Source of the DNA: Maricaulis sp.
Lineage (GTDB): Bacteria > Pseudomonadota > Alphaproteobacteria > Caulobacterales > Maricaulaceae
Direction of reading: 5' to 3'
NCBI RefSeq assembly: GCF_030149515.1
Contig: NZ_JASBRI010000006.1
Location: 1-64,000 of the forward strand
Length of the DNA stretch: 64,000 bases
Shown here piece by piece: positions 1 to 64,000 of this stretch. The notes under the pieces are model-generated. The model worked only from the letters and a program-made list of their open reading frames with translations, searched no databases and was not told where the DNA came from. Made by a program: the position numbers and the translations under genes. Every line of letters starts with the position of its first letter. The stretch's first letter is position 1.

Positions 1-124
1 GGTCAACTCGGTCAACTCGGTCAACTCGGTCAACTCGGTCAACTCGGTCAACTCGGTCAACTCGGTCAACTCGGTCAACTCGGTCAACTCGGTCAACTCG
101 GTCAACTCGGTCAACTCGGTCAAC
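1..124. repeat. 9-bp tandem repeat GGTCAACTC, 13 complete copies plus 7 bp
   Basis: Thirteen perfect head-to-tail copies of GGTCAACTC fill 1-117, followed by a partial copy to 124, where the sequence departs (GGTCAACC). No copy carries a substitution, which suggests recent slippage expansion. The array starts at the first base, so its true length is unknown. The unit is a multiple of three: Gly-Gln-Leu on the plus strand, Glu-Leu-Thr on the minus strand. It lies downstream of the 3' end of the carboxypeptidase gene. Confidence 0.95.
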
Positions 125-189
125 CGAGGGCCGTGCGTTCCCCTTCGAGGTCAAGCCCAGAAGGAGAAATTTTTCATATTTTCCAGACT

Positions 190-2853
190 TTAACGGAAGG
201 CGCGGGAGCGGGGTGGGCCGAGAAGGACTGCGTTGAGCAACAACAGGTCCAGACCTTCCAAATAGGCCCGCGTCGTGGGCGACTGGGTAAAGGCGACCAC
301 CTGACCCGCCCCGTAAGACTGAGACAGGACGAAAGGCTTGAAGGCCAGCTGGTCAGCATACTCGTCCCAGAGATAGCCACCGGCCAGGAGTTCATCCCGT
401 GCAGCAAAACGCAGAGCCGTATCCGCCTCGTCTATGGAGACCGGCGCATAGATGTCCGACCCCGTTACCAGGGCAAAGGCGCCGTCATCATAGCCGGCCG
501 ACATCCAGGCATCGGGATTGGCATCGACACGAACCAGCGCACCTGGCGAGGAATCCGGCAAGGCACCAGCCTCCGCCTCCAGGGAACGCAATTCCTCCCG
601 ATTGGTCACGACGCTGCCATCGACAACGCTTCCGCCCGATCCTCCACTTTCCCGAGGAGATTCGGCGGCGCGCTCGCGCTGGGCCGGGATCATGGACACG
701 TCACTGTCGGCCAGCCAGCGGGTAGCCGAGCCCAACCCGATCACGACACCTCCACCCCGCGCGAACCGCTGGATCGCCGACGTGCCGGAACCACCCAGAG
801 CCGAAGACAGATTGCCCCTGCCCTGCTCGGGCAAGATCAGCACATCGTAACCGCTCAGGTCCGCATAACCGATCGTTCCGGTACGGATCACGGCCACCGG
901 AATGCCGTAGCGGCGTTCGAGAACATAGCGCGTCGGGCCGGCCGAAAGCGGGGAAACGCCGTCGTCCCAGAGCATTACGACGCGAGGTTCATGAAGAGTG
1001 CGGAAATTGTCGGAGCCCGGATTCGGCCCCTCATCCACCCAGCTCGTCTCCATGCCTTCGAAATGGGCCCCAATTTCAGCGGCGAGCCGCGTGATCAGAC
1101 TGTCGAGATCCGCCGGTGCGGAATGGCGGGGCACAACGACGCTGCCGCGCGGGAAATCACGATCACCGATCCGAAACCCGATGTCGCTCGTGCGCATCGG
1201 CACGCCGTCCTGCGCCAAGGCTGCCACCAATTGCGCCTGTCCCGCGTCGGTCCAGGGAATCGCATATCCCCACTGGGCTCCACGCTCGCTGGTGACACGC
1301 GTGATCGGCATTTCAGCATTGACAGGCGCCGTGTTGAGCGAAGGCGCACGACGGCAATAGGTCGGCGTCACATTGTTCATGAGAGGCAGGGACCAAGCTG
1401 TAACATCGTACAATTCATGCCCCAGCCCTTCGCTGCGGCGACGTTCCTGCTCGGTCATGAACTCGGCCGGCAAATCGGTCGTTGCTTCCAGCAGGGTTCG
1501 CGCCAGCCGACCCGAAGCCTGGTCGAAACGGACCAGGAAGGCGCCGTCCTCGAAGCGGGCTCCACAGGCCGAACTCCCCGGCGCCACACGTCCGACTTCG
1601 ATATCCTGGGCGGCGAGATTGCGGGCCATGCGCTCGGCGCTCCAGCGATTGGAGGCGATATCCAGCAGGACGGCCTGAGGGGCGTCATCGCTCAGCGCGG
1701 CCGAACGGCGGAAAGCGACGAAGTCGCGCAGGAAACGTTCACGGTTTTCTGCTACGACTTGGACTGTCGAAAGACTGGCGACAAAGTGATGGTCAACCCC
1801 GTCACCATAAGTCAGCAACGACCCGTCCCGCCGCCGCCATTCGAGGCCCCGCGCCGACGCCTGTTCATAGGTCATGGCGATGGCGCCCTGCAGGGTCGGC
1901 CACATATCGCCATATCCGGGATAAAAGGCGTCATAGACCTCGCGGGTGAAATAGTCGTAGCCCAGCCTGTCGAACCAGGCACCATGATTGCGTCCGATCA
2001 GCGCCTGTGCGTCGCGCTGGCTCCCCACGATGAGCGGATTGAAGGGCTCGGCTGACGGCGCAAAGAAATACGTCGAGTCGCCGCTCATCTCGTGCGCGTC
2101 GACTACGACGACCGGCCGCCATTCGAGAATGGCATCAACCCGCCCGCGGGTTTCCGGCTGGGTCCGGGCAAACCAATCGCGGTTCAAGTCAAAGAGATAA
2201 TGATTATAGCGCCCGCCAGGCCAAGGCTGGTCGTGTTCGGCGGTATAACGATTGTCGCTTGGCTCCAGGCCGCGCGCGGCCCGGAAGGATTGCACGAAAC
2301 GATTACGGCCGTCTGGATTCTGCGTCGGATCTACGACGACAATCGTGTTGTCGAAAATTGTCTCGACCATCGGGTCGCCCTGCGCAGCGAGCAGGTGATA
2401 GGCCGTGCGCAGGCCGGCATCGGTCGACGAAATCTCGTCGCCGTGCACCCCATAAGACAGCCAGACCACCGCCGGAAGACCGGCGATCAGACCATCTACA
2501 GCGTCCGCCGACAGGGCGGCCGGATCGGCCAGTTGCTGGAGGTCCGCCCGGATCGCGTCGAGCCGGTCGATCACGTCCGGCCGCGCTATCACGGCATAGA
2601 CCAGGGGACGGCCTTCCCAACTGCGCGCGTATTCGACCACACGCATCCGGTCCGGTGCGGCCTCAGCCAGGGTATAGAGATAATCGACCGCGGTACCGGG
2701 AGGCGTAATCTCGTCGCCGAAAGCATAGCCGAATTCGGACATTGCGCTCGGAATGGCGGGATCATAATCCGCCTCGAAAGGAGACGTCTGGGCGACACCC
2801 GCACCCGGACCGGCCATGATTGCCAGCACGGCGGCAACTATCATTCGTATCAT
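190..2853 (-). CDS. M14-family zinc carboxypeptidase, secreted
   Basis: Predicted periplasmic or secreted metallopeptidase of about 887 residues that would remove C-terminal residues from peptides or cell-wall fragments. Residues 1-21 form a signal peptide (MIRM, hydrophobic core, cleavage near GVAQ). The M14 zinc site is visible as HGDE (about 137-140) and a distal His in VDAHEM (about 254); NPDGRNR (about 179) matches the substrate-binding Asn/Arg segment. The long C-terminal half beyond about residue 400, with a region like a glutamine-amidotransferase/beta-sandwich fold, is typical of large M14 proteins in this group. I start at the ATG at 2853, preceded by GGGGG; an in-frame GTG lies six codons upstream (2871). 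It stands alone, 75 bp from the alkylsulfatase gene on the same strand. The substrate is unknown. Confidence 0.85.
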   Translation of the reverse strand: MIRMIVAAVLAIMAGPGAGVAQTSPFEADYDPAIPSAMSEFGYAFGDEITPPGTAVDYLYTLAEAAPDRMRVVEYARSWEGRPLVYAVIARPDVIDRLDAIRADLQQLADPAALSADAVDGLIAGLPAVVWLSYGVHGDEISSTDAGLRTAYHLLAAQGDPMVETIFDNTIVVVDPTQNPDGRNRFVQSFRAARGLEPSDNRYTAEHDQPWPGGRYNHYLFDLNRDWFARTQPETRGRVDAILEWRPVVVVDAHEMSGDSTYFFAPSAEPFNPLIVGSQRDAQALIGRNHGAWFDRLGYDYFTREVYDAFYPGYGDMWPTLQGAIAMTYEQASARGLEWRRRDGSLLTYGDGVDHHFVASLSTVQVVAENRERFLRDFVAFRRSAALSDDAPQAVLLDIASNRWSAERMARNLAAQDIEVGRVAPGSSACGARFEDGAFLVRFDQASGRLARTLLEATTDLPAEFMTEQERRRSEGLGHELYDVTAWSLPLMNNVTPTYCRRAPSLNTAPVNAEMPITRVTSERGAQWGYAIPWTDAGQAQLVAALAQDGVPMRTSDIGFRIGDRDFPRGSVVVPRHSAPADLDSLITRLAAEIGAHFEGMETSWVDEGPNPGSDNFRTLHEPRVVMLWDDGVSPLSAGPTRYVLERRYGIPVAVIRTGTIGYADLSGYDVLILPEQGRGNLSSALGGSGTSAIQRFARGGGVVIGLGSATRWLADSDVSMIPAQRERAAESPRESGGSGGSVVDGSVVTNREELRSLEAEAGALPDSSPGALVRVDANPDAWMSAGYDDGAFALVTGSDIYAPVSIDEADTALRFAARDELLAGGYLWDEYADQLAFKPFVLSQSYGAGQVVAFTQSPTTRAYLEGLDLLLLNAVLLGPPRSRAFR

Positions 2854-2928
2854 CGAAACCCCCGAATTCACTCGAACCCCACTAAATCAGGTTTCGGATA
2901 TGGAGCCAAAGCCCGATCGTCGCAAAAA

Positions 2929-4923
2929 TCAGGGCGTTACGACGGGGAAATCGGAATCGGGCTGTTCCAGCATGCCGAAGAAGCCGTAGAGGGCCCGTCG
3001 GTCTCCGTCCACGGAGAAGTCCTCGGAACCCAGCATGTCGAGCAGGCCCGCCTCCTGCCGCATCAACCGGGTCCAGAAATTCCGCGTCAGGCTCACAGTC
3101 GCGTCCGCATCGTCGGCCGCGTTGCCGCGCCGGTGGTGCATAACGCCGTTCGAGATCACGATCACGTGCGTCTCCCCAACATCGGTGAAGACGAAATTGA
3201 ACACCCGGTCGGCGCGAGCCGCCCGCAATCCGTCCAGTCTAGTCGCCAGCGCCGCAAAGAACATGTCGAGCGGAATGGCATCGAGTATCTCCGCTCCGGC
3301 ACCGACCGTATCCGAGGCAGCGATTCCGTGTCGCAATTCATGGGCACCCGTCAGATATACGTCTCGCCAGGGTGCGGACTCCGCTCCATAGCCCAGCTGC
3401 TCGTATGACCGGGCCAGCACGTCACGGGCACCGCCATGGTCCGGTTCGGCGAACACAGCGTGCTGGGCCAACTCGGCTGCCCATCGATAGTCCCCGGTCG
3501 CGAAGGCGGCCTCAGCCTGTTCCACAGTCGCCTCGATGCCACCGATGGCCCCGACATACCGCTGCGCAGCTTGGATGCGCGGTAGCGGGTCGAGATGAGC
3601 GGGAACCCCGTCATACCAGCCAAAATACCTCTGATAGACGGCGCGCGCATTGTGTTTCAGTGTTCCGTAGTAGCCGCGCACCGCGAAAACCTCGCCCAAG
3701 GTATCCGGCAGTGCGATCTCTTCGGCGATTTCGTCCGGTCCGAGCCCTTGCGCCGCCAAGCGTAGCGTCTGGTCATGAATGTATTTGTAGACATCGCGTT
3801 GAGCGACCAGGAAGGCTTCGGCCTCGGCGCGCCCCCAGACCGGCCAGTGATGGCTGTTGAAGATGACGTTGGTACGTCCGGCGAACATTCGCCGGGCGTC
3901 CTCGATCGCGGCTGACCATGCCAGCGCATCGCGCACCTGCGCACCACGCAGGGTGTAGAGATTGTGCATGGTGCGGGAGACGAGTTCGGCCCCGCACCAT
4001 GCCTCGAAGTCAGGGAAAAAGACCGTCAGTTCCGCGGGAGCCTCGGTTTCCGGCGCATACTGGAACTCCATACGCACACCATCGATTTCCAGGATCTGGC
4101 CCGACCGGTCGATCAGGATATCGGGCTCGGCGATTGTATGGGTTCCCAGGGCCGGATGCTTGCCCAGGCCCGAGTCCACATGCCCGCGCGCTGTACGCGG
4201 CAAAGGCCCGCCATACATGAATCGCGCACGCCGGCCCATCACGACTCCGGCCATCACGTTTTCGCTGACCGCAGCATTGAGAAATCCTGCTGGGGCGATC
4301 ACCGGCGCCGCGCCCTCCCCCGTCGCCTCCTCGATCGCAGCTACACCGCCGAAATGGTCGATATGGCTGTGGGTAAAAATTACGGCGGAAACCGGCCGGG
4401 GGCCCAATTCGCGCTCGACCAGATCGAGCGCCGCCCGAGCCGTCTCGACGGACGTCAACGGGTCGATCACGATCCGGCCGTTTTCACCTTCAACAATGGA
4501 CATATTGGCCAGGTCGTAGCCCCGCACCTGGTAGATGCCCGGCACCACTTCGAACAAGCCGTGAACCGCATTGAGCCGGGCCTGCCGCCACAAGCTGGGA
4601 TTGACGCTGTCGGGCGGCGCACTGTCGAGAAAGGCGAAAGCGGCTGTGTTCCACACCGTTTGCCCGTCCTGTGTCCGTATGTCGACAAGATCGTCCCGAG
4701 CCAGAAGGCCTCGCTGTGCCAAATCCTCGTCGTCCGGCTCCAGGCCTTCCAGCCATTCAGCCACGGCGCCGTTCATCTCGGCGGTCGTTCGTTGAGCCGG
4801 CCAGGCCCCGTGTGGATCGGCACCGGCTTCACCGGACGCGGACGGACCGGGAACGGGCGAGCACGCTACCAACACAGACAGCATCGCGCCTGCGGCCACT
4901 CCCGAAAAACGCAGCCAAGCCAT
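2929..4923 (-). CDS. Alkyl sulfatase-type metallo-beta-lactamase-fold hydrolase, probable lipoprotein
   Basis: A 664-residue protein of the SdsA1/BDS1/YjcS alkylsulfatase family, which hydrolyses primary or secondary alkyl sulfate esters with two zinc ions. The binuclear motif THSHIDH is at about 184-190 and is followed by GG. Family order is visible: N-terminal MBL domain (about 120-390), alkylsulfatase dimerisation domain (about 400-530) and a C-terminal SCP2-like domain (about 540-664) that binds the alkyl chain. The N-terminus ends in a lipobox, LVAC with Cys at 21, so the mature protein is probably lipid-anchored, whereas many homologues have ordinary signal peptides. Start ATG 4923 has a GGGGGAAGG ribosome site. 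It is divergent from the Crp/Fnr gene, sharing a 159-bp intergenic region. Exact substrate not established. Confidence 0.85.
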   Translation of the reverse strand: MAWLRFSGVAAGAMLSVLVACSPVPGPSASGEAGADPHGAWPAQRTTAEMNGAVAEWLEGLEPDDEDLAQRGLLARDDLVDIRTQDGQTVWNTAAFAFLDSAPPDSVNPSLWRQARLNAVHGLFEVVPGIYQVRGYDLANMSIVEGENGRIVIDPLTSVETARAALDLVERELGPRPVSAVIFTHSHIDHFGGVAAIEEATGEGAAPVIAPAGFLNAAVSENVMAGVVMGRRARFMYGGPLPRTARGHVDSGLGKHPALGTHTIAEPDILIDRSGQILEIDGVRMEFQYAPETEAPAELTVFFPDFEAWCGAELVSRTMHNLYTLRGAQVRDALAWSAAIEDARRMFAGRTNVIFNSHHWPVWGRAEAEAFLVAQRDVYKYIHDQTLRLAAQGLGPDEIAEEIALPDTLGEVFAVRGYYGTLKHNARAVYQRYFGWYDGVPAHLDPLPRIQAAQRYVGAIGGIEATVEQAEAAFATGDYRWAAELAQHAVFAEPDHGGARDVLARSYEQLGYGAESAPWRDVYLTGAHELRHGIAASDTVGAGAEILDAIPLDMFFAALATRLDGLRAARADRVFNFVFTDVGETHVIVISNGVMHHRRGNAADDADATVSLTRNFWTRLMRQEAGLLDMLGSEDFSVDGDRRALYGFFGMLEQPDSDFPVVTP

Positions 4924-5036
4924 CGCCTTCCCCCGAGATCATTGATCCTGCGCACTAGCGCGTGCGCCCGGAATTGACGATGATGCCCGGCGCAACGACA
5001 AGATGCTAGGCCGTGACTTGGTGTTCCCGGCGACTG

Positions 5037-5050
5037 TTGATAATTATCGG
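5037..5050. promoter_or_regulatory. FNR-box-like site TTGATAATTATCGG
   Basis: TTGAT, four bases, ATCGG matches the FNR consensus TTGAT-N4-ATCAA at 12 or more of 14 positions counting the free spacer; its core GATAATTATC is a perfect palindrome. It sits 32 bp before the ATG of the Crp/Fnr-family gene and also in front of the divergent alkylsulfatase gene, so autoregulation or joint control is plausible. Function is inferred. Confidence 0.4.
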
Positions 5051-5082
5051 ATCGACGCAACTGGTTGTACGAGGGAACGCTC

Positions 5083-5769
5083 ATGGAGCCGGATGAGGCG
5101 TGGAACATGGCCCTGGATGCGCTGGACATTATGGAGCCCGAAGCGCGGGATGCATTGATGTCCACCGCTGAAATCCGGCATGTCGATGCGAACACCACGA
5201 TCATCTCTCAGGACGATGAGGATGATCACGTCTATGTACTGCTCGAGGGTTCGGCGCGCGTGGTTCTCCTCTCCGAGGGCGGTCAGGAAATCTGGCTCGA
5301 CTGGTTCGGCGCCGGTGCGATCTTCGGCGAGTTGGCGGCCTTGACCGGAAAGCGCCGCACCTCGGAGATCGTCACGGAAACCGATTGCCGCGTAGCAGTC
5401 ATCACCGGACCCCAATTCTTTGACCTGATGCGCAATCACGGCGCGTTCGGGCTGGCGCTCGCAAAGATTCTCGCCGCCCGCATTCATCACACAACGCAGC
5501 GCATGTTCGAACTCTCAGCGCTCTCGGCACCGGGCCGCATATACGCCGAACTGCTACGCATGTCCGAACCCTCCGCAACGCACTCGACCAGCCGGACGAT
5601 CCGGATTGCACCGTCGATGACGGAGTTGGCGAGACGGGTGAACACTACTCGCGAAACCACGTCGCGAACGGTCAACGACCTTGAACGGCGAGGCCTGCTC
5701 AAGCGCAGCGATCGTTCGTTCGAGCTGGTCGATCCCGACTTGCTAAACCGGATGCTCGGATCGGGTTGA
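5083..5769 (+). CDS. Crp/Fnr-family transcriptional regulator
   Basis: A 228-residue regulator with an N-terminal cyclic-nucleotide-binding-type beta roll (about 20-130), a dimerisation helix and a C-terminal winged helix-turn-helix (about 150-225). The recognition helix reads TRETTSRTV: it keeps the Arg-Glu and Arg of E. coli CRP (R180, E181, R185) but has Ser where FNR has S212, so it could read a TGTGA-like or a TTGAT-like half-site. FNR's N-terminal Fe-S cysteines are absent, so direct oxygen sensing by that route is unlikely. The cNMP pocket segment is FGELAALTGKRRTSEI, close to the CRP phosphate-binding cassette, in which the usual Arg-Ser/Thr is present as Arg-Thr. I chose ATG 5083 (GAGGGA 7 bp upstream) over TTG 5065. 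Its last 27 bp overlap the convergent cyclase-like gene. Confidence 0.88.
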   Translation: MEPDEAWNMALDALDIMEPEARDALMSTAEIRHVDANTTIISQDDEDDHVYVLLEGSARVVLLSEGGQEIWLDWFGAGAIFGELAALTGKRRTSEIVTETDCRVAVITGPQFFDLMRNHGAFGLALAKILAARIHHTTQRMFELSALSAPGRIYAELLRMSEPSATHSTSRTIRIAPSMTELARRVNTTRETTSRTVNDLERRGLLKRSDRSFELVDPDLLNRMLGSG

Positions 5770-7584
5770 TACGGCATCGGCGCGCGCCGTGAGCGATCCC
5801 GGCGCAACGGCTCGCAAGGTATAGAGGGGCATCGCCGGCAGCAGCGGATCAATCTCCGTGAGGCCGACATATTCGCACCGAAATTCCGGCTTTTTGGACA
5901 TCGCCAAGCGCGCCGCGAAGATCTCGCTGACAAAGATCGACCCCGGCACGGTCACCCGCTCGATCCGGGAGGCGATTGCGACCTGACCGCCAAACGGGAC
6001 CCGGCGCTGCTGTACCGGGTCCACGCCCTCATGTACGGGACCGCAATGCCCGGCAATTCGCAGTCCGAGCGACGGAGGCAGACCGGCCGCTTCCAAGTCG
6101 ATCCCGGAAAATTCACGCCGCAAGGTCACTGCGGCCCGTGCCGCCTGATCGACATCATCAAACGCGAAGAACAGTCCGTCGCCCCAGCTGTCGGCATAAA
6201 GCGGCGGGCTTTCCAGCTGATCGCATGTGCCGGCCAACCGGCCGAGCACTTCGCGCACGAAGCAGGGAATCCGGTCGTCTGGCACCGCGGACGATCCGCG
6301 GACATCGAGAAACAGCATGGCCCGCATCGCGGGCTCGAACTCGCTCCGTGCGACCGGCTGCGGCTGTTGCGAGCAAGTGACAGTGCCGTCGGGGCGATCG
6401 AAAGGGATCACACATTGCGGAGAACCCGTCTGGCGCCACATCTCGGCATCGCGTGCTGTCCCAAAGCGTGCAGCACCGGTTGTCCGGCCGTCATAGGCGA
6501 GCAACTGAACAGGACGGGTCGCAAGAACGTCGGCACGGATCTTCGCCAGGCCCATGGCAACCGCACTGGCATGATTGAGATTGAGCTCCGAGACAATCTG
6601 CCTGTCGGTAGTAACCTCGACAATATCGGTCGCCCGTTCGAGGCAAGCCTCGTAACGGCGAACCCAAGCCGCACCGAACGGCCGGACGGAGGTCTCCATG
6701 AAAACGGCAACCGGCACAGGCAGGACAACCGTCAGCGGACACCCCGCCCCCAACGCGACCTCCGCGATTACAATATCAGCACCGGCCGCCATCGCGCCGT
6801 AGACCGATCCGATGTTTTCCCGCTGCAGCACGTCGGCAACGGCCTTTCTCAGCTCGGTTTCGCGGCGCCTCGACACAGCGCCCTTGCCGGTTCCGGTACG
6901 GAAGATGTGACCGGCAAAATGGGCGGGACGCGGCGGTTCAAGGCTTGCCAGCCAGGAGTCCGATACCCCCAGCGCCGCAGCCACAATGCGCAATTGCCGC
7001 AGGGTCGTGGCATGCGCGATGAAATTCTCTCGATCAGAAGCGATTGCGGCGCGCAGGGCCAGATTTGCGGCGCCTGGCTCGCCCAGGAGAAGATAGGCCT
7101 CCGCCTCGGTCGCCCTTCGATAGTAGGCAGCTTCCGGATCGCCGGCCCTTGCCTGCCGGCTGGCCGCAAGGGCCTGGCGCGCCAGGTCGGTTGCGCGTGC
7201 CATATCCCCGGACAGACAGTACATGGTCGCGGCATTGATACCTGGATAGTGGCCGCCTGTCTGGTCGAATACATGCGCATATTTTTCTGCCGATTCCCGT
7301 GCCTTCGCTGCGAATCCGGCCACCTCTGCTTCAAAGGCAATCGCTTTCAGCAAGCGCGCGCCCAGCGCCAGACAGTCCTCGTTGTGCCGAGCCTCGGACA
7401 GGCGGAAACGCCGGTAGTCCGCTTCCGCCCGTTCAAGCGCGCCGGATCGGATCAAACAAAGCACGGCCCGGTCCTGGAGCCAGAGATCGTGTGGATCTTC
7501 CTGCAATGCCTCCAGACACAGATCGTAGGATCGAGCCAGATCGCCTCGCTTGAAACGTTTCGCAATACGGTCACGCTGTCCCAT
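5743..7584 (-). CDS. TPR (TRAFs-binding-like) / SLOG-like / class III cyclase-like fusion
   Basis: A 613-residue soluble protein with three parts. Residues 1-215 are helical TPR-like repeats of the kind annotated as TRAFs-binding domain. Residues about 220-365 resemble a SLOG-type Rossmann nucleotide-sensing domain (GAMAAGADIVIAEVALGAG, then a TVVLP strand). Residues about 415-565 are a class III nucleotidyl cyclase-like domain: metal-binding Asp in LFLDVRGSS (about 427) and GDGLFFAF (about 469) are present, but the transition-state Asn expected in the V-N-x-A-x-R segment is Ala (VAIASR, about 535-540) while the Arg remains. Activity is therefore uncertain. Start ATG 7584 has GGAG 5 bp upstream. 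It is the last gene of a run with the unknown 201-residue gene and the TIR-TPR gene, all on the minus strand. It overlaps the convergent regulator by 27 bp. Confidence 0.8.
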   Translation of the reverse strand: MGQRDRIAKRFKRGDLARSYDLCLEALQEDPHDLWLQDRAVLCLIRSGALERAEADYRRFRLSEARHNEDCLALGARLLKAIAFEAEVAGFAAKARESAEKYAHVFDQTGGHYPGINAATMYCLSGDMARATDLARQALAASRQARAGDPEAAYYRRATEAEAYLLLGEPGAANLALRAAIASDRENFIAHATTLRQLRIVAAALGVSDSWLASLEPPRPAHFAGHIFRTGTGKGAVSRRRETELRKAVADVLQRENIGSVYGAMAAGADIVIAEVALGAGCPLTVVLPVPVAVFMETSVRPFGAAWVRRYEACLERATDIVEVTTDRQIVSELNLNHASAVAMGLAKIRADVLATRPVQLLAYDGRTTGAARFGTARDAEMWRQTGSPQCVIPFDRPDGTVTCSQQPQPVARSEFEPAMRAMLFLDVRGSSAVPDDRIPCFVREVLGRLAGTCDQLESPPLYADSWGDGLFFAFDDVDQAARAAVTLRREFSGIDLEAAGLPPSLGLRIAGHCGPVHEGVDPVQQRRVPFGGQVAIASRIERVTVPGSIFVSEIFAARLAMSKKPEFRCEYVGLTEIDPLLPAMPLYTLRAVAPGSLTARADAVSTRSEHPV

Positions 7585-7627
7585 ACGCACTCCACCAACC
7601 ACTGCACGGACAACGTATCAGGGATTA

Positions 7628-8233
7628 TCAGGGCGGAGTGAGTTCGATTTTGGGGTCGATAATGACCCGTGTCGCCTGGTTGCCCGCATCCTGGGACGCC
7701 TGAATGAACAACGCGAATTCATAGCTGCCGGCAGTTTCACACCGTGTGTCGATCTTGAAACTGTACGGCGCACAGCTGGCACCGTTGAGTATAAGCCAGT
7801 CCAGGCCGCAGAATTCTCCTTCGGGGAAAACGGATTTGAACTTGATGCGGGCGGGCTCGAATCCCCAACCGGGAACGTGGACATGAAAGATGAGGCGGGC
7901 CGGTGCCGTCACCTCTTCGTCGAAAGGACAGGTGCTCACCGTGCTGCACGGCGTCCAAAGACCGCTAAGTGCGGCCATGACCGCCGTTCGCAGCGTGGAC
8001 GTGTCCGCATTGGGATATTGAGAGACCACGTCAGCGAACGTGACGAAGATGGATGAGATGTCGGAATCGTCGAACGTCTCGCGATCAGCATCGCTTCCGT
8101 GAACCACGACAAATCCGTCGGTGGCTTTCGCCACAAGAGCGAGCTGCGTTCGGGTCGGCGCAAATCCGCATTCTGCTTCCAGTTCCGGCTGGATCACTGT
8201 CCCGTCGAAGATGTCCTTGTCTATGCTGGGCAT
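7628..8233 (-). CDS. Hypothetical protein, TIR/cyclase neighbourhood
   Basis: A 201-residue protein I do not recognise. It has no signal peptide or clear membrane segment and begins MPSIDKDIFDGTVIQ. The N-terminal half contains a mixed alpha/beta pattern (LALVAKATDGFVVVHGSD), and the C-terminal half is beta-rich with paired aromatic and hydrophobic strands (ARLIFHVHVPGWGFEPARIK). Eight or so cysteines are spread through the chain (ECGF, TPCSTVSTCPF, FCGL, SCAPY, TRCET), unusual for a cytosolic protein of this size. Start ATG 8233 has AGAGGGG upstream; an earlier GTG/TTG-type start at 8257 is less convincing. It lies 60 bp after the TIR-TPR gene and 43 bp before the TPR/SLOG/cyclase-like gene, so it is probably co-transcribed and may be an adaptor or effector partner. 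No function is claimed. Confidence 0.7.
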   Translation of the reverse strand: MPSIDKDIFDGTVIQPELEAECGFAPTRTQLALVAKATDGFVVVHGSDADRETFDDSDISSIFVTFADVVSQYPNADTSTLRTAVMAALSGLWTPCSTVSTCPFDEEVTAPARLIFHVHVPGWGFEPARIKFKSVFPEGEFCGLDWLILNGASCAPYSFKIDTRCETAGSYEFALFIQASQDAGNQATRVIIDPKIELTPP

Positions 8234-8293
8234 AGCTATCCCCTCTTTTGCCCCCAATAAACCGCCTCAAGCACGAGGCCCTGCGCATACACA

Positions 8294-10333
8294 CTACTCG
8301 GCGCTCAAACGCTCGCTTTCCAGCATCGCCAACGCCTGGCGGTATTGAGCCCGGGCGTCGGCAGGCACCCGGTGCATGACCGGTTCCAGCCGGTTCACCA
8401 TGGTTTCCCGGACGCGCGCCGCCTCCGGGCCTTCGCCCTGCCGCTCCAGCAGCTCCGCGAAGGTATTGGTCGCAGCGGCGTAGAGATAAATCCCCTTGGT
8501 GAGGCGTCCGGACCAGTCCTCGACCTGGCTCAGCGACACCAAGAGATGCTCTAGGGACAACCGGGCCGAGTCATTGTCGCCCATCGCCATGAATATCCGC
8601 GCCTCGACCAGCGCTGCATGAAGCCGCGTATCTTCAAATCGCAACCCTTCGACAGCCGCCCAGGCCGAATGGGCCATGAAGGCAGTCGCGTCCAGATATG
8701 CCTGTCGCGCACCATCGACATTGCCGCTGAGCAGATTGGCCTCAGCCAGCCAGATCCGCTGGCGAATGCCCAGGAGCCGCCATTCCAGATTTGCAGGATC
8801 GTGCTCGATCAGGGCATCGGCCTCGTGCGAGGCCGCCGTCAGTATGTCCAACGCTGCCGCGATACCCTCGGGCCGGCTTTGCGAACCAGCGGCCATATAA
8901 AGCCGCGCCAGGCTATACTCCGCCGACATGGCGCTCCGCCGAACACTCCAGTTGTCCGAATCGGCCAGTTCAGCCTCGTAGACACGAATCTGGTCACGAA
9001 CGAAACGCATCGCGACTTCACGCCCGTCCAGGGGCTCGGATACGTGCGCCATCCAGGCATAGGCGTCTGCGACATCGATCCAGGCCTGCTCGGATGCGCC
9101 CGACTGTTCCGCTATCCGAACAAACAGGTCCAGGGCCTGACGGAACTCGTCGCGCGCCACCTCGAACCGTCCCTGACCGACATAGAGCGTGCCGAGATTT
9201 GAGTGGGCATACGCCGCCTCGGCCTGCCATTCCAGATTATCCGGATCGTTCCCGAGCAATTGCTCGGACAGGTCGCGATACTCGACGAACCTGGCTTCGG
9301 CTGTTTCCAGGTCGGAGCGCCGCCAGGCGAAGTAACCGGCCCAATAGGCGCTTTGGGAGTGTTCGTAGATCCGCGCCGGAGAAGTCGGCTCCACGGCCAG
9401 GATGCGGCTGGTGGCCTCATATGCCGTTACGAAGTGACGATAGGCATTGTCCAGATCACCTTCGGCGCTGTCGATCTCGCCGAGGAGGTGGAATGCCCTG
9501 GCCCGGCGCCCCAGATCGTCCGGCGACATCTGGCGCGGATTCTGATCGTCATAGTATTCGATGACCTTCTCTCCGACAGCGTCAAGAACATCCAGTCGGC
9601 CAACGGGTTCCAGTTTCAAACGCAGATCGCTGAGCATGAATTCGATCAAATCCTCTGCCTCGGCCTTGCGCCGTTCAGCTTCGGATTGGGCCGAAATCGC
9701 AAACAGCGTCAGGGTGGCCATGATAAGCGACAGGGCAATCGAACTGCCTGTGATCGCCGTCACACGCCTTTGCCGGCGTTGCAAGTCCCGCTGGATAAGC
9801 TGATCGAGCCCCAGATCCAGAAGACCGGCGACCAGTTTGAGCAGCGCCATGCGGCGTCCGTCGCCACGCGGGCGGAAATCGGCCGCGACAGGTTCCGGTA
9901 CACCGTCTCCGGACGTCCGCAGGTTGGGCGGGAAACATTCCAGGTCGGACGCCATGCCGGCCGCCTCCGCGCCCGGTTCGCCGGCGACGACCGCGGCAAG
10001 GATATCGCCATCGGGGTTGATCTCGCGAAAGACACGGATCTCCTCGTTCACCCAGCGCGACCTTGCCGCGGCCGGAGAACACAGAACGATCAGGGTCTGC
10101 GAGTTCCCCAGCGCCTCACGCACCGAAGCCGACAGATCGCCGGATGCCGGAAGGTCCTCGCGATCCCGGAAAATCGGGGACAGGCGCCGGGGGACTTCGC
10201 CCTTTCCGGTTACCTGGCCGACCAGACGGGACGGCACGCGATAAGTCTCGAGCGCCCGGTGCAGCCGGCGCGCCCTTCCCTGATCGTCATGGCTGTAACT
10301 GATGAAAGCCCGATAGCGGCCGCTCGCGGTCAT
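8294..10333 (-). CDS. TIR-domain protein with transmembrane helix and TPR array
   Basis: A 679-residue protein. Residues about 7-165 form a TIR domain: it opens with YRAFISYSHDD, has the loop PIFRDREDLPASGDL, the strand TLIVLCSP and the helix RSRWVNEEI, which carries the Glu position (about 97-98) required for NAD+ cleavage in catalytic TIRs. A single hydrophobic segment (about 192-214) follows a basic stretch, so the TIR is expected in the cytoplasm and the rest in the periplasm by the positive-inside rule. Residues about 265-679 are TPR-like helices (for example HLLGEIDSAEGDLDNAYRHF). Start ATG 10333 is preferred to an upstream in-frame start at 10390 because the TIR motif begins just after it. 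It heads the three-gene minus-strand block. NAD+ hydrolase or signalling scaffold are both possible. Confidence 0.85.
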   Translation of the reverse strand: MTASGRYRAFISYSHDDQGRARRLHRALETYRVPSRLVGQVTGKGEVPRRLSPIFRDREDLPASGDLSASVREALGNSQTLIVLCSPAAARSRWVNEEIRVFREINPDGDILAAVVAGEPGAEAAGMASDLECFPPNLRTSGDGVPEPVAADFRPRGDGRRMALLKLVAGLLDLGLDQLIQRDLQRRQRRVTAITGSSIALSLIMATLTLFAISAQSEAERRKAEAEDLIEFMLSDLRLKLEPVGRLDVLDAVGEKVIEYYDDQNPRQMSPDDLGRRARAFHLLGEIDSAEGDLDNAYRHFVTAYEATSRILAVEPTSPARIYEHSQSAYWAGYFAWRRSDLETAEARFVEYRDLSEQLLGNDPDNLEWQAEAAYAHSNLGTLYVGQGRFEVARDEFRQALDLFVRIAEQSGASEQAWIDVADAYAWMAHVSEPLDGREVAMRFVRDQIRVYEAELADSDNWSVRRSAMSAEYSLARLYMAAGSQSRPEGIAAALDILTAASHEADALIEHDPANLEWRLLGIRQRIWLAEANLLSGNVDGARQAYLDATAFMAHSAWAAVEGLRFEDTRLHAALVEARIFMAMGDNDSARLSLEHLLVSLSQVEDWSGRLTKGIYLYAAATNTFAELLERQGEGPEAARVRETMVNRLEPVMHRVPADARAQYRQALAMLESERLSAE

Positions 10334-10604
10334 GATCACCCCGGTTTCCCCAAACGGGCCAATCATCGGGCCAATGCCGGGGCCATGCAACCTTACACAG
10401 CGACGCCAAGAGACCGCCGACGCCGGCTATCAACAGATTTGCGCTGGGTCGTCACCTGTCATGCTACCTGCGAGGCCAATCTGGAGAGCATGGGTCGCGG
10501 CAGTGGAGGGAGGGCAAGGTCGGGGAGGGTTGAAACGCAAGGCGAAGTTGGGGCTTCGCATTGGGCAAGGTATTGCGCCTGACCACATCCCCGACGCAGT
10601 ATGC

Positions 10605-10619
10605 CCTCCCCAGGGGAGG
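10605..10619. repeat. Palindromic element CCTCCCC-A-GGGGAGG
   Basis: A perfect 7-bp inverted repeat with a 1-base centre, followed by GTGTTTGGG and a small GCTC/GAGC repeat. This layout resembles dispersed intergenic palindromic elements common in alphaproteobacterial genomes. Only one copy is visible here, so repeat status is unproven. Confidence 0.4.
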
Positions 10620-10679
10620 TGTTTGGGACCGCTCGCAGTGAGCAGCTTTGGTTTTCTAACAGGTCAAGACCGTCAGCGC

Positions 10680-10695
10680 TGTGATAGGGATCACA
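10680..10695. promoter_or_regulatory. CRP-type binding site TGTGATAGGGATCACA
   Basis: Perfect TGTGA-N6-TCACA, the CRP consensus spacing. It is 347 bp upstream of the TIR gene start and 79 bp beyond the 3' end of edd, so if functional it most likely serves the TIR block. The Crp/Fnr regulator at the other end of the block is an obvious candidate, given its Arg-Glu...Arg recognition helix. Confidence 0.5.
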
Positions 10696-10773
10696 CCCGC
10701 TGTAATTGCGCGCCTTGTCGTTGATCGATACGCTTCAAGGCCACGGCCCGCGCCCCGGCGTGTCAACGCTGGA

Positions 10774-12630
10774 TCATGCGGGAACCGACGGCAGCGCCGT
10801 TTCGGAAACGCCGGCCAGGCCCGGGATGGTCAAACCGCCCTCCTCCGCAGGGCCAGCCAGCTGGCGGAAACCGGTAAACAACTCGCGACCCATACCGATC
10901 TGGGCGATAGGTGGAGCTTGCGTCAAAGGCCGGTCGCCGAAATCATCCACTTCGACCGTGAGCCTTCCCGAGGCCGCATCCAGCACAATCCGGTCACCAT
11001 CGCGCACTTGGGCGATCGGTCCGCCCAGTGCCGCTTCCGGGCTGACATGGATTGCCGCCGGCACCTTGCCTGACGCTCCCGACATACGTCCGTCAGTGAC
11101 CAGGGCCACCCTGAATCCCCGGTCCTGGAGCGAACCCAGTGCCGGGGTCAGTTTGTGCAGTTCCGGCATGCCGTTTGCCCGCGGTCCCTGGAAGCGCAAC
11201 ACTGCCACAAAGTCCCGCTCCAATTCTCCGGTCTTGAAGCGGTCGAGAAAATCTTCCTGACTTTCGAACACGAGGGCCCGCGCTTCGACAGTCCGGTGCT
11301 CGGGCTTGACGGCCGACACCTTGATCACCGAACGGCCAAGATTGCCGTCGAGCACTTTAAGGCCGCCATCCCGGGCAAAGGGTTCGGAGACCGGACGAAC
11401 GATGTCGAGATTGGCGCTTTCGGCGACAGCATGCCGCCACATCACGCCGTCTTCGCCTTCGAAGGGCTCGGCTGCGTACCGGCGCAGCCCCTGCCCCATC
11501 ACCGTCTGGACATCCTCGTGCAGCAGGCCCGCGTCGAGAAGCTCTCGAATAACGAATCCGAGCCCGCCGGCGGCGTGGAAATGGTTCACATCAGCGGGAC
11601 CGTTGGGATAAACGCGGCACAGCAGCGGCGTCGCCGAAGCGAGTTCGTCGAAATCGTCCCAGTCGATGTAGATTCCGGCCGCCCGGGCAATAGCCACAAT
11701 GTGAATGGTGTGATTGGTCGAACCGCCCGTGGCATGAAGCCCCACGATCGCATTCACGATCGAGCGTTCATCGACGATATCGGCCAGCGGAATATAGTTT
11801 TCACCCCCGGCCGTGATCTCCGCTGCGCGCCGGGCAGCGGCCCGGGTCAGCGCGTCGCGTAGCGGATCGTCCGGATTGAAGAAAGCGGCGCCCGGCAGGT
11901 GCAGGCCCATGATTTCCATGAGCATCTGATTGGAGTTCGCCGTCCCGTAGAAGGTGCAGGTTCCCGGTGAATGGTAGGATTTGCTTTCCGCGTCCAGCAG
12001 TGCGTCGCGTCCCACCTTGCCCTCGGCGTACAGCTGGCGGACCTTTGCCTTTTCCGGGTTCGGCAGGCCCGACCGCATCGGCCCTGCCGGTACAAAAATC
12101 ACGGGCAGATGCCCGAAGCGCAACGCCCCGATCAAGAGCCCGGGCACAATCTTGTCACACACCCCCAGGCAAAGGGCCGCGTCGAACATGTTGTGCGACA
12201 GGGCGATCGCCGTACCCATGGCGATGGCATCCCGGCTGAACAGGGAAAGCTCCATACCGGGTTGCCCCTGGGTGACACCGTCGCACATGGCCGGCACACC
12301 GCCGGCAACCTGGCCCACCGCTCCGACATCGTTGAGAGCCTGTTTGATGATGGCTGGAAAGCGCTCGAAAGGCTGATGCGCCGAAAGCATGTCATTGTAG
12401 GCTGTCACAATCCCGATATTGACCGAGTTGCCATCCTTCAGTGCGCGTTTGTCTGCCCCCGGACACGCGGCAAAGCCGTGAGCCAGGTTTCCGCAAGACA
12501 GGACGGAACGGTTCCGCCCGTCTTCGCGCGCGCCGCGCATCTGCGCGATGTAGGCAGAGCGGCTTCGGGCACTGCGCTCGCGGATCCGTTCGGTTACGGC
12601 GGCAATTGTGGGGTTGAGGCTTTGAGCCAT
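10774..12630 (-). CDS. edd: 6-phosphogluconate dehydratase
   Basis: A 618-residue Entner-Doudoroff enzyme that converts 6-phosphogluconate to 2-keto-3-deoxy-6-phosphogluconate, in the cytoplasm. The length and sequence match the IlvD/Edd family: [16 protein letters not shown] near the N-terminus, [20 protein letters not shown] (cluster cysteines) and the C-terminal [12 protein letters not shown]. The substrate-type signature [15 protein letters not shown] and overall length favour Edd over dihydroxyacid dehydratase, and the operon partners zwf and pgl confirm it. Start ATG 12630 has GGAAGG upstream; it overlaps nothing, since pgl ends at 12656. It is the third gene of zwf-pgl-edd. The next pathway gene, eda, and glk are not in this window. 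Confidence 0.96.
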
Positions 12631-12655
12631 GGTTCGCCTTCCGTTGCGTTCAGGG

Positions 12656-13381
12656 TCAGTCCGTCCAGTGAATTTCCAGTGGCATGGCGGCATCTCGCAG
12701 GATGGCCCGGACCGGTAGATCGGCCTCGGGTCCCTCGGTCAGTGCCCGCTCCAACGTGTCGCGCTTGGCCGCTCCGGCAATCATCAAGATGATGCGCTTG
12801 GCTTGAGCAATGGCACCCAGGGTGAGTGTCATGCGCTGGACATGGGGGCCCGTAACATCTGTCTGGGCAGCCTGCACGGCGGCAACCCTGGCGCCGTTCC
12901 GGCTGAGCGCCCGGTCCAGTCCCTGGGCGCGGGGGAACCACGACGCCGTGTGTCCATCAGGTCCCATGCCCAACACGACCACGTCGGGCACATCCAACCC
13001 TGCAAGGCGTGCCTCCACCTCCTCCACCGCATCAAGGGGCGATGCTTCGGGGGTTTTGAGACCGAAGAAGCCGGCGGCGGCCGCCGGTCCCGCCAGCAGG
13101 GTCTCGCGGACGAAGGTTTCATTCGAGCCCGCCTCGCCCGGATCGACCCAGCGCTCATCGACCAGAACGACGCTGACGCGCGACCAGTCTAGATCAGAAC
13201 CCGACAACTCCCGATACAGGCCTGCGGGCGTGGAGCCGCCGGAAACGGCCAAAACGGCCCTGCCCCGCTGCGCGATGGCACGGGCGAGATCGTCGCGGAT
13301 GGTCGCGCACAGGCGGCTCGCCATCGCGTCCGCATCGGCATGTACCGTCATCGGCATGGCGGTATCAGTAAGAGATGGCAT
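12656..13381 (-). CDS. pgl: 6-phosphogluconolactonase
   Basis: A 241-residue cytosolic enzyme hydrolysing 6-phosphogluconolactone to 6-phosphogluconate, linking Zwf and Edd. Family motifs are present: [13 protein letters not shown] (sugar-phosphate loop), [10 protein letters not shown] and [14 protein letters not shown]. Length is normal. I keep the start at 13381, which has GGGAG 7 bp upstream and overlaps the end of zwf by 17 bp; a second in-frame ATG at 13357, 7 bp after the zwf stop, would remove eight residues and fits the family N-terminus (MPMTVHAD) equally well. Translational coupling to zwf is likely either way. Confidence 0.95.
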
Positions 13382-14843
13382 CGAACCACTCCCGGTCTTC
13401 GCGGGCCAACATCAGGGCGGAGGGCGTAGGTCCGTCCGTGCCGGCTTGATAGCCATAGAGCTTTGCCTGACTCTCGTCCCAGGCATGAATGATCCCGTCG
13501 ACCCAGCGCCAGGCGGCCTCGACCTCGTCACGACGCATGAACAGCGAGAGATTGCCGCGCACCACAGCCATCAGCAGCCGTTCGTAGGCATCGGGGTAGT
13601 TCGCCTCGAAATGCTCCGCGTAGGACAGGTTCAGCGGTACATAACGCAAGCGGAGACCGCCGGGGCCCGGGTCCTTGGTCATCAGCATCAGCTTGACGCC
13701 CTCGTCGGGCTGCAGCCGGATTACCAGGCGATTGGGATGTAACGCGCCCTTTGCGGCGCCGACGATATCGTGCGGAATCTGCTTGAATTGGACGATGATC
13801 TCCGAACGCCGTGACGCCATGCGCTTGCCCGTGCGCATGTAGAACGGCACCCCTGCCCAACGCCAATTGTCGACCTGGGCCCGGATAGCAACGAAGGTCT
13901 CCGTCTCCGTATCCGTACCGACCTCTTCGGCATAGCCGGGCACGGTTTCACCGCCAATCGCCCCGGCCTGATACTGGCCGCGCACGACATCATTTGCGAC
14001 GCTGGCAGGTGTAACCGGACGCAGTGCCTTGAGCACTTTCAGCTTTTCGGTGCGCACCGAATCCGCTTCGAGCGATTCCGGCGGCTCCATGGCAACCAGG
14101 CAGGCGAGTTGAAGCAGATGGTTCTGAACCATGTCGCGCAGGGCGCCGGAACGATCATAATAGCTCGCCCGCTTGCCCGCCCCCAGGGTCTCTGCAACCG
14201 TTATCTGGACATGGTCGATGCCATTGGCATTCCACATCGGCTCGAACAGATAGTTGGCAAAGCGCAGGATCAACAGATTCTGTACGGTTTCCTTTCCGAG
14301 ATAGTGGTCGATCCGGAAGATGTTGTTCTCATTGAACACTTCTCCGACCTTGTCGTTGATCGCACGGGCCGTGTGATAGTTCGATCCGATCGGCTTTTCC
14401 AATACGATGCGGGCGTTGGGCGTATTCAGCCCTTGCCGCGCCAGACCGGCACACACCGATCCGTAGATCGACGGTGGTAGCGCCAGATAGTAGAGCCGGA
14501 TCTTGTCATCGTCCGGATCGAGAGCATCCTTGAGCCTCGCCCAGCCTTCGCCCTCGCCGCTGGCATCGAGATCGACATAGTTCAGCCGTTCGGAAAACGC
14601 GGCCCAAGCCTTGCGCCGCGCATCGGTCACGTTGCCATTGTCGAATATGTGGGTGGACGCCAGCTCGCGAAACGCTTCTTGCGCCATCGGTTCGCGCGAA
14701 GCGGCCACGATCCGGGAATCGTCGGTGATCTGACCGTCGCACCAGCGGTGGAACAGGGCCGGGATGAGTTTGCGGAGCGCGAGATCACCGGTGGCGCCAA
14801 ACACAACAATATCAAACGGTTCAACGGGTACGAGTTCGGCCAT
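13365..14843 (-). CDS. zwf: Glucose-6-phosphate 1-dehydrogenase
   Basis: A 492-residue NAD(P)+-dependent dehydrogenase oxidising glucose 6-phosphate to the 6-phosphogluconolactone. The dinucleotide fold begins at once (DIVVFGATGDLALRK) and the catalytic signature RIDHYLGKE is intact, as is EKPIGSNY. Length is standard. The ATG at 14843 is chosen because the family N-terminus begins there; the frame is open for 28 further codons. First gene of zwf-pgl-edd. A perfect palindrome 54-69 bp upstream is a likely operator. Confidence 0.97.
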   Translation of the reverse strand: MAELVPVEPFDIVVFGATGDLALRKLIPALFHRWCDGQITDDSRIVAASREPMAQEAFRELASTHIFDNGNVTDARRKAWAAFSERLNYVDLDASGEGEGWARLKDALDPDDDKIRLYYLALPPSIYGSVCAGLARQGLNTPNARIVLEKPIGSNYHTARAINDKVGEVFNENNIFRIDHYLGKETVQNLLILRFANYLFEPMWNANGIDHVQITVAETLGAGKRASYYDRSGALRDMVQNHLLQLACLVAMEPPESLEADSVRTEKLKVLKALRPVTPASVANDVVRGQYQAGAIGGETVPGYAEEVGTDTETETFVAIRAQVDNWRWAGVPFYMRTGKRMASRRSEIIVQFKQIPHDIVGAAKGALHPNRLVIRLQPDEGVKLMLMTKDPGPGGLRLRYVPLNLSYAEHFEANYPDAYERLLMAVVRGNLSLFMRRDEVEAAWRWVDGIIHAWDESQAKLYGYQAGTDGPTPSALMLAREDREWFDAISY

Positions 14844-14896
14844 ACCTACGATCCAATCGAAAGCTTCAAAACGCTCATGCCCTATATATAGCGATA

Positions 14897-14912
14897 ATGT
14901 TACCCCTAACAT
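14897..14912. promoter_or_regulatory. Palindrome ATGTTA-CCCC-TAACAT upstream of zwf
   Basis: Perfect 6-bp inverted repeat around four bases, 53 bp before the zwf start codon. On the minus strand a TATATA box (14883-14890) follows at the right distance to be a -10 element, so the palindrome would cover the -35/spacer region, as expected for a repressor operator. The repressor is not identifiable here. The site also lies 120 bp before tamA on the other strand. Confidence 0.5.
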
Positions 14913-15032
14913 ACCCCTTTCCGGCAATCAGGGAAGCCAAGAAACAGCACGCAGCGGCGTGCGGGCACAAAACAGGGGAGGACATCGTTCATCGGCTCTT
15001 ATAGAAACAGGGGAAACTCGAGGTCGACCGGC

Positions 15033-16742
15033 GTGAGATCCATACTCCTTCCTGCATTGGCCTTGCTCGTATGCGATCCAGCCTTCGCCCAACCGTTGGC
15101 GGCCATTGAAGGCGTAGACGACGCCGAGCTTCGCGCCGCCCTGGAAACAGCGATTGGCGAGCGATCGGCGCAAGCCAATGGTACATCCAGTTCACTGCGC
15201 CAGGCACGCACCGCCGCTGGCCGGGCGCGCCGGCTCCTGCGCGCACGCGGCTACTACGGCGCCAGCGTCACGCCAGGCCTGAGGGCCGGGCGCCATCCTG
15301 TCGTCCGGATCGAACCGGGCCCCCAATTCCACATCGCGTCCATCGCAACCGAGGCCGGCGAGGATACACGGGCACGTGAGGTCGCCGGCGCGGCCCTTGC
15401 GATGTCTGCGGACCAGCCCCTCCAGGCCCGGGCCGTGATTGCTGCCGAGGCTCGCGGCCTCCTTGCGCTGCACGGTACCGGTTGGCCGGACGCGACGATC
15501 GGAGAGCGCGAGGTCATCGTCGACCATGCAACACATTCGGGCAATATCACATTCCGCTTCAATCCCGGCCCCTGGTCCACCTATGGCGAAATCGTTGGGG
15601 ACACAGCGCCCTGGCGGCCGCAATTTATCGCCCGGATGTCGCCATTCACAACTGGCGCCCCGGCCGATCGCGAGGAAATGCTTGCCTTCCAGCGGCGGCT
15701 CGATGCCTTGGAGAGCGTCCGGTCGGCCCGGATATCGCTTGGTCCGGTCGGCGAAGACGGGAACCGGCCCGTCGATGTGGCACTGACCGCGGCTCCGCGG
15801 CACTCCATCGAGACAGGCCTGAGCTATTCCACCAGCGACGGCGGCGGGGGCAATGCCCGCTGGACCCGGCGAAATCTGTTCGGCGGTGATGAGACGCTGA
15901 CCCTGACCGGTAATCTGGCAACGCTGAACCAGTCCCTGCGCGCAGAGATCTCACGGCCGCACTGGCGGCGTTTCGAGCAGACCCTGTTCGTTCACAGTGA
16001 ACTCAAGCATGAAGATACCGACGCCTACGAACAGGATCAGGCAGAGATCGGCGCAGAAATCACGCGGCAGGATGGCCGTCGCCACTATGGCGCGGGCGTC
16101 CGGCTGGATTGGTCCAGCGTTATCGATTCCCTGGGCCAGAGAGACGTGGTTACGGCCGCACTAGACCTGGTCGCCGGCTACGATTCCCGCAACGACCCTC
16201 TTGACCCTGATCGAGGCATGCGCGGAACGGTCCAGCTGACGCCGGCCACGACACTGGGCGATTGCAATTGCCAATATGTGCGTCTTGAACTGCGGGGCAG
16301 CGGATACCGGCGTCTCGGCGAAAACCTGGTGGCCGCGACCCGACTCCGCCTCGGCTCGGTGCTTGGAACATCCGCGTCTTCCATGCCGGCCGACCAGCGC
16401 TTCTATGCTGGCGGCGGAGGATCAGCCCGCGGGTTCGACTATCAATTGCTGAGCCCGCCTGCGCTGGACGGCACCCCCTTCGGTGGAACGTCGGTTGTCG
16501 AGACAAGCGTCGAACTGCGTTGGCGCGTCAATGAACGCTGGGGCGCGGTCGGCTTCCTGGATTCAGCGACGGCGGGCGAAGACAGCCAACCGGACATTTC
16601 CAACATGCGAAGCGCTGTCGGCATGGGCGTGCGCTATTATTTCGACTTCGCGCCTGTTCGCATCGACATTGCCACGCCGCTGGACCGGCGCGATGGCGAG
16701 GATCCGGTGCAAATCTATTTCAGCCTCGGTCAGGCATTCTGA
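15033..16742 (+). CDS. tamA: TamA-like outer-membrane assembly protein (BamA superfamily)
   Basis: A 569-residue outer-membrane protein, the barrel half of the translocation and assembly module that helps insert autotransporters and other outer-membrane proteins. It has a signal peptide (LLPALALLVCDPAFAQ), POTRA-type repeats over about residues 25-245 (RLLRARGYYGASVTPGL is typical) and a C-terminal Omp85 barrel from about 250. The Omp85 signature appears as RFYAGGGGSARGF, and the chain ends in Phe, the outer-membrane sorting signal. The start is a GTG at 15033 preceded by GAGG. The downstream tamB begins 3 bp after the stop, a standard tamAB operon. It is divergent from zwf. Confidence 0.92.
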   Translation: MRSILLPALALLVCDPAFAQPLAAIEGVDDAELRAALETAIGERSAQANGTSSSLRQARTAAGRARRLLRARGYYGASVTPGLRAGRHPVVRIEPGPQFHIASIATEAGEDTRAREVAGAALAMSADQPLQARAVIAAEARGLLALHGTGWPDATIGEREVIVDHATHSGNITFRFNPGPWSTYGEIVGDTAPWRPQFIARMSPFTTGAPADREEMLAFQRRLDALESVRSARISLGPVGEDGNRPVDVALTAAPRHSIETGLSYSTSDGGGGNARWTRRNLFGGDETLTLTGNLATLNQSLRAEISRPHWRRFEQTLFVHSELKHEDTDAYEQDQAEIGAEITRQDGRRHYGAGVRLDWSSVIDSLGQRDVVTAALDLVAGYDSRNDPLDPDRGMRGTVQLTPATTLGDCNCQYVRLELRGSGYRRLGENLVAATRLRLGSVLGTSASSMPADQRFYAGGGGSARGFDYQLLSPPALDGTPFGGTSVVETSVELRWRVNERWGAVGFLDSATAGEDSQPDISNMRSAVGMGVRYYFDFAPVRIDIATPLDRRDGEDPVQIYFSLGQAF

Positions 16743-16745
16743 TTC

Positions 16746-19700
16746 ATGAGCCGCCGGCAACGCATAGTCCTGATCCTTCGCTGGAGCGGTATCGTGCTGG
16801 GCACCGGACTGGTCCTGCTGGCGGGCCTCCGCATCGCCGCCGGCAGTGCCCCGGGACGCTGGGCACTCGATGCCGCCCTCGACGGGCGTTCGATCACCGG
16901 TCACACTTTGGCAATTGACGGAATTCGCGGCGATCCCCTGTCGCGCTTCCGGATCGATCGGATCACGTTTGCCGACAACGACGGCATCTGGCTCACCGCA
17001 GAAGACATTACGGTCGACTGGCGCAGCCGCAGCGCGGTCTTCCCGCCCTATCATGTGGAACGGATCACGGTCGCACATGTGACGATGCACCGGCCGCCGG
17101 CTTCGCCGGCGCGGGCCGTCAATTCCGGCGGTACGCCGGAGCTGCCGCCGCTGTTCCTGGGCGAAATGAACATAGCCGAGCTCGCACTGGCCGATGGCGT
17201 ACTCGGCCAGCCCGCCCGGCTTCGTGTCGAAGCCGCTGCGAATGTCCTTGCCGACGGCCGCGCATCCGGGCGGTTTGACCTGGTCCGGCTGGACACGCCC
17301 GGGGACCGCCTGTCGGCTGAATTTTCCCTGACGGGCGAAACCGTGACGGGACAGCTGCAGGCCAACGGCCAGCCGGACGGGCCGTTGGCCAACTTCTTGC
17401 GCCTGCCGGACCGGGAGATTCACGCGTATGGGCAGGTGGCCGGCGACCGTCAATCGGGAACAGGTCATATTGTACTTGCGGCCAACGGTGAAACGGTTGC
17501 TCGCGTACGGGCTCAATGGACACCTGCTGGCTGGCTGGCAGAGGGGTTGGCCGGGCTGGATCGCTGGGACCTGTTGCCTGAGGCGTACCGGAACCTGGCC
17601 ACGCAGGCTGACTTCCGCGCCGAAGGTCCCCGCGATCCCGCTCCACAACTCGGCCGCATCCGCGTTCATGCCGCCGGCGGATGGATCGAAGCCGAGCCGG
17701 CTGGCGATACTGCCTGGGCGATCGATGCCTATGCGGAGGCCGACACAATAGTCGCGCTGTCTCGTGGTGAGGTAGCCGCGACCGGCGCCTACTGGTCGGG
17801 ACAGGCCGCAAGAAGCGACGGCACGTGGCAGCTGGACGGACAAGTCGACGCCTCGGGCCTGGCAACCGGTCTCCTAACCGCACGGCGAGCGTCCGGACCG
17901 GTATCGCTTTCCCGGTCGAACGGTGTAGTCCGTATCGAGACAAGTCTCGTTCTTGAGAACGCGCAGACCAGGCGAGTGCCCATCGACGCCCTGCTTGCCG
18001 AGCGGACGGGGCTCGCCTTTGACGGCAGTTGGCTGGGGCGCGAGCGAATACTACAGGTCGACCGGCTGGCTATCGATAGCGGCCACGCTCACCTCGATGC
18101 GACAGGCCGGTATCCGTTCGGGGATCCCGGACCCGAAATCACCGCCGAAATCGCCATTACCGATGTGAGCCGCCTGACAGGCCTTGCCTCCGGACCAGTC
18201 CGGGGCTCAGTCGCCATCGCTGCGCAAGACGTTGCGGACGTCACGCTGGACGCCCGCGATGCACACTGGAACACCACGGCTTCCGATCTATTGTCGGGTC
18301 TGTCTGGACAGGCCCGACTTGCACGCACGCAATCCGGATGGCGCCTTGCAGACGTTTCGGCCCGTTCGAACGGGCTGGACCTGTCGGCCAGCGGCCAGCT
18401 GGATGGCGATGACTGGAGCCTTGAGGGCGATCTCGCTGTGTCGGGGCGGATACCGGTGGAGATGCTGGAGATCGACAGCGCCCTTGCCACTGCCTTTCGC
18501 GCTGAATCCAGCGGGAACCGGATCGTCCTGCGGACCGCCACGACGAGCGATACGTTCGCCGCCGGGCCTCTGCAAGTGTCGAATCCGCGTCTCGCCGTCG
18601 AGACAGTCTGGGCGGACGGTGCGCTGGCTGCGGACTGGCTACTCGAAGCATCGCGAAACGCCAAGCCTGTGCACCTGAGCGGCACCGCGGCCTGGACGCC
18701 CGGCAGCTGGAACATCGATCTGGATGACGGCCGGCTCAGCCCGTTCGCCCTGTCGGGATCGGCCGCCAGCAATGACGGCAGGCTGGATGCCGCACTGGAT
18801 GTCGCGCTCGGCGACCGGGCTGAAGTGACATTGCGGCTCTCGGCACCAGCGGGCGCGCCACTCGACGGGACGCTCGAAGCCCGGTTTCATTTGACAGGCC
18901 ATGCCTTCCCCGGCGGGCACCTGAACGACGCCCAGCTCATCCTGGCCGGCCCATTGCGCGAACTTGAAGTCGCGTTGTCTGCCGATGGCCGGCTGCGCAG
19001 TCCCTTCGACGTCACCGCACAGGGCCGGCTTGCACTGCCCGAGGCTGGCGGCCTCGACCTCACCCTCAGGCCCGCAGGCCGTTGGAGCATTCACGATGTC
19101 GTCACACCGGAACCGGCCCGCCTGACCGTCGCAAACGGCCAGGCCCGCCTGGACACAGCTATCGTTCTGGGTGAGGGCCGAGTCGATCTGATCTATGACG
19201 ATACTGGCGCCGCCCCGACAATCGACTTGGTAATCGATACGCTGCCGGTAAGTGCGATCGGCGATATCGCCGCCCTGCCACCAGCGGCCGGCACACTCTC
19301 AGGTAACGCCACCCTGCGCCGCGGCGACGAAAGCTGGCAGGGCAATGCCACCCTGTCCGCAAACGATCTCGTTTCGCTGAGCGTCGACGACATGGCACCG
19401 CTGACCCTGGACACCGATCTGGCCCTGACCCCGCAAGAGGCCCGGCTCGAAACCCGGCTTTCCGGTGGAGGCCTGACAGCGTCGGGATGGCTTACGCGCG
19501 ATGGCGCGACACGCACACTCACAGGTTTGGCCGGAGCAGACGGCTCTGCCATCTCGGGGCGCCTTGATGCATCGGGCGCGCTGGCCCCGATTGCGGCGCT
19601 GGTCCTGCCGTCAGAAACCGTGCTCCACGCCGGGGAGGTCGACGCCGAAGTGGATCTCGGCGGGGTGCGGGGATCGCCGGTGCTGGCCGGCCAGGTGCGG

Positions 19701-20807
19701 GTTGGAGACGGGCATCTGACCGCCGCTGCGATCGGCAGCACAATCCGGCAGATCGACCTGACAGCCCGGTTCGATGACAATGGGATCGACCTGACGAGTT
19801 TCTCGGCGACCGACGGGCGCGATGGCCGCGTTTCCGGCTCCGGCCAGCTACGCCTGCCCACCGAAGGCGCGCGGGGTGAGGCCCGTTTCGAGTTCGAGCG
19901 CTTCCTCGCCGTGCATCGGCCCGACCTGACTGCGCAGGGAACGGGCCATGTCGACCTGACACTGGACGGGCGCGGCCTACTGGTCGCCGGTCAGGCCCGG
20001 ATCGATCAGGTGCGAGCCTCACCTACGCTCAACGGCGCAGCCTCGATCCCGGAGATCGACGTGCGCGAAATCAACCTGCCGAAGAACCGGACCGCCTATT
20101 CGCGCACAATCCTGCCCGTTCGGCTGGACTATGGGATCGAGGCAGAGCGGAATATTTATGTCACTTCCCGCAGTTTCTCGTCGGAGTGGGGCGCCGACCT
20201 GCGTGTCACGGGACCGACCGGCAAGCCCAATCTCGCCGGCACGGCAAATCTGGCCGGCGGCACCGCCTTTGTCCTGAATCGCCGCTTCAGTCTGGATGAC
20301 GGCGAAGTCCGCTTTGACGGCACACCCGCCGATGCGCGCATCGACCTTACAGCGTCGCACGCACGCACAGGCTTCTCGGCAACTGCCAATATCGCCGGAC
20401 CGGTCCGCTCGCCTACGGTTACGCTGTCGAGTGAACCTGCCCTGCCGGAGGACGAAATTCTTTCACGCCTTCTGTTCGACGAATCGGTCAGCGAACTCGG
20501 CGCGTTCGAAGCCGCTCAACTGGCGGCACAATTGTCAGGGCAAAGCCTGCTCGGCGTGGTCGGCCAGTTGCGTGACCTGGCCGGGATCGACCGGCTGGAC
20601 GTATCGACCGACGCCGCCGGGAATCTGGCCGTTACCGGAGGCCGGCGTTTCGGCGAGAGCGTTTATGTCGAGGTCGGCAGTACCGGCGTCTCGGCATTGA
20701 GTCAGGCCCTGGTCGAATGGCAGTTGACCCCGGACCTATCTGTGCTTTCGCGCCTCTCGGCCGATACCGACGCGGAGATCGCCATACGCTGGCGGCGGGA
20801 CTACTAG
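16746..20807 (+). CDS. tamB: TamB-like translocation/assembly module protein
   Basis: A 1353-residue envelope-spanning protein, partner of TamA. One N-terminal signal anchor (IVLILRWSGIVLGTGLVLLAGL) holds it in the inner membrane. The rest is repetitive beta-strand sequence of the AsmA/TamB lipid-bridge type, alternating short hydrophobic strands and Asp/Gly turns, with a family-typical C-terminal domain (DUF490, about 1000-1353) containing FSSEWGADLRVTGPTGKPNLAG and a final RWRRDY. The length agrees with the family. It is 3 bp from tamA, so they are co-transcribed. Proposed roles in the family are phospholipid transport and outer-membrane protein assembly. Confidence 0.92.
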   Translation: MSRRQRIVLILRWSGIVLGTGLVLLAGLRIAAGSAPGRWALDAALDGRSITGHTLAIDGIRGDPLSRFRIDRITFADNDGIWLTAEDITVDWRSRSAVFPPYHVERITVAHVTMHRPPASPARAVNSGGTPELPPLFLGEMNIAELALADGVLGQPARLRVEAAANVLADGRASGRFDLVRLDTPGDRLSAEFSLTGETVTGQLQANGQPDGPLANFLRLPDREIHAYGQVAGDRQSGTGHIVLAANGETVARVRAQWTPAGWLAEGLAGLDRWDLLPEAYRNLATQADFRAEGPRDPAPQLGRIRVHAAGGWIEAEPAGDTAWAIDAYAEADTIVALSRGEVAATGAYWSGQAARSDGTWQLDGQVDASGLATGLLTARRASGPVSLSRSNGVVRIETSLVLENAQTRRVPIDALLAERTGLAFDGSWLGRERILQVDRLAIDSGHAHLDATGRYPFGDPGPEITAEIAITDVSRLTGLASGPVRGSVAIAAQDVADVTLDARDAHWNTTASDLLSGLSGQARLARTQSGWRLADVSARSNGLDLSASGQLDGDDWSLEGDLAVSGRIPVEMLEIDSALATAFRAESSGNRIVLRTATTSDTFAAGPLQVSNPRLAVETVWADGALAADWLLEASRNAKPVHLSGTAAWTPGSWNIDLDDGRLSPFALSGSAASNDGRLDAALDVALGDRAEVTLRLSAPAGAPLDGTLEARFHLTGHAFPGGHLNDAQLILAGPLRELEVALSADGRLRSPFDVTAQGRLALPEAGGLDLTLRPAGRWSIHDVVTPEPARLTVANGQARLDTAIVLGEGRVDLIYDDTGAAPTIDLVIDTLPVSAIGDIAALPPAAGTLSGNATLRRGDESWQGNATLSANDLVSLSVDDMAPLTLDTDLALTPQEARLETRLSGGGLTASGWLTRDGATRTLTGLAGADGSAISGRLDASGALAPIAALVLPSETVLHAGEVDAEVDLGGVRGSPVLAGQVRVGDGHLTAAAIGSTIRQIDLTARFDDNGIDLTSFSATDGRDGRVSGSGQLRLPTEGARGEARFEFERFLAVHRPDLTAQGTGHVDLTLDGRGLLVAGQARIDQVRASPTLNGAASIPEIDVREINLPKNRTAYSRTILPVRLDYGIEAERNIYVTSRSFSSEWGADLRVTGPTGKPNLAGTANLAGGTAFVLNRRFSLDDGEVRFDGTPADARIDLTASHARTGFSATANIAGPVRSPTVTLSSEPALPEDEILSRLLFDESVSELGAFEAAQLAAQLSGQSLLGVVGQLRDLAGIDRLDVSTDAAGNLAVTGGRRFGESVYVEVGSTGVSALSQALVEWQLTPDLSVLSRLSADTDAEIAIRWRRDY

Positions 20808-20909
20808 ATTCAGCAGGATTTAGCCTGCCCGGCCCGGCGCTTGCCAGCCAACAAGACGCAGAGTACGCAAGGGGTTGTACCGATCGCCCACTGGAGACCC
20901 TGCACCCGC

Positions 20910-21867
<958 letters not shown>

Positions 21868-21875
<8 letters not shown>

Positions 21876-22845
21876 GAAAACGGGCATTCTCTACGCGGCG
21901 GCGATTGTGGGCGACGGCCGGGGCAAGCCCCTTTCCGACACGGATATCGCCGCGCATATCAAGCATGAGGACCTCGCCTGGATACATCTTGACGGCCGTC
22001 ATCCCGGCGCGCGCGACTGGATTTCCAGCGAGCTCGACTATCTGGACCCGCTGATCGTCGACGCCTTGCTCGCCGAGGAGACACGACCGCGCATAGTGGA
22101 GCTCGATCAAGGCGCACTGATGATCCTGCGCGGGGTCAATCTGAACGAGGATGCCCAGCCGGAAGACATGGTCTCCATACGGCTCTGGATCGATGCCCAT
22201 CGCATCGTGTCTGTGCAGCTGCGGCAGCTCAAGGGTGTGCGCGACGTCCAGGACCGGTTGGCCGCCGGCACGGGACCGAAACATTCGGGCGATTTCATTG
22301 CCATGCTCTCGGCCCGTCTGTTCGAACGCATGGAACCGGTAATGACGGGCCTGCACACCGCGCTCGACGATATCGAGGAAGAAGTGATGGAAACGCCGTC
22401 GATCGAAAACCGGCAAGCCATCAACACGTTGCGCCGGCAGGCTATCATCTTCCGGCGCTATTTCGCGCCCCAGCGCGATGTGATCGCACAATTGCGCACG
22501 ATGGATTTCGTCTGGCTGGACCCGCCGGCCAAGCGCCGCCTGCAAGAGAATCTCGACCGTATCACCCGCTATCTCGAAGACCTGGACGCGATTCGAGAGC
22601 GGGCGCAGATCGTCAAGGACGAACTGGCCAATTCACTGGCCGACCGGATGAATAAGAACCTCTATATCCTGTCGCTCATCGCCGCGATCTTCCTGCCGCT
22701 CGGCTTTCTGACCGGCCTTCTGGGCATCAATGTCGGAGGCATACCCGGCGCCAACCTGGCCAGCGCCTTCTGGCTCTTTGTCGGCGTCCTCACCGGAATC
22801 GGCGTGATGCAGGTCCTCGTTTTCCGCTGGATGAAATGGCTCTAG
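21868..22845 (+). CDS. CorA/ZntB-family divalent metal ion transporter
   Basis: A 325-residue CorA-superfamily protein, with a long cytoplasmic N-terminal funnel domain (about 1-260) and two C-terminal membrane helices. The segment after helix 1 reads GINVGGIPG, the pattern of the ZntB zinc-transport branch, in place of the GMN of Mg2+ channel CorA. The stalk helix (about 180-260) is charged and coiled-coil-like. Its start ATG overlaps the end of the mechanosensitive-channel gene by 8 bp. The substrate is probably Zn2+ or a similar ion; import versus efflux differs between reports for the family. Confidence 0.88.
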
Positions 22846-22857
22846 TCATTTCCCCGC

Positions 22858-24822
22858 CTATGTGTAGGCGATATGGTAGAGCCACTGCAGGTGGCGTTCG
22901 AAATTGCGCAGCAACTCACGGATCACCTGAACCTTCGAGAAGCCGTAGACACAGTAGTGCTGACTGCCGTCCGTAAGGATGACTTCGGCGCGGGCAAATT
23001 CCTCCTCGGTCTTTTCCTTGTCGTCCTCGATTTCGAGATCGGGGGTCGAGAAATAGGGAGCGTCGTAGAGGCGGCGCTCCACGCGGAAGATGAATTCCGG
23101 CTTGTCCTCGTCGTGCACGCGCATCGAGGCCTTGCCCTTGGCATGGTCCAGCTCGACCTCGTAACCGTAGGTCTTGAGTTCTTCGGCGACCTCGTTCAGG
23201 GCCGGAATGACGGTTTTCTCGATATACGCGTCAACCTCGCGGCCCGTGGGCCGTGAGAACATCATGCGCAGCCGGGCACGCCAGGGAATGGCAGCGCCTT
23301 CGACCGGCAGCTGGGCTGCCGTCTTTACCCCGGCACGGCGCGCCGTCTCGATCGACCACGCCCGCATCAGGCCCGCGAATGCGAGCATGATGATCAGGGT
23401 GAATGGCAGGGCCGCCGCTATCGTTGCCGACTGCAGCGCCGCCAGGCCGCCCACAACGAGCAGGACGGCCGCCACCACGCCTTCCAGCAGCGCCCAGAAG
23501 AGGCGCTGGGACACAGGCGGCGTCAGCGAACCACCTGAAGCCAGGGTCGACTTCACAAGCGAGCCGGAATCCGACGACGTCACGAAGAAGGTCGCCACCA
23601 GGACAATGGCGGCTACCGATGTAATCGAGGTTAGCGGCAAGTGTTCCAGGAAGGCGAACAGCGCCAGCTCGCTGGTACCGTTGCGGATGGTGTCCAGCAT
23701 GGGTTCGGCGACGCCCGCCAGCGCCAGGCGCAGTGCACTGTCGCCATAGACCGTCATCCAGAAGAAGGTGAACAGGGTCGGCCCCAACAGCACACCGAAG
23801 ATGAATTCGCGTATCGTGCGGCCACGCGAGATGCGGGCAATGAACATGCCGACGAAGGGCGACCAGGAAATCCACCATCCCCAGTAAAACAAGGTCCAGT
23901 CGGATACCCAGACCCCGTCGCCATAGGCGTCCATGTTGAAGGTCAGTGTAGCGAGCTGATCGAGATAATTGCCGATATTCTGCACAAAAGCGCTGATCAG
24001 GAAGAGGGTCGGTCCGGTCAGCAGAACGAAAATGATCAGGGCAATGGCGAGATAGAGATTCCACTCCGACAGGCGTTTGATGCCCGCGTCAAGCCCTGCG
24101 ACCACGGACAGCGTCGCCATGGCCGTGATCACCGCGATCAGGATCAGCTGGACGTTCGTCTCTATGGGAATGTCGAACAGCGTGTTCAGGCCCGCATTGA
24201 TCTGGGTGACGCCAAAGCCCAGCGAAGTGGCCACGCCGAACAATGTACCCAGCACTGCAACCGTATCCACGAAGTGGCCGACGGGCCCGTAGATCCGGTC
24301 GCCGATCAGCGGGTAGAGCGCCGAGCGGATCGTCAGCGGCAGGCCGTGACGATAGGTGAAATAGGCCAGGCTGAGCCCCACGACGACATAAATGCCCCAG
24401 GCATGAACGCCCCAGTGGAAGAAGGTCAGGACAATCGCCTGACGCGCCGCTTCCAGCGTCTCCGGATCGCCGTCAGGCGGGGTAAGATAGTGGGTCAGCG
24501 GTTCAGCGACCCCGAAGAACATCAGGCCGATACCCATGCCGGCCGAGAACAGCATGGCAAACCAGGGCGCAAAACCGTATTCCGGCTCGGCATCATCGGG
24601 GCCCAGCTTGATCCGGCCCCAATCGGAAAATGCGACAACAATCAGCGCGATGAGAAAGAAGCCGACGCCCACGGAATAGAGCCAGCCGGTCGTATCCGTG
24701 ATAGCCATGCGCGCAGCCGTGAAGACATCTTCCGCCTGATCGCTGGCGAACACAGCGTAGGCAACCCCGACCGCCACCAGAATGGCAGCAGGGAAGAAGA
24801 CGGCGGGTTCGATCTTTCTCAT
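22858..24822 (-). CDS. BCCT-family betaine/carnitine/choline transporter
   Basis: A 654-residue inner-membrane symporter of the betaine-choline-carnitine transporter family with about twelve hydrophobic helices. The signature region is clear: FSAGMGIGLMFFGVAEP, then LFYWGWWISWSPFVGMFIARISRGRTIREF, which includes the tryptophan-rich substrate box. After the last helix a charged cytoplasmic tail of about 150 residues (about 505-654) rich in Asp/Glu/Lys is present, as in the osmoregulated BetT type. Start ATG 24822 has GAGGAT upstream. Family substrates are quaternary ammonium osmolytes; which one is not determinable. It lies 30 bp after the TPR-sulfotransferase gene on the same strand. Confidence 0.9.
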   Translation of the reverse strand: MRKIEPAVFFPAAILVAVGVAYAVFASDQAEDVFTAARMAITDTTGWLYSVGVGFFLIALIVVAFSDWGRIKLGPDDAEPEYGFAPWFAMLFSAGMGIGLMFFGVAEPLTHYLTPPDGDPETLEAARQAIVLTFFHWGVHAWGIYVVVGLSLAYFTYRHGLPLTIRSALYPLIGDRIYGPVGHFVDTVAVLGTLFGVATSLGFGVTQINAGLNTLFDIPIETNVQLILIAVITAMATLSVVAGLDAGIKRLSEWNLYLAIALIIFVLLTGPTLFLISAFVQNIGNYLDQLATLTFNMDAYGDGVWVSDWTLFYWGWWISWSPFVGMFIARISRGRTIREFIFGVLLGPTLFTFFWMTVYGDSALRLALAGVAEPMLDTIRNGTSELALFAFLEHLPLTSITSVAAIVLVATFFVTSSDSGSLVKSTLASGGSLTPPVSQRLFWALLEGVVAAVLLVVGGLAALQSATIAAALPFTLIIMLAFAGLMRAWSIETARRAGVKTAAQLPVEGAAIPWRARLRMMFSRPTGREVDAYIEKTVIPALNEVAEELKTYGYEVELDHAKGKASMRVHDEDKPEFIFRVERRLYDAPYFSTPDLEIEDDKEKTEEEFARAEVILTDGSQHYCVYGFSKVQVIRELLRNFERHLQWLYHIAYT

Positions 24823-24852
24823 GGGATCATATCCTCGCTTTCGCGGCTGGGT

Positions 24853-26856
24853 TCAGGCTCCGGAACGATAGGTTTCAAGCGCCGGGCCGAGCGCCTGTTT
24901 GAGCGGATCGAGATGGTCTTCGAAATGGCGCCACTGCTCGACGCCGCTCTGGTAGATGGGTTGGCGCACCTGTTCGGAGCTCGCGGTCCGCACGGCGCGC
25001 TCGGTCGTGTGAAAATCGAGACAGGCCTGTTCGAACTCCAGGCCGCAGAAATCGAGAATGCGGCGGACCTGGGTTTCCAGATCCGCCACGACATCCTCGT
25101 AGTGCACGCGCAGGATCTGTCCCGGCAACACTGCGTTCCAATGATCCATCAGTTCAACATAGCCGCGATAGTAGCGGCCGATCTCGTCAAGACCGTAGGT
25201 GAACTCCTGACCCTCGGCGAAAAGCTGTTTGAAGCCGGAGAAACAGCAGGCCATCGGTTCGCGCCGGGCATCGATGATCTTGGCATCGGGCAGGATCAGC
25301 TTGATCAGGCCGATATGCCGGAAATTGTTCGGCATCTTGTCGGTGAAGAAGGGTGCACCCTGGCGGTGGATGCGCGTATTCTCGATGTAGTCCTCGCCCA
25401 GCGTCCTGAGCTGCTCGGCCGTCAGGTCAAAGAGCACACGCGGATAATGGGTCTTGTCGGAAACCCGTTTGCGCCCGCGCAGCCGGTGCGACAACGCCAG
25501 AATGTTGGGCAGTTCCAGCGTGCCATCGACCTGGCTGTGCGACGCCAGGATCTGCTCCAGCAAGGTTGATCCCGCCCGGGGGAGACCGACGATAAAGATC
25601 GGATCGGGCGCCTCGCATCCCTTGCCGCCCTGTTTCTCGAACAGGTCGGCCGTGCACACACTCGCCTGGGCTTGCAGCTCCTCAGCCATCTGTTCGGACG
25701 TGTAGCGGGTTTGCACGCGTTTCAAGTCGTTGCCACGCTCATAATACTCGAACGCGGCGTCATACTCGCCCCGGTCCTCGAACGCCTTGCCCAATGCAAA
25801 GCAGAGATGGATCCGGTTCTGAAAGGACAGGTCCGCGCTCGCTTCCTGTTCCCGCATTGCCGCGATTTCACCGTCCGTGAAGACATAGGTCTTGAGGTTG
25901 GCGAGCGCGTAGTAGGCATCGCCATGATCGGGCTTGACGGCGAAGGCCTTGCGGTAGGAGGCAACGGCTTCGTCATGGCGCCCCATCGTCTTGAGGGCGT
26001 GACCGCGGGAGGTCAGCGTGGCCGGATCCTCCGGCAGGTGTGCCAGGATAGTGTCGAAGAGTTCCAGTGCCCGCTCGTATTCGCCCGTCTGCATGCTCTC
26101 GATGGCGAAGTGGGACTGGAAGATCGGATTTGCGGGGTCGGACTCGTAGAGGTGGCGCGCCTGTTCCAGGGCGGCCTCGAACTTCTGCCGCTTGCGCAGA
26201 ACCTGGATATAATCGAGACGCAGCTGGGTATTGTCAGGCTCGAACTCGATGGCACTTTCCAGCAGAAAGTCCGCATCCTCGAGCACGCCGAAACGCGTTC
26301 CGATCTCTGCGAGCAGCCGCATGGCCTCGATATGGTGCGGTGTCTTCTGCAGGAAGGCGCGGCACAACTGTTCCGCCTTCAGGAGCTTGCCCTCATAGAG
26401 CAGGTGGGTGACCGCAACGAGTTCCTGGGGCAGGGCGGCAATGCGATCGGCCTGCCCGCGCGCCTGGCGGGCTTCCGCCTGCCGGCCCTCGGCCGCCAGT
26501 AGCTCCGCCTGGGCCCGCCAGCTGGCCAGAAGGGCCGGGTTGAACTGGCAGGCGCGCTGATAAGCCAGAAGGGCCCGGGCCGTCTCGCCACGATCGCGCA
26601 GGAGATGACCTTCTTCCTGATGCGCCCGGCCGAATTCCGGTGCTGTACGCCTGATCCGCGCAAGGTGGGCCTGGGCCTCATCCCATTGCTTGAGATAGCG
26701 GGCGCAAACCGCACTGACATAGAGCGCGTCAGTATGATCCGGATTCCCGTCGAGGATCGGACGCACGGTTTCCAGCGCGGCGTCGAACCGGCCTTCATAC
26801 ATCTGCGTCTGCGCCGTCTTCAGCGCCTGGACGGTCAAGTCCGGATCCTGTGACAC
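24853..26856 (-). CDS. TPR-repeat sulfotransferase
   Basis: A fusion of about 667 residues: N-terminal TPR repeats over about 1-390 and a sulfotransferase domain over about 415-640 that transfers a sulfuryl group from PAPS. The PAPS-binding loop is FIVGLPRAGSTLLEQIL, and the second cofactor region (3'-phosphate) is KIIDARREPMACCFSGF. The acceptor is unknown; such fusions are often thought to modify proteins or polysaccharides. Start choice matters: the frame is open to 26931, but the longer start would run through the hairpin at 26890-26918, so I take the GTG at 26856, which has GAGGAG 9 bp upstream. It follows a TonB receptor gene on the same strand but is separated from it by a terminator. 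Confidence 0.85.
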   Translation of the reverse strand: MSQDPDLTVQALKTAQTQMYEGRFDAALETVRPILDGNPDHTDALYVSAVCARYLKQWDEAQAHLARIRRTAPEFGRAHQEEGHLLRDRGETARALLAYQRACQFNPALLASWRAQAELLAAEGRQAEARQARGQADRIAALPQELVAVTHLLYEGKLLKAEQLCRAFLQKTPHHIEAMRLLAEIGTRFGVLEDADFLLESAIEFEPDNTQLRLDYIQVLRKRQKFEAALEQARHLYESDPANPIFQSHFAIESMQTGEYERALELFDTILAHLPEDPATLTSRGHALKTMGRHDEAVASYRKAFAVKPDHGDAYYALANLKTYVFTDGEIAAMREQEASADLSFQNRIHLCFALGKAFEDRGEYDAAFEYYERGNDLKRVQTRYTSEQMAEELQAQASVCTADLFEKQGGKGCEAPDPIFIVGLPRAGSTLLEQILASHSQVDGTLELPNILALSHRLRGRKRVSDKTHYPRVLFDLTAEQLRTLGEDYIENTRIHRQGAPFFTDKMPNNFRHIGLIKLILPDAKIIDARREPMACCFSGFKQLFAEGQEFTYGLDEIGRYYRGYVELMDHWNAVLPGQILRVHYEDVVADLETQVRRILDFCGLEFEQACLDFHTTERAVRTASSEQVRQPIYQSGVEQWRHFEDHLDPLKQALGPALETYRSGA

Positions 26857-26889
26857 GCGGGCTAACTCCTCACCGGTCGAAGAACGCAA

Positions 26890-26918
26890 GAAAGCGTCCC
26901 CGGCGTGGGGACGCTTTC
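26890..26918 (-). terminator. Hairpin terminator after the TonB receptor gene
   Basis: A 12-bp perfect stem (arms GAAAGCGTCCCC-type and GGGGACGCTTTC) with a 5-base loop lies 34 bp beyond the TonB-receptor stop. On the minus strand it is followed by CTTGCGTTCTTC, moderately U-rich. It ends the upstream transcript before the TPR-sulfotransferase gene and lies just before that gene's ribosome site. Confidence 0.75.
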
Positions 26919-26952
26919 CATATTGGGCCACGCTTGGCCGTGTTGTCAGGGG

Positions 26953-29484
26953 CTAGTACTGCACCCCAACCCGCACGCCGATCGTGCGCGGGCGGATGAT
27001 CGTCACGCGCTCTCGGTCAAACACGAAATTGTTCGACAGCTCGCCACGCTCATCAGTGATGTTGTTGGCGAACAGCTCGACGGACCATTGATCGCTGGTC
27101 AGACCGGTCGTGAAGGACAGCGTGGTATAGCCGTCCACCGGCGCCTTGTTGATCTCGACGACGTCGGAGACGCTGTCGTCGGTATAAACGATCTGCGGCA
27201 TTACGTGCGCCAGGAGACCGTTCTCCAGCGACCACTCGTAGCGGGCCCGGATATTGGCCTGCATGCTCGGAGCGAAGGCGAGTTCCGATCCCACGAGCAC
27301 GTCGTTTGTCGGCGTGATGACCTCGGTGATCTCGGTGTCGAGCAGAGAAAAGGCGCCGGCCACCGTAAGACCTTCGATATCCGCCGGAGCCCAGGTGAAC
27401 TCACCTTCCAGACCCTGGATTTCCGCGTTCGCGGCGTTATCCGAGAAGAAAAGGTTGGTGATCGACGGGTCAAAGATCGTCGTCTGCAGCCGCTCGATCT
27501 CGACGAGGAAGGCATTGCCGTTGAAACGCAGCTGGTTGTCGAACAGGTCGGTCTTCCAGCCGATCTCGTAATTGGTCACATCGTCGGTATCAAGCGCGAA
27601 CGGCACGGTGTAGCCGCCGGGGCCGGCAGCACCACCCGGACGGTTCAGAAGACCCGGACGGAAGCCTTCAGACACGGTCGCATAGAACAGCGCCGTATCG
27701 GTCGGGCGCCATTCCAGCGTGCCCTTGAAAATGAAACCGTCGGTGCGCGCCGCATCCGGATTGCCGCCCGGATTGTTGGGCGCGTACTGCGCGGAAATAT
27801 TCGTACCGAAGGCCTGGGCATCGGTCGTCTGGCCGAAATTGAAGAAGGACGAGTTCGCGCTGCCCTTCAGGTCGACCTCGATATCGTAATAACGGGCGCC
27901 CAGGGTAATCGAGAATTGCTCGGTAAGATCGAAGGTCGTCTCGCCGAAAAAGCCGTACTGCTCGTCTGTGCGCAGCACGTCATTGCGGAAGATCACGCCC
28001 GGCGGGAACGGCCCCGGATCGGAGAAATAGCCCGGCGACGCATTGCCGACCTCACCCGTCACCGCCGTGTTGGTCAGCGGGTAGTTCGGACCAAAGCCGA
28101 CATTGCCGTTGAAGGCGACGGCCATCATCGAGCCCGGATAGGTGAAATCGTTGAGCTCGGCGACCTGCATGTCCGAGTAGAACCCGCCGAACGTCGCGCG
28201 CCAGCGACGGTCCACCGGCGTGTTGAAGCGCAGTTCCTGGGTAAAGACTTCCGTGCGCGTGTCGGAGTCCACAAACAGATTCGGCGCCTGGCACGTACCC
28301 GAGGGATCGGCCGCGCCCGGATAGGTCACGGAGCCATCGCAAATATAGTAGGGCAGATACTGGCCGACGAAGAGATAGTCGGAATAATCGACACGCTGGT
28401 CGGTCTCGCGATCCGTATAGGCCCCGGTATAGACCACTTCCAGGGCACCGAGACGGCCCTCCAGCGTCCAGCTGGTGTTGTGGAAATAGTCTTCGATCTC
28501 GTCTTCCTCGAAGCGCTGGATCTCAAGATCGCCGAGCTCCGGATCGACGAAGAACACACCTTCCGAATCCAGCTGCTGCTGCATGTGCATGACGGTCAGG
28601 GACCAGTCGGTATTGAAGTCGTACAGCGCGCTGACACGGAAACCGGAATAGGTCGTGTCGTTGAAGTCCTTCTCGAGCAGGTCGGAATTGTTCGCCTCGA
28701 GGAAGTTGACGCCCGAAAGATCGGCCGTGGACTGGAAACCGGCGCGCTGGGCGCTCACCGGCACGCCATTGGCCCGCATCGTGCCTTCCGGACGGAAACG
28801 CGCCGACTCGGACGCATCACGCGTGCCCGGCACATTGTCGATATAGCCGCCCTGATTGTCGACATAGACCACGCCGCGCAGCGCGAAATTGTCCGCGACG
28901 GGCATGTTCACGACCGCCTCGACACTGTTGCTCATTTCGCCGTTCTCGGTGAAGGAAACGGCGAAGTTGGAATAGGCGGCAAAGCCCGTCGGGTCCGGCT
29001 TGTTGGTGATCAGGCGGACGGTACCGGCCTGCGAGCTGGCCCCGTAGAGCGTGCCCTGCGGTCCCGGCAACACCTCGACCCGCGCCAGGTCGGCCGCGTA
29101 GACATCGAGATTACGTCCCGGCTGGGAGACCGGCTGCTCATCGAGATAGAGCGCCACATTCGGGGCCAGGCCCGCCACGCCGGCCGTCGTCAGGTTCGGC
29201 GTGGTCGAGGCGAGGCCGCGGATATAGATCGTCGCCTGGCCCGGGCCGCTGCCGCCGGCGGTGACGCCGGGAAGCTGCTGGAGATAGTCGGTGAAGACAT
29301 CAACACCGAGTTCTTCGAGCGTCTGCTCGTTCATCGCGTTGACAGCGACCGGAATGTCCTGAGTGGAGCTCTCCCGCTTGGTCGCCGTGACGGTGATGAC
29401 GTCGACCTGGGCATGAGCGGTGCCGGCGATGGACAGCGCGGCGGCGGACAGGATCGTAGTAGTGAGTGCACGTTGCTTCAGCAT
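26953..29484 (-). CDS. TonB-dependent outer-membrane receptor
   Basis: An 843-residue outer-membrane active transporter driven by the TonB-ExbB-ExbD complex. It has a signal peptide (TTILSAAALSIAGTAHAQ, cleaved about residue 25), the TonB box just after (DVITVTATKRESS), a plug domain (about 40-160) with the family signature TIYIRGLAS and LPGPQGTLYGASSQAGTVRLIT, and a 22-strand barrel ending in the aromatic residue Tyr. It belongs to the large receptor family common in Caulobacterales and sphingomonads; the substrate cannot be read from sequence. A 352-bp spacer separates it from the divergent MarR gene. A hairpin terminator follows. Confidence 0.93.
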   Translation of the reverse strand: MLKQRALTTTILSAAALSIAGTAHAQVDVITVTATKRESSTQDIPVAVNAMNEQTLEELGVDVFTDYLQQLPGVTAGGSGPGQATIYIRGLASTTPNLTTAGVAGLAPNVALYLDEQPVSQPGRNLDVYAADLARVEVLPGPQGTLYGASSQAGTVRLITNKPDPTGFAAYSNFAVSFTENGEMSNSVEAVVNMPVADNFALRGVVYVDNQGGYIDNVPGTRDASESARFRPEGTMRANGVPVSAQRAGFQSTADLSGVNFLEANNSDLLEKDFNDTTYSGFRVSALYDFNTDWSLTVMHMQQQLDSEGVFFVDPELGDLEIQRFEEDEIEDYFHNTSWTLEGRLGALEVVYTGAYTDRETDQRVDYSDYLFVGQYLPYYICDGSVTYPGAADPSGTCQAPNLFVDSDTRTEVFTQELRFNTPVDRRWRATFGGFYSDMQVAELNDFTYPGSMMAVAFNGNVGFGPNYPLTNTAVTGEVGNASPGYFSDPGPFPPGVIFRNDVLRTDEQYGFFGETTFDLTEQFSITLGARYYDIEVDLKGSANSSFFNFGQTTDAQAFGTNISAQYAPNNPGGNPDAARTDGFIFKGTLEWRPTDTALFYATVSEGFRPGLLNRPGGAAGPGGYTVPFALDTDDVTNYEIGWKTDLFDNQLRFNGNAFLVEIERLQTTIFDPSITNLFFSDNAANAEIQGLEGEFTWAPADIEGLTVAGAFSLLDTEITEVITPTNDVLVGSELAFAPSMQANIRARYEWSLENGLLAHVMPQIVYTDDSVSDVVEINKAPVDGYTTLSFTTGLTSDQWSVELFANNITDERGELSNNFVFDRERVTIIRPRTIGVRVGVQY

Positions 29485-29836
29485 GACGCGGTAGCAGCCC
29501 CTCTTGTTTTGTCAGAAATAACTGGATTGAGCTGCGGTTTAATGGGTCGGCGGCCGAAAGGCCATACATGCTTTGAATTGAAATTTTTAACCCTGAGTGG
29601 AATGCTTTGCCCCCTTAAAGAAACTCATCACGCTTCCTGTTGATTTTGCCGCACTTTTCGGAAACCGTTACATGGATGTGACACTCCGGAGACAATTCAT
29701 GTTTTCGGTACGATTAATGCTCACTCGTGGTAATCCGATGCACTCTAACGAGATCGCACCGAATTCGCCCGGAGGTGTTGGAATGCCGGGCAAGCAGCGA
29801 TAAACGAACGAACGGCCCTTCGCGACGGTTGGAAGA
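29485..29836. other. 352-bp divergent promoter region between TonB receptor and MarR
   Basis: No gene is convincing here. The stretch is AT-richer than its surroundings. Visible features are a GGCC-GAAA-GGCC hairpin at about 29553-29564, a direct repeat ATGCTTTG (29568-29575 and 29602-29609), and GGAGGTGTTGG followed by a six-codon reading frame (MPGKQR, 29783-29803) that could be a leader peptide but is too short to support. Promoters for both flanking genes must be here; I could not assign them. Confidence 0.4.
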
Positions 29837-30307
29837 ATGAGCGATCACGACGAAATTCTCATTGCCCTGCGCCGGATTACGCGCGCCATCGATCTGCAGT
29901 CGAAACGACTGGTCAAGGCGACCGGCCTCACCGCGCCCCAGCTCGTCGTGATCGATACCCTGCGCAAGTCCGGCGAGCTTTCGCCAAGCGCTATTGCGCG
30001 CCGGGTCTCCCTGAGCCAGGCGACAATCACATCCATTCTCGACCGGCTGACCCAGGCAGGCCTGGTCGAAAGGGTGAAGAGCGAGACCGACAAGCGCGTC
30101 GTCCTGGCCCGGCTGACCGCAAGGGGCGAACAGGCGAGCGACAATTCTCCGGAATTGCTGCAGGCCGGTTTCCTGCGCTCATTCCGAAAGCTCCAGCCCT
30201 GGGAACAGAACATGCTGATCGCCTCGCTTCAGCGCATCGCCGAGCTGATGGATGCGGAGGAACTCGACGCCGCGCCATTCCTCGACAGCGGCGAGATCGG
30301 GCGATGA
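29837..30307 (+). CDS. MarR-family transcriptional regulator
   Basis: A 156-residue winged-helix repressor. The helix-turn-helix is visible in ELSPSAIARRVSLSQATITSILDRLTQAGLVERV (about 48-82), followed by the wing (KSETDKRVVLARLT). MarR proteins usually repress adjacent genes and release DNA on binding a phenolic or CoA-ester ligand. Its stop overlaps the CoA-transferase gene by 4 bp (ATGA), so both are in one operon, and a CoA-linked or acid ligand is an obvious guess. The divergent TonB receptor gene may be a second target. The start ATG follows GGAAGA. Confidence 0.85.
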   Translation: MSDHDEILIALRRITRAIDLQSKRLVKATGLTAPQLVVIDTLRKSGELSPSAIARRVSLSQATITSILDRLTQAGLVERVKSETDKRVVLARLTARGEQASDNSPELLQAGFLRSFRKLQPWEQNMLIASLQRIAELMDAEELDAAPFLDSGEIGR

Positions 30308-31476
30308 CAACGACCGGGAAGGCCGGCCCGCTCGCCGGCCTGCGCGTCATGGAGCTGGCCCGGATCCTGGCCGGCCCCTGGATCGGCCAGACGCTCGCCG
30401 ATCTCGGCGCCGACGTGATCAAGGTGGAAAGCCCGTCGGGCGACGATACACGCAGCTGGGGCCCGCCCTGGATCGAGCATCCCAGCGGGCGAGCGGCGGC
30501 CTACTACCACTCCTGCAATCGCGGCAAGCGGTCCATGGTGGCCGATTTCCGCAACCCGGGCGATCTGGACACGGTGAAGCGTTTGATCGACCGTGCCGAT
30601 GTGGTCATCGAGAATTTCAAGCTCGGCGGGCTGGCCCGCTACGGGCTGGACTATGACAGCGTGGCAGCCCGCAATCCGCGTCTCGTCTACTGTTCGGTCA
30701 CGGGCTTTGGCCAGGACGGACCCTATGCCAGGCGCGCCGGCTATGACCTGGCCATCCAGGCGATGAGCGGGGTTATGGACCTGACGGGTGAACCCGACGG
30801 CCCGCCACAGCGCCTCGGCGTCGCCTTTGCCGACGTGTTCACCGGACTTTACGGAACCATCGCCGTCCAGGCGGCTCTCGCCCAGCGCGAACGCACAGGC
30901 AAGGGGCAGCACATCGACATGGCCCTTCTGGACTCGATGATCGGCGTTCTGGGAAATCAGGCAATGAATTTCCTTGCCACGGGAACGACGCCGAGACGCA
31001 TCGGCAATGCCCACCCTTCGATCGTGCCCTACCAGGAATTCCCCTGCGCCGATGGCCATATCATCATTGCCTGCGGCAACGACGCCCAGTTCGAGCGTCT
31101 GGCCCGGTTGCTGGCCCTGGACGAAAGCGAGCTCGCGGCCAACCGCACCAATGCGCAACGGGTTGAAAACCGGGAAGCGCTGGCCCCGCGCATTGCCGGC
31201 GTGCTGCGGCGGGAAACCCGCGCCCGCTGGCTCGCCGCACTCGAAGCCGAAGGCATTCCCGCCGGTCCGATCAATACGGTCGAGGAAGCCCTGGCCGATC
31301 CGCAAGCCGTCCATCGCGGCCTGACCATCGACCGCGACGGCATTCCCGGCATCCGCTCTCCGATCCGCATGTCGGGAGCCACGGTCGGAGAGACCGGGCG
31401 GTCGCCCGGCCTGGGCGAGCACACCGCGGAGATCCTGGCAGAGCTGGACGCCCGCCCCGGCGAAAACGGGGCCTAG
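30304..31476 (+). CDS. CaiB/BaiF-family acyl-CoA:carboxylate CoA-transferase
   Basis: A 390-residue family III CoA-transferase, which moves CoA between a donor thioester and a carboxylic acid. Family hallmarks: [33 protein letters not shown] at the N-terminus, then [19 protein letters not shown] with the region preceding the catalytic Asp, and [22 protein letters not shown]. It overlaps marR by 4 bp and converges on the FadJ-type gene with a 4-bp overlap (31473-31476). Likely activates or processes the substrate of the surrounding acyl-CoA pathway; the exact pair of acids is unknown. Confidence 0.88.
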
Positions 31477-33530
31477 TTGAAGGTTTCGCCCTTCGCGGCC
31501 CTGTCTTCCAGCAGCCTGGATATGTCGGGCTCGGCACCCGCCGATCTGGCGTGCACCTTCAGGCCCTCGACCACCTTGTCCAGGCCGATCGTATCCGCCC
31601 AGAACATCGGGCCGCCCGTATAGGCCGGCCAGCCATAGCCGTTGATCCAGACCGTATCGATATCGGACGCGCGCTGAGCCATGCCCTCCTCGAGGATTTT
31701 CGCCCCCTCATTGATCATCGGGAAGAGCAGCCGCTCGCGGATTTCCTGCGGGGAGAACTGGCGCTGCTCCAGGCCGGACCTCGCCGCAAACTCGGCGATC
31801 ACGGCCTCCACCTCCTTCGACGGCGTGGGACGGCGGTTCTCGTCGTAATCGTAATAGCCCTTGCCCGTCTTCTGGCCGCGGCGATCGCGCTCGCACAAGA
31901 CGTCGCGAATGGTCTCGCCCTTCGAATTGGCCTTGTCCCAGCCCAGGTCCAGCCCGGCCAGATCGGACATCTGGAAGGGGCCCATGGGCATCCCGAAATC
32001 GGTCAGCGCCTTGTCCACGTCCCAGGGCTTGGCGCCCTGCAGGATGATGGACTGGGCGGCACGCTGGCGGGGCGACAGCATACGATTGCCGATGAAGCCG
32101 AAACACACGCCGGCCACGACAGCGACCTTGCCGATCTTCTTGGACAGGTCCATGGCGGTCTTCAGGACGGCGGGGTCGGTCTTCTCGGCCCGCACGATCT
32201 CGAGCAGACGCATGACATTGGCCGGCGAAAAGAAGTGCAGCCCCAATACCGAACCGGGCCGCCTCGTCGCGGCCGCCATTTCGTCGATATTGAGATAGGA
32301 GGTGTTGGAGGCGAGGATGGCCCCGTCCTTCACGATCCCGTCCAGGGTGCGGAAGACCTCCTTCTTCACATCCATGTTCTCGAACACGGCCTCGATAACA
32401 AGGTCGCAATCGGCCAGGTCATTGTAATCGAGTGTGGGGGTGAGCAGGTTCATCGCGGTCCTCACCTGGGCATCGGTAAAGCGGCCCTTGGCGGCGGAGC
32501 GCTCGTAGTTCTTGCGGACAATCGAAACACCGCGGTCCAGCGCTTCCTGCTCACGCTCCACAATGGTGACGGGATAGCCCGCGGTCAGGAAATTCATCGC
32601 GATACCGCCACCCATCGTGCCGGCACCGAGAATCCCAACCTTCCTGACCGGCAATACCGGCGTGTCCTTCGGGATGTCGTCGATCTTGGCCGCCGCCCGC
32701 TCGGCAAAGAAGACATGGCGCAGGGCTTTGGACTGGGAGCCCGACACCAGGCGGGAGAAGAGCTCGCGTTCCTTCTTCACACCGTCCTCAAAGGGCAGAT
32801 CGATCGCCGCCTTGACGGCTTCGATGCACGCCTCCGGAGCCTCGAACCCCTTCAGCCGGCGCATCTGGGCCTTGCGGAACTCATCGAAGAAATCGGAGTC
32901 CGAGGCGATCTCGCCGATCCGGTCGGTGCGCCTGGACGACACAGGGTGTTCGGCATTGCCGATAACCGCACGCGCATGCGCGATGCCGGATTCGACCAGG
33001 CCGTCCTCGGCAACCAGCTTGTCGACCAGTCCGATCTTCTCGGCCCTGGCGGCCGGGATCGGGTTGCCGGTGACGATCATCGGCAGCGCCTCAGCGACCC
33101 CCACAACGCGGGGAAGCCGCTGAGTACCGCCCGCGCCGGGGAGGATGCCCAGCTTGACTTCGGGCAGGCCCAGCTTGGCCGAGGCGACGGCGAGCCGGTA
33201 GTGACAACCCAGCGCGACCTCCAGACCGCCCCCCAGGGCGGTGCCATGAATGGCCGCAACGACCGGTTTTGCACTGGCTTCGATCATGTCGATGACTTCA
33301 GGCAGGGAGGGGCCGACCGGCGGCTTTCCGAATTCGGTGATGTCGGCACCGGCAAAGAAAGTCCGGCCCTCGCAGGCAATCACCACCGCCTTGATCGCAT
33401 CGTCCGCGGCCGCCGCCGCCATGGCATCGGCGAGGCCGGCCCGCACGGCCTGACCCAGCGCGTTGACCGGCGGATTGTTGGACGTAACGACGAGAACCTC
33501 GCCATCCTTGCGGCTCGTGATCACGGACAT
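31473..33530 (-). CDS. Fatty-acid oxidation fusion enzyme: enoyl-CoA hydratase/3-hydroxyacyl-CoA dehydrogenase
   Basis: A 685-residue bifunctional beta-oxidation enzyme. The N-terminal crotonase domain (about 1-190) has the oxyanion-hole segment [20 protein letters not shown]. The hydroxyacyl-CoA dehydrogenase domain begins with the NAD-binding motif [28 protein letters not shown] (about 296-323) and continues with [18 protein letters not shown] and a C-terminal domain. It is shorter than the multifunctional FadB/FadJ of enterics but of the monomeric FadJ type. It hydrates trans-2-enoyl-CoA and oxidises 3-hydroxyacyl-CoA. ATG 33530 has AGGAG upstream. It is divergent from the acyl-CoA ligase gene (219-bp gap). 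Confidence 0.92.
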
Positions 33531-33749
33531 CCCCTTATCTCCTTGTCCCGTTTGCGGCTCGTTCGAGCCCAGTCATATCTTGTTTCCATGGCCCGGACCG
33601 GCCCCGCAGAGATGCATACCCTGTATTCTATATCACTGGCAACAATCGCGCCCGAGCGGGCGGTAAGCTTATGCCTTGTGCCCCTTGCGGATCAACACTA
33701 TCGTTCAACGAACAAAGAAAATCGCAAACCGAAAACAGGATTGCCGGGG

Positions 33750-35528
33750 ATGGAAGAGACAAGCAAGGCGCCGGACGCGGCGGTGGCATACCAATTGCCC
33801 GAAGGCTGGCCCAAGGCGTCGCTGGACCAGATCCAGGCCGCGCTGTGCGCACCCGGTGCACGTTTCGAGATGGAGACGGTTGACATCAGGGGTGTTCCCA
33901 CACGTGTGTGGAAGAACGCCCTGCCCAGCCTTCCGGATCTGGCGCGCCATGCGCGCAGCCATGGCGACCGCCTTTTTACCATCTATGAAGACGAGCGGGT
34001 CTCGTATGAAGACTGGCTCCGGGCCACGGCGGCACTCGCAGCCGATCTGCAGGCGCGGGGAATTCGCAAGGGCGACCGCGTCGCACTGACCATGCGCAAT
34101 CTGCCGGAATGGCCGGTGGTGTTCTTTGCTGTGACCAGCCTGGGCGCCATCGTCGTGCCCTTGAATGCCTGGTGGACCGCTCCGGAACTGGCCTATGCGC
34201 TCAAGGATTCCGGTGCCCGGGCCGTCGTTTGCGACGCCGAACGCTGGGAACGCATCGGCCCGTCCCTCGATACGCTGTCCTCGCTAGAACATGCCCTGGT
34301 CTGCCGGTCGGAAACCCCTCTGGCCGCCCCGGCCCACCGCCTTGAAGACATTATCGGCGATCCCAGGCATTACAGCGCCTTGCGCGACACCGACCTGCCG
34401 GAGATCGATATCCAGCCCGAGGATCCGGCAACCATCTTCTACACCTCGGGCACAACGGGTCATCCCAAGGGCGCGCTCGGAACCCATCGCAACATTCTCA
34501 CCAATATCCTGTCCTCGGCCTATGGCGCGGCGCGCTCGTTTGCACGGCGCGGCGAGCTGCCGCCCGCGCCGACGCCAAAGACCATGCTGACCGTGATTCC
34601 GCTATTCCATGTAACCGCCTGCAATGCAGGCCTGATGGGCGCCGTCTTTGCCGGCAACACCATGGTTTTCATGCACAAATGGGACCCGGTTAAAGCGTTC
34701 CAGATCATTGAGAGGGAACGGGTCAACGTCACCGGCGGCGTTCCCACCATCGCCTGGCAACTGATCGAGCATCCCGACCGGGAACGGTACGACCTGTCCT
34801 CGCTGGAGGCGATTGCCTATGGCGGTGCACCGTCGGCGCCGGACCTGGTACGCAAGATCCATTCGGTGTTCGGCGCCCTTCCGGGCAATGGCTGGGGCAT
34901 GACCGAGACCTCGGCAACGGTGACCAGCCATTCTTCCGAGGATTATCTCAATCGGCCGGACAGTTGCGGCCCGCCGGTTCCGGTTTCCGATCTGAAGATC
35001 ATGAGCCCGGACGGGAGCCGGGAACTGCCGGCCGGAGAGGTGGGCGAGCTTTGGGCCAAAGGGCCTCAAATCGTTGCAGAATACTGGAACAATCCGAAAG
35101 CCACCGCCGAAACTTTCATGGATGGGTGGATCCGGACCGGGGATCTCGCTCGACTGGACGACGAGGGTTTTTGCTACATCGTCGACCGCGCCAAGGACAT
35201 CATCATCCGGGGCGGCGAGAACATCTATTCCAGCGAGGTGGAGAATATTCTCTACGATCATCCGGCCGTTACAGATGCCGCCCTGATCGGCATTCCGCAC
35301 CGCACGCTGGGCGAACAGCCAGCGGCCGTCGTGCACCTGGCGCCCAGCCGGAATGCTACCGAAGCCGAACTGCGGGACTGGGTACGGCAGCACCTTGCCG
35401 CCTTCAAAGTGCCTGTGAAAATCCTGTTTTCCGACGACACGCTGCCGCGCAATGCCAACGGCAAGATCCTCAAGAACGAACTGAAACCGCTATTCGCCGA
35501 ATGGACCGACGACAGACAGACGGCCTGA
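33750..35528 (+). CDS. Class I acyl-CoA synthetase (AMP-forming)
   Basis: A 592-residue adenylate-forming ligase that activates a carboxylic acid to its CoA thioester. Motifs: P-loop FYTSGTTGHPKGA, GWGMTETSA (substrate/adenylate motif), and the hinge YIVDRAKDIIIRGGENIYSSEVE, with the catalytic Lys of the C-terminal domain in NANGKILKNELK. The ATG at 33750 follows AGGA by 9 bp. The frame stays open leftward for more than 700 codons through the antisense of the fusion-enzyme gene, so length alone would mis-place the start; the homology begins only here. The long N-terminus before the ANL core (about 40 residues) is unusual but the family varies. Substrate probably medium or long chain or alicyclic acids. 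Confidence 0.9.
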   Translation: MEETSKAPDAAVAYQLPEGWPKASLDQIQAALCAPGARFEMETVDIRGVPTRVWKNALPSLPDLARHARSHGDRLFTIYEDERVSYEDWLRATAALAADLQARGIRKGDRVALTMRNLPEWPVVFFAVTSLGAIVVPLNAWWTAPELAYALKDSGARAVVCDAERWERIGPSLDTLSSLEHALVCRSETPLAAPAHRLEDIIGDPRHYSALRDTDLPEIDIQPEDPATIFYTSGTTGHPKGALGTHRNILTNILSSAYGAARSFARRGELPPAPTPKTMLTVIPLFHVTACNAGLMGAVFAGNTMVFMHKWDPVKAFQIIERERVNVTGGVPTIAWQLIEHPDRERYDLSSLEAIAYGGAPSAPDLVRKIHSVFGALPGNGWGMTETSATVTSHSSEDYLNRPDSCGPPVPVSDLKIMSPDGSRELPAGEVGELWAKGPQIVAEYWNNPKATAETFMDGWIRTGDLARLDDEGFCYIVDRAKDIIIRGGENIYSSEVENILYDHPAVTDAALIGIPHRTLGEQPAAVVHLAPSRNATEAELRDWVRQHLAAFKVPVKILFSDDTLPRNANGKILKNELKPLFAEWTDDRQTA

Positions 35529-35561
35529 CCGGCCGCATCACGGGAAGAGGGAAAGACTGTC

Positions 35562-36707
35562 ATGAGCATGATCGCGACTCTGATACTGGCCGGCATGAGC
35601 GGCCTCGCCCAACCAGGCGAATATACGCCGCCAGACTATGACGCGGCGGAAAACTGGTTGTGCCGGCCCGGGCGGGAAGATGCCTGCGATATCGACCTCG
35701 ACACCACGATTGTTCATGCCGACGGATCGACGGAAACGGAGACATTCGTCGCGGCCGAGGATCCGGCGGTAGATTGCTTTTATGTCTATCCCACGGTTTC
35801 CAATGATCCGGGCGTCAACAGCGACTTGGCTGCCAACGACGAGGAATACCGGGTCATCGCAGCCCAGTTTGCCCGCTTCGGCTCGGTCTGCCGCACCTTT
35901 GCACCGATGTACCGGCAGATCACGTTGACGGCTCTGCGCGCCATGATGACCGGTGAAGGCCAGATCTTGCCGCAGAACGGCGCCCTGGCCTATCTCGATG
36001 TCCAGGCGGCCTTCCAGCACTATCTGGATCGTGACAATGACGGGCGCCCCTTCGTGCTGATCGGCCACTCCCAGGGTGCACGCATGCTGGAACAGCTCGT
36101 CGCGCGGGTCGTGGACGGCCAGCCGGTCCAGGAGCGCATGCTCTCGGCCATGCTGATCGGCTACAATCTCACTACTCCCGAGGGCGAGACTGCCGGCGGT
36201 TCCTTCCAACATATTCCGACCTGCGAAGGCCCGGACCAGACGGGGTGCGTCATCGGGTATGTCACCTTCCGCGCCGATGCCCCGCCGCCGGAGAATTCCC
36301 GCTTCGGCAAGGTTGCCGAGGACGGTCTGGACGTGATGTGCACCAATCCGGCCGATCTCGCCGGTAATTCGGACGCCCCACTCGGCGCCTATCTGGCCAC
36401 GCGCGGCGCCTTCACATCGTCCGCCGAGGCTGGACCCTGGGTGGAGGGCGGCCCCGAGGTGGAAACGGATTATGTCCGCGTGCCCGGGCTTTTGACCGGC
36501 CAGTGCATCCATGACGATGCCGGCCACTACTTCTCCGTGACCGTCCATGGCGATCCGTCCGATCCGCGCACCGACGACATTGTGGGCGATGTGGTCAGCA
36601 ATGGTGAAACCCTCCCCGACTGGGGCCTGCACCTGCTGGATGTGGGCATCGCCCAGGCGGAGCTGATCGGCCTGGTCGAAAGCCAAGCCGCAGCCTACGG
36701 GGATTAG
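35562..36707 (+). CDS. DUF3089 alpha/beta-hydrolase-fold protein
   Basis: A 381-residue probable exported hydrolase of the DUF3089 family. A short hydrophobic N-terminus (MIATLILAGMSGLA) is followed by a Gln-Pro cleavage-like site, so it is likely periplasmic. The region CFYVYPTVSND is the family signature, and RPFVLIGHSQGARML contains the nucleophile elbow GHSQG with Ser about 167. Six cysteines in the chain fit disulfide bonding outside the cytoplasm. It begins 33 bp after the acyl-CoA ligase with a GAAGAGGG ribosome site, so it shares an operon and might hydrolyse an ester or lactone to feed acid to the ligase. The activity is unproven. Confidence 0.8.
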   Translation: MSMIATLILAGMSGLAQPGEYTPPDYDAAENWLCRPGREDACDIDLDTTIVHADGSTETETFVAAEDPAVDCFYVYPTVSNDPGVNSDLAANDEEYRVIAAQFARFGSVCRTFAPMYRQITLTALRAMMTGEGQILPQNGALAYLDVQAAFQHYLDRDNDGRPFVLIGHSQGARMLEQLVARVVDGQPVQERMLSAMLIGYNLTTPEGETAGGSFQHIPTCEGPDQTGCVIGYVTFRADAPPPENSRFGKVAEDGLDVMCTNPADLAGNSDAPLGAYLATRGAFTSSAEAGPWVEGGPEVETDYVRVPGLLTGQCIHDDAGHYFSVTVHGDPSDPRTDDIVGDVVSNGETLPDWGLHLLDVGIAQAELIGLVESQAAAYGD

Positions 36708-36748
36708 CCCGCTCTCCCCGACGTGCGTTGGTAAGGAAAAGCCCTGCC

Positions 36749-37525
36749 CTATTTGAAGATCGCGACGCTCTGCATGCCCGTGAGCACCGGTTTGCCATCG
36801 GCATTCCACAGGGCCATTTTCTGGCTCGACGAGCCGCCCCGGGCGTAGTCCGCCGTGGTGCGGGAGAGCCACCAGCCGTCGGACGTAGCGGGCTGAGGCA
36901 TCAGGAGATTCACCATCCAGGTCATGGAACTGATCGGACCGGGGCCATCGAACAGGGCCATGGCGGCCGGCGGCAGGGCGTCGCCGACGGCCATCAGCTC
37001 GACCATGGGATGCAGGCCGTCGCGCTGCTTCAGCCGCACCCAGCGCAGGAAGTCCGGTGTATCACGCTCACCGACCGGCAAGGCATGGCGATATTCCAGA
37101 TTGTTGGTGAAGAATTTCGGATCCGGATGGTTCATGGCCGGCGCCGCCTCGGCATAGGGCGGCGCATCCGGCAGCGCCTCGTCGGCATAGTCGATGCTCG
37201 ACTCGAGCTCCAGCATGAAGACGAACAGGGCTTTAAGGCCCAGCTTTCCACCTCCGAACACCTCGACCTCGATATAGGCGGCCGTGCGGCCCCGGCGCAA
37301 AAGGCGCGTTTCGGCCTGCACTTCGCCGGCCAGCGGACCGATAAAGGCGATCTGCGCCGATCGAAGCGGTGGCAGGTCCGGCTCGCAGCGCATGGCTGCT
37401 TCCAGCGCCAGCGCCGCACTGAGCCCGCCATAGGCGGTACGGCCCTGCATCCAGGTATCGGGGAGGGTCGCCGCGAGGGTGTTCTCCCCCCATTCGGCCG
37501 ATTTCAGGATATCAACAAGGCTCAC
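36749..37525 (-). CDS. Thioesterase-family protein (double hotdog, acyl-CoA thioesterase-like)
   Basis: A 258-residue protein of the TesB-like thioesterase superfamily, predicted to hydrolyse acyl-CoA to the acid and CoA. Residues 1-110 make the first hotdog (DTWMQGRTAYGGLSAALALEAA) and 150-258 the second (SMTWMVNLLMP, WWLSRTTADYARGGSSSQ). It lacks the TesB long insertions and is shorter than the 304-residue protein at 55098. Its start overlaps the aldo/keto reductase stop by 4 bp; last of a minus-strand operon of five genes (40593 to 36749). Substrate not determined. Confidence 0.82.
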   Translation of the reverse strand: MSLVDILKSAEWGENTLAATLPDTWMQGRTAYGGLSAALALEAAMRCEPDLPPLRSAQIAFIGPLAGEVQAETRLLRRGRTAAYIEVEVFGGGKLGLKALFVFMLELESSIDYADEALPDAPPYAEAAPAMNHPDPKFFTNNLEYRHALPVGERDTPDFLRWVRLKQRDGLHPMVELMAVGDALPPAAMALFDGPGPISSMTWMVNLLMPQPATSDGWWLSRTTADYARGGSSSQKMALWNADGKPVLTGMQSVAIFK

Positions 37526-38469
37526 TCTGGCGGGATCTCCGAGGCTATGGCTTCCGCCTTTTCAAACAGGGCCGGGTCGATCGACAGACCGGAGGCCGCG
37601 GCATTGGCCGCCAATTGTTCCGGCCGGCTGACACCGACGATGGCGGCGGCCACATTCGGCTCGCGCAACACCCAGGCCAGCGCGAACTGCGCCATCGACA
37701 CACCGGCCTCCTCGGCCAGCGGCTGCATGCGGTGCACGGCCTCGATCACTTCGGGCCGCGTCCAGTGGTTGATGCGTTCGCCCATGGTCTCGTGCGCCGC
37801 ACGGCTGTCGGCCGGGGGCGCCTGCCCGGGCAGGTATTTGCCGCTCAGCACACCCTGGGCCAGCGGTGACCAGACCACCTGGGAAATGCCGTTGGCGGCA
37901 CACAGCGGAATGACCTTGCCTTCCGGGCGCCGCCAGAGCAGTGAATATTGCGGCTGGCTGGAGATGAATTTCTCCACCCCTGCCAGATCCAGCGCGTCCT
38001 GGATGTGCTGCGGCGACCATTCGGAAAACCCGATATAGCGCACCTTGCCGGACTTCACCGCCGCAGTCAGCGCCGCCATAGTCTCTTCCAGCGGCGTGTT
38101 CTTGTCGTAGCGGTGGCACTGATAGAGATCGACATAGTCGGTGTTCAGGCGTTTCAGCGAGGCATCGAGCTGTTTCTCGATCTGCTCCTTCGACAGTCCG
38201 TACTCGCCCCCCTCCATCGGGAAAAAGACCTTGGTGCCCAGAATGTAGCTGCCGCGCGGCCGGTCCTTCAGGGCCGCGCCAAGCAGGCTTTCCGCCGCAC
38301 CCGTGCCATAGACATTCGCCGTGTCGATGAAATTGATGCCCAGGTCGAAGGCCGCATCCAGGCTGGCGACGGCTTTCTCACGCTCGATGCCCACGCCGAA
38401 GGTGAGCCAGGTGCCCAGGGCGATCTCCGAGACCTTCAGGTCGCTGGAACCGAGTTGCCGGTATTGCAT
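37522..38469 (-). CDS. Aldo/keto reductase
   Basis: A 315-residue NADPH-dependent oxidoreductase of the AKR superfamily, of the voltage-channel beta-subunit/YghZ-like type. The catalytic tetrad is recognisable: Asp in FIDTANVYG, Tyr in NVYG, Lys in ILGTKVFF and His in DLYQCHRYD. The chain opens MQYRQLGSSDLKVSEIALGTW. It reduces aldehydes or ketones; the substrate is unknown. It lies in a five-gene minus-strand operon between DUF1330 (3-bp gap) and the thioesterase (4-bp overlap). Confidence 0.92.
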   Translation of the reverse strand: MQYRQLGSSDLKVSEIALGTWLTFGVGIEREKAVASLDAAFDLGINFIDTANVYGTGAAESLLGAALKDRPRGSYILGTKVFFPMEGGEYGLSKEQIEKQLDASLKRLNTDYVDLYQCHRYDKNTPLEETMAALTAAVKSGKVRYIGFSEWSPQHIQDALDLAGVEKFISSQPQYSLLWRRPEGKVIPLCAANGISQVVWSPLAQGVLSGKYLPGQAPPADSRAAHETMGERINHWTRPEVIEAVHRMQPLAEEAGVSMAQFALAWVLREPNVAAAIVGVSRPEQLAANAAASGLSIDPALFEKAEAIASEIPPE

Positions 38470-38472
38470 GGA

Positions 38473-38760
38473 TCACAACCCCCTGATCATCAATGAGACG
38501 GTTTTGGCACCTGCCTCCCTGTCCGCCGATATGGCACGGTATTCGGGCCCTTCAAGGAAGTCCCGGGCCTCCTGCGCGCTTTCGAAGGCCAGCACCACCA
38601 CCTTGTCACCCGACCAGTCCCCGCCCAGCACCACGGGCGCCTCGTCGGCGGCGAGCACGCGGATACCGCGCTCCATGAAGAGTTTCGTGGCTGCCTTCTG
38701 GTAGACGCGATAGCGGGTCTCGTCGGTAAACTCGACCTGGGCGATCACATAGACGGTCAT
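38473..38760 (-). CDS. DUF1330-family small protein
   Basis: A 95-residue protein with the ferredoxin-like fold of the DUF1330 group, opening MTVYVIAQVEFTDETRYRVYQ and containing VVLGGDWSGDKVVVLAFES. Related proteins are dimeric with unknown function, and are often found near SDR and dehydrogenase genes in degradation clusters. It overlaps the SDR stop by 4 bp (ATGA), so it is translated with it. No catalytic residue can be named. Confidence 0.8.
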   Translation of the reverse strand: MTVYVIAQVEFTDETRYRVYQKAATKLFMERGIRVLAADEAPVVLGGDWSGDKVVVLAFESAQEARDFLEGPEYRAISADREAGAKTVSLMIRGL

Positions 38761-39518
38761 ATCGTCGATCCTCCATCGACCACGATCATCTGGCCGTTGA
38801 CATAGGCTCCGGCATCGGAGGCCAGGAAAACCGCCGCACCGGCGAGATCGCGCGGCTCACCCATGCGCCGCATCGGGTGGCTGGTGTTGAAGGCCTTTTC
38901 AGCATCCGGGTTTTCCCACAGTGCACGGGCAAAATCGGTGCGGATGAGGCCCGGCGCAATGCAATTGGTGCGCACATTGTGCTGGCCGTACTCCACGGCG
39001 TAGTTGCGGGCGAGCTGGAAGTCGGCCGCCTTGGAGATGTTGTAGGCCCCGATCGTCGGCGAGCCGCGCAGGCCGCCGATCGAGGAGACCACGATCAGCG
39101 CACCCCGCCTGCGCTCGATCATGTCGGGCAGAACCATCTGCATCAGCCAGTGATTGGACAGGATGTTGTTGTCCAGGATCTTGCGGAACTGGTCGTCGGA
39201 AATACCGCCGATCGGCCCGTAATAGGGGTTGGATGCGGCATTGCACACACAGATGTCGGCCGGACCCAGGCGTTCGCTTGTCCTGGACACCAGCGCCTGC
39301 AGCTCCTCCTTCTCCGAGATCGAAGCCGGAATGGCGATCGCCTTGCCCGCGCCTTTCGCATTGATCGTCTCGGCCACCTCTTCGCAGGCCGGGGCCTTGC
39401 GGCTCGAGATCACGACATTGGCGCCATGGGCGGCATATTCCTCGGCGATCGCCCGGCCGATCCCCCGCGAGGACCCGGTAATGATGGCGGTGCGCCCTTC
39501 CAGGCTGAACAGGGACAT
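38757..39518 (-). CDS. Short-chain dehydrogenase/reductase (SDR)
   Basis: A 253-residue classical SDR that oxidises or reduces a hydroxyl/carbonyl with NAD(P). The cofactor motif is TGSSRGIG (about 13-20), CNAAS (about 89) replaces the usual NNAG, and the active-site triad is VSSIGG with Ser, then YNISK with Tyr and Lys. The C-terminal PG and GGSTI are standard. I take ATG 39518 with AGGAGAGG upstream; the frame is open 39 codons earlier without a family-like start. It sits 22 bp after the phosphotransferase gene in the same operon and overlaps DUF1330 by 4 bp. Confidence 0.92.
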   Translation of the reverse strand: MSLFSLEGRTAIITGSSRGIGRAIAEEYAAHGANVVISSRKAPACEEVAETINAKGAGKAIAIPASISEKEELQALVSRTSERLGPADICVCNAASNPYYGPIGGISDDQFRKILDNNILSNHWLMQMVLPDMIERRRGALIVVSSIGGLRGSPTIGAYNISKAADFQLARNYAVEYGQHNVRTNCIAPGLIRTDFARALWENPDAEKAFNTSHPMRRMGEPRDLAGAAVFLASDAGAYVNGQMIVVDGGSTI

Positions 39519-39540
39519 GTCGCGCCTCTCCTTGTCTTGG

Positions 39541-40593
39541 CTATTTCGCGCCCGCCTTGCGGGCGAAATCCCAGGCCGCTTCGGCCAGCGGCACAACGCG
39601 CGCGGCCGCCGCCTCCGCCTTGTCGCTGGAGGCATTGCCGTCGATGATGCGTTTCCGGATACCCTGAAGAATGCCCACCAGCCGGAACAGGTTGTAGGCG
39701 AAGTACCAGTCCAGGCCGGGCAGCGTGTCGCGCCCGGTCAGTTCGCAATAGAGCCCGACCGTCTCATCAAGACCGGGAATTCCGGTGGCCGCGAAATCGA
39801 CACCCAGCAGGCCGGACCCTCCGCCTCCCGCCGGCAGCGCCCATTGCATGGCGAGGTAGGTGAAATCGGCCAGCGGGTCGCCCAGGGTCGACAATTCCCA
39901 GTCCAGCACGGCCAGAATGCGCGGGCCTTCGGGTTCGAACAGGGCATTGTCGATGCGGTAATCGCCGTGAATGATCGCCGTCCGCGTCTGCTCCGGCACG
40001 GTGCGCGGCAGATAGTCGATCAGGTTTTCGACCTGCGGGATAGCCTCGGTCTGCGAGGCCCTGTACTGCTTGGTCCAGCGCCCGACCTGGCGTTCGAAAT
40101 AATTCCCCGGCCGGCCATAGCCGGCAAGGCCGACGGAGGCCGGTTCTATAGTGTGCAGCCGTGCAAGGGTCTGCGTGAGCTGCGTATACATCGAGCGGCG
40201 GGCTTCGGGCGTTTCCTCCGGCAGCGTGCCATCGGCCAGCGAACGGCCAGCGACGAATTCCATCACATAGAACATGGAGCCGATCACACTGTCGTCCTTG
40301 CACAGTGCACAGGGCCGGGCGACAGGGAAGCCGGTGGGATGCAGAGCCGAGATCAGCCGGTATTCGCGGTCCACCGCATGCGCGGATGGCAGCACGGGAC
40401 CGAAGGGCTTGCGGCGCAACACATAGGACCCGCGGGCGGTGTCGAGCCGGTAGGTCGGATTGGACTGGCCGCCGGGGAATTTGTGCAGCGAGACCGGCCC
40501 TTCCAGCCCGTCGATCGCGCCGGAGAGCCAGGCTTCCAGCCGGTCCATATCGAAATCTTCGCTGCGCGCCTTGGTTCGAGCATCCGCATCCAT
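39541..40593 (-). CDS. Phosphotransferase-like protein, ACAD10/APH type
   Basis: A 350-residue protein of the aminoglycoside-phosphotransferase/choline-kinase fold. The catalytic loop is IIHGDYRIDNALF (Asp about 207) and the metal-binding LDWELSTLGDP follows. It belongs to the branch fused to acyl-CoA dehydrogenases in ACAD10/11, here encoded separately; these kinases phosphorylate a hydroxyacyl-CoA so that it can be dehydrated. The neighbours (acyl-CoA enzymes, SDR) support a role in handling hydroxylated acyl-CoAs. First gene of the minus-strand operon; the divergent TetR-tandem gene and an operator-like motif lie upstream (40649-40666). Confidence 0.85.
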   Translation of the reverse strand: MDADARTKARSEDFDMDRLEAWLSGAIDGLEGPVSLHKFPGGQSNPTYRLDTARGSYVLRRKPFGPVLPSAHAVDREYRLISALHPTGFPVARPCALCKDDSVIGSMFYVMEFVAGRSLADGTLPEETPEARRSMYTQLTQTLARLHTIEPASVGLAGYGRPGNYFERQVGRWTKQYRASQTEAIPQVENLIDYLPRTVPEQTRTAIIHGDYRIDNALFEPEGPRILAVLDWELSTLGDPLADFTYLAMQWALPAGGGGSGLLGVDFAATGIPGLDETVGLYCELTGRDTLPGLDWYFAYNLFRLVGILQGIRKRIIDGNASSDKAEAAAARVVPLAEAAWDFARKAGAK

Positions 40594-40856
40594 AGGCTCG
40601 TTTCCACCCCCGTTGCACCGGTCCGGCCGGATTCGACGGGACGCTACAACATACTACATATTCGGTAAATGTTTATATCGTGCGCGTTCCAGCCACACAC
40701 TTATCCGCAAACCGTTTGATTTAACGGCAATATTACTGGATATCGGATTCACCACTTATTTCCATACCGTTTCTGCTATGATGCATAGACGGAAGGAGAA
40801 GCAGATCAGTTCGCCGTTTGCGTGACGATACCGGCGAACTCTGCTAAGCGAATGAT
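40594..40856. promoter_or_regulatory. 263-bp divergent promoter region, phosphotransferase operon and tandem TetR
   Basis: AT-rich non-coding region. On the minus strand a TATAAA box (40672-40677) precedes the operator-like motif at 40649-40666, so the phosphotransferase operon probably starts here. On the plus strand TATGAT (40777-40782) lies inside the inverted repeat CTATG-ATG-CATAG, 75 bp before the TetR gene, with a half-site TACCG (40766-40770) in front. A -35 element is not clear for either. Confidence 0.5.
40649..40666. promoter_or_regulatory. Operator-like motif ACATACTACATATTCGGT
   Basis: Shares ACATAC-nn-CATATTCG with the motif at 45179-45196. Both are imperfect versions of a palindrome TACCG-n-ATAT-n-CGGTA. 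It lies just downstream of the TATAAA -10 of the phosphotransferase operon, a repressor-like position. The tandem TetR product is the natural candidate. Confidence 0.5.
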
Positions 40857-42113
40857 ATGAATGCGACTCCCAAAGCCATGGACAGCGCCAAGACGCGCCG
40901 GTTCCAGCAAAAGCGCGAGATGATCCTCGACGCCGCCGCGACCCTGATCAACCGGCACGGCGTGCGCGGCATGACGTTTGTCGACGTGGCGCAGTTGGTC
41001 GATCTCAACACGACCAGCATCACCTATTATTTCAAGCGCAAGGAATTGCTGGCGGCGGCCGTGCTCGAGCGTTCGCTGGAGCGGATCGAGGCCCTGATCG
41101 AGGAGGCCGGGCGCGGCCGGACCCCGCAGGAGCGGATCGAACGCTACATCCGGTTGACCTTCGACCTTCAGGCCTCGATCAATTCGGACGACGAGCGCCC
41201 GATCGCGGTGCTTTCGGACATCCGCGCCCTCAACGAGCCGTACAACAGCGATCTGACGGCCCGCTATGTCCAGGTCTTCCGCAAGCTTCGCACCTTCTTC
41301 GACGCTCCGCGCAATGAGGACGAAAAAGTGCTGGGCACGATCCGGGCCCATGTCCTGGTGCAGAACATGTTCTGGCTGCCGGCCTGGATCACCCAGTATT
41401 CCGCCGGCGATTATCCCCGGGTCTGCGGGCGCATGATCGAACTGTTCGAGACCGGATTCGCGCCCAAGGGCGCGGCCTGGACGCCGAAGCTTCTGCCAAT
41501 CGACGAATCCTCGCTCAAGGTCGGCATCGAAGGCATGCCCGGCAATTTTGCCCGCGCGGCCACCTTCCTGATCAATGAACGCGGCTATCGCGGCGCTTCG
41601 GTCGAGCAGATCGCCTCGGAACTCAATGTCACCAAGGGCAGCTTCTATCACCATCTCGAGGCCAAGGACGAGCTGGTTCTGGAGTGCTTCCGCCGCGCCT
41701 ATGGCCGGGTCTCGCTGGTCCAGCGCGCCGCGACCAAGGCCGGCGGCAATCAGTGGCAGCAGGTTTGCTCCTCTATCGCCACACTCCTGAACGTCCAGCT
41801 CTACAGCGAGTTCCCGCTGCTGCGCACAACCGCCCTGCAAGCCCTGCCGACCGAGCTGCGCGACGATGTCATCGAGCGCTCCAACCGCATGGCCCGCCGC
41901 TTTGCCGGCATGATGATCGACGGCATCACCGAAGGCTCGATCAAGGCCATCGACCCGCTGATCGCCTCGCAGGCCCTGATGGGTGCCCTCAACTCGGCCT
42001 ACGACCTGCGCAACTGGATCCAGCGCGTGCCGCCGGAGAAGGCCTTTGCCTTCTACGGCTCGACACTCGCCTATGGCCTGTTCGCGGACCCGCCCAGGCC
42101 CTATCTCGGCTGA
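40857..42113 (+). CDS. Tandem TetR-family transcriptional regulator (two TetR units)
   Basis: A 418-residue protein, about twice the usual TetR length, with two complete units. Unit 1 (about 15-205) has the helix-turn-helix MTFVDVAQLVDLNTTSITYYF; unit 2 (about 225-418) has ASVEQIASELNVTKGSFYHHL. Each is followed by its own helical ligand domain, so a single chain could act as an intramolecular pseudo-dimer. Candidate operators are in its own promoter and at 45179-45196 before the TonB receptor; adjacent genes suggest an acyl-CoA or related ligand. The start at 40857 has only a weak ribosome site; a start at 40878 (MDSAKTRR) is possible. A terminator follows, shared with the TonB receptor gene. 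Confidence 0.88.
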   Translation: MNATPKAMDSAKTRRFQQKREMILDAAATLINRHGVRGMTFVDVAQLVDLNTTSITYYFKRKELLAAAVLERSLERIEALIEEAGRGRTPQERIERYIRLTFDLQASINSDDERPIAVLSDIRALNEPYNSDLTARYVQVFRKLRTFFDAPRNEDEKVLGTIRAHVLVQNMFWLPAWITQYSAGDYPRVCGRMIELFETGFAPKGAAWTPKLLPIDESSLKVGIEGMPGNFARAATFLINERGYRGASVEQIASELNVTKGSFYHHLEAKDELVLECFRRAYGRVSLVQRAATKAGGNQWQQVCSSIATLLNVQLYSEFPLLRTTALQALPTELRDDVIERSNRMARRFAGMMIDGITEGSIKAIDPLIASQALMGALNSAYDLRNWIQRVPPEKAFAFYGSTLAYGLFADPPRPYLG

Positions 42114-42128
42114 TCCGGCACAAAAAAG

Positions 42129-42153
42129 AGGCCCCGACCGGCGGTCGGGGCCT
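42129..42153. terminator. Bidirectional rho-independent terminator
   Basis: Perfect 11-bp stem (AGGCCCCGACC and GGTCGGGGCCT) with a 3-base loop, preceded by AAAAAAG and followed by TTCT, between the convergent tandem TetR and TonB receptor genes. It can end transcripts from both sides. Confidence 0.88.
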
Positions 42154-42176
42154 TTCTCGTGAGTACACTCGTCAGC

Positions 42177-45140
42177 CTAGAACTCGGAACTGAAGCCGAC
42201 GCGGAACATCCGGCCAAGCGGATTTCCGGTGAAGGGATCGTAGTTGTAGTCCAGACGGGCCAGCGGCGGTTCCTCATCGGTGATGTTGAGCGCCGTGACA
42301 GTGAAGGTCGTGGCCTCGCCGAAGTGGTAGCGCAGGTTGATGTCCGTGGTGACCTGGCTGTCGATCGTCGCACCCTGCATCAGGACCGGGTTTCCGGCGA
42401 TGTAGGGGTTGGGAGCGAACGGACCGGTGCCTGCATCGGCCCGCTGATCGCGATAGCTGTCGATATAGTTCACCGTCAGACGGGCATCGAAGCTGGCGCG
42501 CGTGAATTCCAGAAAGCCCCGCGCCTTCCATTCCGGCACCGGATAGGCCGTAGTCTGGAAATTCAGGAATCCAACCCCGTCGAACCCGTCCTGAACCTGA
42601 ATGCCCTCGACGGTTTCCGGACCCAGCTCGTTGCCGAGCATGTAGGTGGCAGTGATACCGCCATTGAGGTCGCCGCCGGCGAAGTCGCCGAAGTCGTAGT
42701 TCAGGATGAAGTCGATGCCCGAGCTGGTCAGGCTGCCGCCATTGACCCAGCCCGTACGCACACGGGAGATATTCCCCACGGCGCAGGTCCCCGCCCCCGG
42801 AACGCCACCGCCATCATTGAACTGGAAACGCTCGCGCAGGCCGTCAAAGGATGGGTCGGTGCAGTTCGAAGGATCGGCAAACATGGTAGCGACCATGCCT
42901 GACAGCGGTTCCGACGTGATCGTGTCCTCGATCTCGTAGCGGAAATAGTCGACGCTGGCCGTGAACGGACCGTTGTCGATCAACAGGCCGACCGAGTAGT
43001 TGGTGGCCGTTTCCGGTGCCAGATTCGGATTGCCGAATACATCCACGGGACGGAAGCTCGACGCGATCACCTGCAGCGAGGTCACATTGCGGTCAGCCAG
43101 CTGCTGGGCCGGCGGGCCGCGGAAGGTAGTCGCCACCGAACCGCGCAGGGCAAAGGTGTCGTTGAGCTGCCAGCGGGCCGTGACCTTCGGGTCGAAGGTC
43201 GAGCCCGTGCCCCCGCCATAATCCTCGTAGCGAGCGGCCAGCTGGACGTTGAAATCGTCCGTCACCGGCAATTGCAGCTCGCCGAAGATGGCATAGACGT
43301 CGTTATCGGCTTCCGCATCGGCATTCGTGCCCAGGAAAGCCAGGGCGCCATTGGCCGGGTTACACGTCGTATTGCCGTTGACCGGCGTGTCGCGGCACGG
43401 ATTGACGGCAATATTGTTGTTGGGGCCGTAGGTCGCCGCGAACGTATTCTGGCGGTATTGCGCGCCGAGACCATAGAGCACCGGTCCGCCGGCCAGTTCC
43501 CAACCGGTTTCGCCGCTGAGGGTGGCGTCGAACACGAACAGTTCGGTTTCCGGGAAGGACCAGGACTGGACGAAGAACCAGTCGATCAGTTCGGCACTGT
43601 TCTGGTTCGGCTCGTCGCCGGGACGCTCCACGCCGGTGACCGGATTGCGCGGGGCCTGGTTGCCGAACGGGTTCAGCCACATGCAGCCTCCGGTGCCCGG
43701 CGCGCCGGCGAACGGCGTACAATTCGGGCCGCCATAGCCATGCAGGGCCAGCTGAACGCGGTCGCCGAACGAATCTTTGCCGTCGAAATAGCGTTCGAAC
43801 TTGTGATAGGTCAGCGCCATGTTGAACTGGCTGGTATCGCTGATGTCGAAACTCAGCCCGGTAGAGACGCGGAACGACTCGTTCTCGCGGCGCCCCAGGC
43901 CTGAACCCAGCTCGTTTCCGGCATCCCGTAGTGCCGGATTGCCACCGGCCAGCATCGGCCGGAACAACAGGGTGGGGAACAGGGTGGCGACGGTTCCGGC
44001 CGGAACGATGCCCGGGTTTTCGGTGACCATCTGGATGAAGCCCGGATTGTTGCCCGGAACGATAAAGCCGCTGGGCGACCCACCCACCGACGCCGACGGC
44101 GGCTGGGTCAGCAGATAGGTCGGCGAGCTGCGATAGCGCGGGACTTCATCATTGCCGTAGAGCAGGCTGAGATCCCAGGTCACCGTGTCCGACAGGTCGA
44201 GTTCGAACTGGCCGAAGAGCTGGTAGCGGTCCTCGTCTTCCACCAGGGCGTCGAAGCCGGTGTATTGCGTCCGGCACCAGCCCGCCGCCGTGACATAGCC
44301 GCCGAGCACTTCGCAGTCCGGGTCGGCGCGCAGACCGCCGATCGGCGCGACACCCACACCGGGAATGACACCGAGCGGCAGGAAGGTCGCCGGATTGCCG
44401 CCGCCGGTCCAGCCGCCCTCGGGATTTTCCTCGAAGGGCCGAACCGCATAGTCGCGGTCCATGGCCAGGAGTTCGGAACGGTGCTGGAAGCCCGCCGCCA
44501 GCAGCATGCGGAAATTGTCGGTCTGATGGCCGAAACTGCCATGCAGGGTGTAGTCGCCATCGCTGTCGGAAATGAAGGTGTAGTCTCCCCCGATACGGAA
44601 ACCTTCCTGATCCGAGCGCGTGATGAAGTTGACCACACCGCCGACGGCGTCGGAGCCGTAGATCGCCGCCGCGCCGTCCTTGAGAATCTCGACGCGCCCG
44701 ATGGCCGCGTGCGGCAACAGGTTTACGTCGACGAAGGGAACCCCCGTGCCCGCGGGCACCAGCCGGCGATTGTTGAGCAGGACCAGGGTGCGCTGCGGGC
44801 TAAGACCGCGCAGGTTCACCGACGCCATGCCCTCGGTCGCCTGCGAGCGGCTGTCGAACTGGTTGGTGTCCCCAATGACGCCGCTGGATACCGGCAGCGC
44901 CTTGATCAGTTCCACGGGCGAGGGATTGCCCAACCGGGCGAGTTCTTCCGCCGACAGCACGTCGACTGGAAGCGCCGCATCCTCGGGCGTCCCCTGAATT
45001 ACGGAACCGGTGACGATGATCACATCCTCGGCCTGACGCCCCCGGGCGTCGTCTTGCGCCGACACCTGGGCGCCCAAGCCCGCAGTCAGCGCAAGGGCTG
45101 TCAGCGCGCTGCTCGCACGCATAAGTCCCTTCACAGTCAT
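42177..45140 (-). CDS. TonB-dependent outer-membrane receptor
   Basis: A 987-residue outer-membrane transporter. It has a signal peptide (SALTALALTAGLGAQVSAQ), a TonB box (DVIIVTGSVI), a plug domain (SVNLRGLSPQRTLVLLNNRR; EILKDGAAAIYGSDAVGGVVNFIT) and a C-terminal Phe. Several cysteine pairs occur in the barrel loops (for example ADPDCEVLGGYVTAAGWC and CTPFAGAPGTGGC), suggesting disulfides in long extracellular loops. It belongs to the group related to large-substrate receptors such as those for oligosaccharides or hydrophobic compounds; substrate unknown. ATG 45140 has GGAGGAG. A good promoter with an overlapping operator lies upstream, and MFS/acyl-CoA genes follow upstream on the same strand. 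Confidence 0.93.
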   Translation of the reverse strand: MTVKGLMRASSALTALALTAGLGAQVSAQDDARGRQAEDVIIVTGSVIQGTPEDAALPVDVLSAEELARLGNPSPVELIKALPVSSGVIGDTNQFDSRSQATEGMASVNLRGLSPQRTLVLLNNRRLVPAGTGVPFVDVNLLPHAAIGRVEILKDGAAAIYGSDAVGGVVNFITRSDQEGFRIGGDYTFISDSDGDYTLHGSFGHQTDNFRMLLAAGFQHRSELLAMDRDYAVRPFEENPEGGWTGGGNPATFLPLGVIPGVGVAPIGGLRADPDCEVLGGYVTAAGWCRTQYTGFDALVEDEDRYQLFGQFELDLSDTVTWDLSLLYGNDEVPRYRSSPTYLLTQPPSASVGGSPSGFIVPGNNPGFIQMVTENPGIVPAGTVATLFPTLLFRPMLAGGNPALRDAGNELGSGLGRRENESFRVSTGLSFDISDTSQFNMALTYHKFERYFDGKDSFGDRVQLALHGYGGPNCTPFAGAPGTGGCMWLNPFGNQAPRNPVTGVERPGDEPNQNSAELIDWFFVQSWSFPETELFVFDATLSGETGWELAGGPVLYGLGAQYRQNTFAATYGPNNNIAVNPCRDTPVNGNTTCNPANGALAFLGTNADAEADNDVYAIFGELQLPVTDDFNVQLAARYEDYGGGTGSTFDPKVTARWQLNDTFALRGSVATTFRGPPAQQLADRNVTSLQVIASSFRPVDVFGNPNLAPETATNYSVGLLIDNGPFTASVDYFRYEIEDTITSEPLSGMVATMFADPSNCTDPSFDGLRERFQFNDGGGVPGAGTCAVGNISRVRTGWVNGGSLTSSGIDFILNYDFGDFAGGDLNGGITATYMLGNELGPETVEGIQVQDGFDGVGFLNFQTTAYPVPEWKARGFLEFTRASFDARLTVNYIDSYRDQRADAGTGPFAPNPYIAGNPVLMQGATIDSQVTTDINLRYHFGEATTFTVTALNITDEEPPLARLDYNYDPFTGNPLGRMFRVGFSSEF

Positions 45141-45178
45141 AATCTCCTCCCAGACTGATGCGGCTGTTTGGTTTTTTT

Positions 45179-45196
45179 ACATACCGCATATTCGAT
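45179..45196. promoter_or_regulatory. Operator-like motif ACATACCGCATATTCGAT
   Basis: Shares 14 of 16 leading bases with the motif at 40649-40666 and overlaps the end of the TonB-receptor -10 box, the classic position for repression. Half-site TACCG is complete here; the other half is degenerate. Predicted target of the tandem TetR regulator. Confidence 0.55.
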
Positions 45197-45223
45197 TAGA
45201 ACAATGAGGTTTGATCAAGTCAA
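45195..45223 (-). promoter_or_regulatory. Sigma-70-type promoter of the second TonB receptor
   Basis: On the minus strand, TTGACT (45218-45223) is followed after exactly 17 bases by TCTAAT (45195-45200), five of six matches to each consensus. Transcription would start near 45188, leaving a leader of about 48 bases with a strong GGAGGAG site. Confidence 0.65.
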
Positions 45224-45249
45224 GAAACTTAAACGACGTTTGCGAGTTA

Positions 45250-46608
45250 TTATTGGCTAATGCCGCCGTGGCTCTCCTTTACGTCAACCAAATTCAGGTG
45301 CCGCGGTTCGCGTACTGCCCACACTAGAACAGCCAAAGCGATAGCCAGGCTCGCGATCGCCAGGGAGAAAACCGGAATCAACCCGAAGGCCATGGCAACC
45401 AGCCCTCCGAGCAGGGGTCCCAGGGTCGCGACCGTGGTCTCGGCTGTCGTCGACAGGGCCAGGCGCATGGGAATGTCGTCGCGATGGCCAAATTCGAGGA
45501 CCAGAGTTGTCACGCTCATCATATTGCCCGACATCGCCGCGCCGAGCCCGAAGAAGGCCAGCAGGAAATGCCAGGGCGCTATGGCAAAGATCATGGCCAC
45601 AAGGGAAATCAGCCAGACAGCCACCGTGCCGATGAAGGTGAAGCGGAAGCCATACCGGTCGCCCAGTGTGCCCCAGATCAGATTGGTCACGGTATCGGCC
45701 CCCAGGAAGGCTAGCGAAAACAATCCGATGACGGCACCGTCGACTTCCATCTGCCGGCCCGCGTGAATGATGCAGAACGGCACGGCGATCCGCCCCATGG
45801 TCGCAAAAACCAGGGCGATCAGGAAATTCCGGTAGTCGCGATCGGCCAGCAGGATGGGGAATTCCCGAATCCGGTCCAGCACGGGCATCTGCGCTTTCAC
45901 CGTCGGGGATCCGGGCTCGCGCATGACAAGGTAGAGCGCCAGCAGGCCCGCACTGGTCAGCAGGAAGGCGACCATGAAGGTTGTCGCATAGCCGTTGCCA
46001 AAGACATTCGGGTCGATGAGATAAACCCCGGCCCACCAGGACAGCCCGGCCGCGATCGCGCCGCCGGCCAGGTTTCGCCAGGCCTGCAGACGCCCGCGCA
46101 GACGGGTCGGGATTACCTTGGCCAGAACAACCTGGAAAGCGACCCGTTGGGAGCCCAGGAAGAAGCCGAAGAGGAACAGGAAGACGAAGGTCGCCAGCAA
46201 GAGGAGCGACCCGGTCAGGAACCAGCCGGCCAGGGCCAGCCCCAGCAATTGCAGCCGCATCAGAACGCCGATGGTCATCGCCGCGGGCATGACGTGACGG
46301 CGGTGCTCGATGGAGGCCGCTCCCATGATCGGCGAAGCGATAGCCCCGGCCTGGATCAGCGACTGACCGAGCCCGACCATGAAGGGCGAGCCGGTGAGCA
46401 TATGGAGATAGGCCGGCACGAAGGTCGGTGCGAAGATCAGGCGAAACCCCGTCATGCCCAGCATGCCGTGGGTGAAATGGGCGAGGTAGTTACGCTTCAG
46501 ATTGCCTTCGACAAAGCGGTCATAGGCCCGCTCCCGGCCCGCGCCGCCATCCGCGCGAACGCGGTTGGCGGACGGGGCGGGAACGGAACGGTCCGCGTCG
46601 CCGCTCAA
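45250..46608 (-). CDS. MFS transporter
   Basis: A 452-residue major-facilitator carrier with about twelve hydrophobic helices; a polar N-terminal stretch precedes FVEGNLKRNYLAHFTHGMLGM. The chain has the typical inter-helix basic motif (RRHVMPA; PTRLRGRLQAW). The start is a TTG at 46608 that overlaps the acyl-CoA dehydrogenase stop by 4 bp (TTGA), preceded by GCGGGG; no ATG or GTG occurs before the first helix. The frame is open another 56 codons upstream inside the acyl-CoA dehydrogenase gene. It closes a minus-strand operon of six genes and probably imports the pathway substrate. Confidence 0.82.
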   Translation of the reverse strand: MSGDADRSVPAPSANRVRADGGAGRERAYDRFVEGNLKRNYLAHFTHGMLGMTGFRLIFAPTFVPAYLHMLTGSPFMVGLGQSLIQAGAIASPIMGAASIEHRRHVMPAAMTIGVLMRLQLLGLALAGWFLTGSLLLLATFVFLFLFGFFLGSQRVAFQVVLAKVIPTRLRGRLQAWRNLAGGAIAAGLSWWAGVYLIDPNVFGNGYATTFMVAFLLTSAGLLALYLVMREPGSPTVKAQMPVLDRIREFPILLADRDYRNFLIALVFATMGRIAVPFCIIHAGRQMEVDGAVIGLFSLAFLGADTVTNLIWGTLGDRYGFRFTFIGTVAVWLISLVAMIFAIAPWHFLLAFFGLGAAMSGNMMSVTTLVLEFGHRDDIPMRLALSTTAETTVATLGPLLGGLVAMAFGLIPVFSLAIASLAIALAVLVWAVREPRHLNLVDVKESHGGISQ

Positions 46609-47720
46609 TACCCCGCCAGGCGCGCAAAGCGCTCCCGGTGGAAGGCGGCATTGCCCCAGGCGTTTTCCAGGATGCGGGCCCGCTTGATGTAGAAGCCGGC
46701 ATGGTGCTCGTCGGTCATGCCGATCCCGCCATGCAGCTGGATCATTTCCCGCGAGACCAGATGCAGTGTCTCGCACGCCGTTGCCTTGGCCAGGGATACC
46801 TTCTCGGCAATATCGTCGCGCCCGGCATCGATGGCTTCCAGCGCCCCCTCGACGACGGAGCGCATCAGCTCGATCTGGGTAAACTGGTTGGCCATGCGGT
46901 GCTGCAAGGCCTGGAAGCGCGAAAGGATCTCGCCGAACTGTTCGCGGGTCTTCAGATAGTCCAGCGTGTCCTCGAACGCTTGGACCGCCAGGCCCAGCAT
47001 TTCCGCGGCCACACCGGCCCGGGCCCGGTCAAGCACCTGGTCGAGCAGGCCTGCGCCATTCTCGGGCCCGATCAGGGCATCGGCGCCAAGCACCACCTTG
47101 TCAAAGACGATTTCCGCATGGCTGCGCGCATCCACCATATTGCGCGAGACGCGAGAGACGCCCTGCGCATCACCGGGCACAAGGAAGAGCCCGATACCCT
47201 GTCCGGTTTGCGCGGCCACCACGAACAGGTGCGCTGCATCGCCTTCGGCCACGAAGACCTTCGTGCCGGACAGCGTCCAGCCATCGCCGGACTTGTACGC
47301 CGTCGCCGCGATGGCCCGGGGGTCGTGACGCGCACCCTCATCCACCGCGAGTGCCGCGATCGCTTCGCCGGAGGCGATTCTCGGCAGCCAGGCCTGTTTC
47401 TGCGCCTCGTCGCCACCGAGGATCAACGCGCTGGCGGCGGCCAGCGTCGTTGTCCCCAGCGGGCTGGCAGTCAGGGTGCGGCCGGTTTCCTCCAGCACGA
47501 GACCGAGGCTGAGATAGCCAAAATCCGAGCCGCCATAGTTTTCCGGAATAATCACACCGGTCCAGCCCATCTCGGCCTGGGCCGCGAAGGCCCCGGGATC
47601 AAATCCGATCGCCGCGCCGGCATCGCGCACCTTCCGGAAGGCGGTGACGGGGGATTGCGTCCTGGCCCAGTCGCGCGCCATGTCGCGCAGCATGGTCTGT
47701 TCTTCATTAAGGACGGCCAT
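46605..47720 (-). CDS. Acyl-CoA dehydrogenase (371 aa)
   Basis: A flavoprotein that introduces a 2,3-double bond into an acyl-CoA. 371 residues, in the size range of the shorter ACAD branch. It has an FAD/substrate region (GWTGVIIPENYGGSDFGYLSLGLVLEE) and a C-terminal helical domain with EMIQLHGGIGMTDEHHAGFYIKRA. It lies 17 bp after the larger acyl-CoA dehydrogenase gene (47738-48946); paired ACADs of this kind, one large and one small, often form a heteromeric complex on steroid or branched substrates. Catalytic base is not obvious by eye in this copy. ATG 47720 is used; the open frame extends 37 codons upstream into the neighbouring gene. Confidence 0.88.
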   Translation of the reverse strand: MAVLNEEQTMLRDMARDWARTQSPVTAFRKVRDAGAAIGFDPGAFAAQAEMGWTGVIIPENYGGSDFGYLSLGLVLEETGRTLTASPLGTTTLAAASALILGGDEAQKQAWLPRIASGEAIAALAVDEGARHDPRAIAATAYKSGDGWTLSGTKVFVAEGDAAHLFVVAAQTGQGIGLFLVPGDAQGVSRVSRNMVDARSHAEIVFDKVVLGADALIGPENGAGLLDQVLDRARAGVAAEMLGLAVQAFEDTLDYLKTREQFGEILSRFQALQHRMANQFTQIELMRSVVEGALEAIDAGRDDIAEKVSLAKATACETLHLVSREMIQLHGGIGMTDEHHAGFYIKRARILENAWGNAAFHRERFARLAGY

Positions 47721-47737
47721 ATCGTGTCTCCCCTGCC

Positions 47738-48946
47738 CTATTGATGGTCCAGCATCCCGAGGATGCGCTTGGCGATGACATTGTTCTGGATCTCGGTCGT
47801 GCCGCCATAGATCGACACCGCCTTGCCCCAAAGCCAGCCGCGCGTCGCGCCAAGCTCCTCCTGGGAAAATCCGTCGCCGGACCAGCCCAGCCCATTCATG
47901 CCCATGATTTCCAGGGTCAGCTCGGCGCGTTCCTGGGTGATACGGGCGCCGACATTCTTCAGGATGGAAGAGGCGAGCGAGATATTTCCGCCTTTCGACT
48001 CCAGCATCACCCGGCGAGCCGTGGCCTGGAAGGCCCGGGCCGCCATCTCGTGACGCACGATGCGCATGCGCAGATCGGTATCGGCAATGCAGCCCTCATC
48101 ATCCGTACCGACATAGCGCTTGGCCATGTCCGAGAGCGACGGCCCGTGCTGCCGGCTCATGCGGCCGCCGCCGGACAGATTGGTCCGCTCGTGCTGCAGG
48201 AGGCGCTTCCCGATTGTCCAGCCCTGGCCTGGCTCGCCGACCAGGTTTTCCTTGGGCACTTTCACATCGGTGAAGAAAGTCTCGCAGAAGGGCGAGGTAC
48301 CCGAGATCATGCGGATCGGCTTCACCTCCACGCCCGGCGTCTTCATGTCCAGCAGGATGAAGGAGATGCCTTCGTGTTTCCTCGTCGTGTCAGTACGCAC
48401 GAGGGCGAAACACCAGTCGGCCCACTGGCCGCCCGACGTCCAGGTCTTCTGGCCGTTGACCAGCCAGTGATCGCCCTTGTCCTCGCATTTGGTCTTCAAA
48501 CTGGCGAGATCGGATCCCGCGCCCGGCTCGGAATAGCCCTGGCACCATCGGATCTCGCCGCGGCAGATCGGCGGGATATGGATCTTCTTCTGCTCTTCCG
48601 AAGCAAATTCCAGCAAGGTCGGCCCGAGCATCATCACGCCCATGCCGCCGATCGGATTCCAGGCGCCGATCTTGCCCATCTCTTCCTGCAGCACCCGCGC
48701 TTCGCGATAGGAGAGCCCGCCGCCGCCATAGGCCTTCGGCCAGGTCGGCGTGCCCCATCCCTTTTCGCCCATCGCCTTTTTCCAGGCGACGGCCTCGGGG
48801 TCGCTGTCGCCTCCGCCTTCCACGGTGGCAAGCAGGTTCTCCTTGCCCACCAGGGATTTGGGGAAGTTTTCGGCGAGCCAGCCGGCCGCTTCCGTGCGGA
48901 AGTCTTCGAGAGCATCGGCAGGATTGGTCATTTCGGCAGTGGCCAT
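47738..48946 (-). CDS. Acyl-CoA dehydrogenase (402 aa)
   Basis: A 402-residue FAD-dependent acyl-CoA dehydrogenase. The substrate/FAD segments GYSEPGAGSDLASLKTKCE and WVNGQKTWTSGGQWADW are visible, followed by the C-terminal domain with YGGTTEIQNNVIAKRILG, the signature at which the catalytic Glu region ends. It pairs with the 371-residue protein 17 bp downstream. ATG 48946 has GGAG 7 bp upstream; the DUF35 gene ends 2 bp before it. Likely acts on the CoA ester made by the upstream thiolase/DUF35 step or by the ligase. Confidence 0.9.
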   Translation of the reverse strand: MATAEMTNPADALEDFRTEAAGWLAENFPKSLVGKENLLATVEGGGDSDPEAVAWKKAMGEKGWGTPTWPKAYGGGGLSYREARVLQEEMGKIGAWNPIGGMGVMMLGPTLLEFASEEQKKIHIPPICRGEIRWCQGYSEPGAGSDLASLKTKCEDKGDHWLVNGQKTWTSGGQWADWCFALVRTDTTRKHEGISFILLDMKTPGVEVKPIRMISGTSPFCETFFTDVKVPKENLVGEPGQGWTIGKRLLQHERTNLSGGGRMSRQHGPSLSDMAKRYVGTDDEGCIADTDLRMRIVRHEMAARAFQATARRVMLESKGGNISLASSILKNVGARITQERAELTLEIMGMNGLGWSGDGFSQEELGATRGWLWGKAVSIYGGTTEIQNNVIAKRILGMLDHQ

Positions 48947-48948
48947 GA

Positions 48949-49347
48949 TCAGTCTCCACTCGGTGTGAACATGGGAACGGGCGGCGCGCCGTCTTCGGTC
49001 GGCTTGAAGACGACGCGCACTTTCTGGCCGACGGCCAGCGTATCGGGATCGCAGTCGACGATATTGGTCAGAATTGCGGGCCCCTCGGCGAGGGTCACAT
49101 AGGCCACGGCAAAGGGCGCGCCCTCGCCACGGCGCATCACCGAGACAGAATGGATCTCGCCCTCGCCCCGGGTCTCCACCCAGCCCGTATCGGGCGATCC
49201 GCAATGCGGACAGTGCGCGCGGGGGTAATAATGCGGTCTGGAACACGCGCCGCACGACTTGATCTTGAGCACGCCGTTCGACGCGCCGTCCCAGAAGGCT
49301 TGCGTTTCGGGATTGGGCCGGGGTGCGGTGAGTGTGCGCTCGCTCAT
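48949..49347 (-). CDS. DUF35 zinc-ribbon/OB-fold acyl-CoA-binding protein
   Basis: A 132-residue two-domain protein: an N-terminal zinc ribbon with SCGACSRPHYYPRAHCPHCGS (Cys-x2-Cys ... Cys-x2-Cys, about 31-50) and a C-terminal OB fold (DCDPDTLAVGQKVRVVFKPTEDG). Members bind CoA and act as partners of thiolase-like proteins: in steroid side-chain degradation DUF35/OB subunits form the retro-aldolase with Ltp2, or the hydratase with ChsH. Its stop precedes the large ACAD by 2 bp, and its start overlaps the thiolase-like stop by 4 bp. The pairing strongly suggests a complex with the 385-residue protein. Confidence 0.9.
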   Translation of the reverse strand: MSERTLTAPRPNPETQAFWDGASNGVLKIKSCGACSRPHYYPRAHCPHCGSPDTGWVETRGEGEIHSVSVMRRGEGAPFAVAYVTLAEGPAILTNIVDCDPDTLAVGQKVRVVFKPTEDGAPPVPMFTPSGD

Positions 49348-50501
49348 GATTGCCGCTCCAGGATGACAGTGGCCGCGCCATGCCGGGCGCCGAGGGAACC
49401 GCCGATGCCGGTGGCGACGGCGAGATCGCAATTGGGCACCTGCACCGCCGGGTGGGCTTCTCCGCGCAATTGCCGCACAGCCTCGATCACCTTGGTGATG
49501 CCGCCGCGGAACATGGGATGATTGGAACACAGCCCGCCGCCATCGGTGTTGAAGGGCAATTTGCCGGTACCGGAGATCAGGTTTCCGTCGGCGACGAATT
49601 TGCCGCCCCCGCCCTTGGCGCAGAAACCGAGATCCTCCAGCTGGATCAGCACGGTGATGGTGAAGCTGTCATAGACGGAGGCGTATTTGATATCGGCGGG
49701 CCTCACGCCGGCCTCGGCAAAGGCCGCCGGACCGGACCGCGCCGCGGCGGACACCGTCAGGTCGAGCCCCAGCCCGCCGGACGGTCCTTTTGTCGCCTCG
49801 CCGGCGCCGCGCAGGGCGACGAGCGGACGGCTCAGCGACTTCGCGATCTCCGGCGCCACCACGACCAGCGCCCCGCCGCCATCGGTCGTCACGCAGCAAT
49901 CGAGCCGGTGCAGCGGATCGGCGATCATCGGGCTTTCCAGCACCTCTTCCACCGTGACCACTTTGGGCAGCATGGCGTTTTCATTGTGCTGGGCATGATG
50001 GGAGGCCGCGACCTTGATCCAGGCCAGCTGGTCCGACGTCGTGCCGAATTCATGCATATGCCGCACCGCGCACATGCCGTAGGAGGTGTGATTGGTCAGC
50101 CCCACCCATTGTTCGAAATCCTGTTCCGGTGCGCCGGGGCGGAACCGCATGACGCTTTCCGAGCGCGGGCGGCCGGCCAAGGTGATCAGCGCCACCTTGC
50201 ACTTGCCCGCGGCGATCGCCTGGGCCGCATGGGCGACATGGGCGATATAGGTACACCCGCCCATCTCGGTGGAATCCGCGTGGCGGACATCGAGACCGAG
50301 ATAGTCGATCATCGAGATCGGCCCGAAGCCCGGCGCGTCGGTGGCGCAGAAATACCCGTCCACGTCCTGCAGCGACAGGCCGGCATCGGCCAGTGCCCCG
50401 GCGGCACACTCGGCGTGCAGTTGCGGCGTGGAGATATCCGGTGCGAGACGGGTGGGGTGTTCGAACGCGCCGGCGATATAGGCGGCGTTACGCAGCGACA
50501 T
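49344..50501 (-). CDS. Thiolase-like (SCP-x/Ltp2-type) protein
   Basis: A 385-residue thiolase-fold protein of the lipid-transfer branch. The usual active-site Cys motif is replaced: the segment reads STEMGGCTYIAHVAHAAQA, and the C-terminal CxGGG is replaced by ATGIGGSLGARHG, while NTDGGGLCSNHP keeps a His where thiolases have GHP. These changes resemble retro-aldolases (Ltp2) and other non-decarboxylating members, not acetyl-CoA acyltransferases. With DUF35 encoded 4 bp downstream, it is likely the catalytic half of a carbon-carbon lyase acting on a beta-hydroxyacyl-CoA. Known activity is not demonstrated. ATG 50501. Confidence 0.85.
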   Translation of the reverse strand: MSLRNAAYIAGAFEHPTRLAPDISTPQLHAECAAGALADAGLSLQDVDGYFCATDAPGFGPISMIDYLGLDVRHADSTEMGGCTYIAHVAHAAQAIAAGKCKVALITLAGRPRSESVMRFRPGAPEQDFEQWVGLTNHTSYGMCAVRHMHEFGTTSDQLAWIKVAASHHAQHNENAMLPKVVTVEEVLESPMIADPLHRLDCCVTTDGGGALVVVAPEIAKSLSRPLVALRGAGEATKGPSGGLGLDLTVSAAARSGPAAFAEAGVRPADIKYASVYDSFTITVLIQLEDLGFCAKGGGGKFVADGNLISGTGKLPFNTDGGGLCSNHPMFRGGITKVIEAVRQLRGEAHPAVQVPNCDLAVATGIGGSLGARHGAATVILERQS

Positions 50502-50528
50502 GGCGACTCCCTGGTATGCAAACGGCGG

Positions 50529-52049
50529 TCATGACGGCGCTCCGGGCTGTTCGCCGGGACGCGCGGGGGCATCCACGCTCTCCTGGGCCGTCGCGCCGAT
50601 AATGGCACCGGATTCGCGCGCCCGGATCGAGGCCAGGTTGGCCTCGTGGCTCTTGCGGTCGATGCGGTAGAAATAAAGGAAGCAGGCGCCGCCGAGATAC
50701 ATGACGATGATCGCCGGGATGTAGGCATGGACCAGATTGGTCACGATCTGCGGATCGACCCCGGCCGTGCGCGCACCTTCCGGCATGCCGACCGCCGTCA
50801 GGAGAAGACCGGCGACGAAGACGCCCAGGCCTGAGGAGCATTTCTGCATGAAGGAGTTGGCCGCGTAGAACAGGCCCTCGGCTCGACGTCCGGTGCGCAG
50901 GGAACTGTCGTCTATGACATCGCCGATCATGGCGTGGACTAGGATGGCGGACGAGATCCCGCACATGGCGTAGATCGACAACAGCACGAACAGGGCCGGC
51001 AACAACCAGGGGCTGCCATTGGGAATGAAACTGCCCAACAGCCGCAGGACATAGGGCGCGATAGCAAAGAGGATCGCCGTGACCGCCAGGACGAAGGCGG
51101 CATTGCGCTTGCCCAGGAATTTCGACACCCGCGGCGCCACCATGAGGGCCAGCGTGGCCGCCAGCGCCGCGTCGAGCGCCAGGATGGAGAGCTGGCGGCT
51201 GTCGAGCTCCCAGAAGAGAGAGCCGAAATACAGGGTCAGAGCCGAACTCATGCCGATGGCGGTGTATTTCAGGACGCCGAAGGAGAGGATCGCCAGGAAG
51301 CCGCGATGGGAGAAGGTCTTCCCCATCAGCATCAACGTCTGCAGCGGATTGCGCGCTTCGGGCGCGGGCAGCTGCCGCAGATATTTGATCCGGTGATGCG
51401 TCCCGACCGTCGATACCAGGACGGAGGAGATCATGATGATCGCTCCGATAATCCCGAAGGCCATGTAGCCGTCCGGATTGGTCACGCCGTGCGGGTGGGC
51501 CTCGGTCGGCGGCAGGAGATAACGAAGTGCAATGAAATAAAGCCCGATCCCGCCGATATAGCCGAAGAAATAGCGATAGCTGGCGATGGCTGTGCGCTCG
51601 TCGTAATCGGTAGCCAGTTCCGGCGCCAGTGCCGAGCTTGGGATTTCATAGAGCGTTATGAAGGTGCGCACGGCCGATGCAAGCAGGACGAGGTAGATGA
51701 ACAGTCCTGCACCTTCCAGGCCCGGCGGAGGAAACCACAGGAAAAGGAAGGAGGCCGAAGCCGGGATCGCCGACAGATACATCAGCGGATGGCGGCGGCC
51801 CCATTTCGTTCGCAGGCTATCGGAGATCTGGCCGACGACCGGATCGGAGATCGCGTCGATGACGAGCGCCACCATGATGGCGGCCGAGACCAGCGCCGCC
51901 GGCGCGCCAATCACATAGTTATAGTACCACAGGAGAAAGACCCGGAAGGCCACGTCCTTGATGCCGTAGGCCATGGAGCCCAGGCCGTAGAAGAACTTGG
52001 TCCGGCGTTTCAGCGGCGGCGGAGCCGTCGGCGATACTGTGTCTGTCAT
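50529..52049 (-). CDS. MFS transporter of the GPH (glycoside-pentoside-hexuronide) type
   Basis: A 506-residue membrane carrier with about twelve helices, of the MelB-like GPH branch of the MFS. The characteristic motif DAISDPVVGQISDSLRTKWGRRHPLMYLSAIPAS is between helices 2 and 3, and a charged C-terminal tail ends the chain. This branch takes up sugars, sugar acids and related compounds with Na+ or H+, but members also occur in degradation clusters of other compounds; the substrate is unknown. Start ATG 52049 with GGAGG. First gene of the six-gene minus-strand operon that ends with a second MFS gene at 45250. Confidence 0.88.
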   Translation of the reverse strand: MTDTVSPTAPPPLKRRTKFFYGLGSMAYGIKDVAFRVFLLWYYNYVIGAPAALVSAAIMVALVIDAISDPVVGQISDSLRTKWGRRHPLMYLSAIPASASFLFLWFPPPGLEGAGLFIYLVLLASAVRTFITLYEIPSSALAPELATDYDERTAIASYRYFFGYIGGIGLYFIALRYLLPPTEAHPHGVTNPDGYMAFGIIGAIIMISSVLVSTVGTHHRIKYLRQLPAPEARNPLQTLMLMGKTFSHRGFLAILSFGVLKYTAIGMSSALTLYFGSLFWELDSRQLSILALDAALAATLALMVAPRVSKFLGKRNAAFVLAVTAILFAIAPYVLRLLGSFIPNGSPWLLPALFVLLSIYAMCGISSAILVHAMIGDVIDDSSLRTGRRAEGLFYAANSFMQKCSSGLGVFVAGLLLTAVGMPEGARTAGVDPQIVTNLVHAYIPAIIVMYLGGACFLYFYRIDRKSHEANLASIRARESGAIIGATAQESVDAPARPGEQPGAPS

Positions 52050-52185
52050 GCGTCCTCCACAGACGATGTGTGGCGGACATGCGCGAACGGCCCCGGCATC
52101 GGCGCAGCCCTCCTCCCCATGTTCCGTGCGCCGTTTTCGGCGTCACGCGCGACGGACCGGCCCAGCGTCCGGCCCGGTATTGTGC

Positions 52186-53496
52186 CTACGCCCCGAGCGT
52201 CTCCTCGAGATCGCGGACCGTGTCGGCGATATCGCCATATTTCTCCAGCGCGGCCTCCTTGAGCTGCGGCATGGCGTAGTCAGGGAAATCCGGGTCGGCG
52301 ACGTTGCGGTAGTTGCGAAGGTGCTGGCGCGCCACGGTGACCTTGTGCACCTCGGTCGGACCGTCGGCGATACCCATCACATAGGATCCGATCACCTGGG
52401 CCGCGAAAGGCATGTCCGGCGATACGCCCAGCGAGCCGTGCAGGTGCAGGGCGCGGCCGGCAATGTCGCGATAGACCTTGGGCATCAGCGCCTTGATGGC
52501 CGCGATATCCTTTCGCACCTTCTTGTAGTCCCGGTACTTGTCGATCATCCACGCCGTTTTCAGGACGAAGAGCCGGAACTGTTCCAGCTCGATATAACTG
52601 TCGGCGATCTGCATCTGCACCGCCTGCTTGTCGGCGATCGCCCCGTCGCGTGTGCGCCGGCTCACGGCACGGCGGCACATGAGATCGAGCGCCCGCCTGC
52701 ACGCCCCGACCGTACGCATGGCGTGGTGGATACGGCCGCCGCCCAGGCGTGTCTGAGATATCACGAAGGCACCGCCGCGTTCGCCGAGAAGATGATCCTT
52801 GGGCACGCGCACATCGGTATAGCGCACATGGCCTTCGGAACCGTCCTGCTGGCCGTAGACAGCGACATTGCGCACGATCTCCACACCCCTCGTCCCGGTC
52901 GGCACGATGAACATGGACATGCGGCGATAAGGTTCTGCGTCGGGATCGGTGACCGCCATGACGATCAGGAATTCCGACCATTTGGCGTTGGTGGAGAACC
53001 ATTTCTCGCCATTGATCACCCATTCATCACCATCCTCGACAGCGGAACATGTGAAGAGGAGCGGATCGGAGCCGCCCTGGGGCTCGGTCATCGAGAAGGC
53101 CGAGACGATCTCGTTATTCAGGAGCGGTTTGAGATATTTCCGCTTTTGCGCCCCGGTTCCGAAATGGGCGATGATCTCGGCATTGCCGGTATCCGGCGCC
53201 TGGCAGCCGAACACGGTCGGGGCGAACGGGGAACGGCCGAGAATCTCGTTCATCAGACCCAGCCTGACCTGTCCATAGCCCTTCCCGCCCAGTTCGGGGC
53301 CAAGATGGCAGGCCCACAGCCCGCGCTCCTTCACTTGCGCCTGGAGCGGGCGGATCAGCGCATTGCGTTTGGGATTTTTTACGTCGGCCGGATGGAAGCC
53401 GAGATGCGCCAGAGGCTCGACCTTGTCTTTGACGAAGCCGTCCATCCAGTCCAGCTTTTCCTGAAATTCCGGATCGGTTTCGAAATCCCAAGCCAT
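52186..53496 (-). CDS. Acyl-CoA dehydrogenase (436 aa)
   Basis: A 436-residue FAD-dependent acyl-CoA dehydrogenase. FSMTEPQGGSDPLLFTCSA and EWVINGEKWFSTNAKWSEF match the FAD-binding region, and HLHGSLGVSPDMPFAAQVIGSYVMGIADGPTEVHKVTVARQHLR closes the C-terminal domain. It sits 136 bp upstream of the GPH-type MFS gene on the same strand and may head a longer transcript. Start ATG 53496 follows AAGG by 8 bp. A palindrome upstream (53520-53536) overlaps a likely promoter. Third member of the family in this cluster, suggesting different chain lengths or ring substrates. Confidence 0.9.
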   Translation of the reverse strand: MAWDFETDPEFQEKLDWMDGFVKDKVEPLAHLGFHPADVKNPKRNALIRPLQAQVKERGLWACHLGPELGGKGYGQVRLGLMNEILGRSPFAPTVFGCQAPDTGNAEIIAHFGTGAQKRKYLKPLLNNEIVSAFSMTEPQGGSDPLLFTCSAVEDGDEWVINGEKWFSTNAKWSEFLIVMAVTDPDAEPYRRMSMFIVPTGTRGVEIVRNVAVYGQQDGSEGHVRYTDVRVPKDHLLGERGGAFVISQTRLGGGRIHHAMRTVGACRRALDLMCRRAVSRRTRDGAIADKQAVQMQIADSYIELEQFRLFVLKTAWMIDKYRDYKKVRKDIAAIKALMPKVYRDIAGRALHLHGSLGVSPDMPFAAQVIGSYVMGIADGPTEVHKVTVARQHLRNYRNVADPDFPDYAMPQLKEAALEKYGDIADTVRDLEETLGA

Positions 53497-53857
53497 GAGG
53501 GCGCCTTGATTGCTATTTTTCGTATCTTGGGTACGAGCATACCTGTTTTTTGAAAACCGGCAAGGGCACGGACAAAAACGGTTTTCGCATGACAGAGATA
53601 CGTGTTTCGCTGCCGAGGTGCGCAAATTTGAAGAAGCGGTCCGGTTTTCGCTTGCCTGTGCACTGCTGGGCCGACTAAAACCTTGTCTCCACTCCAGCGA
53701 CAGACGGCCGGACGCAGCGCCATGACAAAAACAACGCACGATCGCCGCGCCGGCCAATCCCGGTCTTCGAAGATGGAACACCCGCTGCCGCTCCGGCGCA
53801 GGTCGACGCCGGATACTTCATCGCCCAACCGCTCAGCCAAAGAACGAGAGAACTCCC
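53497..53857. promoter_or_regulatory. 361-bp divergent promoter region with two inverted repeats
   Basis: No gene. It holds the palindrome at 53520-53536 and arms GAAAACCG (53552-53559) / CGGTTTTC (53579-53586), with a third CGGTTTTC at 53642-53649. The promoter for the acyl-CoA dehydrogenase (minus strand) lies at the left end and that for the thiolase at 53858 (plus strand) must lie to the right; I could not assign its boxes. Confidence 0.5.
53520..53536. promoter_or_regulatory. Palindrome TCGTATCTTGGGTACGA, putative operator
   Basis: Imperfect inverted repeat TCGTA-tC-TTG-Gg-TACGA, immediately downstream of a TATGCT box on the minus strand, hence at the probable start of transcription of the acyl-CoA dehydrogenase. 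That is a repressor position. The cognate regulator is not identifiable. Confidence 0.45.
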
Positions 53858-55030
53858 ATGCGTGATGCCGTCATCGTCTCCACCGCCCGCACGCCGATCG
53901 GCAAGGCCTATCGCGGCGCCTTCAACGCCACGCCCTCGCCGACCCTTGCCGGCCACGCCATCAAGTCCGCCGTCGAACGCTCGAAGGTCGATCCGGCGGA
54001 AATCCAGGACTGCATCGTCGGTGCCGCCCTGCAGCAGGGCGTGCAGCACACGATCGGACGCACCGCCGCCCTTCGCGCCGGGCTTCCGGTTACCGTGGCG
54101 GGCATGTCGATGGACCGGCAATGCTCTTCGGGCCTCATGACCATCGCCACCGCCGCCAAACAGGTCATCGTCGACCGTATGGATGTGGTCGTCGCGGGCG
54201 GGGTGGAATCCATCTCCATGGTCCAGACCAAGGAGATGCGCGTGCAGCCGGACCCGGAATTGCTGGCCATGCACAAGGACATCTACATGCCGATGCTGCA
54301 GACCGCTGAAGTGGTCGCCAAGCGCTACGGCATTTCCCGCGAGCGTATGGACGAGTACGGTCTGCAGTCCCAGCAGCGCACCGCCGCTGCCCAGGAGGCC
54401 GGCAAGTTCGACGACGAGATCGCGCCCATGGCCTCGACCAAGATCGTGGTGAACAAGGAAACCGGCGAAACCTCCCAGGAAAAGGTGACGCTGGAAAAGG
54501 ACGAGGGCAACCGGCCCACGACCAATCTGGAGGGCCTGCAGGGCCTCAATACCGTCATCGAAGGCGGCACCATCACCGCCGGCAATGCCTCCCAGCTCTC
54601 CGACGGCGCCTCGGCCTGCGTTGTGATGGAAGCCGGACTTGCCGCCAGGCGCGGCCTCGCCCCGCTGGGCCGTTATATGGGCATGGCCGTGGCGGGTACG
54701 GAGCCGGACGAGATGGGGATCGGCCCGGTCTTCGCGGTGCCGAAACTGCTCGAGCGTTTCGACCTCAAGGTGGACGATATCGGCCTGTGGGAGCTCAACG
54801 AAGCCTTCGCCGTTCAGGTGCTCTACTGCCGGGACAAGCTGGGCATCCCGAATGACAGGCTCAACGTCAATGGCGGTGCCATTTCGATCGGCCATCCCTA
54901 CGGCATGTCCGGCGCCCGCATGGTTGGCCACGCCCTGATCGAGGGCAAGCGCCAGGGCGCGAAATATGTCGTGGTGACGATGTGCGTCGGCGGCGGCATG
55001 GGCGCGGCCGGGCTCTTCGAGGTTCTCTAG
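53858..55030 (+). CDS. Acetyl-CoA C-acyltransferase (thiolase)
   Basis: A 390-residue biosynthetic/degradative thiolase performing the last step of beta-oxidation, splitting 3-ketoacyl-CoA with CoA. All catalytic residues are visible: Cys in MDRQCSSGL (about 89), His in [15 protein letters not shown] (about 346) and Cys in CVGGGMGAA (about 376). It starts at ATG 53858 after GAGAG. It is divergent from the 436-residue acyl-CoA dehydrogenase and convergent with the acyl-CoA thioesterase (67 bp apart). In contrast to the thiolase-like protein at 49344, this is a canonical enzyme. Confidence 0.93.
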
Positions 55031-55080
55031 ACCGGCATCGGCGACAGCCTTGGGGCGGGGTTATCGCCTCGCCACAAGCC

Positions 55081-55110
55081 GCTGCGGGAGACCGCACTCA
55101 ATCCCGCAGC
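55081..55110. terminator. Hairpin between convergent thiolase and thioesterase genes
   Basis: Perfect 9-bp arms GCTGCGGGA and TCCCGCAGC with a 12-base loop, overlapping the thioesterase stop codon. No U-run follows, so it may be an intrinsic terminator of weak type or only a structured 3' end. Confidence 0.35.
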
Positions 55111-56012
55111 CGGATCAGGCCTTCCTGCACCGTCGAGGCGACCAGCTTCCCCTCGCGCGTGAACAGGCTGCCGCGATTATAGCCGCGGCCGGCGCCCGAC
55201 CACGGGCTGTCGGTGGCGTACAGCAGCCATTCGTCCATGCGCACATCGTCGTGGAACCACACGGCGTGATCAAGGCTGGCCGCCTGCATGTTCCCGCTGA
55301 GCCAGCTGACGCCGTGCGGCTGCATGCAGGTCGACAGCAGCGCCATGTCCGAGGCGAAGGCCAGGACGGCGCGATGCATCAACGGGTCGTCGCCGATATC
55401 GCCCGACGTCCTGAACCAGATATTGCGCACCGGCGCGCGTTTTTCCGGATCGATATGCGACCAGGGCTCAACCGGCCGGATCTCGATCGGGCGCTCGCGG
55501 GTGAGGAACTTGAACAGGCGCGGATCGAGCTTGTCCTCGTACTGACGGATATGCTCGATCTCGGTCTTGAGCGTTTCCGGCGCCGGAACATCGGGCATGT
55601 CTGCCTGGTGTTCCAGCCCCTTCTCCCGGCGCTGGAAGGAACAGGTCATGTTCAGGATCGGCTTGCCGCGCTGCATGGCGATAACGCGGCGGTTGGAGAA
55701 ACTGCCCCCGTCATAGTCGCGCTCGACACGGTAGATGATCGGGAAGTCCTCGTCGCCCGGACGCATGAAATAGGCGTGCAGGGAGTGCGCGACGCGCTCG
55801 TCATCCACCGAGCCGACAGCCGACATCAGCGCCTGGGCAATCACCTGGCCGCCGAAAACGCGCCCCTTGCCGCCGGGATTGCGGTGGCCGCGATAAAGAT
55901 CGACGTCGAGTTCCTCGACATCGAGCAGCCGCACCAGCCCCTGCGCCAGTTCATCCGGTGTCGGACGGCGGTCCTTCTTCGGCTTGCCGTCCGGACGTTC
56001 AGCCCCATCCAT
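55098..56012 (-). CDS. tesB: Acyl-CoA thioesterase II (TesB)
   Basis: A 304-residue double-hotdog thioesterase hydrolysing acyl-CoA of medium and long chain. The family landmarks are RVFGGQVIAQALMSA, HSLHAYFMRPGD, NRRVIAMQRGKPI near the N-terminal hotdog and LDHAVWFHDDVRMDEWLLY in the C-terminal hotdog; catalytic Asp is in the last (about 269). ATG 56012. Its 3' end faces the thiolase gene. With the other thioesterase at 36749 it can prevent accumulation of CoA esters that trap free CoA. Confidence 0.92.
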   Translation of the reverse strand: MDGAERPDGKPKKDRRPTPDELAQGLVRLLDVEELDVDLYRGHRNPGGKGRVFGGQVIAQALMSAVGSVDDERVAHSLHAYFMRPGDEDFPIIYRVERDYDGGSFSNRRVIAMQRGKPILNMTCSFQRREKGLEHQADMPDVPAPETLKTEIEHIRQYEDKLDPRLFKFLTRERPIEIRPVEPWSHIDPEKRAPVRNIWFRTSGDIGDDPLMHRAVLAFASDMALLSTCMQPHGVSWLSGNMQAASLDHAVWFHDDVRMDEWLLYATDSPWSGAGRGYNRGSLFTREGKLVASTVQEGLIRLRD

Positions 56013-56244
56013 GATACACTCGTGTCCTGCACATTGTTGCGTTGCGGCAAGTGTGGACCGGTCATCCGGAAATTTCCAGCTTGCGGTACGGCGAAACGCA
56101 GGGTCTCTGCGCTTCGCAAGATCGATCGGGGTGAAATACCCCGAAAGCTCGCACTACCCGGCAGGCCGGACAGCCCCCCGGGACCCAATATCTGGTGTCC
56201 CGCCCGGACCGGCTACCGGCAATACACAGACGGTCAAGACAGGA

Positions 56245-56279
56245 AAAACTGCCGGAATCCGTCCGGTTCCGGCAGTTTT
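56245..56279. terminator. Rho-independent terminator of proB
   Basis: Arms AAAACTGCCGGAA and TTCCGGCAGTTTT form a perfect 13-bp stem with a 9-base loop. It lies 23 bp beyond the proB stop. The A-run and T-run on the two sides make it usable in either direction. Confidence 0.88.
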
Positions 56280-56301
56280 CAGCACAGATCGTGCGCGAGA
56301 T

Positions 56302-57459
56302 TCAGGAGGCGACCAGTTTGAGCGACTGGGTCGGCGCGTCCCAGGGCAGGTGATTGTCTTCCAGCATCACCATGTTGTCCCGATTTATGATTTCGGGACG
56401 GGCGTGATAACCGAGCAATTCCTTGACGTCCTGGTCGGTATGGCGAGCCAGCACCATGGTCTCGTCCGAGGAAAAATTGGTCAGTCCGCGGGCCAGCTCT
56501 TCGCCGTCCTCACCATAGACGTGCAACACATCGCCCTTCTGGAAATCGCCATGGATCTTGACGATATCCTCGTGGCTGACGCCGGTGCGGCTTTCGCGCA
56601 GCGCCGTCGCGGCATCCTGGCGCAGGACCAGGCCGCCGGCCCGGTGCAGGCGATTGGTCAGCCAGACAGCCCAGGAAGAGGCCGGTGTACCCTTGGCGAC
56701 ACACGTGGTGTGTCGGCGCTCATTCTTCAGCAGCGCCGAGACCGGACGCTCGATCTCGCCCTGGCCGATCAGGGTTGTCACACCGGCATTCTGGGCCATG
56801 TTGGCGGCGCGCATCTTGGTCAGCATGCCGCCGGAGCCTAGCGAGCTCGTGCCGCCGGTCACTTCGAGATATTCGCTGACATCATCGACCGTCTCGATGA
56901 ATTCGGCATCCGGATCTTCCGGATTGCGATCGTAAAGACCGTCGATATTGGTCAGCAGGACCAGGTGGTCGGCCTGAATCATCTGCGCCACCTTGGCGGC
57001 CAGACGGTCATTGTCGCCCACCCGGATTTCCTCGGTGGTGATCGTATCGTTCTCGTTCACGATCGGCATGATGCCACGCTCGAACAGGCGCTGGATCGTG
57101 TTCTTCGTATTCAGGAAGCGGCGGCGGTCCTCCAGGTCGTCCAGCGTGACGAGGATCTGGGCGATGTCGAAACCGTGCTCGTGGGCGACCTGCTTGTACG
57201 CGTTCAGCAACAGCGGCTGCCCGCAAGCGGCTGCGGCCTGCTTGTCGAGAACGCCGGCCTCCTCCGGCGAGGCATTGATGGCGTTCAGTCCCAGCGCGAC
57301 AGAACCCGAGGAGGCCAGGATGACATCATGACCTTCCTCGCGCAGTTGCGCGATATCGGCCAGGAGCCCGTGCATGAAGGCGTATCTCAGTGTGAGCCGG
57401 CCATCATTGGCCAGAAGGCTGGACCCGATCTTCACGACGATGCGTTTCTTGTCACTCAC
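56302..57459 (-). CDS. proB: Glutamate 5-kinase
   Basis: The first enzyme of proline synthesis, phosphorylating glutamate at the gamma position. 385 residues: amino-acid kinase domain (KKRIVVKIGSSLLANDG at the start, NENDTITTEEIRVGDNDRLAA as the ATP/substrate segment) and a C-terminal PUA domain (about 295-385). I use the GTG at 57459, which has GGGAG 6 bp upstream; the frame is open 24 codons further. It is divergent from proC-proA, an unusual split of proBA, which is often one operon. A good terminator follows. Confidence 0.95.
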   Translation of the reverse strand: MSDKKRIVVKIGSSLLANDGRLTLRYAFMHGLLADIAQLREEGHDVILASSGSVALGLNAINASPEEAGVLDKQAAAACGQPLLLNAYKQVAHEHGFDIAQILVTLDDLEDRRRFLNTKNTIQRLFERGIMPIVNENDTITTEEIRVGDNDRLAAKVAQMIQADHLVLLTNIDGLYDRNPEDPDAEFIETVDDVSEYLEVTGGTSSLGSGGMLTKMRAANMAQNAGVTTLIGQGEIERPVSALLKNERRHTTCVAKGTPASSWAVWLTNRLHRAGGLVLRQDAATALRESRTGVSHEDIVKIHGDFQKGDVLHVYGEDGEELARGLTNFSSDETMVLARHTDQDVKELLGYHARPEIINRDNMVMLEDNHLPWDAPTQSLKLVAS

Positions 57460-57762
57460 ACGAGGCTCCCGTTTGACGCGGCGCCATGCTGCTCCGCAAA
57501 ATTCGATGGGCGCAAAATATTTTGTATTCAAATTTTTTCAACCCCACAAATGGGATGCTGCACTGCAAAAATGCTGCAGGGTCATCATATTTTATGGCCC
57601 AGAGCTAAACAATTGCTTGCCATCCCGATTTTTCTCGCAACCGCAAAACTCATTTGAATTCGAAATATATCCTGCTATGTAATCGCTCATCAGCAGCTCG
57701 ATGCGCCCACCGGCGCGTCGAGCGCATTTGTTGTGAGATCACGTCAGCCGCAAAGGTGTGCG
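57460..57762. promoter_or_regulatory. 303-bp AT-rich divergent promoter region of proB and proC
   Basis: No gene is supported. Markedly AT-rich compared with both flanks. It contains the palindrome AAAATATTTT (57514-57523), two copies of TGCTGCA 16 bp apart (57556-57562, 57572-57578), the first inside TGCTGCACTGCA, and a 12-bp hairpin at 57696-57723 just before proC. Promoters of proB and proC-proA must be here. Confidence 0.55.
57696..57723 (+). other. Hairpin in the proC leader
   Basis: Arms GCTCGATGCGCC and GGCGCGTCGAGC with a 4-base loop; one G-T wobble in a 12-bp stem. It is followed by GCATTTGTTGTG, weakly T-rich, 40 bp before the proC start. It could be an attenuator or a transcript-stabilising element. 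Confidence 0.45.
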
Positions 57763-58542
57763 ATGGACATTTTGATGGTCGGATGCGGGAAGATGGGCGG
57801 AGCCATGCTGCGCCGCTGGCTGGATGAGGTTCCGGCCCGGTTTACCGCGGTGAACCGGACGCCGGGCGTCATTCCGGACGGGTGCGGCCATGCCGGCTCC
57901 CCGGACGCGCTTGCTGGCCGGAGTTTCGACGCCATCATCATCGCCGTAAAGCCGCAGCAGATTGAAGACGTGGTCCCGGCCTACGCACCCTTTCTTGCAG
58001 CGAACGGATGCTACATCTCGATTGCCGCAGGCTTTTCCGTCGCATCGTTGAAGCGGGCCTTCGGCGACAAGCCCATGGTCCGCATCATGCCCAACCTGCC
58101 CGCCCTGATCGGCCGCGGCGTCAACGGGCTCTATGCCGACCCGGCCTGCACTGCGGATCACCGCGACCTTGCCGACAAGCTGGCCAGGGCGGCCGGTTCG
58201 GCAATCTGGCTCGATAGCGAAGAGGAAATCGATCGCATCACCGCGGTCGCCGGTTCCGGCTCGGGCTATGTCTTCGAGATCGCACGCAGCTATGTGGCCG
58301 CGGCCGAGCGCCTGGGCTTCACCCCTGACACCGCGCGAACCCTGGTGCTGGAAACCATGGCAGGCGCCGTCGAGATGGCCCTCCGCTCGGAGGAAAGCCT
58401 CGAAGAGCTGCGCAATTCGGTGATGAGCAGGAGGGGCACGACGGAGGCCGGCATCAACGCCCTGCGCCGCGACGGACTGCTGGACCGGCTCATGACCGAA
58501 ACCACAGAAGCCGCCTACAATCGCGCCGTTGAACTGCGCTAG
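57763..58542 (+). CDS. proC: Pyrroline-5-carboxylate reductase
   Basis: Last enzyme of proline synthesis, reducing 1-pyrroline-5-carboxylate with NAD(P)H. 259 residues: N-terminal Rossmann motif ILMVGCGKMGGAML, then IIIAVKPQQIEDVVP, and the C-terminal signature GSGSGYVFE plus MSRRGTTEAGINALRRDGL, normal for the family. ATG 57763 has AAGG 7 bp upstream. proA starts 48 bp after its stop on the same strand, so proC-proA is an operon. Slightly short compared with some homologues but complete. Confidence 0.94.
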   Translation: MDILMVGCGKMGGAMLRRWLDEVPARFTAVNRTPGVIPDGCGHAGSPDALAGRSFDAIIIAVKPQQIEDVVPAYAPFLAANGCYISIAAGFSVASLKRAFGDKPMVRIMPNLPALIGRGVNGLYADPACTADHRDLADKLARAAGSAIWLDSEEEIDRITAVAGSGSGYVFEIARSYVAAAERLGFTPDTARTLVLETMAGAVEMALRSEESLEELRNSVMSRRGTTEAGINALRRDGLLDRLMTETTEAAYNRAVELR

Positions 58543-58590
58543 TTGCGGCGCGCCCCGAACTCTCCGACAATCGACCCGAGTAAACGAGAC

Positions 58591-59847
58591 ATGTCAGATC
58601 GTATGCAAGCCTATATCGAACAACTTGGACGGCAGGCCCAGGATGCGGCGCGCCAGCTGGCGACGGCCTCCACGGAACGCAAGAATGCCGCACTGATCGC
58701 CGCGGCCGCATCCCTGCGCATGCACGCCAACGATCTTCTCGAAGCCAACAAGGCCGACGTCGAAAGCGTGCGCGAGGCCGGAAAGCCTGATGCCTTCGTC
58801 GATCGCCTGATGCTGGACGGCGAGCGTATCGAGGCCGTGGCGAATGCGATCGAACAGATCGCCGAACTGCCCGATCCGGTCGGCCGGCAGCTGGCCGTCA
58901 CCGAACGCCCCAACGGGCTGCGTATCGAACGTGTCGCCGTGCCGCTGGGCGTGATCGGGATGATCTATGAAAGCCGGCCCAATGTCGGCGCCGATGCCGG
59001 CGCGCTTTGCCTGAAATCGGGCAATGCGGTGATCCTGCGCGGCGGGTCGGAAAGCCTGAATTCCACCCGCATCATCGTGGATTGCATGAAGGAAGGCCTG
59101 CGCGAAGCCGATCTGCCGGACGATGCCATCCAGATGGTCGACACCACTGATCGCGCAGCCGTGCAGCATCTGCTGCAATGCACAAAATACGTCGATCTGG
59201 TGATCCCGCGCGGTGGCAAGGGGCTGGTTTCGCTGGTCCGCGACCAGGCGCGCGTGCCGACGCTTTTGCACCTTGACGGCAATTGTCACACCTATGTGCA
59301 CGAAAGCGCCGACCTGACCAAGGCCAAGGCCATCGTCAAAAATGCCAAACTGCGTCGCACAGGCGTGTGCGGTGCCACCGAAAGCCTGGTGATCGACAAG
59401 GCCGTGGCCGCCGACCTGTTGCCGCCCTTGCTGGACTCGATGGCTGGCTGCGAATTCCGCGGCGACGAGACCGCCACCGCAATCGACAGCCGGATCAAAC
59501 CGGCGGAGGAAAGCGACTGGGATACCGAGTATCTCGACACCATCATCTCGGTGAAGGTGGTCGCCGGCATCGAGGACGCCCTCAACTGGGTCGCCGCCCA
59601 TTCCTCGGCCCACACCGATGCCATCGTCACCGAGGACGCCGATGTTGCCGCCCTCTTCCTGAACACGATCGACTCGGCCGTGGTGATGCACAACGCCTCT
59701 ACGCAATTCTCCGATGGCGGCGAATTCGGCATGGGTGCGGAGATCGGCATCGCGACGGGCAAGATGCACGCCCGCGGCCCGGTCGGGCTCGAGCAGCTTA
59801 CCTCCTTCAAATACCTCGTACACGGTGACGGCCAGACCCGCGCCTGA
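58591..59847 (+). CDS. proA: Gamma-glutamyl phosphate reductase
   Basis: Second enzyme of proline synthesis, reducing gamma-glutamyl phosphate to the semialdehyde with NADPH. 418 residues, normal for the family; [16 protein letters not shown] and [14 protein letters not shown] are the family cofactor segments, and the catalytic Cys is in [18 protein letters not shown] 58591 is chosen because the family N-terminus begins there ([13 protein letters not shown]). It lies 48 bp after proC and 53 bp before putP. Confidence 0.96.
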
Positions 59848-59900
59848 CGCCCCGCGTTTGGCCCTCATCCCTTCCTGATCCAGTAACCCAAGGCAAGCTC

Positions 59901-61538
59901 ATGGATATTGAAGCTCTCATTTCCCTTGCGCTCTACTTCGTCCTGATGATGGCGATCGGCCTTTACGCCTATCGCAAGTCCACGGACGACGTATCGGGCT
60001 ACATGCTCGGCGGGCGCCAGCTGAACCCGGCCGTGGCCTCGCTTTCCGCGGGCGCCTCGGACATGAGCGGCTGGATGCTCATGGGCCTGCCCGGCGCCAT
60101 TTTCGCGACCGGCATGTCGGAAGCCTGGATCGCCATCGGCCTGATCATCGGCGCCTATTTCAACTATCGCCTGGTTGCACCGCGCCTGCGCGTCTTCACC
60201 GAGATCGCCGACGACGCAATCACCATTCCGGACTTCTTCGAGAAACGCTTCAACGACAAGACCCGTTTCCTGCGTGTCCTGTCCTCGGTGGTGATCATCA
60301 TTTTCTTCACCCTCTACACCTCGGCCGGCGTGGTTTCGGGCGGCAAGCTGTTCGAAGCCTCTTTCGGCCTGGACTATCGCCTGGGCCTGTTCCTGACGGC
60401 CGGCGTCGTGGTCGCCTACACGCTGTTCGGCGGCTTCCTGGCGGTTTCCCTGACCGACTTCGTGCAGGGCTGCATCATGTTCGTGGCGCTGGTCCTGGTA
60501 CCCGTCGTGACGGTGATGCAGCTGGGCGGCTTCGGGCCGACCGGCGATGCACTGAGCACGCTGAGTGTCGATATGGGCGGTTGGGACAAGGCCTATCTGT
60601 CCATGATACCGCAGGAAAGCCTGGGGCTGGCCGTGATCGGCATCGTCTCCACCATGTCCTGGGGCCTGGGCTATTTCGGCCAACCGCACATCATCGTGCG
60701 CTTCATGGCTGTGAAGACGCTGAAGGATGTCGCCGTGATGCGCCGCATCGGCATGAGCTGGATGATCATCACCGTGGTCGGCGCTGTGCTGACCGGCGCG
60801 GCAGGTCTGGCCTATGTGAAGAGCCAGAACATCCAGGTCGCCGAGGGCGTGCCGGTGGCGCGCGTCGTCGAAGCCCCGACCGATGCGACTACATTCAACG
60901 AACTCGAGAATATCGAGACGACCGGCGCTTTCGGTGACGGCGAAGTGGTGCTGGGCGACCAGGAGACGATCTTCATCCTGCTCTCCCAGGTCATCTTCCA
61001 TCCCTATATCGCCGGCTTCCTGCTGGCCGCGATCCTGGCTGCGATCATGAGTACGATCTCGTCGCAATTGCTGGTGTCGTCGAGTTCGCTGACCGAAGAC
61101 TTCTACAAGGTCTTCCTCCGGCGAAACGCAAGCCAGAAGGAGCTGGTCCTGGTCGGCCGGATATCGGTGCTGGTCGTGTCACTGGTTGCGATCTTCCTGG
61201 CCTTTGACCCCGACAGCAACATCCTCTCGCTGGTCTCGAACGCCTGGGCCGGTTTCGGTGCGGCATTCGGCCCCATCGTGCTGATCAGCCTGTTCTGGCG
61301 CGGCATGACCCGGGCCGGGGCGATCGCCGGCATGATCACCGGTGCCGCGACGGTGCTGCTGTGGATCTACGGCCTGCAACTCTCGGGCGTGCTCTACGAG
61401 ATGATCCCGGGCTTCATCGCCGCGACGGTCGCCATCGTCGTCGTCAGCCTGGCTTCCAGGGGAACCGACGAGGAAGCCACCGGGCATTTCGACCGCATGG
61501 GCGAAATCCTCAAGGCAGGCAAACTGCCCAGCGAATAG
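59901..61538 (+). CDS. putP: Sodium/proline symporter
   Basis: A 545-residue Na+-coupled solute symporter of the SSS family, with about thirteen helices. The Na+/substrate regions are visible in the N-terminal helices (SLSAGASDMSGWMLMGLPGAIF) and in YTSAGVVSGGKLF. It contains a long extracytoplasmic insert (about 300-350) before QVIFHPYIAGFLLAAILAAIMSTISSQLLVSSSSLTEDFYK, the family signature. The link to proC-proA argues for proline as substrate. ATG 59901 follows AAGG by 7 bp. A terminator follows. Confidence 0.94.
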   Translation: MDIEALISLALYFVLMMAIGLYAYRKSTDDVSGYMLGGRQLNPAVASLSAGASDMSGWMLMGLPGAIFATGMSEAWIAIGLIIGAYFNYRLVAPRLRVFTEIADDAITIPDFFEKRFNDKTRFLRVLSSVVIIIFFTLYTSAGVVSGGKLFEASFGLDYRLGLFLTAGVVVAYTLFGGFLAVSLTDFVQGCIMFVALVLVPVVTVMQLGGFGPTGDALSTLSVDMGGWDKAYLSMIPQESLGLAVIGIVSTMSWGLGYFGQPHIIVRFMAVKTLKDVAVMRRIGMSWMIITVVGAVLTGAAGLAYVKSQNIQVAEGVPVARVVEAPTDATTFNELENIETTGAFGDGEVVLGDQETIFILLSQVIFHPYIAGFLLAAILAAIMSTISSQLLVSSSSLTEDFYKVFLRRNASQKELVLVGRISVLVVSLVAIFLAFDPDSNILSLVSNAWAGFGAAFGPIVLISLFWRGMTRAGAIAGMITGAATVLLWIYGLQLSGVLYEMIPGFIAATVAIVVVSLASRGTDEEATGHFDRMGEILKAGKLPSE

Positions 61539-61562
61539 GCTGGCCTGACAGCCACGACAAGG

Positions 61563-61593
61563 AAGGCCGGTGGCATGTGCTACCGGCCTTTTT
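61563..61593 (+). terminator. Terminator after putP
   Basis: Arms AAGGCCGGTGGCA and TGCTACCGGCCTT pair with one G-T wobble around TG and are followed by TTTTT, 25 bp beyond the putP stop. It overlaps the 3' end of the convergent sensor kinase gene. Confidence 0.85.
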
Positions 61594-63329
61594 CATGATG
61601 CGAACCGGATCGTCACGCAGGCGCCGCCCTCGGGCCCCGTACCACGGGCCATCTCCCCGTCCAGCCGCCGCGCCAGGGCGAGCATCAGCGAACTACCCAT
61701 GCCCTCGCAGTCGGCATCCTCGAACCCGCGTCCATTGTCGCTGACCGCCACGGCGATGCGTCCGTCGGCCTCCCGGGTCAGCTTCACCGTCACATGGCCC
61801 GATACACCTTCGCCGAAGGCATGCTTGTAGGCGTTGGTGACGGCTTCGGTGACGAAGAGGGCCGCCGGAATCGCGTGGTCGGGATCGAGCTCGATATCCT
61901 CGGCCTCCACCCGCGTGGCGACCTCGGTGCCGAACACGCTGGAAGCCTCGCACAGGTAGTGCAGCAATTGCTCAAGGAAGGGCCGCATGGCCACGGTGCG
62001 CAGATCGTCGTTTTCGTAGAGCGTGCGGTGCACCAGGGCGAGCGCATTGATCCGCCCTCGCGCCTCGGCCAGCACACGGCGCGCCTCGGCATCGGCCGTG
62101 CGCCGCGCCTGGATGTTGAGCAGGCTCATCGTCACCTGCAGATTGTTCTTCACCCGGTGGTGGATCTCCCGGAGCAGCGCGCCGCGTTCTTCGGCGACGG
62201 TCTCCAGCTCCTCGGTTCGCGTTTCCAGATCGTTGGCCATCGAGGCCATCGTATCGGCCAGTGTGCGGATCTCGGCCGGCGCCCGGCTGGCGCGCACGGG
62301 CTGGAGACCCAGTCGGCCCGCCCCGTAGAGGCGCGCCATGCGCCCCAGATAGGTCAACCAGCGCAATACGAAAAAATCCACCGCCAGCGAGACACAGAGG
62401 AGCGCCAGCAGCCACATCGTAGAGGGGACCAGCACGGTGCCAACGATGTCGAAGCCTGCCCAGCTGCCCAGCAGCAGGGAAGGCGCGGTCAGAGCCAGCT
62501 GGATATCCCGCCCGGCAAGCGGTGCTACCAGAAGCGACTTGCCCGGTGCCCCCTCAATTCTCTCCAGAAGCACCGGGTCGCCGGTTTCGCCCACGGCGTC
62601 GAGCACGTCCGGCGGCAATCCGGTCAGGCGGTCGGCCTCCGGGGTTTCGGAAATGTAGGCGAGATTGCCCTGGGCATCGCTGAGTGCCAGATACATCTGC
62701 GTGGGCAGATCCTGGGTTCGCAACAGATCCATCGCCGAGCGTACATCGATATCGACGGCCACCGCCCCGGCGAACCCGTCGGCGTCCCGTCGCGCATGCG
62801 CGGCCGTCATCACCGGCCGGTGCAACGTCCAGTCGAGATAGATTTCCGAGAAGGTCTCCGTTTCACCGCCGCGCAAGCGGGCGAACCATTCGCGCTCGGC
62901 GACGCCGACGCTCTCCTCGGTCTCCAGCGCGGCACACACGACGTCGCCGGTAGCGTCTATCAGTTTGAGATTGGAATAGATCGGCTGGGCCGTCTGCACG
63001 GCCCGGAGCGTCTCCGTACAACGATTGCCGCTGAGCGAGGGCAGATCGGGGTAGCTGGCCAGGGCCGCCACGACGCCCGCGGAGCGTTCCAGTCCGGCAT
63101 CGAGATCGGCCGTAGCCTGGACCAGAATGGCATGGAACCGGTCGCGCTGCTCGCTGCGTTCCTCGCGGAATTCGACAACGCCCTGGGCGACCGACAGGAC
63201 CAGAAGCGGGCTGAGGCTAAGCGTCAGGACGGCCAGCAGCTGAAGGCGCAGACCCCGGCCCTGGTCGCGCGCCCCGCGTCCCCGGCCCGGCTCTGGCGCG
63301 CGCCGGCCCGTCAGCCGACCGACCGGCAC
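61593..63329 (-). CDS. Sensor histidine kinase, HisKA_2 family
   Basis: A 578-residue membrane kinase. Residues about 27-50 form a first membrane helix, then a periplasmic dCache-like sensor (about 55-290, with DWTLHRPVMTAAHARRDADG), a second helix (about 303-323), a HAMP-like linker and the kinase core. Phosphoryl His is in IHHRVKNN (about 391), which is the HisKA_2 family signature used in the general stress response (PhyK-like kinases); N-box EAVTNAYKHAF and G-box DNGRGF follow. It starts at GTG 63329 and overlaps the sigma-factor gene stop by 19 bp, so both are probably co-transcribed. In the family the substrate is a PhyR-type response regulator, which is not in this window. Confidence 0.88.
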   Translation of the reverse strand: MPVGRLTGRRAPEPGRGRGARDQGRGLRLQLLAVLTLSLSPLLVLSVAQGVVEFREERSEQRDRFHAILVQATADLDAGLERSAGVVAALASYPDLPSLSGNRCTETLRAVQTAQPIYSNLKLIDATGDVVCAALETEESVGVAEREWFARLRGGETETFSEIYLDWTLHRPVMTAAHARRDADGFAGAVAVDIDVRSAMDLLRTQDLPTQMYLALSDAQGNLAYISETPEADRLTGLPPDVLDAVGETGDPVLLERIEGAPGKSLLVAPLAGRDIQLALTAPSLLLGSWAGFDIVGTVLVPSTMWLLALLCVSLAVDFFVLRWLTYLGRMARLYGAGRLGLQPVRASRAPAEIRTLADTMASMANDLETRTEELETVAEERGALLREIHHRVKNNLQVTMSLLNIQARRTADAEARRVLAEARGRINALALVHRTLYENDDLRTVAMRPFLEQLLHYLCEASSVFGTEVATRVEAEDIELDPDHAIPAALFVTEAVTNAYKHAFGEGVSGHVTVKLTREADGRIAVAVSDNGRGFEDADCEGMGSSLMLALARRLDGEMARGTGPEGGACVTIRFAS

Positions 63330-63922
63330 TCGGATATCTGCTCGAGCTCGGTCAGGAGCGTGTCGAGCGCATCCGATGCGCTGACACCGTCACCGCCGCG
63401 CCCCAGGGCGGGCCCGGCATCGAGCACCTCCATGAGCCGCGCCCGGGCCCGGTTGACCCGGCTTTTCATCGTCCCGACCGCGCAGCCGCAGATATCGGCC
63501 GCCTCCTGATAGGCATACCCGCCCGCACCCACCAGCATCAGCGCTTCGCGATGTTCGGGCGACAATTCCGCCAGCGCCCGACGCACCTCGTCCAGTGCCA
63601 GCACACCATCCTGATCCACCGTGGCGGGAAGGGTTTCCCGGGCGGTTTCCTCGTCCAGCTGGACCTGACGCCAGGACCGGCGCTTGTCCGAGTAGAACTG
63701 GTTGCGCACGATGGTGAGCACCCAGGCCTTGAAATTCGTGTTGGCGCGAAACTGGTGACGGCGGTGCCAGGCACGCAGCAGGGCATCCTGGGCCAGGTCG
63801 TCCGCCGCGGTGGCATCGCCCGTGAGACCTCGCGCGAACGCACGCATGTGCGGAATCGCATCGTGCAGCAATCGTTTGAACTCGCTCTCGTCGAGTTCAC
63901 AGCGGGAGGGATCGTCAGCCAT
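63311..63922 (-). CDS. ECF RNA polymerase sigma factor, EcfG-like (general stress response)
   Basis: A 203-residue group 4 sigma factor with sigma region 2 (HMRAFARGLTGDATAADDLAQDALLRAW, about 25-52; NTNFKAWVLTIVRNQFYSDKRR) and region 4 (LSPEHREALMLVGAGGYAYQEAADICGCAVGTMKSRVNRAR, about 120-160). The exact pattern is that of EcfG (ECF15), the general stress sigma factor of alphaproteobacteria. I choose ATG 63922, with GGAGG upstream by about 9 bp. An in-frame start up to 63964 is possible. The C-terminal extension after region 4 (GLGRGGDGVSASDALDTLLTELEQ) is a plausible anti-sigma contact. Release from NepR by phosphorylated PhyR is the known mode in the family. Confidence 0.9.
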   Translation of the reverse strand: MADDPSRCELDESEFKRLLHDAIPHMRAFARGLTGDATAADDLAQDALLRAWHRRHQFRANTNFKAWVLTIVRNQFYSDKRRSWRQVQLDEETARETLPATVDQDGVLALDEVRRALAELSPEHREALMLVGAGGYAYQEAADICGCAVGTMKSRVNRARARLMEVLDAGPALGRGGDGVSASDALDTLLTELEQISECRSVG

Positions 63923-64000
63923 CGCAGACATCCTCCCCGGACCGGTCCGTACGCGAACCGGCAATTTCGCCGCCCTCGCCGCTATCCCCGTCCAGAGCCG
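63915..64000 (-). CDS. Possible C-terminal end of an anti-sigma (NepR-type) gene, partial
   Basis: In a different frame from the sigma gene, 27 codons run from the window edge to a TGA at 63917-63915, overlapping the sigma start as ATGGCTGA. Such coupling is typical of nepR-ecfG pairs. The visible peptide (for example SGEGGEIAGSRTDRSGED) is low-complexity and acidic, and has no diagnostic motif, so this is an inference from layout only. Confidence 0.3.
   Translation of the reverse strand, partial: ALDGDSGEGGEIAGSRTDRSGEDVCDG

What the first reader, a model, noticed from the sequence alone, without database searches (positions are those of the whole stretch)
5743..10333. TIR-TM-TPR + unknown protein + TPR/SLOG-like/cyclase-like block: candidate undescribed signalling or defence module
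Three consecutive minus-strand genes combine a TIR domain retaining the Glu position for NAD+ cleavage, a cyclase-like domain and a SLOG-like nucleotide-sensing domain, with TPR scaffolds in two of them and an unknown Cys-rich protein between. TIR, SLOG and cyclase modules are established players in nucleotide-based bacterial immunity, but this gene set, with the TIR protein apparently membrane-anchored and the TPRs on the far side, is not one I recognise as a named system. It has its own long leader with a CRP-type site.
Basis: partly seen in the sequence, partly recalled or inferred. Interest (0 to 1): 0.8.

Follow-up and report, generated by a model that had tools for sequence, protein, structure and literature searches.

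The report
TIR, cyclase and CRP signalling module

Summary
Confirmed, and larger than reported. P3 is in 18 of 19 genomes of the genus; loci in other genera share few flanking families. The TIR Glu is kept in 67 of 67 P1. CRP pocket and cyclase metal site are intact together in 25 of 25 loci and lost together in 21 of 21, but as one event on the tree. CRP-type palindromes lie upstream of P1 and inside its coding sequence; all 35 P1 genes with the matching peptide carry the full 16-mer, 1.8 expected from codon choice. P2's model resembles SO1698, an aspartic peptidase; only Asp-Pro is invariant in 33. None of 80 flanking proteins scanned matches PADLOC at 1e-10 (no control). Best reading: a TIR to SLOG to cyclase to CRP relay; the TIR-to-P3 step and any defence role are inference. 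Parts match named Pfam families: new variant of a known kind.

The parts
8294..10333 (-). P1: TIR (9983-10306) - basic stretch - TM (about 9689-9745) - TPR; TIR Glu E98 codon at 10040-10042
7628..8257 (-). P2: beta-rich protein, likely start 8233; invariant Asp201-Pro202 at 7652-7657, predicted self-cleavage site
5743..7602 (-). P3: TPR-S (7222-7515), SLOG-like Rossmann domain (about 6388-6957), class III cyclase domain (about 5803-6345); likely start 7584
5065..5769 (+). CRP-family regulator, cNMP-binding domain and Crp-type HTH, convergent with and overlapping P3 (5743-5769); likely start 5089
10680..10695 (.). CRP-type palindrome TGTGATCCCTATCACA, about 350 bp upstream of the P1 start codon
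9749..9764 (.). second CRP-type palindrome inside P1 (codons 190-195), conserved at synonymous positions
10334..10773 (-). long leader / intergenic region upstream of P1; no sigma-70-like promoter found in 10300-10800 and no Rfam match in 4800-10900

Best explanation
A membrane-to-promoter signalling relay. (1) P1 spans the inner membrane with its TPRs outside and its TIR enzyme inside, and is gated by P2, a beta-rich protein that may cut itself at Asp201-Pro202 [inferred]. (2) When triggered, the TIR cleaves NAD+ to an ADP-ribose-type messenger [inferred from the invariant Glu]. (3) The TPR-S and SLOG-like domains of P3 sense that messenger and switch on the cyclase domain [inferred by analogy with Thoeris, where a SLOG domain reads a TIR product]. 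(4) The cyclic nucleotide, most likely cAMP, binds the adjacent CRP [supported by joint keeping and joint loss of cyclase and pocket]. (5) CRP binds two operators, one upstream of P1 and one inside P1, and controls the operon [supported by conserved sites]. The trigger is probably an envelope stress or attack; phage infection is possible but not shown.
For: Gene order kept in 13 of 13 P2-bearing relatives; P3 in 18 of 19 genomes of the genus. TIR Glu 67 of 67 P1. Both cyclase metal Asps in 58 of 58 P3 with a strong cyclase match (residue roles recalled). CRP pocket Glu and Arg intact in 25 of 25 loci with both metal Asps and lost in 21 of 21 with an eroded cyclase, while the DNA-reading residues stay in nearly all. 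Three loci of another P3 branch have a stand-alone cNMP-binding protein beside P3 (L049, L061, L098). Operators: upstream core site in 20 of 40 loci with CRP against 1 of 26 without one in view; intragenic 16-mer in 35 of 35 genes with the peptide V[TMI]x[IV]T, 1.8 expected. Only 10 of 742 flank families span two or more named genera, and two of these ten are the P2-like and the trypsin-like gene. Envelope link: hydrophobic stretch in 65 of 67 P1, PEP-CTERM or trypsin-like neighbours in tested loci of sister groups, lipoprotein-like P2 starts in three Hellea loci.
Against: The pocket-cyclase match is one change on the tree: one coincident event, not 46. 32 loci have both metal Asps and no CRP nearby. 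In the 58, the position of the usual base-selecting Lys is Lys in one only, and Ser, Ala or Thr stand for the transition-state Asn in 52, so activity and product are unsure. SLOG identity is weak: the central domain matched one of two LOG sets and not DprA, and the structure search listed only cyclases. No direct evidence that the TIR is active or that P3 senses its product. 8 of 41 P1 genes with CRP in view lack the intragenic site and 20 of 40 loci lack the upstream one. P2 of the window has no evident signal peptide, which does not fit a periplasmic partner of P1.
Confidence: 0.42

Rival explanations
1. Anti-phage abortive-infection system of Thoeris/Pycsar logic: TIR depletes NAD+ on infection, P3 and CRP tune its expression.
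For: TIR matches ThsB_TIR above cut-off; TIR and SLOG-like parts echo Thoeris, cyclase and cNMP receptor echo Pycsar (PMC9503650 passages; PMC11224242 passages); P2 diverges fast; patchy spread (38 of 385 genomes of the class at 1e-10, some matching the cyclase part only).
Against: 0 of 80 flanking proteins scanned match PADLOC at 1e-10 (no control set); settled locus in Maricaulis; P3 not found in phage records or viral contigs; 3 partial plasmid hits only.
Confidence: 0.25
2. A CRP-controlled operon in which the cyclase domain is a non-catalytic nucleotide sensor and CRP answers the cell's general cAMP; TIR and P3 act as a separate effector pair.
For: Base-selecting Lys and transition-state Asn positions are changed; 32 loci keep the metal Asps without a CRP neighbour; YGTGAYN4RTCACR occurs 3-12 times per Maricaulis genome against 0-3 for the control, 4 times even in G116, which lacks the module.
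Against: Both metal Asps in 58 of 58 and the Arg in 57 (one gap), unusual for a dead enzyme; cyclase and pocket are lost on the same branch.
Confidence: 0.22
3. P2 is a nucleotide synthetase, as the Pfam name of PF20301 says, and supplies a further messenger.
For: 9 of 33 P2-family members match PF20301 at E<=1; of ten scanned singly five match, two above cut-off (L041, L108).
Against: The window's P2 does not match; only Asp-Pro is invariant over 33 members; the model's fold matches SO1698 and, just above 0.001, PixA, no synthetase among the first 8.
Confidence: 0.1

Closest known systems
Thoeris (TIR ThsB + SLOG protein ThsA)
   Same: TIR with the catalytic Glu beside a protein with a SLOG-like domain; probable NAD-derived messenger
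   Different: The SLOG-like protein carries TPR-S and a cyclase, no Sir2 match; TIR is membrane-anchored with TPRs; extra P2 and CRP
Pycsar (pyrimidine cyclase + cNMP-binding effector with TIR or TM)
   Same: Class III-type cyclase with a cNMP-binding partner and a TIR in one gene set
   Different: The cNMP-binding domain is on a CRP transcription factor; its base-reading position is Thr/Ser as in CRP, not the Asn of PycTIR; only a negligible match to a uridylate cyclase (E 0.95)
TPR-S (PF20308) and pNTSase1 (PF20301) systems, predicted conflict systems of the Aravind group (recalled; paper not held)
   Same: TPR-S matches here; pNTSase1 matches relatives of P2; G362 shows a TIR protein, pNTSase1, TPR-S protein and CRP in the same order (TIR and CRP by eye)
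SO1698 / DUF1888 self-cleaving endopeptidase (PDB 3njm, 3nji, 3njk, 3njh, 3njl)
   Same: Best structural match of the P2 model; Asp-Pro near the C-terminus is the only invariant pair in P2
   Different: No match in sequence searches; moderate TM (0.54-0.62 by target length); P2 is longer with an added N-terminal part
CRP / catabolite activator
   Same: cNMP pocket, Thr-Thr where the catabolite activator has Thr-Ser, RET..R recognition helix, TGTGA-type palindromes
   Different: Encoded with a TIR-cyclase module; a sister group lacks the pocket

Membership tests
Thoeris | TIR domain with catalytic Glu | tested here: met
   67 of 67 P1; ThsB_TIR above cut-off
Thoeris | SLOG sensor domain in the partner | tested here: inconclusive
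   hhalign to LOG set 1: 16.7%, E 0.0015, motifs in register; LOG set 2: 0.3%; DprA: 0.1%. The recalled kin pairs LOG-DprA scored 1.6% and 0.8%, so the test has little power; unrelated controls E 0.15-0.54
Thoeris | ThsA-type effector (Sir2 or other) fused to SLOG | tested here: not met
   P3 has TPR-S and cyclase instead; no PADLOC match for P3
Pycsar | Class III-type cyclase with both metal Asps | tested here: met
   58 of 58 strong-cyclase P3
Pycsar | Pyrimidine-reading cNMP receptor fused to a TIR or TM effector | tested here: not met
   Receptor is CRP with HTH; Thr/Ser at the base-reading position in 25 of 25
TPR-S systems (PF20308) | TPR-S domain | tested here: met
   Window P3 36.9 bits against cut-off 27.6; 52 of 52 rows of A5 match at E<=1
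pNTSase1 (PF20301) | Match to the Pfam model | tested here: not met
   Window P2: none; 9 of 33 rows of A6 match at E<=1
SO1698 / DUF1888 self-cleaving peptidases | Fold | tested here: met
   7 of 7 hits with E<=0.001 are SO1698 chains, best 7.4e-7
SO1698 / DUF1888 self-cleaving peptidases | C-terminal Asp-Pro aligned with that of SO1698 | tested here: inconclusive
   D-P in 33 of 33, but no residue alignment with SO1698 was available
SO1698 / DUF1888 self-cleaving peptidases | Self-cleavage at Asp-Pro | not testable with these tools
   needs protein
CRP | cNMP-binding pocket and Crp HTH | tested here: met
   PF00027 and PF13545 above cut-off; alignment to catabolite activator
Known anti-phage systems | Defence-island neighbourhood | tested here: not met
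   0 of 80 flanking proteins at 1e-10; 80 of 237 available flank ORFs, 16 of 26 loci listed; no control set scanned

The most novel reading that the evidence does not exclude
A two-messenger relay in which a self-cleaving Asp-Pro protein releases a membrane TIR enzyme, the TIR's NAD-derived product opens a SLOG-gated cyclase, and the cyclic nucleotide drives a CRP that loops DNA between an operator upstream of the TIR gene and a second one kept inside its coding sequence.
Probability: 0.2. Interest if true: 0.85.

Novelty: new variant of a known kind. Interest (0 to 1): 0.62.

Why it matters
NAD-derived TIR messengers and cyclic nucleotides are usually treated as separate bacterial signals (own knowledge); this module puts both in one gene set that ends at a promoter, and a sister lineage has lost the cyclase and the CRP pocket together, which makes the link testable. 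The intragenic site is a clear candidate for regulatory DNA kept inside a coding sequence. The SO1698-like fold gives a concrete test for a protein family now labelled a nucleotide synthetase.

Tried and rejected
Defence island: 80 flanking proteins from 16 non-Maricaulis loci (of 237 ORFs in 26 loci, of which 148 were printed for choice) against PADLOC and Pfam; no PADLOC match at 1e-10. A Maricaulis control list of 95 ORFs was drawn up but not scanned. Mobile-element origin of P3: phages none, viral contigs none, plasmids three partial hits. SLOG by sequence: the LOG and DprA sets were partly on the wrong strand and are void; one search repeats them and is only suggestive. A sign test on the cyclase-pocket link has no power (one independent pair). 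Foldseek prints no aligned ranges, so the match of Asp201-Pro202 with the SO1698 site is inferred from its place near the C-terminus and from mutant names in the PDB titles; the cleaved bond 116-117 is recalled. Sigma-70 promoters and Rfam in the leader: none. The 2020 paper of Burroughs and Aravind (recalled) is not held, nor the SO1698 paper. Papers: passages seen of PMC8195603, PMC7159879, PMC11224242, PMC9503650, PMC11655445 (it calls the Shewanella sequence a self-cleaving endopeptidase and cites the DUF1888 paper); all others as search listings; none read whole.

Rows dropped before counts: the P2 of G084 (one in-frame TGA) was left out of A1; A5 holds 51 of 80 P3 loci plus the window, A6 32 relatives plus the window; one search kept the best 80 of 213 relatives; cyclase state was left open for L051, L054, L107 (contig ends). 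The peptide used was chosen after seeing the palindrome.

Full report
What is there. The window lies in a Maricaulis genome (same-genus contigs have the lengths of named Maricaulis records; own genome 2.9 Mb, 30 contigs). Three minus-strand ORFs match the finding. P1 has a TIR domain (TIR_2 43 bits, ThsB_TIR 40 bits, both above cut-off), a hydrophobic stretch at residues 197-215 and TPRs. P3 has TPR-S (PF20308, 36.9 bits, cut-off 27.6) and a class III cyclase. P2 matches no Pfam family.

It is a unit. P1-P2-P3-CRP keep order and orientation in 13 of 13 loci compared, 12 Maricaulis and one Woodsholea, all chosen because they hold P2. P3 is in 18 of 19 genomes of the genus; in the other, G116, the neighbouring genes MBL and M14 (190-2871, named by eye) are present with 7.4 kb on the module's side and no module. 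Of the 80 named P3 relatives kept (of 213), 71 have a TIR gene in the fetched stretch; of the nine others seven have P3 near or cut by a contig end, and two (L061, L069) do not. Only 10 of 742 flank families span two or more named genera, two of these being the P2-like and trypsin-like genes, while 73 of 78 Maricaulis pairs share at least two flank families. So the genes travel together, but in Maricaulis they are a settled part of the chromosome.

Catalytic residues. The TIR Glu is present in 67 of 67 P1 (66 relatives picked by a TIR profile at 1e-20, plus the window). In 58 P3 with a strong cyclase match both metal Asps are invariant and the Arg is in 57 (one gap), but the Lys position is Asn in 37 and Asp in 14, and the Asn position Ser, Ala or Thr in 52 (residue roles recalled). 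23 of 81 P3 have an eroded or cut-off cyclase. The AF2 model of P3 has mean pLDDT 93.5. The central domain alternates strands and helices as a Rossmann-like fold does; its sequence match is in register with one LOG set (16.7%, E 0.0015) but absent from a second LOG set and from DprA, while LOG against DprA, recalled kin, scores no better.

Cyclase and CRP go together. The CRP pocket Glu and Arg are present in 25 of 25 loci whose P3 keeps both metal Asps and absent in 21 of 21 whose cyclase is eroded; the DNA-reading residues are kept in nearly all of both. On a tree of the TPR-S and SLOG-like columns each trait changes once, on the same branch. That is one coincident event, so the Fisher value must not be read as 46 independent cases; replacement by a pocketless CRP/FNR relative is not excluded. 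In another branch a stand-alone cNMP-binding protein sits beside P3 (L049, L061, L098). Against this, 32 loci keep the metal Asps without a CRP nearby (these three are among them). Thr/Ser at the base-reading position (25 of 25) matches CRP rather than the Asn of PycTIR or the Glu of a cGMP receptor described in PMC11224242 (passages), which suggests cAMP.

Two operators. TGTGAN6TCACA occurs three times in the own genome, twice in this module. The core GTGAYN4RTCAC lies within 500 bp upstream of P1 in 20 of 40 loci with CRP and in 1 of 26 without one in view; that one, L054, ends inside P3. A second copy lies at P1 codons 190-195 in 35 of 67 P1 genes: 33 of 41 with CRP in view, 2 of 2 on contigs that end in P3 (L051, L054), and 0 of 24 others. 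All 35 genes with the peptide V[TMI]x[IV]T there carry the full 16-mer, while drawing codons at each gene's own usage gives 1.8. The peptide was chosen after seeing the site, and relatedness makes the 35 less than independent. YGTGAYN4RTCACR occurs 3 to 12 times per Maricaulis genome, 0 to 3 for the reversed pattern, and 4 times in G116 without the module, so other genes, or another CRP, share this sequence.

P2. It diverges fast: 25-72% identity to the window over 12 relatives. Iterated profiles, in a set of only 38 sequences, link 22 of 25 candidate proteins from these loci; L045, L048 and L074 stay out. Over 33 aligned members only Asp201-Pro202 is invariant, with 6 to 18 residues from the Pro on (one search picked a later Asp-Pro in L030, L062 and L078). 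The AF2 model (pLDDT 91.7) matches SO1698 of Shewanella in all seven hits with E<=0.001 (TM by target length 0.54-0.62), and PixA next at 0.0017. PDB titles name D37, S114, D116 and P117 mutants of this 'aspartic peptidase'; that it cuts itself at 116-117 is recalled. Nine of 33 members match PF20301, 'predicted novel nucleotide synthetase', at E<=1. I think the fold and the invariant Asp-Pro speak for self-cleavage rather than synthesis, without proof.

Defence or not. 0 of 80 flanking proteins from 16 loci match PADLOC at 1e-10; no control set was scanned, and P1 itself reaches only 4.7e-7 there. The 25 Pfam families shown of 83 are dehydrogenases, LysR regulators, TonB receptors, P450, FliP and the like. 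Tested loci of sister groups carry PEP-CTERM proteins (L065, L071) or a trypsin-like protein (L062, L082, L099) beside the module, and three Hellea P2 have lipoprotein-like starts (its fourth match, L033, comes from an over-long ORF). I therefore favour envelope sensing, with phage infection as one possible trigger.

Verdict. A real, conserved four-gene signalling module. Shown: gene set, conserved residues, joint state of cyclase and CRP pocket, conserved palindromes. Inferred: TIR activity, the TIR-to-P3 step, cAMP as product, operator function, P2 cleavage. The parts belong to known or predicted families, so it is a new variant of a known kind.

Noticed in passing
G000:C7:42306-42321 (L139:1501-1516): A third perfect TGTGAN6TCACA lies near dprA in the own genome; by eye, a site lies near dprA in 5 of the 10 genomes whose sites were listed in full (own, G009, G038, G092, G503).
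   Followed up: partly
G084:C18:66015-66629 (L009, L022): P2 of this Maricaulis genome has one in-frame TGA; sequencing error or a broken gene.
   Followed up: no
L062:7815-10037, L082:7931-9883, L099:7597-9891: A trypsin-like protein (Pfam), with Ig/cadherin-like domains in L082 and L099, and a P2-like gene lie on the opposite strand between P1 and P3; L087, L097, L100 and L101 have similar long ORFs there.
   Followed up: partly
L065:14532-14975, L071:11767-12858: A Phenylobacterium and a Sphingomonas version have a PEP-CTERM protein beside the TIR gene and no CRP in view.
   Followed up: partly
L045:14545-18080: Kordiimonas carries a second TIR gene followed by a P2-like protein with a long, repetitive-looking N-terminal part.
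   Followed up: no
window 2929-4923 and 190-2871: An alkyl-sulfatase-type metallo-beta-lactamase (Pfam) and an M14-like peptidase (by eye) flank the module; tblastn finds them in 9 and 12 of the 12 Maricaulis loci.
   Followed up: no
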